From Sedimenticola sp. (GTDB lineage Bacteria; Pseudomonadota; Gammaproteobacteria; Chromatiales; Chromatiaceae), in assembly GCA_027024025.1 (NCBI GenBank), contig JALVTT010000037.1, positions 1 to 49,167 on the forward strand: 49,167 bases of DNA, read 5' to 3'. The translations under genes and the position numbers were made by a program. Each line of letters begins with the position of its first letter. Position 1 is the stretch's first letter. Shown one piece after another: positions 1 to 49,167 of this stretch. The notes beneath the pieces are model-generated. The model had not been told where the DNA came from. It made no database searches and saw only the letters and a program-made list of their open reading frames with translations.

Positions 1-889
1 CGCCCGGCAGCGCCGCGAGCAGTTGCATGAGGTCGTCGCCGGCCCGCAGGCCGTTGTGCAGCGAGCAGGGCAGATGCAGCGCCACCGGACCGTCGGGGGC
101 CTCGAACGCCAGCCCGCCCTGCGCCAGATGTCTGGCCAGAAAGGTCACGATGTCCTCGGGATGGCGCTCGGGCAGGTGTTCGGCCAGTTGCAGGGCGCAG
201 GCGCTGGCGATGCTCAGCAGCGTATCCGTGTCCTGAAAGGCCTGGCGATTGGCCTCGATCTGTGTCCGGGCCCTGTCCGGGCGTCCCTGATGGGCCGCCA
301 GGGCGCCACAGCAGGCCTGTTGCGCGGGGATCTCGACGGTATAGCCCAGGCGGTTGAGCAGTTCGACGGTCGCCCGCAGCGCGCCGGGCTGCTGTGAGGC
401 GGTGGCGCAGCCGAGCAGCAGGCCCACCCGGCCCCGCGAGGCTCCATCCGGCGGGTAGCGGCCCGGCGCGGGTGCCGGGCCGGAATGGGGCAGCGCCCGG
501 GCCAGGCGTCCGTGCAGGCCGGGCAGGCGCAGCGAACGGGCCATGCGGCCGCCGATCGCGAACAGGGGGCTGTCGATCCAGTCGCCGGCGCGGGTGTCCG
601 GCCCGAGGCGGGCCCGCGCGGCATCCAGGATCTCGGCGTAACGCACCCCGGAGGGGCAACTGGTCTCGCAGGCGCGGCACAGCAGGCAGCGCTCGAGGTG
701 GCCGCGCAACGTGGCGTCGGCCGGCAACTGGCCGCTCAGCAGCGCCTCGGCCAGGGCGATCCGCCCGCGCGGGGATTCGTTCTCGTTCCCATACAGGCGG
801 TAGGTGGGGCAGTGCGGCAGGCACAGACCGCACTTCACGCAGTGATCGGCCTCGGCCAGCGCCGGCTGGGGATCGGGCAGGGCGTTCAT
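1..889 (-). CDS. glcF: Glycolate oxidase iron-sulfur subunit-like (4Fe-4S, CCG domain) protein, truncated by window start
   Basis: Reverse-strand reading from ATG at 889: MNALPDPQPALAEADHCVKCGLCLPHCPTYRLYGNENESPRGRIALAEALL...ERCLLCRACETSCPSGVRYAEIL; two CxxCxxCxxxCP clusters; runs off the left edge so it is absent from the ORF track. Confidence 0.85.
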   Translation of the reverse strand, partial: MNALPDPQPALAEADHCVKCGLCLPHCPTYRLYGNENESPRGRIALAEALLSGQLPADATLRGHLERCLLCRACETSCPSGVRYAEILDAARARLGPDTRAGDWIDSPLFAIGGRMARSLRLPGLHGRLARALPHSGPAPAPGRYPPDGASRGRVGLLLGCATASQQPGALRATVELLNRLGYTVEIPAQQACCGALAAHQGRPDRARTQIEANRQAFQDTDTLLSIASACALQLAEHLPERHPEDIVTFLARHLAQGGLAFEAPDGPVALHLPCSLHNGLRAGDDLMQLLAALPG

Positions 890-960
890 GCTTGTATAAT
901 GCCTGACATACCCTGGCAGGGTCACGCCTCTGTCAGACCACTCTAGGCTAGAACTCACCC

Positions 961-1287
961 ATGAGCCATTACCAACACCACGTCTTTTTCTGCACCAACC
1001 AGCGCGAGGACGGCCGTCAGAGCTGCGGCGACTGTGGCGCCCAGGCCGCGCGCGACTATGTCAAACAGCGTTGCAAGGCGTTGGGCATCCACGGTGCGGG
1101 GCGGGTGCGCGTCAACAGCGCGGGCTGTCTGGACCGCTGCGAGCAGGGGCCGGTGATCGTCATCTATCCCGATGAGACCTGGTACACCTATGTCGATCAC
1201 GAGGATCTCGACGAGATCATCGAGCAACACCTGCAACAGGGCCGCAAGGTGACGCGGCTGTTGATCGATCCCCCAACGGATCACTGA
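961..1287 (+). CDS. (2Fe-2S) ferredoxin domain protein
   Basis: MSHYQHHVFFCTNQREDGRQSCGDCGAQ...VNSAGCLDRCEQGPVIVIYP; thioredoxin-like 2Fe-2S ferredoxin signature. Confidence 0.9.
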   Translation: MSHYQHHVFFCTNQREDGRQSCGDCGAQAARDYVKQRCKALGIHGAGRVRVNSAGCLDRCEQGPVIVIYPDETWYTYVDHEDLDEIIEQHLQQGRKVTRLLIDPPTDH

Positions 1288-1498
1288 TCTCCGGCCAGCC
1301 CGATCAGCAGGCGTGCGAAATCACGCAGGTCCTCCAGATGATCGTCCAAAGCGGCGGATCGCTCAGCACGGCGAGATCGATGTCGCTGGCCGGCCCGACC
1401 GAGCCCTTGGCCCGTGAGCCGAACAGATACACACCCAGGAGCCCGGGGATCCGCTGGCGCAGCATCCGCGTCAGTCTGTCCAAGCCCATGGTGATCAT
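1281..1498 (-). pseudogene. Degenerate MntA-type nucleotidyltransferase N-terminus fused by deletion/frameshift to a HepT-like (HEPN) C-terminus
   Basis: MITMGLDRLTRMLRQRIPGLLGVYLFGSRAKGSVGPASDIDLAVLSDPP (GSRAKG..SDIDLAV NTase motif), then in another frame ALDDHLEDLRDFARLLIGLAGDQ*. Confidence 0.65.
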
Positions 1499-1565
1499 TC
1501 CGATCTCCCGGGGCGCGGCCGTTCACAGAATTATGGTGCGCGGCCCCGGGCGGAGAAATTCGGGC

Positions 1566-1593
1566 TTGACTTTTCAGTAGAATATCATAGACT
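1566..1593 (+). promoter_or_regulatory. Putative sigma70 promoter TTGACT-N16-TAGACT upstream of candidate sRNA
   Basis: TTGACT 1566-1571, TAGACT 1588-1593. Confidence 0.5.
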
Positions 1594-1599
1594 ACTAAC

Positions 1600-1682
1600 A
1601 TACTGATTCGGACGAGTCAGTACTCCTCCATCCTCCTTTGGTGGTTATATTCAGCGCGGCACCCCCTGCCGCGCTTTTTTTT
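1600..1682 (+). ncRNA. Candidate ~80-nt sRNA (or rplM leader attenuator) with CCTCC-rich segment and intrinsic terminator
   Basis: Hairpin TACTGA(N10)TCAGTA 1601-1622; CTCCTCCATCCTCCTTTGG unstructured; terminator AGCGCGGC-accccct-GCCGCGCT-TTTTTTT 1653-1682. Confidence 0.5.
1653..1682 (+). terminator. Rho-independent terminator upstream of rplM promoter
   Basis: agcgcggc/gccgcgct stem followed by T-run. Confidence 0.85.
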
Positions 1683-1684
1683 GC

Positions 1685-1713
1685 TTGCAAACCGGCGCGC
1701 GGGCCGGTAAGAT
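1685..1713 (+). promoter_or_regulatory. rplM promoter TTGCAA-N17-TAAGAT
   Basis: TTGCAA 1685-1690; TAAGAT 1708-1713; 17-bp spacer. Confidence 0.6.
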
Positions 1714-1785
1714 TCGCGCCCTTTCGTGAATCCACGATAACCGCTTTTGTCAGCCTGTTATTGAAGGCCCTGTTGGAGCAGGAAA

Positions 1786-2217
1786 ATGAACACCACGGTC
1801 AGCGCAAAACCCGCAGAAGTCCGTCGCGACTGGTACGTCGTGGACGCCGAAGGCAAGACCCTCGGCCGTCTCGCGTCCGAGATCGCCCGCCGCCTGAAGG
1901 GCAAGCACAAGCCCATCTTCACCCCGCACGTGGACACCGGCGACTACATCGTCGTGGTCAACGCCGAGAAGATCGCGGTCACCGGCAACAAGATGAAGGA
2001 CAAGATGTACCATCATCACACCGGCTATGTCGGCAACCTCAAGTCCATCAGCCTGGAAAAGCTCCTGCAGAAGGCGCCCGAGCGCGTGCTCGAGAACGCC
2101 GTGCGCGGCATGCTGCCGCGCAACCCGCTGGGCCGCGCCATGATGAAGAAGCTGCGCATCTTCGCCGGCCCCGAGCACACCCACCAGGCCCAACAGCCCC
2201 AGCCGCTGGATATCTGA
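1786..2217 (+). CDS. rplM: 50S ribosomal protein L13
   Basis: 143 aa; [36 protein letters not shown]. Confidence 0.98.
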
Positions 2218-2228
2218 GAGACTCAACA

Positions 2229-2621
2229 ATGGCTACGCAAGCAAACTACGGCACCGGCCGTCGCAAGACCTCCACCGCCCGCGTCTTCCTGTCCCCGGGC
2301 AGTGGCAAGATCACCGTCAACGGGCGCGCCCTGGACCAGTTCTTCGGCCGCGAGACCGCGCGCATGGTCGTGCGCCAGCCCCTGGTGCTGACCGACAACC
2401 TCGACAAGCTGGATGTCCGCGTCACCGTCAAGGGTGGCGGCAACACCGGGCAGGCCGGCGCCATCCGCCACGGCATCGCCCGCGCCCTGCTGGAGTTCGA
2501 CGAATCCCTGCGCGCCCCGCTGCGCCAGGCCGGTCTGCTGACCCGCGACGCCCGCATGGTCGAGCGCAAGAAGGTGGGTCTGCACAAGGCGCGCAAGCGT
2601 CCGCAGTTCTCCAAGCGCTGA
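2229..2621 (+). CDS. rpsI: 30S ribosomal protein S9
   Basis: [21 protein letters not shown]...[17 protein letters not shown]. Confidence 0.98.
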
Positions 2622-2643
2622 CATTTCGCCATCCCCGCTTTCT

Positions 2644-2675
2644 TCCCGCCTCCCCCGCTTGCGGGGGAGGCGGGA
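2644..2675. repeat. REP-like GC-rich palindrome (copy 1)
   Basis: TCCCGCCTCCCCCGC-TT-GCGGGGGAGGCGGGA; related to palindromes at 43257-43797 (interrupted) and 49081-49128. Confidence 0.75.
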
Positions 2676-2688
2676 GGGGGAACAAGGC

Positions 2689-2713
2689 AAAGGCCCCGTT
2701 CGCGGGGTCTTTT
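2689..2713 (+). terminator. Rho-independent terminator after rpsI
   Basis: aaaggCCCCG-TTCG-CGGGGtctttt. Confidence 0.7.
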
Positions 2714-2876
2714 GCGTTCTGATCCTCGGTAGCTCACCGCCCATACCGCTTACTGCGTATTTGCCGGAGTTTTCTCATCCAGAAAATCAAGGGACAATGA
2801 CAACCCTCTGAAACACAAAGAATGTTGTAAAAGAGCAACAAAATGTGATCTGTCGTATTTTTTCTGCAAAAACAGC

Positions 2877-2905
2877 TTGCAATGTGTTCCAGTTCACACT
2901 AGTAT
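2877..2905 (+). promoter_or_regulatory. Porin promoter TTGCAA-N17-TAGTAT
   Basis: TTGCAA 2877-2882, TAGTAT 2900-2905. Confidence 0.6.
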
Positions 2906-2952
2906 CCATACCGCAAACTTAACCAACTCAACTTAATGTGGGAGTTCACAGC

Positions 2953-3972
2953 ATGAACAAAAAACTTATCGCAGCAGCCATCGCGGCTGTCGTGGCTGCT
3001 CCGGCAGTCAGCGCCGCCGATACCACCCTGTATGGCAAGGCGCACGTGGATCTGCGTTACTCCGATCCGGGTGCAGCCAAAAACTTCTACAGCGTCAACA
3101 GCAACGCTTCCCGTCTTGGCGTCAAGGGTTCCGAGGATCTGGGCGATGGTCTGAAGGCCATCTTCGGTTACGAGATGGGCTACAACATCAGCGATGGCGC
3201 TGCAAAGCATACCGCCGCGCAGTCGGCTACCTCGCAGATCAGCGCGCGTAACGCCTACGTCGGTCTGGCCGGTGGCTTCGGTACCGTGCTGATGGGTCGT
3301 CACGACACCCCGGCCAAGGTCGGCTTCTACGCTACTGGCAACGATGTGATCGGCGATTCCATCGTTGACTTCAACAAGATCGGCTTCCTGGAGTTCCGTC
3401 TGGACAATGCTGTTGCCTACATCTCGCCGAACATGTCCGGCTTCACCTTCGCCGGCGCCATTGTTCCGGGCGAGGGTCGTAACAACAGAACCGGGCTGGC
3501 TGATGCCTACTCGCTGACCGCAATCTATGCCGGTGGTGGCCTGAAGGCCAGTGTGGGCTATGAGGTGGCTAGCAAGAACACCGTTCTGGGCGCCAGTGGC
3601 ACCGGTGCGCTTACGACTATCGGTACTCGCGATCATAAGATGTGGCAGGTTGGCGCCAGCTATACCTTTGGCGACTTCATGGTCGGCGCCGAGTGGGAAG
3701 GCGATACCCATTTGGCCGGAAGCGCTGCGAAGCGTGATGTTTGGGGTCTGGTGGGCAAATACACCATGGGTAACAACTACATCATGGCGAACTATGGCGA
3801 GCAGAAGCTGAAGCCTGGTATTGGTAAGGTGACCACCAAGCGTTTCGGTATCGGCATTGGCCACAAGTTCAGCAAGCGCACCCAGGTGTATGCAGCCTAT
3901 GCCAGCCAAAACAACCCGACTCCTGTTAAGGATACCAGTGATTTTGCGCTGGGCATGATTCACACTTTCTAA
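2953..3972 (+). CDS. Gram-negative porin
   Basis: Signal peptide MNKKLIAAAIAAVVAAPAVSAA, beta-barrel repeats, C-terminal ...ALGMIHTF (terminal Phe). Confidence 0.92.
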   Translation: MNKKLIAAAIAAVVAAPAVSAADTTLYGKAHVDLRYSDPGAAKNFYSVNSNASRLGVKGSEDLGDGLKAIFGYEMGYNISDGAAKHTAAQSATSQISARNAYVGLAGGFGTVLMGRHDTPAKVGFYATGNDVIGDSIVDFNKIGFLEFRLDNAVAYISPNMSGFTFAGAIVPGEGRNNRTGLADAYSLTAIYAGGGLKASVGYEVASKNTVLGASGTGALTTIGTRDHKMWQVGASYTFGDFMVGAEWEGDTHLAGSAAKRDVWGLVGKYTMGNNYIMANYGEQKLKPGIGKVTTKRFGIGIGHKFSKRTQVYAAYASQNNPTPVKDTSDFALGMIHTF

Positions 3973-3998
3973 TCAATACGATTAGTGATGTGATCGAG

Positions 3999-4026
3999 AC
4001 GGGGCCTTCGGGCCCCGTTTTTTTGG
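3999..4026 (+). terminator. Rho-independent terminator after porin gene
   Basis: ACGGGGCC-TTCG-GGCCCCGT-TTTTTT. Confidence 0.9.
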
Positions 4027-4135
4027 TGCGCCCAGCATGGGCGCACCCCTGCGGGTGGAAGTCCCGCCACGAGCTGGTCACGGCGAGTGAAGCGAAGCGC
4101 AACTGCGGATGCCAATATGAGCGTGAAGCCCGCTG
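4025..4135 (+). mobile_element. Putative truncated 5' portion of a group II intron
   Basis: GTGCGCCCAGCATGGGCGCACC..GGGTGGAAGTCCCGCCACGAGCTGGTCACGGCGAGTGAAGCGAAGCGCAACTGCGG resembles group II intron 5' end/domain I; no reverse transcriptase ORF follows. Confidence 0.55.
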
Positions 4136-4157
4136 CTTATCTTTCATGGGAGTGGAG

Positions 4158-4199
4158 TGTAGGAATTTTCTGACACGATTTTCCGACGAAAGCTATGGT
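4158..4199 (+). promoter_or_regulatory. Putative GacA/UvrY/LetA-type box and promoter of candidate Csr sRNA
   Basis: TGTAGGAATTTTCTGACA (4158-4175; cf. TGTAAGN6CTTACA); CTGACA 4170-4175, TATGGT 4194-4199. Confidence 0.5.
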
Positions 4200-4204
4200 C
4201 AGTC

Positions 4205-4353
4205 TGGACGGATGCCTGCACAATGTGAAACACCGCCTCAGGGAAGCACCGCGCCGACAGGGACGCCCGGCAGCAAGGAAGCATGCTCCACGGACCGGAG
4301 GAATGGCCCAGCGGTAATGCCCGCCCCCATGGATGGGGGCGGGCTTTCTTTTT
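4205..4353 (+). ncRNA. Candidate CsrB/RsmY/RsmZ-like CsrA-sequestering sRNA
   Basis: Nine GGA motifs in ~130 nt (CAGGGAAG, CAGGGACG, CAAGGAAG, ACGGACCGGAGGA, TGGACGGATG, ATGGATG), no convincing ORF, strong terminator. Confidence 0.6.
4319..4353 (+). terminator. Rho-independent terminator of candidate Csr sRNA, loop TGGA
   Basis: GCCCGCCCCCA-TGGA-TGGGGGCGGGC-TTTCTTTTT. Confidence 0.9.
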
Positions 4354-4370
4354 GCCTGCGGATTGTGGAT

Positions 4371-4682
4371 TCAGCCGCGCAGCAGTTCGAGGTGTCGCCT
4401 CTCTATCTCGGCCTGGTATGACTCGGGCAGTTCATCCCAGGCATGCAGGTCCACCCGGAAGGGGAGGTCGCTCTCGTCCAGCGCGTCGCGCAGGTCGTTT
4501 AGTCGGCGTGCGTCATCCCGCCTGGTGAAGGCAACCAGATCCAGGTCGGAGGCGGGTACAGACCGGCCGTTGAGCCTCGAGCCAAAGGCCCAAACACGGA
4601 TGCCGGGAAGGTGCTGCTGGAACAGCCTGCGCAGCAATTCGAGCTGCCCTGGCGTTATATCCAGCGCCTCAATGGCTTTCAT
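4371..4682 (-). CDS. Nucleotidyltransferase domain protein (MntA/HI0073-like antitoxin candidate)
   Basis: MKAIEALDITPGQLELLRRLFQQHLPGIRVWAFGSRLNGRSVPASDLDLVAF; GSRxxG..SDLDL motif. Confidence 0.85.
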   Translation of the reverse strand: MKAIEALDITPGQLELLRRLFQQHLPGIRVWAFGSRLNGRSVPASDLDLVAFTRRDDARRLNDLRDALDESDLPFRVDLHAWDELPESYQAEIERRHLELLRG

Positions 4683-5109
4683 GGCCGCTTGCCAGGCGCT
4701 GCAAGAGGGCGGTGGCGTCATCGATGAAGTCGCCAGTGACGGCAAGGGCCTCCTTGGCTTTGTTGCCGCTGTAATCGTGGGCCGTACCGATACGGGCATT
4801 GGCGTAAGCGATCCAGCGCCCCACATCCGAGGGCAGGAGTCCGTTTTCATGGGCCAGGCGGAAAACCGGCTTGGGGCTGCCGGGCACCTCGGGCAGGCCC
4901 AGCGCCTCGACGAGATAACGCCGCAGCACCTTCCAGAGGGTGTCGTAGGTCGTCTCGAATCGCTGGATGACCGATTCGGCTACCGCCTCCTGAATCAGCC
5001 GGGGCTGGTCCGGCGCCAGGGTCTGCAGGTTCCGGTACTGAGCCTGCAGGTGCGTCAGGGCCTGTTCAAGTTTGCCGTAATCGATCAATCCACTTGCCTC
5101 TGGTGCCAT
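4669..5109 (-). CDS. HEPN/nucleotidyltransferase substrate-binding protein (HI0074-like)
   Basis: MAPEASGLIDYGKLEQALTHLQAQYRN...ESVIQRFETTYDTLWKVLRRYLVEALGL...RTGTAHDY-like; overlaps NTase gene by 14 bp. Confidence 0.85.
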   Translation of the reverse strand: MAPEASGLIDYGKLEQALTHLQAQYRNLQTLAPDQPRLIQEAVAESVIQRFETTYDTLWKVLRRYLVEALGLPEVPGSPKPVFRLAHENGLLPSDVGRWIAYANARIGTAHDYSGNKAKEALAVTGDFIDDATALLQRLASGHESH

Positions 5110-5131
5110 GCCCACCCGGGCGCTCTGGTCC

Positions 5132-5791
5132 TCAGGGCATGACCGTTCGGGGGCCTTCGGGGGTGCCGAGGATGAGCACATCGGCCGGGCGGTGGGCGAA
5201 CAGGCCGACGGTGACCACGCCGACGATCTGGTTGATGGTGGTCTCCAGCTTGGCCGGTTCCATGATCTCCAGGCCGTGCACGTCGAGGATGACGTTGCCG
5301 TTGTCGGTGATGAAGTCCTCGCGCCATACCGGGTTGCCGCCCAGCTTGACCAGTTCGCGCGCGACATAGCTGCGCGCCATGGGGATGACCTCGACCGGCA
5401 GGGGGAAGCTGCCCAGCACATCCACCAGCTTCGTCTCGTCGGCGATGCACACGAATTTCTTGCTCGCCGCGGCGATGATCTTCTCGCGCGTGAGCGCGCC
5501 GCCGCCGCCCTTGATCAGATGCAGGTGACGGTTGGACTCGTCGGCGCCATCGACATAGATCTCCAGCTCGCCGGCGGCGTTGAGGTCGATCACCGGGATG
5601 CCGATGGACTTGAGGCGTTCGGTCGAGGCCTCGGAGCTGGATACGGCGCCCTCGAAGCGGCCCTTGATTGGCGCCAGGGCGTCGATGAAGTGGTTGACCG
5701 TGGAGCCGGTGCCCACGCCGATGATGCCGCTGTCGGGCAGGTATTCCAGCGCGGCCTGGGCCGCCTGTTTTTTCATTTCGTCCTGGTTCAT
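5132..5791 (-). CDS. rpiA: Ribose-5-phosphate isomerase A
   Basis: 219 aa; [40 protein letters not shown]...[25 protein letters not shown]. Confidence 0.97.
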
Positions 5792-5883
5792 GTTCGGTTC
5801 CTGTCGCTTCTGGATGGCGCGATTTTATCACGCCCTATCCGCAGGCCCCAGCGGATGCCGTATCATTGCGGGGCCACGTTATT

Positions 5884-6020
5884 GAACGACGCAAGTTATC
5901 GATAGCGCAGGCCGGCAAGGGGTTCCAAAAAGCGCTGTGAATACATCCCTGTACGCTCGACGACGGCATACCTGCCGTCGACGTTTTGGGAACCCCTCGC
6001 CAGCCTGCGGCGTTTTGGAT
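5884..6020 (-). repeat. Dispersed structured palindromic repeat, copy A (inverted orientation)
   Basis: Arms GCAGGCCGGCAAGGGGTTCCaAAA / TTTTGGGAACCCCTCGCCAGCCTGC; core (minus strand) GACGGCAGGTATGCCGTC ... TACAGGGATGTA. Confidence 0.8.
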
Positions 6021-6070
6021 GATGTCGCCTTGATATCATTGATCTTTGAACCGAAGCACCAGGAAGCCCC

Positions 6071-7591
6071 ATGTCCCGCCGATATATCGAGGAAATACTG
6101 CGCGCCCGCGTCTATGACGTGGCCAGGGAATCGCCGCTGGAGCGCGCCCGCCGTCTCAGCGGCCGCCTCGGCAACAACATCCTGCTCAAGCGCGAGGACG
6201 CGCAGCAGGTGTTCTCGTTCAAACTGCGCGGGGCCTACAACAAGATCTACAGCCTGGACGAGGCGGCGCGCCGCCGCGGCGTGGTCGCGGCCTCGGCCGG
6301 CAATCATGCGCAGGGCGTGGCCCTGGCCGGCCGCGAGCTGAACGTCCCGACCACCATCGTCATGCCGACCACCACGCCCGCGATCAAGGTCGAGACGGTG
6401 CGCCGCCTCGGCGGCAAGGCGGTGTTGTTCGGCGACTCCTACGACGACGCCAATGAACACGCCCTGGGCCTGGCCGAGAAGAGCGGTCTGAGCTTCATCC
6501 ATCCCTTCGACGACCCCAAGGTTATCGCGGGCCAGGGCACCATCGGCATGGAGATCCTGCGTCAGCACGCCGACCCCATCGAGGCCGTGTTCGTGCCGGT
6601 GGGTGGCGGCGGCCTGATCGCGGGGGTGGCGGCCTATATCAAGCATGTACGGCCCGAGATCCGCGTGATCGGGGTGGAACCCGAGGACGCGCCGACCCTG
6701 CACGCCGCCATGCGGGCCGGACGGCGCGTGCGTCTCAAACAGGTGGGCCTGTTCGCCGACGGGGTGGCGGTGCGCCAGATCGGCAAGGAAACCTTCCGCG
6801 TGGCGCGCGAGCTGGTGGACGAGGTGGTGCTGGTGAGCACCGACCAGATCTGCGCCGCGATCAAGGACATCTACGACGACACCCGTTCGGTGGCCGAGCC
6901 GGCCGGGGCCCTGGCGGTGGCGGGCATCAAACAATATCTCGCCGGGCATTCCATGCAGGGCCGTGATCTGGTGGCCATACTCAGCGGCGCCAACATCAAC
7001 TTCGACCGCCTGCGGCATGTCGCCGAGCGCACCGAGATCGGCGAACGCCGCGAGGCCCTGCTGGCGGTGCAGATCCCCGAAAAGCCGGGCAGCTTCCTGC
7101 GCTTCTGCCGCCTGCTGGGCAAGCGCGGCATCACCGAGTTCAACTATCGCTATGCCGACGAGCGCGAGGCGCAGGTGTTCTGCGGCGTCGAGCTGCGCGA
7201 GGGCGCGGAAGAAAAACAGAAACTGCTCGACCTGCTGCAGGCCAAGGGCTACGCGGTGGTGGACATGACCGACAACGAGACCGCTAAGCTGCACATCCGC
7301 TACATGGTGGGCGGGCACGCGCCGCAGGCGGTCAATGAGCGCGTGTACCGCTTTGTGTTTCCGGAGCGGCCGGGGGCCCTGCTGGACTTTCTATCCGGCC
7401 TGTCGCGGGGCTGGAACATCAGCCTGTTCCACTACCGCAATCACGGCGCCGCCTACGGGCGCGTGCTGGTGGGTATCCAGTTGGACGCCAAGGCGCGCAA
7501 GGCCTTCGAGGCCTACATGAAGGCCGAGGGCTATCACTATACCGACGAGACCGATAACCCGGCCTATCGTCTGTTCGCCTCCGGCGGCTGA
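6071..7591 (+). CDS. ilvA: Threonine ammonia-lyase, biosynthetic (two ACT-like domains)
   Basis: 506 aa; NNILLKREDAQQVFSFKLRGAYNKI; SAGNHAQGVA; C-terminal ACT-like repeats. Confidence 0.97.
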   Translation: MSRRYIEEILRARVYDVARESPLERARRLSGRLGNNILLKREDAQQVFSFKLRGAYNKIYSLDEAARRRGVVAASAGNHAQGVALAGRELNVPTTIVMPTTTPAIKVETVRRLGGKAVLFGDSYDDANEHALGLAEKSGLSFIHPFDDPKVIAGQGTIGMEILRQHADPIEAVFVPVGGGGLIAGVAAYIKHVRPEIRVIGVEPEDAPTLHAAMRAGRRVRLKQVGLFADGVAVRQIGKETFRVARELVDEVVLVSTDQICAAIKDIYDDTRSVAEPAGALAVAGIKQYLAGHSMQGRDLVAILSGANINFDRLRHVAERTEIGERREALLAVQIPEKPGSFLRFCRLLGKRGITEFNYRYADEREAQVFCGVELREGAEEKQKLLDLLQAKGYAVVDMTDNETAKLHIRYMVGGHAPQAVNERVYRFVFPERPGALLDFLSGLSRGWNISLFHYRNHGAAYGRVLVGIQLDAKARKAFEAYMKAEGYHYTDETDNPAYRLFASGG

Positions 7592-7604
7592 GGGCCGCGC
7601 ATGA

Positions 7605-7627
7605 AAAAGCCCGGCGCATGCCGGGCT
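7605..7627 (-). terminator. Terminator for H1-like gene on minus strand
   Basis: minus strand: AGCCCGGCATGCGCCGGGCTTTTT. Confidence 0.7.
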
Positions 7628-7649
7628 CGGGATTGCGTGTCGCAGGCGA

Positions 7650-8051
7650 TCAGCGCTTCTTGCGCGGGGTCACCTTGCGGGGCCTTGCGGCTGCCTTCTT
7701 CTTCGCGACCTTCTTCTTGCTGGCCTTTTTCTTGGCCGCTTTCTTGGTCACCTTCTTCTTGGCGACTTTCTTTGCGGTCTTCTTCTTCGCCGCCTTCTTT
7801 GCGACCTTTTTCTTCGCTGCCTTCTTGGCAACCTTCTTCTTGGCTGCCTTCTTCGTGACCTTCTTCTTCGCCGCCTTCTTGGTCACCTTCTTCTTGGCGA
7901 CCTTCTTTGCGACTTTCTTCTTCGCCGCCTTTTTGGTTACCTTCTTCTTCGCAACCTTCTTGGCGACTTTCTTTGCGACCTTTTTAGCGACTTTCTTCGC
8001 TACCTTCTTTTTCGCGACTGCCTTCTTTTTCGCGGCTTTCTTGACTGCCAT
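7650..8051 (-). CDS. Lys/Ala-rich histone H1-like protein
   Basis: MAVKKAAKKKAVAKKKVAKKVAKK... low-complexity KxxAKK repeats. Confidence 0.8.
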   Translation of the reverse strand: MAVKKAAKKKAVAKKKVAKKVAKKVAKKVAKKVAKKKVTKKAAKKKVAKKVAKKKVTKKAAKKKVTKKAAKKKVAKKAAKKKVAKKAAKKKTAKKVAKKKVTKKAAKKKASKKKVAKKKAAARPRKVTPRKKR

Positions 8052-8168
8052 TACTCCCCTCCACATGTGTAGGTGCCATAGACCATGGCCTGAGTATAAA
8101 CAAGGAATATGAAAATACCAGCATTCCAGTGACGTTTTTAAGCGACAGCCCGCAATGCGCCGGCGGCA

Positions 8169-8765
8169 TCATGATGCGTCATCGCGTGTATACATCTTCG
8201 AAGGTGTGATCACCGCATCCGGCCGCACGTCCCACGGCGCGGTCTGGATGCGTTCGCAGCGTTGAACCTCATGTGCGATGCCGAGCAGCCAGGGCCGGTG
8301 TCTGCCCTTTGTGAAACGCTTCATGGCAAAGGTGCGGTCATAGTAGCCGCCGCCCATGCCGAGCCGGTGGCATTGTGCATCGAAGCCCAGCAGCGGGGTG
8401 ATGACCAGATCCAGCCACTGCGGCCGGATGATGCGCGCCGCGTCGCATACCGGCTCGGGGATGCCGAAGCGGTTGCGCTGCATCGGTGTATCCGGCGTCC
8501 AGGCCGTGAACCACAGGCGGCCGGCGAGAAAGGGATGCAGCACCGGCAGATAGCATTGCTTGCCCTGTGCGAAGGCCAGGTGCAGCAGCGGCATGGGGTC
8601 GAGTTCGCCCTTGCTGCCGACATAGGCGGCGATGCGGCGCGCGCGGCGGAAGCGGTCGAGCCGCCGCACTTGTTCGAAAACCGCGAGCATGGCGGCGTCC
8701 TGTTCGGCGGGCGTCAGTTGCGCGCGGCGCCGGCGAAGCTGTGTGCGGAGGTCGTCGTTGCTCAA
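8169..8765 (-). CDS. fau: 5-formyltetrahydrofolate cyclo-ligase
   Basis: AYVGSKGELDPMPLL...GFDAQCHRLGMGGGYYDRTF; adjacent to 6S RNA and zapA as in other gammaproteobacteria. Confidence 0.95.
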   Translation of the reverse strand: MSNDDLRTQLRRRRAQLTPAEQDAAMLAVFEQVRRLDRFRRARRIAAYVGSKGELDPMPLLHLAFAQGKQCYLPVLHPFLAGRLWFTAWTPDTPMQRNRFGIPEPVCDAARIIRPQWLDLVITPLLGFDAQCHRLGMGGGYYDRTFAMKRFTKGRHRPWLLGIAHEVQRCERIQTAPWDVRPDAVITPSKMYTRDDAS

Positions 8766-8791
8766 TCGTTTGTGCGGGGCTGGATGGGAGA

Positions 8792-8982
8792 GGCATCCCC
8801 CGCCTGTGCCGATGTTTGCCGTTGTCCTTGAACCGAGTGGTTCAAGTGGGGCCGAAACGGGGCTTCAGGCTTTCCGCTCGAAGACGGACATGCACACCGC
8901 GATCCGTGATACAGCCCCGAGGTGCGTAAAGCATAGGCTCAAGGGAATATCGGGCTCGCTGTCGAACACCGCAGGGGATGCC
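8792..8982 (-). ncRNA. ssrS: 6S RNA
   Basis: zapA-ssrS-fau synteny; minus strand CCCTTGAGCC..., CTTGAACCACTCGGTTCAAGG, closing stem GGCATCCCCTGC / GGCGGGGGATGCC. Confidence 0.9.
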
Positions 8983-9038
8983 TGTCATTCAGACTAACCC
9001 CCTCCGGCGGGGCTTACAAGCCCAATTGTTGAGCGGGA

Positions 9039-9353
9039 TCAAAGCTCCAGCTGGGCGGAGTCGTTGAGGGCGATCTCGATACGTTCGCGCAGGGCGCGGA
9101 TGCGCTTGTTGGCGGTGCTGGCGGCCGCGTCGGCGGAGTCCTCGCGGGTCAGCAGTTCGTGCGCGATATTGAGCGCGGCCATCACCGCGATGCGCTCGGT
9201 GCCGATCACCTTGCCGCCGCTGCGGATCTCCTTCATGCGCGCGTCGAGATAGCGCGCGGCCTTGAGCAGGGCGTCCTCCTCGCCTTCCGCGCAGGCGATG
9301 CGGTATTCCTTGCCCAGGATGCTGACGGCGATGGCCTCGCGTTTTTGGCTCAT
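9039..9353 (-). CDS. zapA: Cell division protein ZapA
   Basis: VSILGKEYRIACAEGEEDALLKAARYLDARMKEIR. Confidence 0.95.
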   Translation of the reverse strand: MSQKREAIAVSILGKEYRIACAEGEEDALLKAARYLDARMKEIRSGGKVIGTERIAVMAALNIAHELLTREDSADAAASTANKRIRALRERIEIALNDSAQLEL

Positions 9354-9580
9354 GAAGCGGCCTCTATGGATTTCAGGCGTTCGATCAGGGACTCCACCCG
9401 CACCCGCGCGGCGGCGTTGTTCTCAAGCAGCTTGTCGCGCTCGCTCGACAGTTGTTCCGCCTGGGCGCGCAGGGTGCGGTTCTCGTCCTTGAGATGGGCG
9501 CAGGCGCGAATCAGCTCCTCGACCCGGATCTCGAGTGCGCGCAGGTCCTGCTCCTGAATGGGGATGTCTTTGCTGGCCAT
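9350..9580 (-). CDS. TIGR02449-type ZapB-like coiled-coil protein
   Basis: MASKDIPIQEQDLRALEIRVEELIRACAHLKDENRTLRAQ; upstream of zapA. Confidence 0.8.
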   Translation of the reverse strand: MASKDIPIQEQDLRALEIRVEELIRACAHLKDENRTLRAQAEQLSSERDKLLENNAAARVRVESLIERLKSIEAAS

Positions 9581-9651
9581 GAACCCCAACTATAGATAGC
9601 CAGCCCACGGCGGGTCAATGCCGGCACATGCTAACATCGGGAGCACGCCAT

Positions 9652-9770
9652 TAAACAACGCAAATTATTGACAGCGCAGGCCGGCAGGGGGCCCGAAAAC
9701 GTCGACGGCAGGGATGTATGCAAGGCGTTTTCGGGCCCCCTGCCGGCCTGCGGCGTTTTAGATGATTTCG
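9652..9770 (+). repeat. Dispersed structured palindromic repeat, copy B (core internally deleted)
   Basis: GCAGGCCGGCAGGGGGCCCGAAAAC / GTTTTCGGGCCCCCTGCCGGCCTGC; flanks AACAACGCAAATTATTGACAGC and GGCGTTTTAGATGAT match copy A. Confidence 0.85.
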
Positions 9771-9806
9771 CCCTGGTGCTAACATTGAGCGATATTCAGT
9801 CTGAGT

Positions 9807-10400
9807 GTGATCGATACGGTGTCTTCCCTGGAATCCCTGGATTATGTCCATTGCCGGGACGCCATGCGGCGTTGCGGCCTGACCGTCTCGCCCAGCGAGG
9901 CGCACGCCATCGCGGCCGGCCTGATCGCCGGCGACGTGGACGGGCGCGAACAGCAGTGGGCCGATGTGCTGTACGCCGATCTCGATCCGGCCGATGCCCT
10001 GGCCCAGGAATGCCGCGCCTGCCTGGACCGGCTCTACCAGGCCACCGAGGCGCAGATGCGTGATCTGAACTTCGGCCTGCAGCTGTTCCTGCCGCCCGCC
10101 GGGGCCGGCGGCATCGACACCGCCGCCGCGCTGCGCGACTGGGCGCAGGGCTTTCTGTACGGCTTCGGCCTGGCGGGCGACTCGGACGCGGGCCGCCGTC
10201 TGTCGCCCGAGGGCCGGGAGGCCCTGCGCGATCTCTACGAGATCGGCAACATGGCCCCGCTGGAAGAGGCCCCGGACGAGGGCGGCCAGCAGGCCCTGGC
10301 CGAGATCGAGGAATACCTGCGCGTGGCCGCCATGCTGTTGCACGAGGACATGCACGCGCCCCCGCCGGCCACCACCGAGGGTTCGCATGAGATCCACTGA
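9807..10400 (+). CDS. ygfB: UPF0149 family protein (YgfB)
   Basis: GTG start; ...DWAQGFLYGFGLAG...; immediately upstream of pepP. Confidence 0.9.
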   Translation: MIDTVSSLESLDYVHCRDAMRRCGLTVSPSEAHAIAAGLIAGDVDGREQQWADVLYADLDPADALAQECRACLDRLYQATEAQMRDLNFGLQLFLPPAGAGGIDTAAALRDWAQGFLYGFGLAGDSDAGRRLSPEGREALRDLYEIGNMAPLEEAPDEGGQQALAEIEEYLRVAAMLLHEDMHAPPPATTEGSHEIH

Positions 10401-11691
10401 ATTCCAGCGCCGCCGGCGTCAGCTCATGCGCATGCTGGGCAACGATGCCATCGCCATCCTGCCCACCTCGCCGGAGCATGTGCGCAACCGGGATGTGCTG
10501 CACCCCTTCCGTCCGGACAGCGATTTCTACTACCTGACCGGCTTCCCCGAGCCGGAGGCGGTGGCGGTGCTGATGCCCGGGCGCCGGCACGCCCAGTACA
10601 TCCTGTTCTGCCGCGAGAAGGATCCGGCGCGCGAGATGTGGGACGGCCGCCGGGCCGGCCTGGAGGGCGCGGTCGAGCAATACGGGGCGGATGACGCCTT
10701 TCCCTTCAGCGACCTGGACGACATCATGCCCGGCCTGCTGGAGCAGCGTGAGCGCGTGTTCTACGCCATGGGCTGCAACAGCGACTTCGACCAGCGCGTG
10801 TCCGGCTGGGTCAACCAGGTGCGCAGCCGCTCGCGCGCCGGGGCGCACATGCCGACCGAGTTCATCGCACTGGACCACTATCTGCACGACATGCGCCTGT
10901 ACAAGAGCCGTTCCGAGGTGGCGGTGATGCGCAAGGCGGCCCGGCTCTCGGCGGCGGCGCACCGCGAGCTGATGCGCGGCTGCCGCCCCGGGGACGCCGA
11001 ATACCAGCTGGCCTCGCGTTTCAGCCATTACTGCGAGATGCGCGGCGCCACCGGCCTGGCCTATCCCTCCATCGTCGGTGGCGGCGACAATGCCTGCATC
11101 CTGCACTATGTCGAGAACGCCGAGCCGCTGCGCGACGGCGATCTGGTGCTCATCGATGCCGGTTGCGAGATCGACTGCTACGCCTCGGACATCACCCGCA
11201 CTTTCCCGGTCAACGGCCGGTTCACAGAGCCTCAGCGCCAGCTCTACCAACTGGTCCTGGACGCCCAGCTGGCGGCCATCGACAAGGTCCGTCCCGGCAA
11301 TCACTGGAACGACCCGCACGAGGCGGCGGTGCGGGTGCTGACCCGCGGCCTGCTCCGGCTCGGCCTGCTCAAGGGCACCCTGGCCAACGCCCTGAAGAAA
11401 GAGAGCTACAAGAAGTTCTACATGCACCGCACCGGGCACTGGCTGGGCATGGATGTGCACGATGTCGGCGACTACAAGATCGACGGCCACTGGCGCGAGC
11501 TGGAGCCGGGCATGGTGCTGACCGTGGAACCCGGTCTGTACATCCCCCGGGGGATGCGCGGGGTGGCCAAGAAATGGCAGGGCATCGGCATCCGCATCGA
11601 GGACGATGTGCTGGTGACCCGCGACGGGCCGGACGTGCTCAGCCGCGACGCGCCCAAGGCCATCGACGAGATCGAGGCCCTGATGGCATGA
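10387..11691 (+). CDS. pepP: Xaa-Pro aminopeptidase
   Basis: 434 aa; M24 peptidase; DAGCEIDCYASDITRTFPVNG; MHRTGHWLGMDVHDVG. Confidence 0.97.
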   Translation: MRSTEFQRRRRQLMRMLGNDAIAILPTSPEHVRNRDVLHPFRPDSDFYYLTGFPEPEAVAVLMPGRRHAQYILFCREKDPAREMWDGRRAGLEGAVEQYGADDAFPFSDLDDIMPGLLEQRERVFYAMGCNSDFDQRVSGWVNQVRSRSRAGAHMPTEFIALDHYLHDMRLYKSRSEVAVMRKAARLSAAAHRELMRGCRPGDAEYQLASRFSHYCEMRGATGLAYPSIVGGGDNACILHYVENAEPLRDGDLVLIDAGCEIDCYASDITRTFPVNGRFTEPQRQLYQLVLDAQLAAIDKVRPGNHWNDPHEAAVRVLTRGLLRLGLLKGTLANALKKESYKKFYMHRTGHWLGMDVHDVGDYKIDGHWRELEPGMVLTVEPGLYIPRGMRGVAKKWQGIGIRIEDDVLVTRDGPDVLSRDAPKAIDEIEALMA

Positions 11692-12932
11692 ACGGCGCTC
11701 ACGACTACGATCTGCTGATCGTCGGCGGCGGCATGGTCGGCGCCAGTCTCGCCATCGGCCTGTCCGGCCGGGGTCTGCGCCTGGCCCTGGTGGACGCCCA
11801 CGCCCCCGGCGACCCGGCCCAGCCCGGCTATGACGACCGCGCCATCGCCCTGGCCTATGGCAGCCGCCGCATCTTCGAGGGCATGGGCCTGTGGCCGGAA
11901 CTGGCGGCGGAGGCCGAACCCATCTGCGACATCCATGTCTCCGACCGCGGACATTTCGGCTTCAGCCGGCTCTCGGCGCGCGACGAGGGCGTGCCCGCGC
12001 TGGGCTATGTCGCCACCGCGCGTCAGCTGGGCCAGGTCCTGCAGGCGCGTCTGCGGGCCTGCGCCGATGTGGACTGGATCGCCCCGGCCGAGGTGGTCGC
12101 GGTGGCGCAGGACGATCTCGGCGCGCAGGTCACCCTGCAGGGGGCCGATGGCGAACCCAGAACCCTTGGCTGCGCCCTCCTGGCCGCCGCCGACGGAGGC
12201 CGCTCCTTCGTGCGCCGTCAGCTCGATCTGCCGGTGCGCCAGTGGACCTACGGACAGTCGGCGGTGGTCACCAATGTCACCCCGGAGCGACCGCACCGGG
12301 GCCGGGCCTTCGAGCGCTTCACCGACAGCGGCCCGCTGGCCCTGCTGCCGATGAGCGAGGGCCGCTGCGCGGTGGTCTGGACGGTGCGCGACGAGGCGCT
12401 GGAACATGTCATCGGCCTGGACGACGCGGCCTTTCTGGCCGCCCTGCAGGCCCGCTTCGGCTATCGCCTGGGCCGCTTCACCCGGGTCGGGCGGCGCGCC
12501 AGCTATCCCCTGCAGTTGCTGCGCGTGCGCGAGTCCGTGCGCCGGCGCGTGGTACTGCTCGGCAACGCCGCGCACACCCTGCACCCGATTGCCGGCCAGG
12601 GTTTCAACCTGGGCCTGCGCGACGTGGCGGCCCTGGTCGAGGAGGTGCTGACCGCGCACCGCGCCGGGCGCGATATCGGCGCGGACGAGGTGCTCCAGGC
12701 CTACCGGGACTGGCGCGAGGACGAGCAGCGCCAGGTGGCGCTGGCCACCGATGGTCTGGCGCGTCTGTTCAGCAACCCGCTGCTGCCGCTGCGTCTGGGG
12801 CGCAACCTGGGCATGCTGGCCGTGGACCTGCTGCCCTTTGCGCGTCACCGCCTGGCGCGCCGCGCCATGGGCCTGGCGGGCCGTCAGCCGCGCCTGGCGC
12901 GCGGCCTGCCGCCCGAGGGGGCCGGCCCGTGA
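11688..12932 (+). CDS. ubiH: 2-octaprenyl-6-methoxyphenyl hydroxylase
   Basis: FAD motif DLLIVGGGMVGASLAIGLSGRGL; GNAAHTLHPIAGQGFNLGLRD; ATGA overlap with pepP. Confidence 0.92.
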   Translation: MNGAHDYDLLIVGGGMVGASLAIGLSGRGLRLALVDAHAPGDPAQPGYDDRAIALAYGSRRIFEGMGLWPELAAEAEPICDIHVSDRGHFGFSRLSARDEGVPALGYVATARQLGQVLQARLRACADVDWIAPAEVVAVAQDDLGAQVTLQGADGEPRTLGCALLAAADGGRSFVRRQLDLPVRQWTYGQSAVVTNVTPERPHRGRAFERFTDSGPLALLPMSEGRCAVVWTVRDEALEHVIGLDDAAFLAALQARFGYRLGRFTRVGRRASYPLQLLRVRESVRRRVVLLGNAAHTLHPIAGQGFNLGLRDVAALVEEVLTAHRAGRDIGADEVLQAYRDWREDEQRQVALATDGLARLFSNPLLPLRLGRNLGMLAVDLLPFARHRLARRAMGLAGRQPRLARGLPPEGAGP

Positions 12933-14161
12933 GCGGGGCGGGCGAATACGATATCGCCGTGGTCGGCGGTGGCATGGTCGGCGCCAGCTTCGCCCTGGGG
13001 GCGGCCCGGGCGGGCCTGCGCGTGGCCCTGCTGGAGCGCGCCGAGCCGGCGCTGGAGTGGCCGGAGGGCAGCCACGACCTGCGTGTCTCGGCCCTCACCC
13101 GCGCCTCGCAGCGGATACTGGAGAACCTGGGCGTCTGGACGCGCATGCGCGAACTGGGCATCACCCCCTACGAGCACATGCGGGTGTGGGAACGGCGCGG
13201 CATCGGCGAGATCGCCTTCGACGCGGACGAGATCGGCGAGCCGGATCTGGGGCATATCGTCGAAAACCGCGTCATCGTCGCCGCCCTGTGGCGGGCCCTG
13301 GCCGCGCAGGATGGAGTCACGCCGCTGTTCGGCCGCACCATCGAGGCGCTGGAGACCGGCGCGCAGGGCGCGAGCCTGGGCTTTGCCGACGGAGAATCGC
13401 TGCGCGCCGCATTGCTGGTCGGCGCCGATGGCGCGCGCTCGCGTCTGCGCGAGCTGGCCGGCATCGGTCTGAGCGCGCGCGACTACGATCAGCATGCCCT
13501 GGTGGCCACGGTGCGTGCCGAACAGGGCAACGGCGCCACCGCCTGGCAACGCTTCATGCCCGGCGGGCCGCTGGCCCTGCTGCCCCTGCGGCGGGATCTG
13601 TTCTCCATCGTTTGGTCGGCGGACCCGGCGCAGGCCGCGGATCTGCGCCAGGCGGCGCCCGAGGCATTCGAGGAACGACTGACCCGCGCCTCCGAGGGCG
13701 TGCGCGGGCGCCTGCGGCTGCAGGGCGGGCGCGCGGTCTTTCCCCTGCGTCTGCAGCACGCTAACCACTATGTACAGCCCGGGCTGGCTTTGCTCGGCGA
13801 TGCCGCGCACGTCATCCATCCCCTGGCCGGGCAGGGCGTCAACCTCGGCCTGCTCGATGCCGCCGCCCTGCTCGATGTACTGCAACAGGCCCGCGCGAAC
13901 AGCCAGTCTCCCGGCAGCCTGGCGGTGCTGCGCCGCTATGAACGCGCCCGCAAGGGGCACAACCTGGCCGTGCAGCTGGCCATGGACGGCTTCAAGCACT
14001 TGTTCGGCAACCCCAACCCGCTGCTCGCCCTGGGGCGCAATCTCGGCATGGGCCTGGCCGGCCGCATCGGCCCCCTGCGCCGCCAGTTCGAGCGCGTGGC
14101 CCTGGGGCAGGGCATGGAACTGCCCCCGCTCGCGCGGCCCGGCGCGGCGGGAGACTGCTGA
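12929..14161 (+). CDS. ubiI: UbiH/UbiF/UbiI-family FAD-dependent hydroxylase
   Basis: GTG start; DIAVVGGGMVGASFALG; GDAAHVIHPLAGQGVNLGLLD. Confidence 0.88.
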   Translation: MSGAGEYDIAVVGGGMVGASFALGAARAGLRVALLERAEPALEWPEGSHDLRVSALTRASQRILENLGVWTRMRELGITPYEHMRVWERRGIGEIAFDADEIGEPDLGHIVENRVIVAALWRALAAQDGVTPLFGRTIEALETGAQGASLGFADGESLRAALLVGADGARSRLRELAGIGLSARDYDQHALVATVRAEQGNGATAWQRFMPGGPLALLPLRRDLFSIVWSADPAQAADLRQAAPEAFEERLTRASEGVRGRLRLQGGRAVFPLRLQHANHYVQPGLALLGDAAHVIHPLAGQGVNLGLLDAAALLDVLQQARANSQSPGSLAVLRRYERARKGHNLAVQLAMDGFKHLFGNPNPLLALGRNLGMGLAGRIGPLRRQFERVALGQGMELPPLARPGAAGDC

Positions 14162-14355
14162 GTCTGTCACCGGGCCGACCCCATGGTTTTGCCTTACAGC
14201 CCGGGTTGGTCTGTTAAGGGTGTCAAGTGACGCCAAGAATCGATCTTCAACGCGTCTCCAGTATCCTCCAATACTCGAAACATCCCGTCAGGTTCCGGCC
14301 GGCCTCATTTGGCTTCTCCCCCGGACTTGGCTATAGTCGCACTCCCGGCCTCAAG

Positions 14356-14535
14356 CCGCATGGGAGAGACCGTCGTCATGACGGCGCCGAAGGCGCAAAT
14401 TCCGCCCGGAATCGCTCAGGCAGAAGGACTATGCAGGTGGAGTGACAGCACTCGGGCCCGGCTCTGGAGAGCGGCATCCGCGCGGGCGGCTGCCCACCGA
14501 CGGGGTAAACTCTCAGGTTACCGGACAGAGGGGCG
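14356..14535 (+). promoter_or_regulatory. Tandem glycine riboswitch
   Basis: Aptamer 1 GGGAGAGACC..GGCGCCGAAGGCGCAA..CGCTCAGGCAGAAGGAC; aptamer 2 CTGGAGAGC..CACCGACGGGGTAAACTCTCAGGTTACCGGACAGAGGG; upstream of gcvT. Confidence 0.93.
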
Positions 14536-14582
14536 GATGGCATGGCCTGCCGAGACGGGATCCATGTCATCCGCCCTTTTTT
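14530..14582 (+). terminator. Riboswitch expression-platform terminator
   Basis: GGGCGGATGGCATGG-cctgccgagacgggat-CCATGTCATCCGCCC-TTTTTT. Confidence 0.85.
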
Positions 14583-14611
14583 CATGCTGTCGGCCTGCCG
14601 GGAGATCGCAG

Positions 14612-15706
14612 ATGAGCGCAGACAAAAAGACCGTACTCAACGCCGTGCACCGCGAGATGGGGGCGCGCATGGTGCCGTTCGGCGGCTGGGACATGCCGGT
14701 GCATTACGGCTCGCAAATCGAGGAACACCACGCGGTGCGCCAGGACGCGGGCATGTTCGATGTGTGCCACATGACCGTGGTGGATCTGCGCGGCGAGCGC
14801 GTGCGGGCCTTCCTGTCCCATCTGCTGGCCAACGACGTGGCCCGGCTCAAGACGCCCGGCAAGGCGCTGTATTCCTGCATGTTGCGCCCGGACGGCGGGG
14901 TGATCGATGACCTGATCGTCTATTTCATGGACGAGGACTGGTTCCGCATGGTGGTCAACGCGGGCACCACCGAAAAGGACATCGCCTGGCTGCGCGAGCA
15001 GGCCCCGGCCTTCGAGGTGTCGGTGGAGCCGCGTTTCGATCTGGGGATGATCGCGGTGCAGGGCCCCAATGCCCGGGACAAGGCCCTGCCGCTGATGGCG
15101 CCGGCGCTGCGCGAGGCCGCCGCGGCGCTCAAGCCCTTCAACGCCGCCACCGACGGCCACTGGTTCGTGGGGCGGACCGGCTATACCGGCGAGGACGGCT
15201 TCGAGATCATGCTGCCCGAGGACGAGACCGAGGCCCTGTGGCGCGAGCTGGCCGCGGCCGGGGTGCGTCCCTGCGGGCTGGGTGCGCGCGACACCCTGCG
15301 CCTGGAGGCGGGCATGAACCTGTACAGCCAGGACATGGACGAGGGCGTCACCCCGCTGGCCGCCGGCCTGGCCTGGACCGTGTCGCTGGAAGGCGGACGG
15401 GACTTCATCGGCCGCGAGGCCCTGGAGCGGCAGCGGGCGGCCGGCGGCATCCCGCGCTTCATCGGCGTGGTGCTGGACGGGCGTGGCGTGCTGCGCGCCC
15501 ACCAGAAGCTGTTCGACGGCGGGCGCGAGGTGGGCGAGATCACCTCCGGCGGCTTCTCTCCGACCCTGCAGCGCGCCATCGGCATGGCGCGGGTGGCCGC
15601 CGACGCCGGCGCGGACCTGCAGGTCGAGATCCGCGGCAGAAAGCTGCCGCTGATACAGGTTAAGATGCCCTTCGTGCGTCACGGCGAGGCGCTGATCGAA
15701 CTGTAG
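14612..15706 (+). CDS. gcvT: Aminomethyltransferase (glycine cleavage T protein)
   Basis: [43 protein letters not shown]. Confidence 0.97.
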
Positions 15707-15813
15707 GCGGCGGATTCATATCCTTCTCGGGATGGGCGCGCCGCGTCTTGCCCGTTCCGCGCCTCTGTCGGGCGTCGAAGGAAGCACAAGCAAGCAATAT
15801 CGAGGACACCACC

Positions 15814-16209
15814 ATGAGCGACATCCCCAGTGAGCTGAAATACACCAAGACCCATGAATGGGTGCGCGACGAGGGCGACGGCGTCGTCACCGTGGGCATC
15901 ACCGACCATGCGCAGGAACTGCTGGGCGATCTGGTATTCGTCGAGCTGCCCGAGGTGGGCGCCGAGATCAACGCCGGCGACGAGTGCGCGGTGGTCGAAT
16001 CGGTCAAGGCCGCCTCGGACGTGTACTGCCCGCTCAGCGGCGAGGTGGTGGCGGTCAACGAGGTTCTGACCGACGCCCCAGAGACCATCAACAGCGACGC
16101 CTACGAGGCCGGCTGGATGTTCCGCCTCAAGCTGGTGGATGAGGGCGAGATCGACAGCCTGCTCGATGCCGATGCCTATGCCGAGCATTGCGAGAGCGAA
16201 GAACACTGA
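15814..16209 (+). CDS. gcvH: Glycine cleavage system H protein
   Basis: [37 protein letters not shown]; lipoyl-Lys ESVKAASD. Confidence 0.97.
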
Positions 16210-16221
16210 GCCCGACCCGCC

Positions 16222-17625
16222 ATGCCGTTCATTCCGCATACTGAAGAAGAGGTCCGGGAGATGCTCGACGCCATCGGCGTCGACTCCATCGAGGCCCTGT
16301 TCGACGAGATCCCGGAGGCCCTGCGCGCCGGCGATCTGCCCGGTATCCCCGAGGGCCTGTCCGAGATGGAGGTCAGCGCCCTGATGCACGCCCGCGCGCG
16401 GCGCGACGGTCAGGCGGTGTGCTTCATCGGCGCCGGGGCCTATGACCACCACATCCCCGCCGCGGTCTGGGAGATCGCCACCCGGGGCGAGTTCTACACC
16501 GCCTACACGCCCTACCAGGCCGAGGCCAGCCAGGGCACCCTGCAGCTGTTGTACGAATACCAGTCCATGATGACCGCGCTGATGGACATGGGGGTATCCA
16601 ACACCTCGTTGTACGACGGCGCCAGCGCGGTGGCCGAGGCGGTGCTGATGGCGGTGCGCGCCAACCGCAAGTCCAAATCGCGCCGCATCCTGGTGCCGCG
16701 CGCCATGCACCCGGCCTATCGCCGGGTCGCCCACACCATCGTGCGCAACCAGGGCATCGAGCTGGTGGAACTGCCGTTCGACCCGGCCACGGGGCAGACC
16801 GACCTGACGGCCCTGGAGGCCCACGCGGGCGAGGATCATGCCGCGCTGCTGATCCCGCAGCCCAACTTCTTCGGCGTGCTGGAGCCGGTGGATGCGCTGT
16901 GCGACTGGGCGCACGCCAACGGCATGCTGGCGATCGGCGTGGTCAATCCGCTGGCCATGTCCATCCTCGAGCCGCCCGGTCAGTGGGGCGGCGAGGGCGT
17001 GGACATCGTGGTCGGCGAGGGCCAGCCGCTGGGCGCCCCGCTGTCCTCCGGCGGGCCCTATTTCGGCTTCATGTGCTGCACCCAGAAGCTGGTGCGGCAG
17101 ATGCCCGGGCGCATCGTCGGCCGCACCGTGGACCTGGAGGGGCGGACCGGCTACACCCTCACCCTGCAGGCGCGCGAGCAGCACATCCGGCGCTCCAAGG
17201 CGACCTCCAACATCTGCACCAACCAGGGCCTGCTGGTGACCGCCGCGACCATCCACATGGCCCTGCTGGGCGCCGAGGGCCTGGCCCGCACCGCCGCGGC
17301 CTGCCATGCCAACACCAACGCCCTGAGCGAGCGTCTGTGCGGCATCGACGGGGTGGAGCCGGTGTTCGACGGCCCGGTGTTCCACGAACGGGTGCTGCGT
17401 CTGGCCATGCCGGTGGCCGACGCCTTGAAATCCCTGGCGGCGCACAATGTGCTGGGCGGCTATGATCTGTCCCGGGACTACCCGGAACTGGGCAATGCCC
17501 TGCTGGTGTGCGCCACCGAGACGCGCACCGCGCAGGAAATGGACGAGTACGCGGCCAAGCTGGGTCGCATCATGGTGGCGCAGGGGCGGGCGAAATGCCC
17601 CATCGAGCCGAAATTCGAACAATAG
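16222..17625 (+). CDS. gcvPA: Glycine dehydrogenase subunit 1
   Basis: 467 aa; [38 protein letters not shown]. Confidence 0.97.
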
Positions 17626-17635
17626 GAGAGAGACA

Positions 17636-18136
17636 ATGGCCGAGATCACACTGCAGGGCGAACCCATCCACACCAATGGCGAACTGCCCGAGGTCGGAGC
17701 CACCGCGCCCGCCTTCTCGCTGGTGGACGCCAATCTGAAGGACGTCAGCCTGGCCGACTTCCCCGGCAAGAAGAAGGTGCTCAACATCGTGCCCAGCCTG
17801 GACACCGGGGTCTGCGCGACCTCCACCAAGGTGTTCAACGAGCGCCTGGGCGACCGCGACGACGTGGTGGTGCTGGTGATCTCCGCCGACCTGCCGTTCG
17901 CGCAGAGCCGCTTCTGCCAGGCCGAGAACACCGACAAAGTCAAGACCCTCTCGATGATGCGCTCGCGCAAGTTCGCCAAGGACTACGGGGTGCTGATCGA
18001 GGACGGTCCCCTGGCCGGGATCACCGCGCGCGCGGTGCTGGTGCTGGACGAGGATCTCAAGGTCCTGCACGCCCAGCTGGTGCCCGAGATCGGCCAGGAG
18101 CCCGATTACGACGCCGCCATCGCGGCCCTGGACTGA
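17636..18136 (+). CDS. tpx: Thiol peroxidase (Tpx-type peroxiredoxin)
   Basis: [56 protein letters not shown]. Confidence 0.95.
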
Positions 18137-18172
18137 GCCGGGGCCGGTAGCCAACCACCTGAACATGATGCG

Positions 18173-19624
18173 ATGCTGATCCACGAACAATCCCGCAGCG
18201 GGCGCCGGGCCTTCGCCCAGGCGCCCAAGGACCGCCCCGGGCTGGAGGACATCCCCGCCGAATTCCTGCGCGAGCGGCCCCCGGCCCTGCCCGAGGTCTC
18301 GGAGATGCAGGCGGTGCGCCACTACACCCGCCTGTCGCAGAAGAACTTCTCCATCGACACCCAGTTCTACCCGCTGGGCTCGTGCACCATGAAGTACAAT
18401 CCGCGCGCCTGCAACACCCTGGCCATGCTGCCCGGCATCCTCGGGCGGCATCCGCTGGCGCCCGAGTCGCACAGCCAGGGCTTCATGGCCTGCCTGTTCG
18501 AGCTGCAGGAGATGCTCAAGGAAGTGACCGGCATGCACGATGTCTCGCTGGTGCCGGCGGCCGGCGCCCAGGGCGAGTTCACCGGCGTGGCCATGATCCG
18601 CGCCTATCACGACAGCCGTGGCGACAGCGAACGCACCGAGATCATCGTGCCCGACGCGGCCCACGGCACCAACCCCGCGACCGCGGTGATGTGCGGCTAC
18701 AAGGTGCGCGAGATCCCGACCCTGGGCAATGGCGACGTGGACCTGGACGCGCTGCGCGAGGCGGTCGGCCCGCAGACCGCCGGCATCATGCTCACCAACC
18801 CCTCCACCGTGGGGGTGTTCGAGCGCAACATCGCCGAGATCGCGCGTATCGTGCACGAGGCCGGCGGCCTGCTGTACTACGACGGGGCCAACCTCAACGC
18901 CATCCTCGGCAAGTGCCGTCCCGGCGACATGGGCTTCGATGTCATCCACATGAACCTGCACAAGACCTTCTCCACCCCGCACGGCGGCGGCGGGCCGGGC
19001 GCCGGGCCGGTGGGGGTCTCGGAACGGCTCAAGCCCTTTCTGCCGGTGCCCATGGTGGCGCAGGACGGCTACGGCGACTATTACTGGCTGACCGAGAAGG
19101 AGCGCCCGCAGACCATCGGCAAGCTCATGGCCTTCGCCGGCAACGCCGGGGTGCTGCTGCGCGCCTGGGTGTATGCGCGCATGCTGGGACGCGAGGGCAT
19201 GATCCGGGTCGCCGAATACGCCACACTCAACGCCAACTACATGGCCGCGCGCCTGCGCGAGGCCGGCTTCCAGCTGGCCTATCCCGAGCGCCGCGCCACC
19301 CATGAGTTCATCGTGACCCTCAGGCGCCAGGCCAAGGAACTCAAGGTCAACGCCATGGACTTCGCCAAGCGCCTGCTGGACTACGGCTATCACGCCCCGA
19401 CCACCTATTTCCCGCTATTGGTGCCGGAGTGCTTCCTCATCGAGCCGACCGAGACCGAGGCCAAGGAGGCCCTGGACGGCTTCATCGAGGCCATGCGGGC
19501 CATCCAGAAAGAGGCCGAGAGCGAGCCGGACACGGTGCGCTCGGCGCCGCACACCCTGCCGGTGCGCCGCCTGGACGATGTGCGCGCGGCGCGCGAACTG
19601 GACCTGAAATGGAGCGGCGCCTGA
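18173..19624 (+). CDS. gcvPB: Glycine dehydrogenase subunit 2
   Basis: [14 protein letters not shown] Lys region [22 protein letters not shown]. Confidence 0.97.
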
Positions 19625-19640
19625 GGCCGGGCGCGGACCC

Positions 19641-20018
19641 ATGTCCGAATACTTCGAGAACAGCGGACTGCTGAGGGCCTGGCGGGCCCTGGGCTATTCG
19701 CTCAGGGGTCTGCGCGCCGCGCTGCGCCACGAGTCGGCCTTCCGCCAGGAACTGGCCCTGGGCCTGGCGCTGGTCCCGCTGGGCCTGTGGCTGGGCGCGA
19801 ACGGCGTGGAGAAGGCCCTGCTGGCGGGCAGCTGGCTGCTGGTGCTGCTGGTGGAGTTGCTCAACTCCGCCATCGAGGCGGTGGTCGATCGCGTGGGCGC
19901 GGAGCGGCATGAGTTGTCCGGCCGCGCCAAGGACATGGGCTCGGCCGCGGTGCTGCTGGCCATCCTGCTCGCGGTGCTGGTGTGGGGGCTGATCCTGGTG
20001 CCGCGTCTGCCGGGGTAG
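19641..20018 (+). CDS. dgkA: Diacylglycerol kinase
   Basis: ALRHESAFRQELALGL; LLVELLNSAIEAVVDRVG. Confidence 0.95.
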   Translation: MSEYFENSGLLRAWRALGYSLRGLRAALRHESAFRQELALGLALVPLGLWLGANGVEKALLAGSWLLVLLVELLNSAIEAVVDRVGAERHELSGRAKDMGSAAVLLAILLAVLVWGLILVPRLPG

Positions 20019-20047
20019 CGGCGCATCTTTCGTCCGGTGTCGTATCT

Positions 20048-20115
20048 GGTGCGGTTCGTGCCTCACCGCACCCTACGCCGCGATCCGTAGGGTGTGGTGA
20101 CGAAGGAACCGCACC
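20048..20115. repeat. REP/MITE-like palindrome (GGTGCGGTTCGTGCCTCACCGCACCCTACG family)
   Basis: Imperfect inverted repeat with arms ~30 bp; right arm recurs at 43804-43834. Confidence 0.75.
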
Positions 20116-20120
20116 GTCCC

Positions 20121-20387
20121 TCAACCCGGGCGAAAATCGGGCGGGGTGTCCGAGCCGTCTCCGAAGAAATACTTCTCCATCTGCTCTTCCAGAAAGCTCC
20201 GGGCCTTGGGATCGACCGGGCTCAGGCGGTATTCGTTGATCAGCATGGTCTGGTGACGCAGCCAGTCCTGCCAGGCCTGCTTGGAGACGTTTTCATAGAT
20301 GCGCTTGCCCAGCTCGCCGGGGTAGGGCTGGCGGTCCAGGCCCTCGGCCTCGCGCTTGAGTTTCACACAGTTGACGACATGGCTCAT
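20121..20387 (-). CDS. yggX: Probable Fe(2+)-trafficking protein YggX
   Basis: [51 protein letters not shown]. Confidence 0.97.
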
Positions 20388-21430
20388 GGGGATTCCTCGA
20401 TTTCCTGCAAAAGCCGGGCGACCGGCGCGGCCAGCCCCCGGGCATCGGGTTGGCCAAGGTTATACCAGACCTGTCCTCCCTCATCCATGACCCGGCAACC
20501 GGGTGTCGCGAGGGGGATCTCGCGCGGCAGGATCTCCAGCTGGAAATGAGTGAAGCTGTGCCGGCGCGGGGCCAGGTCGCGGCCCGGTCCGGCGGGCCGC
20601 AGGCCCCGCTCGCGGCACCAGGCGGCGGGGTCCAGCTCCGGGGCCAGCTCCGGCAGGCCCCAGAGTCCGCCCCAGACCCCCTGCTCGGGGCGCTTCTCCA
20701 GCAGGACGCGGCCCTCCGGGTCGCGCAACAGCAGCATGCGGGTCTGCCGCCGGGGAAGGGCCTTGCGCGGCCGTGGGGCGGGTAGTTCGGTCTGGCGTCC
20801 CTGCCGCCGGGCCCGGCAGTCGTCCGCCACGGGACAGGCCTCGCAGCGGGGGCGGCCGCGGGTGCACAGGGTGGCGCCCAGATCCATCATGGCCTGGTTG
20901 TAATCGCCGCAGCGCCGTGCCGGGGTGAGCGAGGCCGACAGCGCCCACAACGCGCGCTGTACCCGCGCCTGCCCGGGCCAGCCCTCGATGGCGCGGTGGC
21001 GGGCCAGCACCCGCTTGACGTTGCCGTCCAGTATGGGGTGGTGTTGGCCCAGGGCCAGGGACAGGATGGCCCCGGCGGTGGAGCGCCCGATGCCGGGCAG
21101 TGACTGCAGGGCCTCGATGTCGTCCGGCAGATGGCCGTCGAAACGCGCCATCACCTCGCGCGCGGCCCGGTGCAGATTGCGCGCGCGGGCGTAATAGCCC
21201 AGGCCCGACCAGTGATGCAGCACCTCGTCCCGTTCGGCGCCGGCCAGGCTGGGCAGGTCGGGAAAGCGGGCCATGAAGCGCTCGTAATAGGGGATGACGG
21301 TGTTCACCTGGGTCTGCTGCAGCATGATCTCCGAGACCCAGACCGCGTAGCCGTCACCGCCCTGCCAGGGCAGGTCGTGGCGTCCGTGGCGGTCGAACCA
21401 TTCCAGCACCCGGTCGGCGAAGCGGTCCAT
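20384..21430 (-). CDS. mutY: A/G-specific adenine glycosylase
   Basis: [42 protein letters not shown]; CxxxxxCxxCPVADDC Fe-S loop. Confidence 0.96.
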
Positions 21431-21738
21431 CAGGGTCGCTCCCGGCCGCAGTGCCAGCACAGGTCGAACTCGGCCTCCACCCGGGTGCCGCAGGCGCAGG
21501 TCCAGGGCTCGCCCCGGGGGTCGCGCCGGCGCGCCAGGAATTCCCGCAGCAGCTCGCGGGCGCGCGCCAGGTCGCGGTCCTCCAGCACCCAGACCCAGGG
21601 AAAGGCCAGCGCGGGCAGCTCGCCGGCGGCGGCCGACTGGTAGCGCCCGAGCACGGTGGCGGGGATGTGGGCGTTGCCCAGATAGTCGCACACCAGCTGG
21701 GCCTCGATCTCGTCCTGGGCCTGGTAGAGTCGTTGCAC
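21430..21738 (-). CDS. DUF2007-type putative signal-transducing protein with zinc ribbon-like C-terminus
   Basis: [35 protein letters not shown]...[18 protein letters not shown]. Confidence 0.75.
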
Positions 21739-21827
21739 CTGCGGGTTCCGAATGCTGTGTTGGCGTGGGGTCGACTGTGCCAGATCGGGAAGGTCGCGTC
21801 ATCAGTGTCGTGCCGCTGCCGGGTGGG

Positions 21828-21932
21828 GAGGCTGGCGAGGGAATCCGGGAACGTCCGCGGCAGGGATGCCGCGGTCGAGCGTACATGGATGTATTCACAG
21901 CGTTTCCCGGATTCCCTCGCCAGCCTCCGGGT
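21828..21932 (+). repeat. Dispersed structured palindromic repeat, copy C
   Basis: Arms GGCTGGCGAGGGAATCCGGGAAC / GTTTCCCGGATTCCCTCGCCAGCC; inner hairpins CCGCGGCAGGGATGCCGCGG (21855-21874) and TACATGGATGTA (21882-21893). Confidence 0.85.
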
Positions 21933-21976
21933 TTCAGCGCCCAACTTTTCCTGGTCGGCATTCGGCGGCCCGGTAT

Positions 21977-22001
21977 GGAATAATCGGGGTTTTCCCCCGT
22001 C
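21977..22001 (+). promoter_or_regulatory. Putative ECF-type promoter GGAAT-N16-CGTC directly upstream of sigma-factor gene
   Basis: GGAAT 21977-21981; CGTC 21998-22001; ATG at 22011. Confidence 0.55.
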
Positions 22002-22010
22002 AATAGTCAC

Positions 22011-22577
22011 ATGCAAGCACCCAAGCCCCCATCCCTGTTCGCGAAACTGGGCCGCAGCCGGCGGTTGCGGGCCGAGATCTGTAACCAGCGGGAACGCCTG
22101 TACCGTCTGGCCTGGTCCTGGTGCCACAACCAGCATCAGGCCGAGGATTTGGTGCAGGAGACCATGCTGCGCGCCCTGGACAAGCTGGATTCGCTCAGGG
22201 AGGAGGCGCGGCTCGCGGTCTGGCTGACCCGCATCATGGCCAACCTGTTCCGCGACCAGTTCAGAAAACACAGGGAAGAAACCGGCCTGGAACTCGAGCC
22301 GGTCACCGAGGAGACCCCGGAGGACGCCGCTGATCGTTCCCTGCTGGTGCAGCGCACCCGCGAGGCCATCGAGCGGCTGAACGACGATCACCGACAGATC
22401 GTCACCCTGGTGGATCTGGCCGGTTTCAGCTATGCCGATACCGCGCTGATCCTGGATGTGCCGGTGGGCACCGTCATGAGCCGCCTCTCGCGCGCGCGCA
22501 AGCGTCTGCGCGAGCAGCTGGAAAAGGCCCAGGCGACGCCCCATCCGGTCGTGGTCCCGATTAGGAAGCCCTCATGA
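22011..22577 (+). CDS. ECF-family RNA polymerase sigma factor (unit 1)
   Basis: HNQHQAEDLVQETMLRALDKLD; GFSYADTALILDVPVGTVMSRLSRARKRLR. Confidence 0.93.
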   Translation: MQAPKPPSLFAKLGRSRRLRAEICNQRERLYRLAWSWCHNQHQAEDLVQETMLRALDKLDSLREEARLAVWLTRIMANLFRDQFRKHREETGLELEPVTEETPEDAADRSLLVQRTREAIERLNDDHRQIVTLVDLAGFSYADTALILDVPVGTVMSRLSRARKRLREQLEKAQATPHPVVVPIRKPS

Positions 22578-23296
22578 GTACGCAAAAGGATATCGAACTG
22601 AATGCCTATATCGACGGCGAGCTGACGCCCGAGGAACGCCTGGAGGTGCTCGAGGCCCTGCAGGCCGACCCGGCGCTGGCGCGCGAGGCCTGCGAGCTGA
22701 ACAACCTCAAGAGCCAGTTGCAGATGGCCTATGCCAATCCCCCGGGCCTGAGCCGCTGCTCGGCCTCGGGCGGTTCCCGTCCCTGGCTGGCGGTGGCGGC
22801 CAGCCTGCTGATGCTGGTCGCCGGGCTGGCCGGCGGCTGGATCATGGGCGGCGACGAGGCGGTGAAGGACCGCCTGGTGCTGCTCGACCCGGACGGTCGC
22901 GGCCAGGCGCCTGCGGCCGCCGACAGCGACGAGACCCGTATCGTGTTCCATCTCACCACATCGGACCAGTTTGCCGCGGCGGACCTGCTCGACGAGGTCG
23001 AGGACATGCTCAAGGCCTACAAGGCCGAGGGCAAGCCGCTGCGCGTGGAGATCGTGAGCAACGGCGACGGGCTGGATTTTCTGCGCACCCAGCTGAGCAT
23101 GTTCAAGGGCCGCATCCACGAGATGGCCCAGCGTTACCGCAATCTGACCTTCGTGGCCTGCAAGAACACCATCGACCGGGTCAAGGTGAAGCGCGGCATC
23201 GAGGTCAACATCGTGCCGGACGCCGAGATCATCAACTCCGGTGTGGATTACGTGGTCAAGCGCCAGAAAGAAGGCTGGATCTACATCCGTGTCTGA
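22574..23296 (+). CDS. Anti-sigma N-domain / TM / DsrE-like C-domain fusion
   Basis: NAYIDGELTPEERLEVLEALQADPALAREACEL; TM WLAVAASLLMLVAGLAGGWIMGG; C-terminal FHLTTSDQFAAADLL...RYRNLTFVACKNTIDR. Confidence 0.8.
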   Translation: MSTQKDIELNAYIDGELTPEERLEVLEALQADPALAREACELNNLKSQLQMAYANPPGLSRCSASGGSRPWLAVAASLLMLVAGLAGGWIMGGDEAVKDRLVLLDPDGRGQAPAAADSDETRIVFHLTTSDQFAAADLLDEVEDMLKAYKAEGKPLRVEIVSNGDGLDFLRTQLSMFKGRIHEMAQRYRNLTFVACKNTIDRVKVKRGIEVNIVPDAEIINSGVDYVVKRQKEGWIYIRV

Positions 23297-23765
23297 CCGG
23301 CGCTCCCGCCGCTCCGTCCTGCTGGCGCTGTTCCTGCTGGCGCTGGCTCCGGGACTGCGGGCCGTGGGGCAGCCCACTCCGGTGGTCTATGACATCAACT
23401 TCTCCGAGCCGAGGCACCAGGTCAACGCCCTGCACAATCTGCAGAACCAGCTGAGCGAGGCCCACGGCGCGGTGCGCTTGGTGGTGGTGTTGCACGGGGC
23501 CGGCCTGAGCCTGCTGCTGTATCCCGAGGCCATGGATCATACGGTGCGCATGCCGCGCGCCAACTGCGGCGACCAGATGGCGGCGCGTATCGACACCCTG
23601 CGGGACCAGGGTGTGCGCTTCCTGGTGGCCCGCGACAGCGCGCGCCGGCATCACATCGATCCCATGATCGATCTGCACGGGGTGGACCCGGAGGACCTGG
23701 TGCCCAACGGCCTGGCCGAACTGGCCCGGCTGCAGCAGCGGGGTTACCTCTACGTCAAGCCCTGA
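23289..23765 (+). CDS. Exported DsrE-like protein (paralogue of the preceding C-domain)
   Basis: GTG start; N-terminal hydrophobic segment RRSVLLALFLLALAPGLRAVG; RFLVARDSARRHHIDPMIDLHGVDPEDLVPNGLAELARLQQRGYLYVKP. Confidence 0.75.
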   Translation: MSDRRSRRSVLLALFLLALAPGLRAVGQPTPVVYDINFSEPRHQVNALHNLQNQLSEAHGAVRLVVVLHGAGLSLLLYPEAMDHTVRMPRANCGDQMAARIDTLRDQGVRFLVARDSARRHHIDPMIDLHGVDPEDLVPNGLAELARLQQRGYLYVKP

Positions 23766-23787
23766 TTCTTTCGCCTCCAAGGTAGTT

Positions 23788-23813
23788 TGGCCCGCCGTGC
23801 GCGGGCCTTTTTC
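23788..23813 (+). terminator. Rho-independent terminator between the two sigma units
   Basis: GGCCCGC-CGTGC-GCGGGCC-TTTTT. Confidence 0.85.
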
Positions 23814-23817
23814 TGTC

Positions 23818-23848
23818 GGGAATATCGGAAATCTGTAATATTTCCCGA
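23818..23848. promoter_or_regulatory. Inverted repeat (possible operator/promoter region) upstream of second sigma gene
   Basis: CGGGAATAT-cggaaatctgta-ATATTTCCCG. Confidence 0.45.
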
Positions 23849-23869
23849 CCTGCCCCGGTCAGACTGGAC

Positions 23870-24379
23870 ATGGGAAAGCTGAGCAAACATTTCGATTCTC
23901 TGGTGGGGGCGCTCTCCCCGGAGCTGTACCGTTACGCCATGGGGCTGTGTCACAACCCCGATGTGGCCGAGGATCTTGTGCAGGAGACCTTTCTGCGCGC
24001 CTGGCGCTCGCAGCAGACCCTGCGCGACATCAAGACCGCGCGGGCCTGGCTGTACACCATCCTGCGCAACGAGCACGCCCGCCTGTACGAGCGCCAGCGT
24101 CCCGATGTGCGCGACCCGCACACCCTGCCGGATGTCGGCGTGCAGGGCTATGACACCAGCACCGAGGCCTTCACCCTGCGGCGCGCCCTGGACGCCCTGG
24201 ACATGCAGTACCGCGAGCCCCTGCTGCTGCAGGTGATCGGCGGTTTCAGCTGCAAGGAGATCGGCGAGATGCTGTCGCTCAAACCCAATACCGTACTGAC
24301 CCGCTTGTTCCGCGCGCGCAAGATGCTGCGCGCCACGCTCGAGCCGGAGGTTCAGGAGAAGCATCATGAACTGTCTTGA
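23870..24379 (+). CDS. ECF-family RNA polymerase sigma factor (unit 2)
   Basis: NPDVAEDLVQETFLRAWRS; GFSCKEIGEMLSLKPNTVLTRLFRARKMLR. Confidence 0.93.
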   Translation: MGKLSKHFDSLVGALSPELYRYAMGLCHNPDVAEDLVQETFLRAWRSQQTLRDIKTARAWLYTILRNEHARLYERQRPDVRDPHTLPDVGVQGYDTSTEAFTLRRALDALDMQYREPLLLQVIGGFSCKEIGEMLSLKPNTVLTRLFRARKMLRATLEPEVQEKHHELS

Positions 24380-25139
24380 ATTTCGCCGTCAGCTGCTGCA
24401 GGACCCGCATCAAACGGCACCGGAACTGCTCGAACATGAAGCGAACTGCCACGATTGTGAGCGATATTCGCGCAAGATCCGGGCTCAGGAGGCGGCCCTG
24501 CGGAGTCTGCTCAACGAGGTGAGCCCGCCGCCCGGACTGGCCGACCGCATTCGCCTGGGGGTGCGTCTGGAGCGGCGCGCCAGCACCGGTCGCCGGATCT
24601 GGTTCGCGGCCGCGGCCAGCGTCCTGCTGGCGGTCACCGTGAGCATGAGTTCGCTGTTCACCCAGCACTACGAGCGCGAGCACATGGCCCTGGCGCAAAA
24701 CGTGATCTATCACATCGAGGACGAGGCGCGCCATCTGCACGACCCGGGCCCGGCCTCGCCGCAGCGGGTGCATGCGGTGCTGGCGCGTTTCGGGGCCGAA
24801 CTCGACGGCAGCATCGGCCGCATCACCTTCGCCGCGGAGTGCGTGATGCGCCACCGTACCGGCATCCACCTGATCCTGGCCGGTCGCCAGGGGCCGGTGA
24901 CCGTGTTCTTCATGCCCGGCGAGCAGACCGCGCGGGTGATCCCGGTCGACTCCGATCGCTTTCATGGCGAGATCGTGCCCACCCGCTGGGGCAGCCTGGC
25001 CGTGATCGGCGAGCAGGGCGAGCCCATCGAGCCCATCGTGGCCCGGGTCAACCGGGTGGTGCGCTGGCACGCGGATTCGGCGGGCCTGGCCCTGCGCGGG
25101 CCGGGATCGGCGCCGCGGGTGGCCCAGGTCGAGCTGTAG
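24366..25139 (+). CDS. Anti-sigma factor, zinc-binding HX3CX2C, DUF3379-like
   Basis: LLEHEANCHDCERY (HEANCHDC); TM IWFAAAASVLLAVTVSMSSLF; 4-bp-class overlap with sigma gene. Confidence 0.85.
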   Translation: MNCLEFRRQLLQDPHQTAPELLEHEANCHDCERYSRKIRAQEAALRSLLNEVSPPPGLADRIRLGVRLERRASTGRRIWFAAAASVLLAVTVSMSSLFTQHYEREHMALAQNVIYHIEDEARHLHDPGPASPQRVHAVLARFGAELDGSIGRITFAAECVMRHRTGIHLILAGRQGPVTVFFMPGEQTARVIPVDSDRFHGEIVPTRWGSLAVIGEQGEPIEPIVARVNRVVRWHADSAGLALRGPGSAPRVAQVEL

Positions 25140-25146
25140 GCCGGTT

Positions 25147-26079
25147 CTAAAGGCTGAAGCCGAAGGCCTCCCTGAAGCGCGCCTCGAAGCTGTCGCGGGT
25201 GAAGTGGTGGTTCTGCGGGCCCTGGTGCTCGATCTTGATCGCCCCCATCAGCGAGGCGATCCGCCCGGTGACCTCCCAGTCCATATCGTGCATCAGGCCG
25301 TACAGCAGGCCGCCGCGGTAGGCGTCGCCGCAGCCGGTGGGATCGAGCAGCTCGCGCGCGGGGGCCAGCGGAATCTGCAGCTCGCGCCCGCCGGTGTAGA
25401 TGGTCGAGCCCTCGCCGCCGCGGGTCACGACGATCGCCTCCACCTGTGAGGCCAGCTCGCTGATGCGCCGCCCGGTGCGCTCCTCCATCAGCTTGGCCTC
25501 GTAGTCGTTGAAGGCCAGCCAGGTGGCCTGTTCGACGAAGCGCATCAGGTCCGCGCCGTCGAACATGGGCATGCCCTGGCCCGGGTCGAAGATGAAGGGG
25601 ATGCCGGCCTCGGCGAACTGCTCGGCGTGCTCGATCATGCCCTGACGCCCGTCGGGCGACACGATGCCGATGCGGATGTCCGCATGCTCGTCCACCCGGT
25701 TGAGATGGGAGTGATTCATGGCCCCCGGGTGGAAGGCGGTGATCTGGTTGTCGTCCTGGTCGGTGGTGATGAAGGCCTGGGCCGTGAACTCGCCCTCGAT
25801 CTCGCGCAGGCCGGCGCGCGAGACGCCCTTGTCGTCCATCCAGCGCGCATAGGGCGCGAAATCCTCGCCGACGGTGGCCATGGGGATGCCGTTGCCGCCC
25901 AGCAGGTTCAGGTTGTAGGCGATGTTGCCGGCGCAGCCGCCGAAGTTGCGGCGCATCTCCGGCACCAGAAAGGACACGTTCAGGATGTGCACCTGCTCAG
26001 GCAGGATGTGATTCTTGAAGTGGTCGTTGAACACCATGATGGTGTCATAGGCCATGGAGCCGGAGATCAGGGCGGACAT
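25147..26079 (-). CDS. PfkB-family carbohydrate/nucleoside kinase (adenosine kinase-like)
   Basis: NFGGCAGNIAYNLNLLGG; LLDPTGCGDAYRGGLLYGL. Confidence 0.92.
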   Translation of the reverse strand: MSALISGSMAYDTIMVFNDHFKNHILPEQVHILNVSFLVPEMRRNFGGCAGNIAYNLNLLGGNGIPMATVGEDFAPYARWMDDKGVSRAGLREIEGEFTAQAFITTDQDDNQITAFHPGAMNHSHLNRVDEHADIRIGIVSPDGRQGMIEHAEQFAEAGIPFIFDPGQGMPMFDGADLMRFVEQATWLAFNDYEAKLMEERTGRRISELASQVEAIVVTRGGEGSTIYTGGRELQIPLAPARELLDPTGCGDAYRGGLLYGLMHDMDWEVTGRIASLMGAIKIEHQGPQNHHFTRDSFEARFREAFGFSL

Positions 26080-26225
26080 TGGACTACCTTATACTGTTCA
26101 AATCGTGTGTCGAGATGTTAACTTATGTGTCCTGGTTCCGCATGTCCGCGGACAGAGAGAAGTGCCTGCAGACAAAGGCACCGCAGATCCCTGTACCATT
26201 TAAAAGACTAAAGGAAATGGAGATA

Positions 26226-26552
26226 ATGATGAAGATCACGCTCAAGAAGCTACTGCTTTCCACCGTGGCCGTGTCCGTATTCGGCCTGACCGGCTCGGCG
26301 TTGGCCGCCACCAAGGCCGATTACGAGAAGGCCGTCAGCGCCGCCCAGGCCGCCATTAAACAGGCCGCCGCCATGGACAATGAATGGCGCGACAGCGGCA
26401 AGTTGCTGAAGAAGGCCGCCGAGGCCGCCAAGGCCGGCGACTATGACAAGGCGCTGAAGCTTGCCAAGGCCGCCGAGTTCCAGGGCAAGATGGCCCAGGC
26501 ACAGGCCAAGGCCAATGCCAACGCGGGCAATCCGGACTATCTGTACAAGTAA
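26226..26552 (+). CDS. SoxXA-binding protein (SoxK)-like small periplasmic protein
   Basis: Signal peptide; ADYEKAVSAAQAAIKQAAAMDNEWRDSGKLLKKAAEAAKAGDYDKALKLAKAAEFQGKMAQAQ..PDYLYK. Confidence 0.75.
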   Translation: MMKITLKKLLLSTVAVSVFGLTGSALAATKADYEKAVSAAQAAIKQAAAMDNEWRDSGKLLKKAAEAAKAGDYDKALKLAKAAEFQGKMAQAQAKANANAGNPDYLYK

Positions 26553-26575
26553 GGGTCCGAACTGGATGCGCTCCG

Positions 26576-26607
26576 GCCCCGTCGTGGTTCGCCGCGACGG
26601 GGTTTTT
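26576..26607 (+). terminator. Rho-independent terminator
   Basis: CCCCGTCGTGG-TTCG-CCGCGACGGGG-TTTTT. Confidence 0.85.
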
Positions 26608-26703
26608 GCCGTCTCAGGCCCGGGAGCGGCAGACTGGTGCTTGACGCGGGCGGCCACTCCGGCTTAAATACGCCCCCTTTGACGCCTCCGCGTCAGGAGC
26701 CGC

Positions 26704-26779
<76 letters not shown>

Positions 26780-26784
26780 ATGAC

Positions 26785-26819
26785 AAAACGCCCGCGAGCG
26801 ATCGCGGGCGTTTTCTTTT
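26785..26819 (+). terminator. Terminator after tRNA-Phe
   Basis: ACGCCCGCGA-GCGA-TCGCGGGCGT-TTTC. Confidence 0.85.
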
Positions 26820-26823
26820 GTGT

Positions 26824-27063
26824 TCAGACCGCCACGGTGGCGCGGTGTCGGATCTCGTTGGCGCGATAGTCCGGGTCCATCCAGCAGCGTGGCAGGGGCT
26901 CGCCCGAGGGGAAGGTCAGGTCCGTCTTGGAGAAGTTGCGTGGATCCGGCATCTCCTCGCCCGCGTTGTAGCGGCCCACGATCTCGCCGCGGAAGGGATC
27001 GACCAGATCGCGCATCCCCAGCACCTCGACCAGTTCACCGCTGTGTTTTTCTTTCAGGAACAT
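26824..27063 (-). CDS. Conserved hypothetical protein (79 aa)
   Basis: MFLKEKHSGELVEVLGMRDLVDPFRGEIVGRYNAGEEMPDPRNFSKTDLTFPSGEPLPRCWMDPDYR; protein-like composition. Confidence 0.75.
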   Translation of the reverse strand: MFLKEKHSGELVEVLGMRDLVDPFRGEIVGRYNAGEEMPDPRNFSKTDLTFPSGEPLPRCWMDPDYRANEIRHRATVAV

Positions 27064-27178
27064 GGCTGCACTCCTTACGCTGACCTACTTCGAGTATGGT
27101 GCAGGCCGGGGCTTTTACAATTCGATAGTCCGAAGGGGTGGGATAAACGCAATTGATCGCGTTCGCCGGGCCGCTGTC

Positions 27179-28297
27179 TCAGTCCTCGCTGCAGACCCGG
27201 TTGCGGCCGCGCTGTTTGGCCAGGTAGACCCGCCGGTCGGCCTCGCCCAGCAGGGACGTCGCCAGGTCGTCGGTGTCGGCGTTCGGCGACGGGGCCAGGG
27301 CAGCCACGCCGATGGAGACGGTGACCGCCACCTGGCCGCCTTCGTTGAGCGGCACCGGGCGGCGCGCGATATCCTCGCGGATGCGTTCGGCCAGGCGCGC
27401 GGCATTCTCCGGGTCGGTGTGCGGCAGCAGGACCGCGATCTCCTCGCCGCCATAGCGCGCGGCCAGGTCGGAGCCGCGCAGCTGGTCGCGAATGCGCTTG
27501 GCCAGGGCCACCAGGACCTGGTCGCCGGCGGCGTGTCCGTAGGTGTCGTTGATGCGCTTGAAGTGGTCGGCGTCGATGAACAGACAGCCCAGGGTATGCC
27601 GGTGACGGCGCGCGCGGGCCAGTTCCTCCCGCAGCCGGGCGTCCAGGTGGCGCCGGTTGTAGAGCCCGGTCAGGCCGTCGGTCAGGCCGCTCAGGCGCAG
27701 GCGCTCGCGGTTGACCGCGTTCTCCAGGCAGACCGCCGCCACGCGCGCCAGCCGTTCCAGAAAATCGGTCCCCTGGCCATGCTGGAAACGCCCCGGATCA
27801 CGGCTGGCCAGGTGCAGAAAGCCCGAGATGCCGTCCGGCTGGCGCAGCGGCAGCAGGGCCTCGCTGCGCAGGCCGCCCGCCGGGGCGGGAAAGGCCTGAT
27901 GCCGGCGCTTCCAGGGCCCCAGCCAGGGGTGGTGCAGATCGGGATAACGGCCCAGGGCCTTGCGCACGTCGCGCTCCATGCGCAGGTGGGGCATGCGGCA
28001 GCCGGGCACGCCCAGGGTGGTGAGTAGCTCGTCGAGCACCCCGTGCGGGTCGAACAGCACCAGTTGCACGCTGTCCAGGGCGAAGGAGGTGCGCAGGCCG
28101 ACGGTCAGGCGCTCGATCAGGTCGGCCAGATCGGTGGCCCCGAGCAGGGCCAGCTCGCGCTCCTGGAAACGCTGCATCACGCTTTCGTTGTAGGCGGCAT
28201 CGCCGACCAGCTGGTGCAGCAGTTGTTGCAGGGCCTGGTTCTCGGCCTGCAGGCGTTCGTATTTGTCCATCCGGGTCTGGGGTCTGGCGCGGCGCAT
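27179..28297 (-). CDS. DUF484/GAF-like sensor diguanylate cyclase (GGDEF)
   Basis: N-terminal DUF484-like region; ...FIDADHFKRINDTYGHAAGDQVL...RYGGEEIAVLLP. Confidence 0.9.
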   Translation of the reverse strand: MRRARPQTRMDKYERLQAENQALQQLLHQLVGDAAYNESVMQRFQERELALLGATDLADLIERLTVGLRTSFALDSVQLVLFDPHGVLDELLTTLGVPGCRMPHLRMERDVRKALGRYPDLHHPWLGPWKRRHQAFPAPAGGLRSEALLPLRQPDGISGFLHLASRDPGRFQHGQGTDFLERLARVAAVCLENAVNRERLRLSGLTDGLTGLYNRRHLDARLREELARARRHRHTLGCLFIDADHFKRINDTYGHAAGDQVLVALAKRIRDQLRGSDLAARYGGEEIAVLLPHTDPENAARLAERIREDIARRPVPLNEGGQVAVTVSIGVAALAPSPNADTDDLATSLLGEADRRVYLAKQRGRNRVCSED

Positions 28298-28341
28298 GTT
28301 TCCTTAATCGGTAGATTCCCAATAAACTTTAGGGAAGCCCC

Positions 28342-28484
28342 GATAAAAGCCATCCCTGGCTTTATCAGGGCACGCCGCGCCGCAAACGCGGTTTGCGGCT
28401 TGTTCCAGAATCAATCGCTTACAGCGATCAATTTTGCCGGCACATCCTTGTGCCGGAGGAAGATCCGAATTTTTCAGATCTTCC
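28342..28484 (-). repeat. Cluster of five tandem hairpins upstream of the diguanylate cyclase gene
   Basis: 28342-28366 GATAAAAGCCATCCCTGGCTTTATC; 28379-28399 GCCGCAAACGCGGTTTGCGGC; ~28414-28428 ATCGCTTACAGCGAT; 28437-28456 CCGGCACATCCTTGTGCCGG; 28458-28484 GGAAGATCCGAATTTTTCAGATCTTCC. Confidence 0.8.
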
Positions 28485-28519
28485 TTGGTTTCCGGAACGG
28501 ATTCGGCCAGGGAGGGGAC

Positions 28520-28930
28520 ATGAAGACAGGGAAATGGATGCTGCTGTGTGTGCCGCTGATGCTTTCGCTATCGGTTCGGGCGGCAGTGTATCGCTGTCCG
28601 GGCGCTCAGGGCGTGCAGTTTCAGGACTGGCCCTGTGGCGGGGCGCCGGTGCTGCGGGGCGGGGCCGCCGATGCGGCGGGCACGGGGCTGCGCGCCAGCG
28701 AGCGGGCCTGGCTGCGTCAGCGCGAGCGGGCACGGGCGCGTCATCACAGGACGGTTCAGAAGGAACGGCCGCAGGCGGCGGATGCCCGGGCGCGGCGCTG
28801 CTGGTCGCGCCGCCGGCGTCTGGCGCGGGTGCGGGACGCGCTGCGCCGGGGCTATCGCCCGGCCCGCGGCGAGCGTCTGCGCCGCCAGCGGCGCGAGCTG
28901 GAGGACTATCTGTCGCGCTTCTGCGACTGA
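28520..28930 (+). CDS. Small exported Arg-rich protein, DUF4124-like N-terminus
   Basis: MKTGKWMLLCVPLMLSLSVRAAVYRCPGAQGVQFQDWPCG. Confidence 0.7.
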   Translation: MKTGKWMLLCVPLMLSLSVRAAVYRCPGAQGVQFQDWPCGGAPVLRGGAADAAGTGLRASERAWLRQRERARARHHRTVQKERPQAADARARRCWSRRRRLARVRDALRRGYRPARGERLRRQRRELEDYLSRFCD

Positions 28931-29970
28931 GGCCCGGGCTCGTCGAGCAGCAGCTTGCGGGTACGCGCGCCCCAACGCAGGAAGTTGGGCTCTTCCAGAT
29001 AGCCCTTGCTCAGGACATAGCGCAGCACATTGCGCAGGCGCACGAACTGCACCACCGAATCGACGCGGATGATCTCGCGCCCCTGCTCGTCGTAGAAGAT
29101 CAGGGTGGGGGCGTAGAACAGGCCCAGCTCACGGGCCCATTCGCGCGCGGTGGTGGACTCGCCCTGCGGCGTGACCACCGGGGTGTCGGCGTGCATGTCC
29201 AGCTGCACGATCTCGAAGCGGCTCAGCGGTTCCCGCACCACCTTGCGTTGCAGCGGGCCGGTGTGCAGCACATCGCAGGCATGGCATTCCCCCTGCTCGA
29301 AGATCACCAGCAGCGGCATGTCGGCCGGGGCATGGGTGCGGTCCAGCTGATAGGGCGGCCGTTCGAACAGCGGATCCTCGATCAGGTCGCCGGGCTCGAA
29401 GTGCAGGCTCTTGTCTCCGCGCGCCAGATAGGAGGCGAAGGTCTCCTTCTTGTAATGGCCGTCGGCCACGTACTCCAGCGCGGCCCGGTGCTGGTAGGGC
29501 GGATAGTAGCCGCGCAGGCGCAGGGCGATGCGCCCGTCCGCGTCGTAGAACACCAGCGAGGGGGTGAAGTTGGTGTTCAGGGCCACCGCGTAGTCGCGCT
29601 CGGTGGTGGTGCGACCGTCCGGGGTGGTGACCTCCTCCGGGCTCCAGATGTCGATCGGGATCACGTCGAAGTGGCGGCGCGTGTATTCCACGATGTCGTC
29701 CTTGTGGAAGTTCACGTCCATGAGCTTCTTGCAGTAGGGGCAGCGTTGCTGGCCGAAATACACGATGATGCCCTTCTTGCCGGCATCCACCGCCTCCTTC
29801 AGGTCATCGTCCAGCGCCAGGAAGCTCTCCTTGAACCAGTCGGGATAGGTGATGATGTTCTGCAGCGGGGTGTCGTCGAAATCGAAGCTGTCCCCGTCGC
29901 TGCCGCTCGCGGCGGCCAGGGCACCGGCGCAGGCGATCAGCAGAAGGGTAGTGAGGATTTTTTTGGCCAT
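28906..29970 (-). CDS. Exported tandem thioredoxin-fold protein (SoxW-like)
   Basis: Signal peptide; KGIIVYFGQQRCPYCKKLMDVNFH; second domain LLVIFEQGECHACDVLH. Confidence 0.85.
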   Translation of the reverse strand: MAKKILTTLLLIACAGALAAASGSDGDSFDFDDTPLQNIITYPDWFKESFLALDDDLKEAVDAGKKGIIVYFGQQRCPYCKKLMDVNFHKDDIVEYTRRHFDVIPIDIWSPEEVTTPDGRTTTERDYAVALNTNFTPSLVFYDADGRIALRLRGYYPPYQHRAALEYVADGHYKKETFASYLARGDKSLHFEPGDLIEDPLFERPPYQLDRTHAPADMPLLVIFEQGECHACDVLHTGPLQRKVVREPLSRFEIVQLDMHADTPVVTPQGESTTAREWARELGLFYAPTLIFYDEQGREIIRVDSVVQFVRLRNVLRYVLSKGYLEEPNFLRWGARTRKLLLDEPGPQSQKRDR

Positions 29971-30249
29971 CGGCGGGTATTGCAAGGGGGGGATATCCTT
30001 CGGTTTCGGGAACGGTTGTCGAGGCCGTAGAGCCGGTCGACGCTTTCGTTGCCTGAGGGCAGCAGTATAGGGTTCATGCCCACGGCTATCCACACCGGTA
30101 TGGCGCGCCTGAATCTGCTTGTCGATGCCTCATTATTAACCAATAGTACCGATGTGTTTAATAAGTTGACCGTCTGTTCATCGTTGCTTTAATAGCGGGG
30201 TCTGCATTTCCCCGCCTATGGGGAAGGCCTGCGAATCCAGGGGGTCTGC

Positions 30250-30592
30250 ATGGTCGATCGTGGCCGCGCGGGGAGATACCGGGTCAGCGTGGCCGGCGGT
30301 GAAAAGGTTCGGGCCTTCCTGCCCGCGCCTTTTCCGCCCGAGCCTCCACTGGTGTTCACGCCGGCGCGCCGGTACCGCCCTGCGGGTGCACCGGGTGCTC
30401 AGTCATCGTCCCCTGCAGTCGATTGGGGATGTGGCCAATACACTTGATCTGTCTTATCCGGCGGTGTCGAACAGCCTCCAGGCCCTGGCCGGTCTGGGGA
30501 TCGTGCGCGAGATCACCGGTCGGCAACGGAACCGGATCTAAGCCTATCAGGGCTTTCTCGATATCCTGAACGAGGGATCGCAGCCGTTGTGA
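30250..30592 (+). pseudogene. Fic-family protein remnant (N-terminus joined to C-terminal winged helix, catalytic core missing)
   Basis: AGRYRVSVAGGEKVRAFLPAPFPPEPPL (frame 1) then TALRVHRVLSHRPLQSIGDVANTLDLSYPAVSNSLQALAGLGIVREITGRQRNRI*AYQGFLDILNEGSQPL* (frame 2, internal stop). Confidence 0.8.
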
Positions 30593-30610
30593 ACAAAGGC
30601 CACGGGGGGT

Positions 30611-31396
<786 letters not shown>

Positions 31397-31492
31397 GATG
31401 GCATGTATTGCTGCAAGGATGGCTCAGTGTGGGATAGAGTGGGCCAGACTGCAACCGCTAACGGGAATGGGCTTCCTGTCATTCGAGAAACC

Positions 31493-32203
31493 ATGCACGC
31501 AACCGACACCGACAAGCGGCTGCCCGACTGGGCCGGGATCGACACCGTCCTGCTGGACATGGACGGCACCCTGCTGGACCTGCATTTCGACAACCACTTC
31601 TGGCTGGAGTTCGTGCCCGCGCGCTATGCCGCGCGCCACGGCCTGGGCCTGGAGGAGGCGAAGGCCGAGTGTCTGCGGCGCTACGAGCGGGTGGCCGGCA
31701 CCCTGGACTGGTACTGCATCGACCACTGGACCGAGGAGCTGGGTCTGGACATCGCCCTGCTGAAGGCCGAGGTGGACCACCTGATCGCGGTGCTGCCGCA
31801 TGTTACCGAGTTTCTCGACCTGCTGGGCCGCGCCGGCAAGCGCCGGGTGCTGGTGACCAACGCCCACCAGAAGTCGCTGGCGCTGAAGATGGACCGCACC
31901 CGCCTGCATCACCGCCTGGACGCCCTGGTCAGCTCGCACGAGATCGGCCTGGCCAAGGAGCATCCCGGCTTCTGGCCGCGCCTGCGCGAGCGCGAGCCCT
32001 TCGATCCGGCGCGCACCCTGTTCGTGGACGACAGCCTGTCGGTGCTGCGCGCGGCGCGCGACTACGGCATCGCCTGGCTGCTGGCGATCCGCCATCCCGA
32101 CCGCAGCCAGCCGGCGCGCGAGATCGACGAGTTTCCCGCGGTGATCGATTTCGACGCGGTGATCCCGGGGCTGGAGGCCTGGCTGGCGGAGTCTCGACCA
32201 TAG
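31493..32203 (+). CDS. yrfG: GMP/IMP nucleotidase (HAD family)
   Basis: VLLDMDGTLLDLHFDNHFWLEFVPARYA; VTNAHQKSLALK. Confidence 0.95.
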   Translation: MHATDTDKRLPDWAGIDTVLLDMDGTLLDLHFDNHFWLEFVPARYAARHGLGLEEAKAECLRRYERVAGTLDWYCIDHWTEELGLDIALLKAEVDHLIAVLPHVTEFLDLLGRAGKRRVLVTNAHQKSLALKMDRTRLHHRLDALVSSHEIGLAKEHPGFWPRLREREPFDPARTLFVDDSLSVLRAARDYGIAWLLAIRHPDRSQPAREIDEFPAVIDFDAVIPGLEAWLAESRP

Positions 32204-32228
32204 AATCGAGATTTCTCGTCATAAAATC

Positions 32229-32256
32229 TTGATATATTCATAAATCCTAATATACT
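32229..32256 (+). promoter_or_regulatory. fbp promoter TTGATA-N16-TATACT
   Basis: AT-rich island; TTGATA 32229-32234, TATACT 32251-32256. Confidence 0.55.
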
Positions 32257-32318
32257 GCGCGCCCAATTCGTCTGGGCAGGCCCCGCCTGCCGGTATCCAC
32301 AGGATTCAGGAGCGCGTC

Positions 32319-33350
32319 ATGCACAACGGCACCACCATCACCCAGTTCATCATCGAGGAACAGCGCAAGATCGAGGGCGCCACCGGCGACTTCACCTCGC
32401 TGCTCAACGACATCGTCACCGCCTGCAAGGTGATCTCCAACATGGTCAACAAGGGCGAGCTGATCGGCGTGCTGGGCTCGGCTGGCTCCGAGAACGTGCA
32501 GGGCGAGACCCAGAAGAAGCTCGACATCCTCACCAACGAGGTGTTCCTGCGCTCCAACGAATGGGCCGGCCATCTCTCCGCCATGGCCTCCGAGGAGATG
32601 GAGGAGATCTACGGGATCCCGTCCCAGTATCCGCGCGGCAAGTATCTGCTCACCTTCGACCCGCTGGACGGCTCCTCCAACACCGACGTCAACGTCTCGG
32701 TGGGCACCATCTTCTCCATCCTGCGCTGCCCCGGCGAGCGCGTCTGCCCCAACCGCGACGCCTTCCTGCAGCCCGGCACCCAGCAGGTGGCCGCGGGCTA
32801 TGCCCTGTACGGTCCCTCCACCATGATGGTGCTCACCACCGGCAACGGGGTGAACGGCTTTACCCTGGACCAGGACATCGGCGAGTTCATCCTCACCCAT
32901 TCCAGCATGACCATCCCCGAGGACACCCGCGAGTTCGCCATCAACTGCTCCAACATGCGCTTCTGGGAGCCGCCGGTGAAGCGCTACGTGGACGAGTGCC
33001 TGGCCGGCGCCGAGGGCCCGCGCGGCGAGGATTTCAATATGCGCTGGATCGCCTCCATGGTGGCCGAGGTGCACCGCATCCTGACCCGCGGCGGCATCTT
33101 CATGTACCCGCTCGACGCCAAGATGAAGGCCAGGGGCGCCGAGGGCAAGCTGCGCCTGATGTACGAGGCCAACCCCATGGGCTTCATCATCGAGCAGGCC
33201 GGCGGCGTCGCCAGCACCGGGCGCGAGCGCATCCTGGCCGTGAAGCCCAGGGATCTGCACCAGCGGGTGCCGGTGATCCTGGGCTCCAGGAACGAGGTCG
33301 AGCGGGTGGTGGCCTATCACGCCGAGGCCGACAGCGAGGCGGCCGCCTGA
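32319..33350 (+). CDS. fbp: Class I fructose-1,6-bisphosphatase
   Basis: [26 protein letters not shown]. Confidence 0.97.
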
Positions 33351-33351
33351 T

Positions 33352-35832
33352 TCAGGAGATCTCGTCGATCGGCCGCGGGCGCCCGAACAGATAGCCCTGC
33401 AGCAGGTCGCAGTCCTCGGCCCTGAGGAAGCCGTGCTGCGCCTCGGTCTCCACGCCCTCGGCCACCACCCGCATGCCCAGGGTGTGGGCCATGCCGATGA
33501 TGGCCCGCACCAGGGTGGCGTCCTGCGGATCCTCGGTGATGTCGCGCACGAAGCTGCGGTCGATCTTGACCGTGTCGAAGGGGAAGGCGCGCAGGTGGCT
33601 GAGCGAGGACTGGCCGGTGCCGAAGTCGTCCAGGGCGATGCCCACGCCGATGGCCTGCAGATCGGCCAGTTGCAGGGTGATGCGGTCGAGATCCTCGCTC
33701 AGGGTGTCCTCGGTGATCTCGATCACCAGCCGCTTCGGGTCCAGCGTGCCCGAGCGCAGGCGCTGGTGCAGGTGTGACAGGAAGTCCGGGGCGCTGAGCT
33801 GGCGCGCCGACAGGTTAACCGAATAGATGCCTTCGCGGGTCTGCTCCAGGCGGTCGAGGATCCAGTCGGTGACCGCCTGCATCAGGCCCATGTCCTCCAG
33901 CACCGCCAGGAACTCGATGGGCGAGAGCAGCCCGCGCTCGGGATGCTGCCAGCGCAACAGGCATTCATAGGCGTACAAATGGGTGCCCTCGCAGCACACG
34001 ATAGGCTGCACGAACAGGCGGAACTGCTGGCTTTCCAGGGCCTGGTGCAGGTCGTTCTCCAGCTGCAGCTGCTGGGACGAGCGTTCCAGCATGGCCCGCT
34101 CGAACTGGGCGAAGCCCGCGCGCCCGGTGTTCTTGGCGTGGTACATGGCGGTGTCCGAATGCTGGATGAGCTGGTCGGCGGTATGGCCGTCCTGAGGGGC
34201 GATGCTCACCCCCAGCGAGGCGGTGCAGTGGAAGCTGAGCTGGTCGATCTCGAACGGTCGCGACAGGGTGTCGAGCACCTTTTTTGCCAGCATGGTCAGT
34301 TCCGCGGCATGACCAAAGTGTTTAAGTAAGACAGCAAATTCATCCCCGCTCAGGCGAGCCACCAGGTCATCGGCGCGGAACACCGAGCGCAGGCGTTGCG
34401 CCACTTCCACCAGCAGCTTGTCGCCGATCAGATGCCCGTGGGTGTCGTTGATGTGCTTGAAGCGGTCCAGGTCCATGAACAGCACCGCCACCTCGCGGCC
34501 GTGGGACAGCTCGGTGCGCAGAGCCTCGTTCAGGCGCTGATGGAACATCGCGCGGTTGGGCAGCCCAGTCAGGGTGTCGTGGAAAGCCATGTAGTCCAGA
34601 CGCTTCTCGCGCGCGCGCACCTGTTCGCGCATCTCGCGGAAGGAGCGGATCAGTTCGTGGGTCTCACTGACCGGAGCCCACTGGCCAGCCACCGTGTCTT
34701 CGCCTCGGCCCTCGCGCTGCAGTTGCTCGGAGATGTGTTCGATGGGACGCAACAGCCAGCGCTGAAATCCCAGATAGCCAAGGATAAACAAGCTGACTAG
34801 GACCAGGCTCAACCAGCCAATGCCTTGTGCCAGCAGTTCGCCGTCGTGCAGCAGGTCTACCTGCTGTTCCTGGGTATCGGATTGCAGCTGCAGGCGCGCG
34901 CCGCCGAGGCGCTGGTTCATACGCTCGATCACCGGGTCGATGTCCTGCTGCAGCAGCACCAGGTCCTGGCGCCAGCCGTCGCGGTTGAGCAGGACCATCA
35001 GGCGCTGGTAGCCGTTGTTCCAGCGAGCCAGGGTCTCGCGGATGGCGGTCGCCTCCTCCGCGACGAAGGCATCATCACGTTTGCCGGCTTCGCGTGTCAG
35101 CTGAGCCAATTGATTCTCGAAGGCTTGCAGATAATCCGCCAGGTTACGCGCCCGCGCGGCCATGGCCTGGACCGCGTTGGTGGTGAATGTGCCGAAGCGA
35201 TTGGCCACGATCAGGCGTGTCTCGCCCAGTACCTGTTGCCAGCGTACACGCAGTTCCAGGGCTTGTTCCCGCAGGTCGGCGGTGCCTGGGTCGTCGGCGA
35301 GCAGGGTCTTGATGTTCTGCAGATGGCCGATGATGGCCTGGGCGTCGGGCACCATCTGCTTCATGGTGCGGCTGGCCGGAACCCAGGCGTTGGTATCGAG
35401 ACGGGTGTGGACCAGCCGATCCACCTCCTGTTCGAGGGCCAGGCCGTCCTGCAGCATCAGACCCAGGGTCTGCTTGAGATCGGTGTCCTGGGGGCCGAGC
35501 CGCCGGCCGACCCGCTCCAGGCTCAGCTGTAGTTGCCTGATGAGGGTATGGATCCTGGCCGGGGGCATGGCCGTGGGGTCGAGGGCGAAGCTCAGCAGGG
35601 CCTCGCGCAGCCGGTGCAGGTTCTGCTGGGCGTCGGTGAAGGCGCTAATCACGGAGGCATGCAAGGCCGCGGTACTCGCGGCCTCGGTAGTATGGTGCCG
35701 GACCTCTTTTTGTACCAACAGGGTCAGCGCAATCAGTAGGATGCTGACCAGCGCGGTGATCCAAAGGTAGCGTCCCCGGTAGCTTTGCAAGCCAAGGCGC
35801 TGTTGCAGGGTTCTGTGAGTGGCCGCGTCCAT
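33352..35832 (-). CDS. Membrane GGDEF-EAL protein (c-di-GMP metabolism)
   Basis: DRFKHINDTHGHLIGDKLL; LSGDEFAVLL; EAL domain with YECLLRW; DDFGTGQSSLSHLRAFPFDTVKIDRSFV. Confidence 0.93.
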   Translation of the reverse strand: MDAATHRTLQQRLGLQSYRGRYLWITALVSILLIALTLLVQKEVRHHTTEAASTAALHASVISAFTDAQQNLHRLREALLSFALDPTAMPPARIHTLIRQLQLSLERVGRRLGPQDTDLKQTLGLMLQDGLALEQEVDRLVHTRLDTNAWVPASRTMKQMVPDAQAIIGHLQNIKTLLADDPGTADLREQALELRVRWQQVLGETRLIVANRFGTFTTNAVQAMAARARNLADYLQAFENQLAQLTREAGKRDDAFVAEEATAIRETLARWNNGYQRLMVLLNRDGWRQDLVLLQQDIDPVIERMNQRLGGARLQLQSDTQEQQVDLLHDGELLAQGIGWLSLVLVSLFILGYLGFQRWLLRPIEHISEQLQREGRGEDTVAGQWAPVSETHELIRSFREMREQVRAREKRLDYMAFHDTLTGLPNRAMFHQRLNEALRTELSHGREVAVLFMDLDRFKHINDTHGHLIGDKLLVEVAQRLRSVFRADDLVARLSGDEFAVLLKHFGHAAELTMLAKKVLDTLSRPFEIDQLSFHCTASLGVSIAPQDGHTADQLIQHSDTAMYHAKNTGRAGFAQFERAMLERSSQQLQLENDLHQALESQQFRLFVQPIVCCEGTHLYAYECLLRWQHPERGLLSPIEFLAVLEDMGLMQAVTDWILDRLEQTREGIYSVNLSARQLSAPDFLSHLHQRLRSGTLDPKRLVIEITEDTLSEDLDRITLQLADLQAIGVGIALDDFGTGQSSLSHLRAFPFDTVKIDRSFVRDITEDPQDATLVRAIIGMAHTLGMRVVAEGVETEAQHGFLRAEDCDLLQGYLFGRPRPIDEIS

Positions 35833-35836
35833 GGTC

Positions 35837-36697
35837 TCAGTAGGCCTCCCCGAGCACCTGATGGACGATCTCGCGCGCCGGGTCGTACTCGGCGTCTTGC
35901 GCGGTGCGCAGGCCGCTCAGCCCGGCCAGGCGCAGCAGGTGCTGGCCCTTGGGCGTGTTGTTCAGGGCCAGCAGGGCGGCCTGGATGCGTAGCGCGGTAT
36001 CGCGGTTGACGCGCGGGGTCACCGCCCAGGGCAGCTGCGGGATGGGCTGGCTCAGCGCCAGCACCCGCGGCGCGGGCCGTTCCAGACGCCGCCAGGGGTT
36101 GTCCCGGCGCTGCAGGATGACATCGCCGATCCCGGCGGCGTCGCCCTGGCCGAAGAACATGTCGCGTACCGCGCCGACCGGGGTGGTGGAGAAGGCGCTG
36201 AGATAATCGTCCGGCCCCAGCCCGTGCTGTTGCAGGACCTGGCGCGCGAGGATGTAGGACACCATGGCGCTGCGTCCGCCGCCGAACAGGATCTTGTGCC
36301 CGCGCAGGTCGCTGATCCGGGTCGCGCTGCTGTCGGCCGGCACCAGGATGGCGGCGCGGATCCGGTCGCGGCCGAATTCCTGGTTCTTGAGGATCACGCG
36401 GTGGCCGAAGCGCTGGTGGGCCTTGATGTAGTGGTACTGGTTGTAATGCACCAGGTCCAGCTGTCCGGAGCGGACCAGATCCCAGAAGGCGGCGAAGTCC
36501 GGCGCGCTGAGCACGCGCACCGGGCGGTTGAGCTGCTCGCCCAGGTAGTCGGCGATGGGCGCGAACATGCGCTGCACCCGGGCCTCGGGCCAGCGCGGGA
36601 AGATCCCGATGGTGAGTGTTTGGGAGGCCGCCGCCTGCGCGCTGCCCGCGCCCAGCAGGCACAGTGCGATCAGGAGCAGGCGGACACGCAGTTTCAT
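35837..36697 (-). CDS. PhnD-like phosphate/phosphite/phosphonate-type periplasmic binding protein
   Basis: MKLRVRLLLIALCLLGAGSAQAA; LTIGIFPRWPEARVQRMFAPIADYLGEQLNRPVRVLSAPDFAAFWDLVRSGQLDLVHYNQYHY. Confidence 0.88.
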   Translation of the reverse strand: MKLRVRLLLIALCLLGAGSAQAAASQTLTIGIFPRWPEARVQRMFAPIADYLGEQLNRPVRVLSAPDFAAFWDLVRSGQLDLVHYNQYHYIKAHQRFGHRVILKNQEFGRDRIRAAILVPADSSATRISDLRGHKILFGGGRSAMVSYILARQVLQQHGLGPDDYLSAFSTTPVGAVRDMFFGQGDAAGIGDVILQRRDNPWRRLERPAPRVLALSQPIPQLPWAVTPRVNRDTALRIQAALLALNNTPKGQHLLRLAGLSGLRTAQDAEYDPAREIVHQVLGEAY

Positions 36698-36766
36698 GGG
36701 ATATCGGGTTCCAGGATCACCTTCCATGCACCATTATCGACCACGAGCGGGGATTCTTGATGCCGC

Positions 36767-38077
36767 TCAGTCCCGGCGCGGACGTCCGCCGCCCCGCTTG
36801 CGCTGGCCGCCGCCGTGTGAACGCCGCCGCCCGTCGCCGCCTCGGCCCTTGCCACGCGGCGGCCGGCGCTTGCGCTCGATGCGCACCCGGCTGGCGGGAT
36901 CGACCTCGGCCAGCAGTTCGGTGCCGACCGGCTCGATCGGGATCTTGTGCCCGATATAGTCCTCGATGTCGGGCAGCGAGAAGGCGTAGGTCTCGCACAC
37001 GAAGGAGACCGCGTCGCCCTCGGCACCGGCGCGCGCGGTGCGCCCGATGCGGTGCACATAGTCCTCGGCGTCGTCCGGCAGGTCGTAGTTGAATACATGG
37101 GTCACGCCGGGGATGTGCAGGCCGCGCGCCGCCACGTCGGTGGCGACCAGTACCGAGACCTCGTTGTCGGCGAACCGGGCCAGCAGCTTCTCGCGCTTTT
37201 TCTGCGGCACGTCGCCGGAGAGGATGGCCGCCTTGTGTCCGTTGCCCTCGAGGAAGCCCCAGACCCGGTCGGCCTCGCGCTTGGTGTTGACGAACACGAT
37301 GGCGCGCGCCGCCTCGAGCCGGTTCAGCAGGCCGATCAGGAGCGGGATCTTCTCGTCGTTGGCCACCATGTAGCCGACCTCGCGCACCCGGTCGGCGGTG
37401 ATCTGCTCGGCCTCGATGACCACCTTCTGCGGGTTGTTCATGTGTTCGTAGGCCAGCTCCAGCACCCGGTAGGAGAGGGTGGCCGAGAACAGCATGCTGA
37501 GCCGATCGTCGGGCCTGGGGCAGCGCCGCATCAGATAGCGGATGTCCTTGATGAAGCCGAGATCGAACATGCGGTCGGCCTCGTCCAGGACCAGGGCCTG
37601 GATGGCGCGCAGGTCGTACACGCGCTGCTTGAAGTAGTCGATCAGGCGGCCGGGCGTGCCGATCAGGATGTCCACGCCCTCTTCCAGCTGCTTGCGCTGC
37701 TTCTCGTAGTCGGTGCCGCCATAGACCACCCGCACATGGTGTCCGGTGTGCGAGGCGAGCACCTCGGCGTCGCGGTGGATCTGGATCGCCAGCTCGCGGG
37801 TGGGGGCCACCACCAGGGCGCGCGGCTGGTTGCGCCGGCGGCGCGGGTCGGCGGGCTCCTGGTCCAGCAGGTGCAGGATGGCCAGCAGGAAGGCCGCGGT
37901 CTTGCCGGTGCCGGTCTGGGCCTGGCCGGCGATGTCCCTGCCCTCCAGGGCCAGTGGCAGGGTCGCCTCCTGGATGGGGGTGCAGTATTCGAAGCCGGCC
38001 TCGCGCACGCCGTCGAGGATGGATTCGGAAAACGGAAAGCTGTCGAAACGGGTTTTTGTCAGGTGTTTGTCGCTCAT
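36767..38077 (-). CDS. rhlB: ATP-dependent RNA helicase RhlB
   Basis: [35 protein letters not shown]; next to trxA-rho. Confidence 0.93.
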
Positions 38078-38226
38078 GGTCCCCAAGCATACCGGAATTG
38101 GGCCGATTCCGGCGGCTTTTGGACTTGAAAAGCGCTGCGCCTTGGGCTCAAATTGAGCGAGGCCCGGCGCGGTTGCGCCATCCACGCGGCCCGATTCCGT
38201 TTTACCGAATACCCTGGAGAACCCGA

Positions 38227-38553
38227 GTGAGTGACAAGATCGTGCACGTGACAGACGACACCTTCGAGGCCGAGGTGTTGCAATCCGACACCCCGGTGCT
38301 GGTGGATTACTGGGCCGAGTGGTGTGGTCCCTGCAAGGCGATCGCGCCGGTGCTGGACGAGATCGCGGACGAGTACGATGGGCGGGTCAAGGTGGCCAAG
38401 CTGAACATCGACGACAGCCCCAACACCCCGCCGCGCTACGGGATCCGGGGCATCCCCACGCTGATGCTGTTCAAGGGCGGCGAGGTCGAGGCCACCAAGG
38501 TGGGGGCGGTGTCCAAGTCGCAGCTGACCGCCTTCATCGACAGCAATCTGTAA
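38227..38553 (+). CDS. trxA: Thioredoxin
   Basis: [27 protein letters not shown] start. Confidence 0.98.
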
Positions 38554-38787
38554 TCGCCACGGCGGCCGGGGCGGAGGGAATCGCCCGGCCCTGTTCCGGT
38601 CACGGGGTGGACGAATCGAAAACCCGTGCTAGAATTCAGCAAACCGCCGTTCCGGCCGTTGTTTCCCCCAGCCATCTGCATTGGGTATCCGCACCAGGTA
38701 TCCGCATTCGTTCAGACCATACGCACTGCCGGGTGTACGGAATCCTGCTTCCCACTTCCACCAAAGTATTGATCGCCACAGGCTGTT

Positions 38788-40784
<1,997 letters not shown>

Positions 40785-40799
40785 TGATAGTCTTGGCGC

Positions 40800-42218
40800 A
40801 TGGGCCAGGAGATCCAGGACAGCCATTTCAAGCGCGAGGCCTTTGCCGAGTTCCGCCGCCGGCTCGACCGCGAGACCGCGCTGCTGCATGCCTGGGAGCG
40901 CGAAGGCCGTCTGCGCGGCAAGCCCTTCCGCCTCGGCTTCGAACTGGAGGGCTGGCTGGTGGACGCGCAGGGCATGCCGGCGCCGCGCAACCGCGAGTTT
41001 CTCGAACAGGTCGCCGATCCCGAGGTGGTGCCCGAGCTGGCGCTGTTCAATTTCGAGATCAACGATGCCCCGCTGGACTTCCGCCCCGGCATGTTCGACC
41101 GCATGCACAGATCCCTGCTGGCGCGCTGGCGCCGCTGCGAACGCGCCGCGCGCGCCCTGGACATGCAGGCGCTGAGCATCGGCATCCTGCCCACCGTGGG
41201 GCATGAACATCTGCACCTGGGCAATATCTCGGCCATGTCGCGCTATCACGCGCTCAACGAACAGGTGTTCCGGCAGCGCCGGGGACAGCCGGTCGAGCTG
41301 CACATCGAGGGCCGGCAGACGCTCGATCATCTGCACCACGATGTGATGCTGGAATCGGCTACCACCTCGCTGCAGATCCATCTGCAGGTGGCCTCGGAGC
41401 ACGCGGTGCGGGCCTTCAACAGCGCCAAGATGGTGTCCGCGGCGACCGTGGCCGTGGGCGCCAACTCGCCCTTCTTCATGCAGCACCGCCTGTGGGAGGA
41501 GACCCGCATCCCGGTGTTCGAGCAGGCCATCGCGGTGGGCGCCTCCGACTATTCGCGGCGGGTCACCTTCGGCGTGCGCTACGCGCGCGATTCCATCCTG
41601 GAGTGCTTCGAGGCCAACCGCCTGCGCTATCCCGTGCTGCTGCCCGATCTGATGGACGCGCCGGAGACGCGCCTGGCCCATCTGCGCCTGCACAACGGCA
41701 CCATCTGGCGCTGGAACAGGCCCCTGGTCGGCTTCGACGACAGCGGTGATCCGCACTACCGCATCGAGCACCGGGTGATCGCGGCCGGCACCAGCGCCCT
41801 GGACCTGGTCGCCGATACGGCCTTCTTCGTCGGCCTGATGATGAGCCTGATCCAGTCTCCCGCGCCGCCGGAGGCCGGGCTGCCCTTCGCGCGCGCGCAC
41901 GCGGCCTTCTATGCCGCCGCGCGTTATGGCCTGGAGGCCCGGGTGGACTGGCTGGACGGCAAGCGCGGAGCGCTGCGCGAGCTGATTCTCGAGCGTCTGC
42001 TGCCGCTGGCCGGAGACGGCCTGGTCTCGGCCGGGCTGGCTCGCGAGGAGGCCCGGCGCTGGCTGGACATCATCGACGGCCGGGTGCGCAGCGGCCGCAC
42101 CGGCTCGGCCTGGCAGCGCGAGTGGATCGGACGTCACGGCGAGGACTGGCCCGGTCTGGTGCTGGCCTATGCGCAACAGCAGGAGGCCGGCCTGCCGGTG
42201 CACGAATGGGCGATCTGA
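40800..42218 (+). CDS. Glutamate-cysteine ligase (GCS2/YbdK)-like carboxylate-amine ligase
   Basis: LGFELEGWLVDAQG; ELALFNFEINDAPLDF; LHLQVASEHAVRAFN-type GCS2 motifs. Confidence 0.75.
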   Translation: MGQEIQDSHFKREAFAEFRRRLDRETALLHAWEREGRLRGKPFRLGFELEGWLVDAQGMPAPRNREFLEQVADPEVVPELALFNFEINDAPLDFRPGMFDRMHRSLLARWRRCERAARALDMQALSIGILPTVGHEHLHLGNISAMSRYHALNEQVFRQRRGQPVELHIEGRQTLDHLHHDVMLESATTSLQIHLQVASEHAVRAFNSAKMVSAATVAVGANSPFFMQHRLWEETRIPVFEQAIAVGASDYSRRVTFGVRYARDSILECFEANRLRYPVLLPDLMDAPETRLAHLRLHNGTIWRWNRPLVGFDDSGDPHYRIEHRVIAAGTSALDLVADTAFFVGLMMSLIQSPAPPEAGLPFARAHAAFYAAARYGLEARVDWLDGKRGALRELILERLLPLAGDGLVSAGLAREEARRWLDIIDGRVRSGRTGSAWQREWIGRHGEDWPGLVLAYAQQQEAGLPVHEWAI

Positions 42219-43246
42219 GCCTGCTGCGCGAACGCGACGATATGCCCGAGGATCTGCTGCGGGTGGACGCCAGCCAGCTGCACGAACACCTGGGCGGACC
42301 GACCCTGATCCACCTGCCCGGGCGGCGTCCCGAGCCGCTGTTCGTCTCGGTGCTGATGCACGGCAACGAGACCACCGGCTGGGACGCGGCGCGGCGGGTG
42401 CTGCGCCGCTATCACCAGGACGGCGGGCTGGACCTGCCGCGCGCCCTGAGCCTGTTTGTCGCCAACACCGCGGCCGCGGCCCAGGGCCTGCGCCACCTGC
42501 CGGAGCAGCCGGACTACAACCGCGTCTGGCCGGGCGGCGAGATCCAGCACGGACCGGAGGCGGCGACCATGCGCGAGGTGGTCGAGCGCATGGCCGATCG
42601 CGAGCCCTTCGCCTGCATCGATGTGCACAACAACACCGGCATGAATCCGCACTACGCCTGCGTCAACGTGCTGGAGCGCCAGGCCCTGCACCTGGCCACC
42701 CTGTTCTCGCGCACCGTGGTGTATTTCGAGCGGCCGCGCGGCGTGGCCTCCATGGCCATGGCCGCGCTCGCGCCCTCGGTGACCCTGGAATGCGGCAAGG
42801 TCGGGCAGGCGCACGGCACCCGGCACGCGGCGGAGTACATCGACGCCTGCCTGCACCTGGCGGAGCTGCCGGAACACCCGGTGCCGTCGCACGACATCGA
42901 CCTGTTTCATACCGTGGCGGTGGTCAAGATCCCGCCGGAGATCTCCTTCGGCTTTGGCGACAACGGCTACAACATCGACTTCGTCAGCGACCTGGAACGG
43001 CTCAACTTCCGCGAGCTCCCGGCCGGCACCCCCCTGGCGCGGGTCAACGGCATCGACCGGTTGCCGCTGGAGGTGCGTGACGAGCACGACCGCGCGGTGG
43101 CCGAGCGCTATTTCGGCATCGAACAGGGGGAGCTGCGCACCCGCCGCCCCCTGATGCCTTCCATGCTCACCGCCGACGCCGCGGTGATCCGCCAGGACTG
43201 CCTGTGTTATCTGATGGAGCGCCAGGCCCTGAAGGCGGACGGCTGA
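42206..43246 (+). CDS. M14-family metallopeptidase (succinylglutamate desuccinylase/aspartoacylase-like)
   Basis: VSVLMHGNETTGWDAAR; CIDVHNNTGMNPHYACVN; overlaps the GCS2-like gene by 13 bp. Confidence 0.85.
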   Translation: MGDLSLLRERDDMPEDLLRVDASQLHEHLGGPTLIHLPGRRPEPLFVSVLMHGNETTGWDAARRVLRRYHQDGGLDLPRALSLFVANTAAAAQGLRHLPEQPDYNRVWPGGEIQHGPEAATMREVVERMADREPFACIDVHNNTGMNPHYACVNVLERQALHLATLFSRTVVYFERPRGVASMAMAALAPSVTLECGKVGQAHGTRHAAEYIDACLHLAELPEHPVPSHDIDLFHTVAVVKIPPEISFGFGDNGYNIDFVSDLERLNFRELPAGTPLARVNGIDRLPLEVRDEHDRAVAERYFGIEQGELRTRRPLMPSMLTADAAVIRQDCLCYLMERQALKADG

Positions 43247-43291
43247 GCTTCTCTTCCCCCCTCCCAACCTCTCCCCGCGGGCGGGCACTGT

Positions 43292-43764
43292 TGTCCGGGG
43301 AAAGATTGTTCGATATGACCAAACACTTTGTCCTGAAAGAGCCAATGAGAGATGTGATAAAGGGACGACTCGAACAGCACGCCAGGCCGGCTACGGAGTG
43401 CCCGGGTCCCGTTGGCGCAGCCGAGCATCGCAGGGCCGGAAGCGAGAAGCGCGAGGACTGTCTGAGCGACCGAAGGGAGCGAGTTCCGCAGCGCCGCTTC
43501 CGGGCCGAGAAGCGCAGGGCACCCGGAGCGCAGCGGAGGGCAAGCCTTCGGGTGCCCTTTCTTTTGGTTCCTTTTCTTTGGGCAAGCAAAGAAAAGGAAC
43601 GCGCGTGCGGGCCGCCGCCCGCATCAAGAATGGCCTGCCGCGAAGCGGCAACAAGCGACGATGGATGGAATGAGACCCGTCGGAATGCCGGCGAGACGCC
43701 GGCGCTCCCGGCAAAAGCAGGGCACTTTGCCCACGGTAGAAGTCTTGTTCATTTTCCCCGGACA
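43292..43764. mobile_element. Candidate ~470-bp non-autonomous element with inverted ends TGTCCGGGGAAA
   Basis: TGTCCGGGGAAA 43292-43303 and TTTCCCCGGACA 43753-43764; interior lacks a convincing transposase. Confidence 0.5.
43567..43600. repeat. Perfect 14-bp-stem hairpin in GC-rich intergenic repeat block
   Basis: GTTCCTTTTCTTTG-GGCAAG-CAAAGAAAAGGAAC. Confidence 0.9.
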
Positions 43765-43841
43765 GTAATGCCACTCGTGGGGGAGGCCGGGAGGGGGCTG
43801 GCCCGTAGGGTGCCGGTGACGAAGGAACCGCACCGCCCACC

Positions 43842-44130
43842 CTAAACCGCTGGAATCTCCTCATCCACCCCGAACTCCCGCCATTGCCCGTCGATCAGCA
43901 GTTGCAGCGGCCGGAAGTCGGCCTTGTAGGCCATCTTGGCGCAATCGCGCACCCAGTAGCCGAGGTAGAGGTAGGGCAGACCAAGGCGGTGGCACAGCGC
44001 CAGTTGGGAGAGGATGGCAAAGGTGCCCAGCGAGCGCCGGGGCTGGTCTGGATCGAAGAAGGTGTAGACCGCCGACAGGCCGTCGTCCACCTGGTCGGTG
44101 ACCGCACGGGTCGCGGCAAGGTGCGTCAGT
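43842..44130 (-). pseudogene. bpt: 3' fragment of aspartate/glutamate leucyltransferase (arginyl-tRNA--protein transferase family)
   Basis: ...[79 protein letters not shown]-terminal portion absent. Confidence 0.85.
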
Positions 44131-44195
44131 ACGATTTTCGTCCACCCTAAGTATCCAAGGCTCCACTGGCCAACTCACAACCGTGGATCAAACGG

Positions 44196-44402
44196 ATGCA
44201 ACAGTGCATCAGGACCGAAAGGGGCGACAAGAAGCGCCGCCTGAGGCAGCAAACCCTGGAACCGGTGTTTGGCATAATCAAGGGGGTGATGGGCTTCAGG
44301 CAATTTCTGTTACGCGGCCTGGAGAAGGTCGAGGGCGAATGGAAGCTGGTGGGTCCTGCCTACAACTGCAAACGTCTTCATCGGATGATGCAGATGGTCT
44401 GA
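44196..44402 (+). mobile_element. IS1182-type transposase C-terminal remnant
   Basis: RGDKKRRLRQQTLEPVFGIIKGVMGFRQFLLRGLEKVEGEWKLVGPAYNCKRLHRMM. Confidence 0.75.
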
Positions 44403-44668
44403 ATACCGGGTTCAGTCATCCATTGCTCTCAAGTTAGAGTCGGTATTGGCGTATGGTTCATACCCAAGGCCGATGAACGTCCCAGTCAGCGGCTCGGGAC
44501 ACCTGCCTACCTCCAGGGCGTGAAACATCAAGCAGCTTGCTGTCTCTATGATTCCTTTGGTTCAGTCCGACAGACTGCTATCTCCGGGTTGAAATAACCG
44601 AGTATCGGATGGGTTAGGGGCTCGGCCGTGTATAGTCTTGTTCAAATGATCGCACCAAGGTTCTCCGT

Positions 44669-46511
44669 ATGAGTATCGCGGACCGGGACAGTCGGGGTGC
44701 CTCGCGGCCGGCGGGTCTCGGGGCCGGTCTGCTGGGGCTGTTCCTCCTGCTGGCGCTGGCGACCGCCTGGGCGGTTTCCGGGGTCGTCTTCGAGCGGGGG
44801 CTGGCGGCGCGCCAGCAGACCGCGCACCAGCGTCTGGCCCTGTACGCCGCCAGCTTGTCCGGCGAGCTGGCGCGCTATGAGTCCATCCCGGCGCTGCTGG
44901 CCACCAATCAGCGGGTGCTCAAGGTGCTGCGCCAGCCGCGAAACTATTCGGCCATCCAGGCGCTCAACGAGTATTTCGAACAGGCCGCGGCGCGCACCGG
45001 CGCGCTGGACATCTATCTGATGAATGCCGAGGGGCTGACCGTGGCGGCCAGCAACTGGCAGTCGGACCACACCTTCATCGGGCGAAATTTCGCCTTTCGG
45101 CCGTATTTCCGCACCGCCATGCAGGGTCGGGCTGGGCGCTATTTCGCGCTGGGCACCACCTCGGGGGTGCGCGGCTATTATTTTTCCTATCCTGTCATGG
45201 AGCTGGGCCACCCGGCCGGGGTGGTGGTGTTGAAGATGGCCGTGGAGCGGATCGAGTCGGCCTGGCGCAAGTCGCGCGACCGGGTGCTGGTGGTGGACCC
45301 GGACGATATCGTGTTCATCGCCTCGGAGCCGGGCTGGCTGTATCACAGCCTGGGGCCGCTGACGCCGGCGGTGCGCGCGCGCCTGGTCGCCAGCGCCCGT
45401 TATCCGGGGGTCGATTTCCGACCGCTGCCGCTGCGGCGGCTGGCCTCGGAGGACGGTTTCGAGCGGGTGCGCATGCAGACCCGGGAGGGGCCCCGCGAGT
45501 ATCTGCTGGACGGCCTGGAGATGCCGTCCTCGGGCTGGCGGGTGTTGTTCCTGCAGCCGACCCGCGAGGTGCGCCGGGAGGCCCTGGTCGCCGGCGGCAT
45601 GGTGGTGGCGGCCTTTCTGCTGCTGTCCCTGGTGGTGGTGTTGTGGCTGCAGGGTCGGGCGCGCCGCGCCGAGCGTATCCGCTGCGACCGCGAGGCGCGC
45701 GAGGCGCTGGAGAAGGCGCACGCCGAACTGGAGCAGCGGGTGGCCCTGCGTACCGCCGATCTGCAGCGCGAGGTGGAGGACCGGCGGCGCGCCGAGGAGG
45801 CCCTGCGCACCGCCCAGGACGAGCTGGTTCAGGCCGCCAAGCTGGCGGTGCTGGGGCAGCTCTCGGCCAGTATCAACCACGAGCTGAACCAGCCGCTGAG
45901 CGCGATCCGCAGCTATGCCGACAATGCGCGCCTGCTGCTGGAGCGCGGCGCGCACGCGCAGGTGGCGGCCAATCTGGTCGAGATCCGGGAACTGGTGGAT
46001 CGCATGGCGCGCATCAGTTCCCAGCTCAAGCTGTTTGCGCGCCGCTCGGACGAGCGCCTGAGCCGGGTCGGGCTGCAGCAGGCCCTGGAGGTGAGCCTCG
46101 GTCTGCTGCAGGCGGACATCCGGGGTGCCGGGGTGCGGGTGGAGACCGATCCGGCGATCGCCGATGTCTGGGTGCAGGCCGACGCCACGCGCCTGGAGCA
46201 GGTCCTGGTCAATCTGATCGGCAATGCCCTGCATGCCCTGGAAAACGAGCCGGCGCCCTGCATCCGGATCGAGCTGCAACGGCACGCCGACCGGCGCCGG
46301 GTGGATCTGCGGGTGGTGGACAACGGTCCCGGCATCCCGGAGGCCTATCTGGAACAGATCTTCGACCCCTTCTTTACCACGCGCAAGTCGGGGCTGGGCC
46401 TGGGGCTGGCGATTTCGCAGCAGATAGCGGATAACATGGGGGGGCGCATCACCGCGGCCAACGCGCCGCAGGGCGGTGCGGTCTTTGTCCTGACTCTGGA
46501 GTTGAGCGGCA

Positions 46512-46519
<8 letters not shown>
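44669..46519 (+). CDS. dctB: C4-dicarboxylate sensor histidine kinase
   Basis: LGQLSASINHELNQPLSAIRSYADNA; GPGIPEAYLEQIFDPFFTTRKSGLGLGLAIS. Confidence 0.92.
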
Positions 46520-47870
<1,351 letters not shown>

Positions 47871-47963
47871 GATGGGCAGGCTTTGACCCGGCCGGAGTGG
47901 CTGAATGGATGGGAATCCGCCGATCGGGCCGGGGCTATCCGCGTCGCTGCTGGGTGCGCTGTC

Positions 47964-47980
47964 TGGCACCGGTCTTGCTT
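47964..47980 (+). promoter_or_regulatory. Sigma54 (-24/-12) promoter of dctP
   Basis: TGGCAC-cggtc-TTGCTT, ~80 bp upstream of dctP, next to dctD. Confidence 0.8.
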
Positions 47981-48060
47981 GCAGGCTTCCAGGCATCGCC
48001 GATGTCTCGAGCGGGATCCCTGACCGGGGATTCACCAAACAATAAACAGGAGGATATCCA

Positions 48061-49065
48061 ATGAACAAACCGACATTCCTGGCCGCGGCCGTCTCCCTGG
48101 CGCTGGTCTCCGGCGCCGGCCTGGCGTCCGAGGGCTGTGATCCGGGCGAGATCGTCATCAAGTTCAGCCATGTCACCGCCGCCAAGGGGCATCCCAAGGG
48201 TGAGGCGGCCGCGCTGCTGGCCCAGCGGGTCAACAAGGAGATGGATGGCAAGGTCTGCATGAAGGTCTATCCCAACAAGCAGCTCTACAACGACAAGAAG
48301 GTGCTCGAGGCCATGCTCCTGGGGGACGTGCAGATGGCCGCGCCCTCGCTGTCCAAGTTCGAGAAGTACACCAAGCAGTACCGGATCTTCGATCTGCCGT
48401 TCATGTTCAGGGACATCAACGCGGTGGACCGCTTCCAGAACTCGCCGACCGGGCAGAAGCTGCTCAATGCGATGCAGAAGAAAGGTCTGCAGGGCCTGGC
48501 CTTCTGGCACAACGGCATGAAGCAGATGTCGGCCAACAAGCCGCTGATTCATCCCTCCGACGCCAAGGGGCTGAAGTTCCGCATCCAGAGTTCGGATGTG
48601 CTCAAGGCCCAGTTCGAGCAGCTCGGCGCCATCCCGCAGAAGATGGCCTTCTCCGAGGTGTACGGGGCCCTGCAGACCGGCGTGGTGGACGGTCAGGAGA
48701 ACACCTGGTCCAACATCTACACCAAGAAGTTTTTCGAGGTGCAGGACGGGGTGACCGAGACCAACCACGGGGTGCTGGACTATCTGGTGGTGACCTCCAC
48801 CGAGTTCTGGAACGGCCTGCCGGACGATGTGCGCAGCCAGCTGGCGCGCATCCTCAAGGAAGTGACCGCCGAGCGTAACAAGGTGTCCACGCAGATCAAC
48901 GAGCAGAACAAGCAGAAGATCATCGCCGCCGGCAGCACGGTGCGCACCCTGACCCCGGCGCAGCGCCAGGAGTGGGTGGACGCGCTCAAGCCGGTGTGGA
49001 AGAAGTTCGAGAAGGACGTGGGCGCCGACGTCATCGCCGCGGCGCAGAAGGCCAACGAGGGCTGA
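48061..49065 (+). CDS. dctP: TRAP transporter substrate-binding subunit DctP
   Basis: Signal peptide; KFSHVTAAKGHPKGEAAALLAQRVNKEMDGK; MFRDINAVDRFQNSPTGQKLL. Confidence 0.95.
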   Translation: MNKPTFLAAAVSLALVSGAGLASEGCDPGEIVIKFSHVTAAKGHPKGEAAALLAQRVNKEMDGKVCMKVYPNKQLYNDKKVLEAMLLGDVQMAAPSLSKFEKYTKQYRIFDLPFMFRDINAVDRFQNSPTGQKLLNAMQKKGLQGLAFWHNGMKQMSANKPLIHPSDAKGLKFRIQSSDVLKAQFEQLGAIPQKMAFSEVYGALQTGVVDGQENTWSNIYTKKFFEVQDGVTETNHGVLDYLVVTSTEFWNGLPDDVRSQLARILKEVTAERNKVSTQINEQNKQKIIAAGSTVRTLTPAQRQEWVDALKPVWKKFEKDVGADVIAAAQKANEG

Positions 49066-49167
49066 GGAAGCGGCGGCTTGCCCCCCTCCCGACCTCCCCC
49101 CGCATGCGGGGGGAGGTCGGGAGGGGGGCAAGCCGCCGCTTCCTCAGCCCTCGTTGGCCTTCTGCGC
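49042..49167. repeat. Perfect 126-bp palindrome at window end (63-bp arms), central REP-like element
   Basis: 49042-49104 is the exact reverse complement of 49105-49167, including the last codons of dctP. Confidence 0.95.

Follow-up and report, generated by a model that had tools for sequence, protein, structure and literature searches.

The 49,167-nucleotide stretch of DNA analysed here (the window) carries on its forward strand all five open reading frames listed by the first-pass annotation, arranged as two neighbouring units each headed by a sigma factor gene. The first of these genes, sigma 1 (22011..22577), encodes a protein of 188 residues with Pfam matches to Sigma70_r2 (4e-15) and r4_2 (4e-16), both above cut-off, and a TIGR02937 score of 93.9 bits against a cut-off of 42.9. 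Its length of fewer than 200 residues and its confinement to sigma regions 2 and 4 mark sigma 1 as a member of the ECF (group IV) class. A predicted autoregulatory ECF promoter, GGAATA-N15-CGTC, lies just upstream on the same strand (21977..22001; 22.9 bits by position weight matrix, PWM). The same upstream region contains a 25-nt inverted repeat that is single-copy in the genome. Sigma 1 shares four base pairs (ATGA) with the next gene (22574..23296, forward strand), which encodes a 240-residue protein combining an anti-sigma-like N-terminus, a transmembrane (TM) segment and a C-terminal DsrE-like domain, an assignment based on a zf-HC2 match, the fold of the C-domain and conservation. Next on the same strand is the gene of an exported DsrE partner of 158 residues (23289..23765, GTG start at 23289), which has a Pfam DsrE match (2.9e-8) and a signal-peptide-like N-terminus. 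A terminator-like hairpin followed by five T residues (23789..23807, forward strand) closes the sigma 1 operon, where the first-pass annotation had also seen a terminator. Beyond it, and again on the forward strand, lie sigma 2 (23870..24379) and the gene of its DUF3379 anti-sigma (24366..25139).

The cytoplasmic part of the fusion (residues 1-53; 22574..22732, forward strand) is predicted to form three helices, which appear at low confidence in an AlphaFold2 (AF2) model built from two sequences only and poor in its N-terminal part. It contains an invariant Asp14, and a Cys40 that is found in 75% of 53 orthologs. Residues 9-30 match zf-HC2 (8.9e-5; 22.9 bits against a cut-off of 22.2), as do 6 of 49 orthologs. 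The HX3CX2C zinc motif is absent from this region, whose sole cysteine is Cys40, which places it outside the ZAS class. A single TM segment follows at about residues 72-92 (22787..22849, forward strand; hydropathy maximum of 2.1 at residue 72). Since hydropathy places such a segment in 50 of the 53 orthologs, the fusion is of the class I membrane anti-sigma type, with one TM segment. Judging from the 4-bp gene overlap and the pairing of the two genes, the fusion probably binds and inhibits its cognate sigma factor. It is from this anti-sigma role that the orientation is deduced, with the C-domain presumably extracytoplasmic. We also considered a cytoplasmic location for the DsrE domain; the hydropathy profile fits the periplasmic one.

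The DsrE-like domain and Cys196

The putative periplasmic domain spans residues 121-240 (22934..23293, forward strand). Taken alone it gives no match in Pfam, and PF02635 is reached at an E-value of 0.001 by 8 of 49 fusion orthologs but not by the protein of the window. In a phmmer search it matched MTH1491 with an E-value of 1.1e-10, and ST0148 was also matched. A profile built from the 49 orthologs gave 6.1e-21 for MTH1491 (PDB 1l1s) and 4.4e-11 for ST0148 (2pd2). In the AF2 model, residues 121-240 have pLDDT values of mostly about 80, and a Foldseek search with this model returned ST0148 (2pd2) as the best PDB match, with a TM-score of 0.81 by target length, further top matches being DsrE sulfurtransferase and DsrEFH structures (3pnx, 2hy5). 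By profile matching and by predicted structure, the C-domain thus has a DsrE/DsrF-like fold. The first-pass annotation, whose proposal hinged on such a fold and which had described an anti-sigma-TM-DsrE fusion with an exported DsrE partner, is borne out by these domain, fold and topology searches.

In the alignment of 49 fusion sequences, Asp14, Cys196, Trp235 and Tyr237 are invariant. Cys196 (codon 23159..23161, forward strand) is present in 100% of the 53 orthologs as well as of the 49 aligned ones. In an hhalign comparison with the DsrEFH-type proteins of the same genome it falls on the DsrE cysteine, but with negligible probability; its correspondence to the canonical active-site position of DsrE/TusD is statistically not significant.

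Distribution of the sigma/fusion pair

Conservation was surveyed in 38 relatives and then in 369 genomes of the class. The full-length fusion occurs in 66 of the 369, from about 40 family-level groups of Gammaproteobacteria (the list of fusion-bearing genomes was compiled by hand from the match table). Of the pairs, 53 were retained; in each the fusion gene immediately follows a co-oriented sigma gene, and in 36 of them the two genes overlap by 4 bp, as they do in the window. The recurrence of the pair in so many family-level groups, together with this shared overlap, argues against chance. In a sample of the phylum, full-length matches were confined to the class of the window, those in other classes being without the anti-sigma part. 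A 420-residue frame at one locus (L091) resembled an anti-sigma-DsrE-DsrE fusion, a Rosetta-stone case, and was discarded because its translation is an out-of-frame 5' extension.

Genes for exported DsrE proteins adjoin the pair in 39 of the 53 cases, in tandem in 20 and divergently in 19, so that the co-conservation of sigma, fusion and partner on which the earlier proposal depended is supported. A hydrophobic N-terminus is present in 37 of these 39 partners. A cysteine is likewise present in 37 of the 39; the window's partner has an alanine there, being one of the two tandem partners (of 20) in which the residue is lost. Consequently, a thiol-carrier function at this site is excluded for the window's partner. 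Beyond the divergent DsrE genes there is usually a porin-like gene, a call that rests on weak matches to outer-membrane barrels and on the look of the sequence.

The pair is also associated with genes for Sox sulfur oxidation. All but one of the 66 fusion-bearing genomes (65) have SoxB, compared with 85 of the remaining 303 (Fisher 5e-29, an optimistic value since species are not independent samples). Two genomes have the pair within a sox operon. In L110 (genome G177) a porin and a DsrE gene are divergent from sigma-fusion-soxX-Y-Z-A-B, and L413 (genome G639) reads soxY-soxZ-sigma-fusion-soxY-soxZ-soxA, with NCBIfam equivalog models scoring above cut-off for SoxX, Y, Z, A and B in the former and for SoxY, Z and A in the latter. 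In the window's own genome, family models identify soxX followed by soxY, soxZ and soxA. The link to sulfur that the first-pass annotation had drawn is thereby strengthened, with Sox sulfur oxidation as the predicted regulon.

Promoter motif and predicted regulon

A common element, GGAATA-N15/16-CGTC, is found upstream of the sigma genes, in most cases with T as the next base. From 37 such sites, all of them sigma promoters and the window's site among them, we built a PWM. The motif was found upstream of 46 of 65 sigma genes, a set that includes seven sigma-2-type genes, none of which reached the threshold. Most sigma/fusion pairs are thus preceded, by sequence, by a predicted autoregulated promoter of the GGAA...CGT type.

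We searched the genomes of eight congeners for the exact motif with a spacer of 14-16 nt and counted 133 occurrences; as controls, the reversed pattern gave 37 and spacers of 19-21 gave 67. Predicted unlinked targets within the genus are soxB (8/8), soxX at the head of soxXYZA (6/8) and a YeeE/SoxT-like transporter (6/8), followed by the SoxAX-binding protein (5/8) and an exported DsrE whose cysteine is of the CANT type (6/8, plus one near-match). The own-genome copy of this DsrE gene has a motif with one mismatch (16.2 bits). Family models confirmed SoxX, SoxB and the Sulf_transp transporter, the SoxAX-binding protein scoring below cut-off (72.5 against 95 bits). In some congeners the motif also precedes genes for exported DUF302 and HbpS-like proteins. 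As for GGAATAGCCGGTGCCGAAGTCGTC, repeated exactly several times in the own genome, it was treated as chance; similar matches examined in two other genomes are antisense to long coding frames.

Outside the genus, we applied the PWM to the regions upstream of soxB and soxX with a threshold of 12 bits, at which shuffled-sequence controls gave 1-4%. Matches upstream of soxB were found in 24 of 55 fusion-bearing genomes and in none of 29 fusion-free ones (p 6e-6, phylogenetically uncorrected; shuffled sequences 1.5-4%). For soxX, the counts were 8 of 29 against 1 of 29 (p 0.025, likewise uncorrected for phylogeny). No recognisable motif was found upstream of soxB in 31 of the 55, or of soxX in 21 of the 29, fusion-bearing genomes outside the genus. 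Where a DsrE gene is divergent from the pair, 16 of 19 intergenic regions have a motif facing the DsrE gene, against 0.45 expected, a comparison made without phylogenetic correction. Whole-genome motif lists for two distant genomes (G104 and G283) contain sigma, soxB and a few exported proteins, too sparse a yield for a regulon to be drawn from them. Together, the motifs suggest that the regulon of sigma 1 is very probably Sox sulfur oxidation.

A putative sulfur-responsive switch

The best explanation of the whole, and one that we consider probable, is that sigma 1 switches on sulfur oxidation under the control of a periplasmic DsrE sensor. Its parts, topology, conservation, promoter and regulon are supported by comparative sequence analysis. 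The sequestration and release of sigma 1 are presumed from knowledge of the family, sequestration by a membrane anti-sigma and release upon a periplasmic signal being the established mode for the class (summarised in PMC3445524). Without a signal, the cytoplasmic helices of the fusion would tether sigma 1 to the inner membrane. On the periplasmic side, the DsrE domain would sense an oxidized species or one carrying sulfane sulfur (polysulfide, protein persulfide or tetrathionate), Cys196 being modified directly or via the exported DsrE partner as a sulfur carrier, and the change would pass through the single TM segment to free sigma 1, either directly or by proteolysis. Freed sigma 1 would transcribe from GGAATA-N15/16-CGTC promoters, including that of its own operon, with soxXYZA, soxB and the genes for the SoxAX-binding protein, the YeeE/SoxT-like transporter and exported DsrE proteins as predicted targets. 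In many relatives, it would also drive an operon encoding a DsrE protein and an outer-membrane porin. Positive autoregulation combined with induction of exported DsrE proteins suggests feedback.

The identity of the signal, the chemistry at Cys196 and the role of the partner are what we infer. Cys196 never varies, belongs to a sulfur-carrier fold and occurs in genomes whose sulfur oxidation takes place in the periplasm; a sulfur-modified cysteine therefore appears the likeliest trigger, and we give covalent sensing at this residue about an even chance. There is chemical precedent, which is not proof, in DsrE3A, a protein that takes up thiosulfate from tetrathionate on its cysteines (PMC4175335). 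Because DsrE3A reacted with tetrathionate but not with polysulfide (PMC4175335), the ligand of the fusion cannot be assumed. Alternatively, the DsrE domain may be a docking platform, sigma 1 being freed by binding of an exported DsrE or of a sulfur-loaded SoxYZ-type carrier, as in partner-controlled anti-sigmas, rather than by covalent modification of Cys196. The tight linkage of the partner genes, the hetero-complexes formed among DsrE-family proteins (e.g., DsrE3A-TusA; PMC4175335) and the retention in the window of a partner without its cysteine are all consistent with docking, which we nonetheless hold to be rather unlikely, since pure docking does not need the cysteine that is invariant in 53 of 53 fusions.

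A sensor of periplasmic redox or sulfur stress (sulfide, polysulfide or sulfite toxicity) would induce sox for detoxification and not for energy metabolism. There is a parallel in ECF26, where RpoE1/RpoE4 of Sinorhizobium answer sulfite and induce sulfite oxidase (PMC3511301), and the own genome has an SQR-like gene behind a DUF302 gene that carries the motif. However, the predicted core regulon consists of the thiosulfate-oxidizing Sox machinery and sulfur import, not of sulfite oxidases, and we regard this reading as quite improbable. It is more doubtful still that GGAATA-N15/16-CGTC is read by another common ECF sigma factor, the fusion pair being merely one of its targets. ECF motifs do resemble one another, and in several genomes two or more sigma/fusion pairs share this motif (L102, L104). 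Against this reading, most sigma/fusion pairs have the motif upstream, as ECF autoregulation predicts, and its presence before soxB in fusion-bearing but not in fusion-free genomes is what recognition by the fusion's own sigma would produce.

Systems of this type are known, since ECF factors control sox in Arcobacter (PMC3445524) and sulfite oxidation in Sinorhizobium (PMC3511301). Like sigma 1 and its fusion, ECF26 of S. meliloti (RpoE1/RpoE4) is an autoregulated ECF sigma with a co-transcribed anti-sigma, in which a sulfur compound turns on a sulfur-oxidation gene set, but its description gives COG5662 anti-sigmas, sulfite oxidase SorT as target and no DsrE domain (PMC3511301). Mutants in ECF sigma-2/sigma-7 of Arcobacter butzleri change expression of the sox cluster; this organism, however, belongs to the Campylobacterota, and the excerpted text of the report makes no mention of DsrE (PMC3445524). 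The ArsR-type repressors SoxR and sHdrR also control sox genes and sense sulfane sulfur through cysteines (PMC10451225, PMC12423496), and a YeeE-like SoxT, SoxT1B, is tied to these systems (PMC11582611), but they are cytoplasmic DNA-binding proteins fed by a transporter, with no sigma factor or periplasmic sensor domain. TspS/TspR of F. caldus, as described in PMC12194929, exerts sensory control of the sox cluster, as a two-component system with sigma54 that has neither an ECF sigma nor a DsrE domain. Finally, the DsrE/DsrEFH and DsrE3A-TusA carriers share the DsrE fold, reactive cysteines and transfer of sulfur or thiosulfate, but are cytoplasmic, have no anti-sigma fusion and are not described as transcriptional sensors (PMC3397948, PMC4175335).

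A full-text literature search returned no paper with this architecture; the 2021 ECF classification, which fell outside its scope, may describe one. Within what this search covered, the novel elements are the DsrE sensor, the gammaproteobacterial regulon and the breadth of the system. It seems to be a previously undescribed means by which many sulfur-oxidizing Gammaproteobacteria sense extracytoplasmic sulfur and turn on sulfur-oxidation genes. The literature still describes the sensing of sulfur compounds in sulfur-oxidizing bacteria as poorly known (PMC10451225, PMC11582611), and the sox-controlling sensors of sulfane sulfur that we found there are cytoplasmic repressors of Alphaproteobacteria. 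If true, our reading would place in Gammaproteobacteria a periplasm-facing sensor, turned towards the compartment in which Sox operates, and would give a role to exported DsrE and to the porin-like protein encoded with it. The system comes with identified genes, a promoter motif and a predicted regulon, and a single cysteine can be targeted by mutation. A broader proposal, which we put forward tentatively and rate slightly short of even, is that these fusions are a widespread, undescribed class of transmembrane anti-sigmas in which a periplasmic DsrE domain, through its cysteine, senses extracytoplasmic sulfane sulfur covalently. Dedicated exported DsrE carriers and a porin would supply this sensor, and the class would be a main Sox switch of Gammaproteobacteria.

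The neighbouring sigma 2, also of ECF type, belongs to the PRK12517 subfamily (183.5 bits), with Sigma70_r2/r4 matches well above cut-offs, and its anti-sigma is a DUF3379 protein (PF11859, 2.6e-56) in which HEANCHDC confirms the HX3CX2C motif reported earlier. A cascade or joint response of the two sigma factors, as first proposed, is highly improbable: synteny within the genus and a SoxAX-binding-protein paralog beyond the sigma 2 unit (26127-26552) speak for it, but the terminator-like hairpin separates the units, the sigma 1 motif was found neither before sigma 2 (2.7 bits against 22.9 for sigma 1) nor before 26127, and the subfamily and anti-sigma type differ. Sigma 2 adjoins the fusion only within the window's genus, where two congeners (L039, L043) have genes inserted between the units. 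The tandem arrangement therefore stands as adjacency, with sigma 2 a separate system.

Sequence upstream of sigma 1

At window positions 21977-22011, the -10 CGTC element of the predicted GGAATA-N15/16-CGTC promoter lies ~10 nt upstream of the start codon of sigma 1, the first ECF sigma gene, and the spacing is similar in other genomes of the genus. This short distance suggests that the sigma 1 mRNA is nearly leaderless. Also upstream of sigma 1 is a perfect inverted repeat with 25-nt arms separated by 52 nt (21827-21928), which is present in one copy in the genome.

Genes beyond the sigma-2 unit

Beyond the neighboring sigma-2 unit lies a SoxAX-binding-protein-like gene (26127-26552), which scores 67.6 bits, under the 95-bit cut-off of the family model, and whose synteny is retained within the genus. 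Because no sigma-1 motif was found upstream of it, this gene may be controlled by a regulator other than sigma 1. The product of 28906-30093 (minus strand) is exported, contains CPYC and CHAC stretches like those of thioredoxins, and shows weak similarity to TsoB (4.6e-9); a protein resembling it, also exported, is encoded after a sigma-1 motif in another genome (G104, locus L333).

Arrangements at other loci

Among loci L161, L162, and L314:660-2733, the sigma-1 motif precedes a gene for an exported DUF302 protein, which is followed by an SQR-like gene; an exported HbpS-like gene at L162 likewise bears the motif. Two loci (L102 and L104) carry two tandem pairs of a sigma gene and an anti-sigma-TM-DsrE fusion gene. 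Each pair has its own GGAATA promoter, which suggests paralogous switches with a common promoter specificity. In genome G639 (L413), a soxYZ copy sits on either side of the sigma/fusion pair, two in all, which looks like a tandem duplication with the regulator between the copies.
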